Positions 1 to 5,398 of a stretch of DNA of 5,398 bases are shown one piece after another. A program made the translations under genes and the position numbers. This DNA is from Nitrososphaerota archaeon (GTDB lineage: Archaea; Thermoproteota; Nitrososphaeria; Nitrososphaerales; UBA183), in contig JAFMAU010000103.1 in NCBI GenBank assembly GCA_029784825.1, positions 1-5,398 on the forward strand, given 5' to 3'. Under the pieces are notes generated by a model. The model was not told where the DNA came from and ran no database searches. It saw only the letters and a program-made list of their open reading frames with translations. The first letter of the stretch is position 1. Every line of letters starts with the position of its first letter.

Positions 1-204
1 CACCAGAGGCTCAGACTGATAGATTTCAGCCGTGTCAACCAGAGTGATGCCTGCGTCCAGCCCTGCCTTGACCGCTCCAACCTTCTCCGCCCTCCCTCTC
101 TTCCATCCCAGAAACCCGGTCGCTATCCAAGCGGGGTCGTAGTACGTCCCCATCCCAACCACCGATACCTTCCGCCCCGTCTTCGCGAAATCTTTCAGCT
201 TCAA
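1..204 (-). CDS. Aldo/keto reductase, N-terminal part (3' end outside window)
   Basis: Members of this family are cytosolic (beta/alpha)8-barrel oxidoreductases that use NAD(P)H to reduce aldehydes and ketones. The 68 visible residues, read on the minus strand, begin MKLKDFAKTGRKVSVVGMG and match the usual AKR opening (a KxLGKTGxKVSxxGxGT-like stretch), followed by a helix and AGITLVDTAEIYQSE. In the DTAxxY motif, Asp and Tyr are the known catalytic pair of the family. The lysine and histidine of the tetrad lie beyond the window. The start is inferred: the frame is open back to the stop of the preceding gene at 253, with no ATG before residue 18. TTG at 202-204 puts the conserved opening at the N-terminus and lies about 30 nt after a TATA-like box. 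A GGAG is too close (2 nt) to serve as a normal ribosome site, which fits a leaderless message. Substrate cannot be told. Confidence 0.85.
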   Translation of the reverse strand, partial: MKLKDFAKTGRKVSVVGMGTYYDPAWIATGFLGWKRGRAEKVGAVKAGLDAGITLVDTAEIYQSEPLV

Positions 205-230
205 AGCTCCAGCCCGCGCCGACTTGCCGG

Positions 231-238
231 TTAAAGAA
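231..238 (-). promoter_or_regulatory. TATA-like box for the aldo/keto reductase gene
   Basis: On the minus strand this reads TTCTTTAA in the 48-bp gap between the small upstream gene and the reductase. Its centre lies about 30 nt before the TTG at 204. Archaeal box A elements sit about 25-27 nt before the transcription start, so the message would begin at or a few bases before the TTG. Inferred from position and composition only. Confidence 0.35.
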
Positions 239-252
239 AACAGCGGGCTTGG

Positions 253-579
253 TTATTTCCCAAGCCCCAGCCGGAGACCGTGGCCGACCGCCCCGGCGGC
301 AGCACCAGCAGAACCCGTCCCTGCGTACAGGGAGAGGTGCTGCTTCAGGATCTGGTAGGCTTCCGATGTGCTGGGCACATGCGAAAGCGCCACCTGCAGT
401 CCCGGAGGGACAGCATGGGCTGCGTGGACCAGTGCGGAGGCGTCCCCGGTAGCTGCAGCGGTGGTTGCGGTAGCAGCCACACCGCCGAGCACGGCGACGA
501 CTAGGGTCGACACCAATTTTTCTTCGACGGCGTTGCGCGAACTCCGGAGATAATCCAACGGGTTTGATAGGGCGTACAA
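253..579 (-). CDS. Small alanine-rich putative membrane or exported protein
   Basis: I do not recognise this family. From TTG at 577-579 the product is 108 residues. It has a short N-terminal stretch with charged residues (LDYLRSSRNAVEEK, about residues 8-21), a hydrophobic segment LVSTLVVAVLGGVAATATT (about 22-40) that looks like a signal peptide or membrane anchor, a middle part (about 46-86), and an Ala/Gly-rich tail ending GHGLRLGLGK. It starts 13 nt after the stop of the primase gene, so it may be co-transcribed with it. The start is uncertain: other candidates are TTG at 556-558 (101 aa) and TTG at 514-516 (87 aa, opening directly with the hydrophobic segment). An ATG at 646-648 exists, but the extra residues are Arg/Cys/Trp-rich and lie antiphase inside the primase coding region, so I reject it. 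The hydrophobic segment next to charged residues argues for a real gene; low sequence complexity argues for caution. Confidence 0.5.
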   Translation of the reverse strand: MYALSNPLDYLRSSRNAVEEKLVSTLVVAVLGGVAATATTAAATGDASALVHAAHAVPPGLQVALSHVPSTSEAYQILKQHLSLYAGTGSAGAAAGAVGHGLRLGLGK

Positions 580-592
580 CGGTTTGCTACGG

Positions 593-1570
593 CTAGCCCT
601 TTCTTTTCGCAGACTCGGCCGCCAGCACCTCCTTCGGGAGCAACCCATAGATGTCAGGGTGTTCCTTCTGCAGGGTGGAGAAAGTAGGGGGGAGGAGGCC
701 GTTCCTCCTAGCCCTCCGGACGTTGTATTCTATGAAACGCCTCATCGCACTGGTCTCGCCTGCGGCCTGGACGAATGCCCGAATCTTCTCAATGGCCACC
801 TCGTCGTCCAACTTCTTGACGTTGACGAGGTATGGTGCGAGCACCATCCAGGTCAGACGATGTCTGCCGTCGGCCACGGGGTGTGCCAGGAGGTCCTCGA
901 CGTAGAGATACCCTTTGTTTGACTTCGGCCTGGGGGAAGGTACGTATTGGATGACTTCGTCTCTGACCCCTCCCAGCTGCCTAGGGAGTGGGGCCTTCCT
1001 CAGATTCCTGACTCCGTCTGCAACCGCGGCCACGGCGCAGTCCCCGAAGAGGTCGTTGAGCAGGTTGTCTCCCATACGGACGACCCCCCGGTCGAGCTCC
1101 TGCCTCGCCAGGTTCCACTGCGGGTTCTTCGATAGCTCGTACTTCGAGACAAGCGAGAGGTATACTTCGAACGGAAGGGTGTAGCTCTCCCTCCCCCGCT
1201 CGGCCCCCGACCCCTGCAGGCCCGCTCCGAAGCACTCTGCCATGACCGTCACCTTGTTGATCGGGCCCTCCCTGACGAAGAACCCCTTCGCCCGCTCGCC
1301 TTCTTTCCTGGAGAACCTGGATGAAAGCACGGGGTCCTGACTCGCGACCAAGGCCGCGGCGAAGAAGCTCGAGAACTCGACGAGCTCCGACATGCTTGGC
1401 TCGTATTTCACCCGTCCAAGGGAGCTCAGGAGCCTCCTCCGAGTCTGCTCGATTACTTCCTTGCTCGCCAGCCCCTCTTCGACCGGGATGGACTCGAAGA
1501 ACTTCCTGGACCTCGGAGCGAACGGATACCTCAGCTCCAGGTCAGACAGGAGGGGGGTCCCGTAGGGCAA
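593..1570 (-). CDS. priL: PriL-like DNA primase large subunit lacking the Fe-S cysteines
   Basis: PriL is the non-catalytic partner of the archaeal primase PriS and helps start RNA/DNA primers at replication forks. The 325-residue product fits the PriL layout and size. RYPF near the N-terminus (14-17) is followed by helical segments (about 20-115) and a middle region with WNLARQELDRGVV (about 152-164), which resembles the PriL N-terminal domain. The C-terminal part has DGRHRLTWMVLAPYLVN (about 234-250), matching the 'R/HxxRFxLxxYLxN' helix of PriL, and LPPTFSTL...YGL (293-310), matching the canonical 'PPSCxTMxxYGLC' stretch. Canonical PriL binds a [4Fe-4S] cluster through four cysteines there. 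This protein has only Cys113 and Cys178, both outside that domain, so no such cluster is possible. That makes the C-terminus similar to crenarchaeal PriX, a cluster-free PriL relative. The TTG start is supported by an in-frame stop 6 nt upstream and by the nearby YPF motif; the next ATG is residue 60. The family call is from motif memory, not a search. Confidence 0.72.
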   Translation of the reverse strand: MPYGTPLLSDLELRYPFAPRSRKFFESIPVEEGLASKEVIEQTRRRLLSSLGRVKYEPSMSELVEFSSFFAAALVASQDPVLSSRFSRKEGERAKGFFVREGPINKVTVMAECFGAGLQGSGAERGRESYTLPFEVYLSLVSKYELSKNPQWNLARQELDRGVVRMGDNLLNDLFGDCAVAAVADGVRNLRKAPLPRQLGGVRDEVIQYVPSPRPKSNKGYLYVEDLLAHPVADGRHRLTWMVLAPYLVNVKKLDDEVAIEKIRAFVQAAGETSAMRRFIEYNVRRARRNGLLPPTFSTLQKEHPDIYGLLPKEVLAAESAKRKG

Positions 1571-1594
1571 CCCTCCCTACCAACCCGGCAGCCG

Positions 1595-1602
1595 CTTTAA
1601 GG
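1595..1602 (-). promoter_or_regulatory. TATA-like box for the primase gene
   Basis: The minus strand reads CCTTAAAG in the 37-bp gap after the GTPase stop codon. Its centre is about 28 nt before the TTG start at 1570, the distance expected if transcription begins on or next to the start codon. GGAGG abuts the TTG with only 1 nt between, too close for a working Shine-Dalgarno pairing, which also favours a leaderless message. Read-through from the GTPase gene is equally possible. Confidence 0.4.
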
Positions 1603-1607
1603 CCTTG

Positions 1608-2825
1608 TCAGCTTTCCTTTGCAGTCGACACTATCGAAAGGACGTCCCTGTCCCTGAGGACGTAGTTGGTCGGCAGGTGGAGGCCCGTCCTCACGTCGAT
1701 GGCGTAGAGCAGGCCCTTCACGAGGTCGGTGTGGACATCCTTTGCCAGGTCTTCCACCGTGGACCCGCTCGGGAGGAGGTACACGTCAGGGAGTATCCTG
1801 CCATTCTTGTCGGAGAGCTTCTGCGGGTCGTGGACCGGGTACACCGCGTTCTCCTTCAGGAGCTTGAATATCACCGAGTTGAGCGCGAACTGCACGCCTG
1901 TCCTCAGGTACTCTCCGAAGACCTTCCGTCTGATGTAGGCGAGGGCGTTCCTCTGCGAGTCGTTGAGGTCCTGGGGCTTCAGGATGTCGAACCTCTCCTC
2001 CCCTGGCACGTACTTGATCAGCCCCTTCGACTCGGCGCGCCTCAGCGTCAGCTCGGCCTCGCCGCTGGTGGGGACCACTATCAGACCCTTGTACTTCTCC
2101 CGGATCCTCTTGAAGTTCTCGGCGGCGTAGGGGAGGTCCATCTTGTTCGCTATCAGCAGCGTCGGCTTGGAGTACTCCCTAAGCGACCAGCAGAAGTTCT
2201 GCGCCTCCTTCTCGTTCCAGGAGTCGAACGCCTTGTCCTCCAGCATGGCGTCCTTCATGGCAAGGATCACATGCTCCTTGCGGACGCCGATCCCCTGCAT
2301 CACCTCTTCCACGGCTGCGGGGATCCCATAGCCAGGGGTCTTCGACAGCTTCGATATTTTCGGTAGGTTCTGGGTGAAGAGTTTCGTATACCAGAGGACC
2401 AACTCCAGCTCCACGTCCGCGAAGTCTGCCATCGGATCGCCTGTCCCTGGCTCCGAGATCTTGCCGTCCTTGTCCACGCTACCGGAGGCGTCGACCACGT
2501 GCAGGAGGGCGTCGGACTGGGCGGCGACGCTCAGGAACTGGTTGCCGAGCCCCTTGCCCATCCACGCTCCCTTGATCAGGCCCGGTAGGTCGGTCACCTC
2601 GACCGGGATGAACCTCCAGCCGTCTTCACACTTCGAGTTGATCGGGGTGTCCTGGACCCCGAACTCCTTGTGGACGCACAGGGTGACCACGCTGGCCACC
2701 CCCATCTCCGGCGACTTCGTAGTGAAGGGATAGTTCGACACCTCCCCTGAAAGCAGCGTCATCGAGTTGAACAGCGTCGTCTTCCCCGCGTTGGTCTTGC
2801 CGATGAGCCCAATTCTGATGGTCAA
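1608..2825 (-). CDS. ychF: YchF/OLA1-family GTP-binding protein with C-terminal TGS domain
   Basis: This is a cytosolic P-loop NTPase of the OBG/YchF class, proteins that associate with ribosomes or translation. Visible motifs: P-loop GKTNAGKT (residues 9-16), switch I around NYPFTT (31-36), G3 DLPGL (79-83) followed by KGLGNQFL (91-98), the family's LLHVVDASG (107-115), G4 NKMD (227-230) and G5-like VPTSGEAE (251-258). A C-terminal TGS domain covers about 346-403 (LPDVYLLPSGSTVEDLAKDV region). Length (405 aa) fits the archaeal members, such as the structurally characterised Pyrococcus YchF-related protein. Canonical YchF/OLA1 has NxxE at G4 and prefers ATP; the intact NKxD here predicts GTP preference. 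The start is TTG at 2823-2825, which places the P-loop strand at once at the N-terminus as in the family. The stop codon lies 37 nt before the primase start, so the two genes may share a transcript. Confidence 0.92.
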   Translation of the reverse strand: MTIRIGLIGKTNAGKTTLFNSMTLLSGEVSNYPFTTKSPEMGVASVVTLCVHKEFGVQDTPINSKCEDGWRFIPVEVTDLPGLIKGAWMGKGLGNQFLSVAAQSDALLHVVDASGSVDKDGKISEPGTGDPMADFADVELELVLWYTKLFTQNLPKISKLSKTPGYGIPAAVEEVMQGIGVRKEHVILAMKDAMLEDKAFDSWNEKEAQNFCWSLREYSKPTLLIANKMDLPYAAENFKRIREKYKGLIVVPTSGEAELTLRRAESKGLIKYVPGEERFDILKPQDLNDSQRNALAYIRRKVFGEYLRTGVQFALNSVIFKLLKENAVYPVHDPQKLSDKNGRILPDVYLLPSGSTVEDLAKDVHTDLVKGLLYAIDVRTGLHLPTNYVLRDRDVLSIVSTAKES

Positions 2826-2857
2826 AGGGGGCCTGCCTGTCCCAGAGGCGCTTTGCG

Positions 2858-2866
2858 GATAAAACC
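2858..2866 (-). promoter_or_regulatory. TATA box for the YchF-like GTPase gene
   Basis: The minus strand reads GGTTTTATC, the best box A match in the window, in the 60-bp gap after the winged-helix gene. Its centre lies about 36 nt before the TTG at 2825, predicting a transcript with a leader of roughly 10 nt. That leader contains only a weak purine stretch (GGCAGG) followed by a run of C, so no convincing Shine-Dalgarno site is seen. Confidence 0.5.
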
Positions 2867-2885
2867 ATTGTGTGGAGGGTCAGCT

Positions 2886-3371
2886 TTAGGGGGAAGGGAC
2901 CGACCGCCACGCCCTGACCGCCTCATACCAGAAGGCGGCCGCGGCGCCCACGACCAGCACCGTGAACCAGGCCAGCACAGGGACCAACGGGTAGTACGGG
3001 TACCCCACGAAGGTGAGATAGGTCGCGAAGACCGTGAAGACCACGGCGTAGAAGACGAAGCGAGGGACAATCAGGGTACCGAGCCTGAGGAAGTCCCTCA
3101 TGACGTCCACTTTGACTTCTCCTACGACCTCGTATTCTCCGTTGTTCTCAGACACCAATCCGAGGTCCTTTAGCTTGTTGAGGTGGTACTGGGCCAGGGA
3201 AGGGTTCGACATCAGGAGCGCCCGCTGCACCTCCCGCACCCCCACCCTCCGCTTCTTCAGGGCGTAGACGTAGACCCGAAGCGTGTTGCCTTTCAGCTCG
3301 GCATCGACCATGCCCTGAGTCCGCTTCTCCGCCGCCGGCTTGATTGTGCCCTGGTTGGCTGTCCCGCTCAC
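2886..3371 (-). CDS. Winged-helix DNA-binding protein with two C-terminal membrane segments
   Basis: A probable membrane-tethered transcription regulator of 161 residues. The N-terminal 20 or so residues are polar. A winged helix-turn-helix of ArsR/MarR-like shape follows (about 27-85): LRVYVYALKKRRVGVREV, then the recognition-helix region MSNPSLAQYHLNKLKDLGLV and a short wing NNGEYEVVGEV. Two hydrophobic segments (about 98-121 and 127-149), separated by GYPYYP, look like a membrane hairpin, leaving the DNA-binding part in the cytoplasm. The chosen GTG start (3369-3371) has an in-frame stop 15 nt upstream and a weak TATA-like box at a suitable distance. An internal ATG at 3309-3311 (residue 21) would still keep the whole winged helix. 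The gene is divergent from the DUF4382 surface-protein gene across 98 bp, so control of that gene or of itself is a reasonable guess. No ligand or signal is evident. Confidence 0.82.
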   Translation of the reverse strand: MSGTANQGTIKPAAEKRTQGMVDAELKGNTLRVYVYALKKRRVGVREVQRALLMSNPSLAQYHLNKLKDLGLVSENNGEYEVVGEVKVDVMRDFLRLGTLIVPRFVFYAVVFTVFATYLTFVGYPYYPLVPVLAWFTVLVVGAAAAFWYEAVRAWRSVPSP

Positions 3372-3406
3372 GAACGACCCTGCTTACCCTCGGGTCTAGC
3401 CCCACG

Positions 3407-3416
3407 TTCAAAAATG
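3407..3416 (-). promoter_or_regulatory. Weak TATA-like box for the winged-helix gene
   Basis: The minus strand reads CATTTTTGAA in the divergent gap. Its centre lies about 41 nt from the GTG at 3371, predicting a leader of about 15 nt; using the internal ATG at 3311 would need a leader of about 75 nt. This spacing favours the GTG. It is an imperfect match to an archaeal box A. Confidence 0.3.
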
Positions 3417-3420
3417 TTGG

Positions 3421-3461
3421 TTGATAACGTCAGCCGGGGTGCCTTACACGGCAGGCAAGGT
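3421..3461 (+). promoter_or_regulatory. Promoter candidates and ribosome site for the DUF4382 gene
   Basis: Two TATA-like elements face right. TTGATAA at 3421-3427 would start transcription near 3451 and give a leader of about 19 nt containing AAGGT at 3457-3461, 8 nt before the TTG: a modest but well-spaced Shine-Dalgarno site. CTTACA at 3443-3448 sits about 25 nt before the TTG and would make a leaderless message. The sequence alone does not decide; the properly spaced AAGGT slightly favours the first. Confidence 0.35.
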
Positions 3462-3469
3462 AACACAAG

Positions 3470-4510
3470 TTGAAGATTGAGACGAAGACCGCCGCATACG
3501 GGCTTGCGGGACTGGCGGTAGCCGGCGCCGTGATCTTCTCGGGGTCGGCTCTGGGGCTCCTGAACGTGCAGGCGTCCGGCCTGCTCTCCGTGCTGCTTAC
3601 CGACCCGCCCACGGTCCCGACCGGTGTGACCGCCATCTACATCACTTACACTGACGTCGCTGTCCACGCCGCCGGGTTCGGCGACTCCGGCTGGGTGTCC
3701 GTGGCTGGCCACGGGACCATTGAAACGATGAGCCTGATCAACCTCAGCCAGACGATTTCAAGCGGGGCCATACCGGCTCTCGACTACAACCAGGTTCGGT
3801 TCACCATCTCCAACGCTTCGGTCGGGTACATGGGGAAGAACTACACGGCGGCCGTGGGTTCCGGCATGATCGAAGTCCCTATCGTCGGCGGGCTGAAGGT
3901 CAACTCATCTAGCCCTGCCGCCACGCTCGTCGACATCCAGCCTACGGTGGCCAACCTCGGGGGCCAGGCCCGGCCTTCGTTCACGATAGCGGCTGGAGCC
4001 AGGGCGCTCCAGGTGCCTTCGGCGCAGGTAGACCAGTCCACGAAGACCATGGGTCACAGAGAGTCGCTCGAAGGGCACAGCTGGTACAACTCCTTCAAGT
4101 CAACGGGCTCGACGAACCTGACCATGTCGGGGCTGACGCTTTCCGCCAACTCCTTCTCTTTCTTCGCAACGAACAGCGGGACCGACCCGCTTGTGGTGCG
4201 CACGATTGTGATCGCCCCAAGCCAGAAGGGGCAAGGCGAAGAGTCGGCCCTTGGCTCTGTGGTCAACGGAGCCGCGTTCGCAGTCCAGCCTGACGGGTCA
4301 CTGACCCTCCTGACGGGGAATCCGGGTCAAGCCGAGGCGCTCTTGGATGGGTCAGGATACTCCATCGCTCCAGGGTCAGCACAGCAGTTCAGCTACTCGG
4401 GCGCCATAGCGAACATCTTCGGGAACAGGGGCATAACCGCGGGGACCAGCTACTATGTCATCGTAATGGGCCAGGGCACCCTCGGCGTCGAGACGGTACA
4501 GGCGTCCTAG
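3470..4510 (+). CDS. Exported DUF4382-domain surface protein
   Basis: A predicted cell-surface or secreted protein of 346 residues, of unknown molecular role. Residues 1-7 carry Lys (MKIETKT), followed by a hydrophobic segment (about 8-32), a Sec signal peptide or uncleaved N-terminal anchor; VQAS at 33-36 could be a cleavage site. The DUF4382 signature follows (about 38-160): LLSVLLTDPPT, VTAIYITYTDVAVHAAG, GWVSVAG, LDYNQVRFTISNASVGY, and the EVPIVGGLKV and LVDIQP strands. The second half (about 215-346) is Ser/Thr/Gly-rich with beta-type patterns (LTLSANSFSFFATNSGTDPL) and no C-terminal membrane segment. Five N-glycosylation sequons (N91, N115, N124, N145, N216) fit an archaeal exterior protein. 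There is no cysteine. The TTG start is required to include the signal segment, since the first ATG is residue 87. It is the only plus-strand gene, divergent from a membrane winged-helix gene, and its stop overlaps that of aRF1. Confidence 0.85.
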   Translation: MKIETKTAAYGLAGLAVAGAVIFSGSALGLLNVQASGLLSVLLTDPPTVPTGVTAIYITYTDVAVHAAGFGDSGWVSVAGHGTIETMSLINLSQTISSGAIPALDYNQVRFTISNASVGYMGKNYTAAVGSGMIEVPIVGGLKVNSSSPAATLVDIQPTVANLGGQARPSFTIAAGARALQVPSAQVDQSTKTMGHRESLEGHSWYNSFKSTGSTNLTMSGLTLSANSFSFFATNSGTDPLVVRTIVIAPSQKGQGEESALGSVVNGAAFAVQPDGSLTLLTGNPGQAEALLDGSGYSIAPGSAQQFSYSGAIANIFGNRGITAGTSYYVIVMGQGTLGVETVQAS

Positions 4511-5398
4511 CTTCTGTAGCGCAGCAGGGCGGCGACCCCGCCGAAGGTCTTGAACATGCTCCCTTCTTCGGTCCCTGACGATATCACTTCGACCTTCGAT
4601 CCACCCTGGAACGCCATCTCCTCCAGGACGTCCACGATGTCGGTCTCCACGAAGCCGTAGTCGGTCGCTCCGCAGCTGTCGCAGGGCGAGGCCGCCATCT
4701 CCTGCCTGTCCTGCATCTTCTTCGACGTCGCGACCGTGTGCGACTTCACCGTGCCACACTTCTTGCAGGTCGCTTCGAGCCTGACCATGTCGAGGTCGTC
4801 GGAGACGAGGACCACTTCGGTGCTCGCCTTTTGCAGCGAGTCAATCACCCTGGGGAGGCCGTACACCGCCAGTCCCCCCTGTCTGTTGACTTCGCCCAGG
4901 AACTTCTGGACCAGGCGCTTTTCCTCCACGAGCCTGACGTCCTTCAGGATGTCCCCTGCCTTCTCCACGAGCTCCCTGACCCCCTCCCTGCCAGAATAGC
5001 CGAGGTCGAGGACAGCGACTACCTTCTTCTGGAGCTCGTAGTGGAGGTACCCTCCCTTGAGGAATTCGTCCTTGGTGGGGCCAGGGCCTCCGACGATAAG
5101 CCCTGTGATCTTGTTGCTGTCGATGAACGTCCTCGTGGCGTGCTCGCCCACCCTGTTGAAGAAGTAGGTCAGCTCCATCTCCCTGCCGCGCTCGTAGCGC
5201 CTCGCCGACTGGCCCCCCTTCCTCGTCTTGCCTGAAATCCCGGAGGTCATGATGTCTGCTATCTCCAGGCTCCCTCCGCTCAGGATCCCCAGGCCAACAT
5301 CGCTCGAGTCTATGGCCAGGAGCCCGAAGACCTTCTCGTCCTTGAGCATGTCCCTCAGCCACTCGACATGGAAATGGTCGTCGCACTGGTACAGATAC
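4507..5398 (-). CDS. prf1: Peptide chain release factor aRF1 (N-terminal domain outside window)
   Basis: aRF1 reads all three stop codons in the ribosomal A site and triggers hydrolysis of peptidyl-tRNA; it acts with aEF1A and ABCE1. The visible 296 residues lack roughly the first 100-120 (the stop-reading domain with NIKS/TASNIKS). At the window edge is YQCDDHF (5391-5371), the YxCxxxF motif that helps stop-codon recognition. The middle domain holds the catalytic loop GKTRKGGQSARRYER, with GGQ at 5217-5209. The C-terminal domain carries two CxxC pairs, CKKC and CDSC (between 4767 and 4672), a likely zinc-binding ribbon as in many archaeal aRF1 proteins. It then ends with EEGSMFKTFGGVAALLRYRS, the typical archaeal terminus. 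All catalytic features seen are intact. The reading frame stays open to the window edge, so the ATG at 5347-5349 is internal and not the start. The TAG stop overlaps the stop of the convergent DUF4382 gene. Confidence 0.97.
   Translation of the reverse strand, partial: YLYQCDDHFHVEWLRDMLKDEKVFGLLAIDSSDVGLGILSGGSLEIADIMTSGISGKTRKGGQSARRYERGREMELTYFFNRVGEHATRTFIDSNKITGLIVGGPGPTKDEFLKGGYLHYELQKKVVAVLDLGYSGREGVRELVEKAGDILKDVRLVEEKRLVQKFLGEVNRQGGLAVYGLPRVIDSLQKASTEVVLVSDDLDMVRLEATCKKCGTVKSHTVATSKKMQDRQEMAASPCDSCGATDYGFVETDIVDVLEEMAFQGGSKVEVISSGTEEGSMFKTFGGVAALLRYRS

Follow-up and report, generated by a model that had tools for sequence, protein, structure and literature searches.

A natural fusion of the PriL N-terminal domain to PriX seems to stand in for the iron-sulphur domain of primase in archaea known from metagenomes

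The purpose of the primase Fe-S cluster, be it structural, in initiation or in redox-controlled handover of primers, has been disputed for years. Canonical archaeal PriL bears this cluster in a C-terminal domain with four cysteines (PF04104) and is encoded next to priS; in the Sulfolobales, PriX forms a separate third subunit beside the Fe-S PriL (structures 4WYH and 5OF3). In Saccharolobus solfataricus PriSLX, PriX holds the first nucleotide by its triphosphate through residues D70, R72 and R74, their alanine mutants are inactive on poly(dT) and give less DNA synthesis in a replication assay, and an engineered Chimera of PriL 1-211 and PriX 42-154 primes like the wild type when combined with PriS (PMC5700102). 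The S. islandicus strain CHI-deltaX, in which the fusion replaces both priL and priX, matches its parent in growth at 75 C and is the more sensitive of the two to MMS, NQO and gamma rays (PMC12019639). PriX has been proposed in a review to hold the primer 5' end as a caliper (PMC6393858), and the PriX family of a 2022 survey is described there as Sulfolobales-specific (PMC9258230). In the present data, the distribution of the PriX domain is wider than the Sulfolobales.

We analysed a stretch of 5,398 nucleotides (the window), whose features are collected in Table 1. The first-pass annotation had started from the open reading frame of priLX, had placed both cysteines of its product, Cys113 and Cys178, outside the C-terminal domain, and had quoted four motifs. 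The reading frame, the cysteines and the motifs all hold: the frame extends only two codons upstream of the TTG (596-1576), a count returns the same two cysteines in the same places, and RYPF (residues 14-17), DGRHRLTWMVLAPYLVN (234-250), PPTFSTL (294-300) and YGL (308-310) are all present. A database search identified 528 homologues, which rules out a chance reading frame; the best 120 of the 528 all have at least 76% identity, and the residue-conservation counts given for the window's type refer to these 120. The gene for the YchF-type GTPase is followed, after 37 bases and in the same direction, by the start of priLX. Other window genes encode a DUF4382 protein (+ strand) and a protein of 161 aa whose HTH matches fall short of their cut-offs, and no PriS model was found among the scanned window genes.

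Table 1. Positions of the features of the window
Feature	Position	Strand	Details
priLX (PriL-NTD::PriX fusion gene)	593..1570	-	325 aa + stop, TTG start at 1570
PriL N-terminal domain, residues 9-211	938..1546	-	
PriX domain, residues 220-318	617..913	-	cysteine-free
DGRHR, residues 234-238	857..871	-	counterpart of PriX D70-R72-R74, putative initiating-nucleotide site; PriX alignment
YchF-type GTPase (NF007171)	1608..2825	-	upstream of priLX, co-directional; profile match
aRF1 peptide chain release factor (TIGR03676)	4507..5397	-	5' end beyond window; profile match
Start of gene downstream of priLX	1..204	-	presumably an aldo/keto reductase, judged from the gene's sequence

The priLX protein consists of a PriL N-terminal domain followed by a PriX domain, and profiles, profile-profile alignment and predicted structure concur on this make-up. 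Its C-terminal domain scores above the curated cut-offs of both PriX profiles (NF033412, 66.6 bits for a cut-off of 50; PF18689, 55.8 for a cut-off of 25), has the PriX fold, and aligns with stand-alone PriX at an hhalign probability of 99.5%. Against the Fe-S domain of thaumarchaeal PriL the hhalign probability was 0.04%, which amounts to no alignment. Of the two parts of the PriL family, the N-terminal domain is present, and the four-cysteine C-terminal Fe-S domain was not found, with no PF04104 match on the protein at E 1. Unlike the separate third subunit of the Sulfolobales, the PriX domain of priLX is fused to a PriL N-terminal domain. The best match in the PDB by sequence is the engineered Sulfolobus PriL-PriX Chimera (5OFN). 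In this construct (PMC5700102) and in CHI-deltaX (PMC12019639), the PriL N-terminal domain is followed by PriX with no Fe-S domain, as in priLX. The junction lies at about the same place, the counterparts of D70, R72 and R74 are kept, and 23 of 98 residues are identical across the PriX part. The Chimera is man-made, whereas priLX is natural and found across a clade, with no Fe-S PriL found in its relatives.

The view of the first-pass annotation, that this is a PriL-type subunit lacking the Fe-S cysteines and with a PriX-like C-terminus, thus stands; its suggestion that PriL's own C-terminus had become PriX-like in place is unsupported, given 99.5% for PriX against 0.04% for the PriL Fe-S domain. 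Nor is its placing of the PPTF threonine at a PriL cysteine position borne out by that 0.04%: with no profile alignment to the PriL Fe-S domain, no residue equivalence can be claimed between the two domains, and a cysteine-to-threonine loss in the PriL C-terminal domain was set aside. As far as the present profiles show, the cysteine positions appear to lie outside the family of the C-terminal domain. Erosion in place of an ordinary PriL Fe-S domain, with loss of its four cysteines and drift to PriX likeness, is very unlikely. It draws on the description of PriX itself as homologous to the PriL C-terminal domain but diverged (PMC12019639), and on stand-alone PriX likewise failing to align with PriL Fe-S domains (0.08%), so that the 0.04% leaves room for a distant common origin. 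Against it are the close match to PriX, the position of priLX away from the priS locus, and the PriX trees (in which no PriL C-terminal domain was included), which put the domain near AEP-linked and viral PriX.

Residues D234, R236 and R238 of the priLX protein are the aligned counterparts of PriX D70, R72 and R74, and are invariant in the best 120 of its 528 relatives. All 26 proteins examined from the fusion group named Conexivisphaerales by the database also retain these counterparts (a set of 28, less two AEP-PriX proteins), as do the 12 full Sulfolobales-form fusions among 27 proteins. The support residues Y103 and D140 of Sulfolobus PriX are not kept in the priLX protein, which has V267 and H304 in an ungapped alignment; an invariant Asp306 sits two residues past H304. 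The first-pass annotation had asked whether the loss of cysteines is clade-wide, and the best 120 of the 528 relatives contain no cysteine from residue 212 on. The PriX domains of the 26 Conexivisphaerales proteins have zero or one cysteine and those of the 12 Sulfolobales-form fusions two or three, so that no fusion group reaches four. In the PriL N-terminal domain, Cys113 is invariant in the best 120 of the 528 relatives, with no evident role as a cluster ligand; Cys178 varies, with S or A taking its place in 31 of these 120.

We investigated the distribution of PF04104, the family that takes in the PriL Fe-S domain, and found it in none of 36 related fusion-bearing genomes in whole-genome profile searches. 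The searches covered the genomes of seven named MAG contigs (Thaumarchaeota, Nitrososphaerales or 'archaeon') that bear close relatives of priLX (0/7), a sample of 250 genomes of the class, and 17 further fusion genomes of the order (no match). Within the class sample, PF04104 was matched in 217 genomes and was absent from all 14 with a fusion, two of which also belong to the seven MAG-contig genomes (Fisher test of fusion against PF04104 absence, p 3e-14, kinship not corrected for). Thirteen of the 33 class genomes without PF04104, including the fusion genomes G003, G196, G207 and G236, were identified by subtraction. The completeness filter was set nominally at 80% for the class sample, or at 70%. 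G005 and G006 came up a second time in the further search of the order, which also included G574 and G589; these two have PF04104 and PriX proteins of the AEP kind, and were not counted as fusion genomes. Two of the genomes, G611 and G612, have the same scores and may be near-copies; the gene of G196 is missing its first third, and that of G005 is seemingly split in two on two contigs. In 14 control genomes, PF04104 matched in four, all of them archaea.

The search for PriS (PF01896), also proposed by the first-pass annotation, was positive in 28 of the 31 fusion genomes covered (7/7, 12/12 and 9/12 by set, with five of the 36 outside this search); G600, G611 and G613 gave no PriS match. The DxD and SGxxGxH residues are invariant in 30 aligned PriS sequences: 17 from the window's clade (two of these from genomes in which no fusion was found), four from Conexivisphaerales and nine others. 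Among the 236 fusion-free class genomes, 19 also lacked PF04104, and PriS was found in five of these 19 (G036, G085, G181, G195 and G213) against 14 of 14 fusion genomes of the class sample; genome incompleteness therefore fits most of the 19, and was set aside for the fusion genomes. The EF-2 tree places G195 and G213 within the fusion clade, although neither yielded a fusion. In G036 (L159, L061), we identified PriS and an AEP-PriX protein, with no match to Fe-S PriL and no PriL-PriX fusion. Two different PriL-PriX fusions were identified in G610 (L242, L243), one belonging to a divergent subgroup also present in G605, G601 and G598. The trait is common to related archaea, a point that the first-pass annotation had raised as a question, with 528 homologues and 36 related fusion genomes; the second, cysteine-bearing PriL that it asked about was not found in those 36 genomes, and for the window's own organism we infer this absence from these relatives.

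We identified a different gene neighbourhood for priLX from that of canonical priL, which priS adjoins in 30 of 30 loci examined (of the 217 genomes with a PF04104 match). No PriL match was found within 9-10 kb around priS in 5/5 fusion genomes examined. YchF adjoins priLX in 8 of 9 relatives examined, aRF1 is nearby in 8 (the ninth contig ends first), and a gene resembling the one at the downstream edge of the window comes after priLX in 8 of the 9. This reductase-like gene lies 3' of priLX in the window's type and 5' of it in the three Conexivisphaerales loci examined; since the side differs between the two groups, we did not use the neighbour as proof of a single origin.

Elsewhere in the class, as in some Crenarchaeota, the PriX domain comes after a PriS-like AEP domain. 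Such AEP-PriX proteins in class genomes (L040-L054, L204-L214, L252-L270; up to 13 PriX matches in G622) are perhaps mobile-element primases. Along with stand-alone viral PriX (L223-L225), they share a related PriX domain with priLX but differ in the N-terminal partner, which is a PriS-like domain or none, and not the PriL N-terminal domain. Among 45 other PriX frames of more than 200 aa, the AEP profile, built from 14 such proteins, matched 44, and the PriL N-terminal domain profile matched none; L027 comes from a genome that also bears a fusion. Neither profile matched the remaining frame, L197, nor two more PriX frames from G589, which overlap with PF01896 matches. The abundance of these copies, AEP-fused or viral stand-alone, and the two fusions of G610 could suggest that priLX is an accessory or mobile-element paralogue of a true Fe-S PriL encoded elsewhere in the genome. 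This is highly improbable and was set aside, as the genome searches found PF04104 in 0/36 fusion genomes and PriS in 28/31, the YchF and aRF1 neighbours recur, and the PriL N-terminal domain is confined to the fusions in the comparison with the 45 other frames. It is extremely unlikely that Cys113, Cys178 or PriS supplies ligands for an Fe-S cluster retained by the primase complex, for all that Cys113 is invariant in the best 120 relatives and the clade's PriS has a cysteine-rich insert (CKRGHDLWYCEKC), as the protein has two cysteines, one of them variable, and the CxxxH...CxxC insert, which we take to resemble a zinc site, is also in 5/8 PriS rows from canonical genomes.

We conclude, with a probability of roughly 90%, that the priLX product is the non-catalytic subunit of the organism's replicative primase, with a PriX domain replacing the Fe-S C-terminal domain of PriL. 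The protein has the two-domain make-up, the nucleotide-site residues and no cysteine in its PriX domain, and its relatives have PriS and no PF04104 match. As the layout and key residues equal those of the Sulfolobus Chimera, the same work is expected of the priLX protein; docking on PriS, nucleotide binding, initiation, primer counting and a replicative role are what the Sulfolobus work would predict. By this analogy, PriLX is most likely a cluster-free initiation and regulatory subunit partnered with PriS. Its PriL N-terminal domain would dock on PriS, and its PriX domain would grip the triphosphate of the first nucleotide via R236, R238 and a metal on D234, deliver this nucleotide to the active site of PriS, where the first dinucleotide would be made, and retain the primer 5' end, thereby measuring the primer. 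All of these steps would be cluster-free, like those of the engineered PriL(1-211)-PriX(42-154) Chimera. Against this interpretation, Y103 and D140 are not kept, priLX is away from priS in all five fusion genomes examined, three fusion genomes have no PriS match, and the invariant Cys113 is unexplained.

Thus, in these archaea known from metagenomes, primase seems to have swapped its Fe-S domain for a cluster-free one, and priLX is a natural counterpart of the laboratory fusion that was built to show that the cluster is unneeded for starting primers. Until now the dispensability of the cluster rested on an engineered chimera, and natural lineages appear to live with the same layout; were a redox role of the cluster essential to priming or handover, such lineages ought not to exist unless something else had taken over that role. 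The laboratory construct becomes an evolutionary experiment, in a layout that arose more than once. A repair cost is predicted for the fusion lineages, because the S. islandicus chimera strain is reported to survive DNA damage less well than its parent (PMC12019639).

The individual parts, the PriL N-terminal domain and PriX, are already known, and some of the fusion proteins are already named 'DNA primase noncatalytic subunit PriX' by NCBI. In searches of an open-access library, we found no account of a natural PriL-PriX fusion replacing the Fe-S PriL. The PriX discovery paper, by Liu in 2015, reportedly includes phylogenomics of PriX, and part of the present finding may already be there.

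We additionally identified stand-alone PriX-like frames of 133-141 aa in three viral IMG/VR contigs (L223:1440-1862, L224:2063-2485 and L225:2314-2712), of which L223 and L224 are near-identical here. In all three, viral PriX directly precedes a large gene, which in L224 and L225 encodes a DNA polymerase of family B; the gene ahead of PriX in these two contigs is KaiC-like (under the cut-off) or Rad51-like. The family B polymerase at L224:2464-6597 has intein-splicing and LAGLIDADG matches, and the L223 frame is 316 aa shorter. In the tree, viral PriX has the nitrososphaerial and Conexivisphaerales fusions as its closest neighbours (98/83, 99 columns), a position that fits a mobile source of the domain without showing it. 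The viral stand-alone PriX may plug into the PriS of the host.

Judging from the trees, the PriL-NTD::PriX layout arose independently at least twice, as one clade for all three fusions, Sulfolobales included, was rejected (p-AU 0.0021, PriX-domain tree); the second origin is drawn from one genome and a dozen database proteins. The window's type and the Conexivisphaerales fusions resolve as one clade in the PriX-domain tree (99/97, dropping to 92/53 once divergent and viral members are added), and group together in the N-terminal domain tree (97/83, with long branches), both trees being limited by about 100 to 220 columns. The best EF-2 tree does not make sisters of these two fusion groups, although the test does not reject uniting them (p-AU 0.196). 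We propose tentatively, and with less than even confidence, that cellular archaea lost the Fe-S domain at least twice through attachment of PriX to the PriL N-terminus, in the ancestor of the nitrososphaerial group and Conexivisphaerales and in a Sulfolobales lineage, that the first of these acquired its PriX from a virus or mobile element, where the domain would travel alone next to a family B polymerase or attached to a PriS-like one, that the priL-priS neighbourhood was broken meanwhile, and that priming, counting and handover are cluster-free. If this were true, redox switching by the primase cluster would be unneeded for the priming, counting or handover of primers.

The Sulfolobales-lineage fusion (L201) was identified in genome G564, and its relatives are named Sulfolobales archaeon. 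It contains a PriL N-terminal domain (E 3.9e-28 against the canonical N-terminal domain profile) and a PriX domain that falls among crenarchaeal PriX. G564 has no separate PF04104 match, its sole match (E 1.5e-4) falling within the fusion, before the PriX domain, and PriS is present in this genome.
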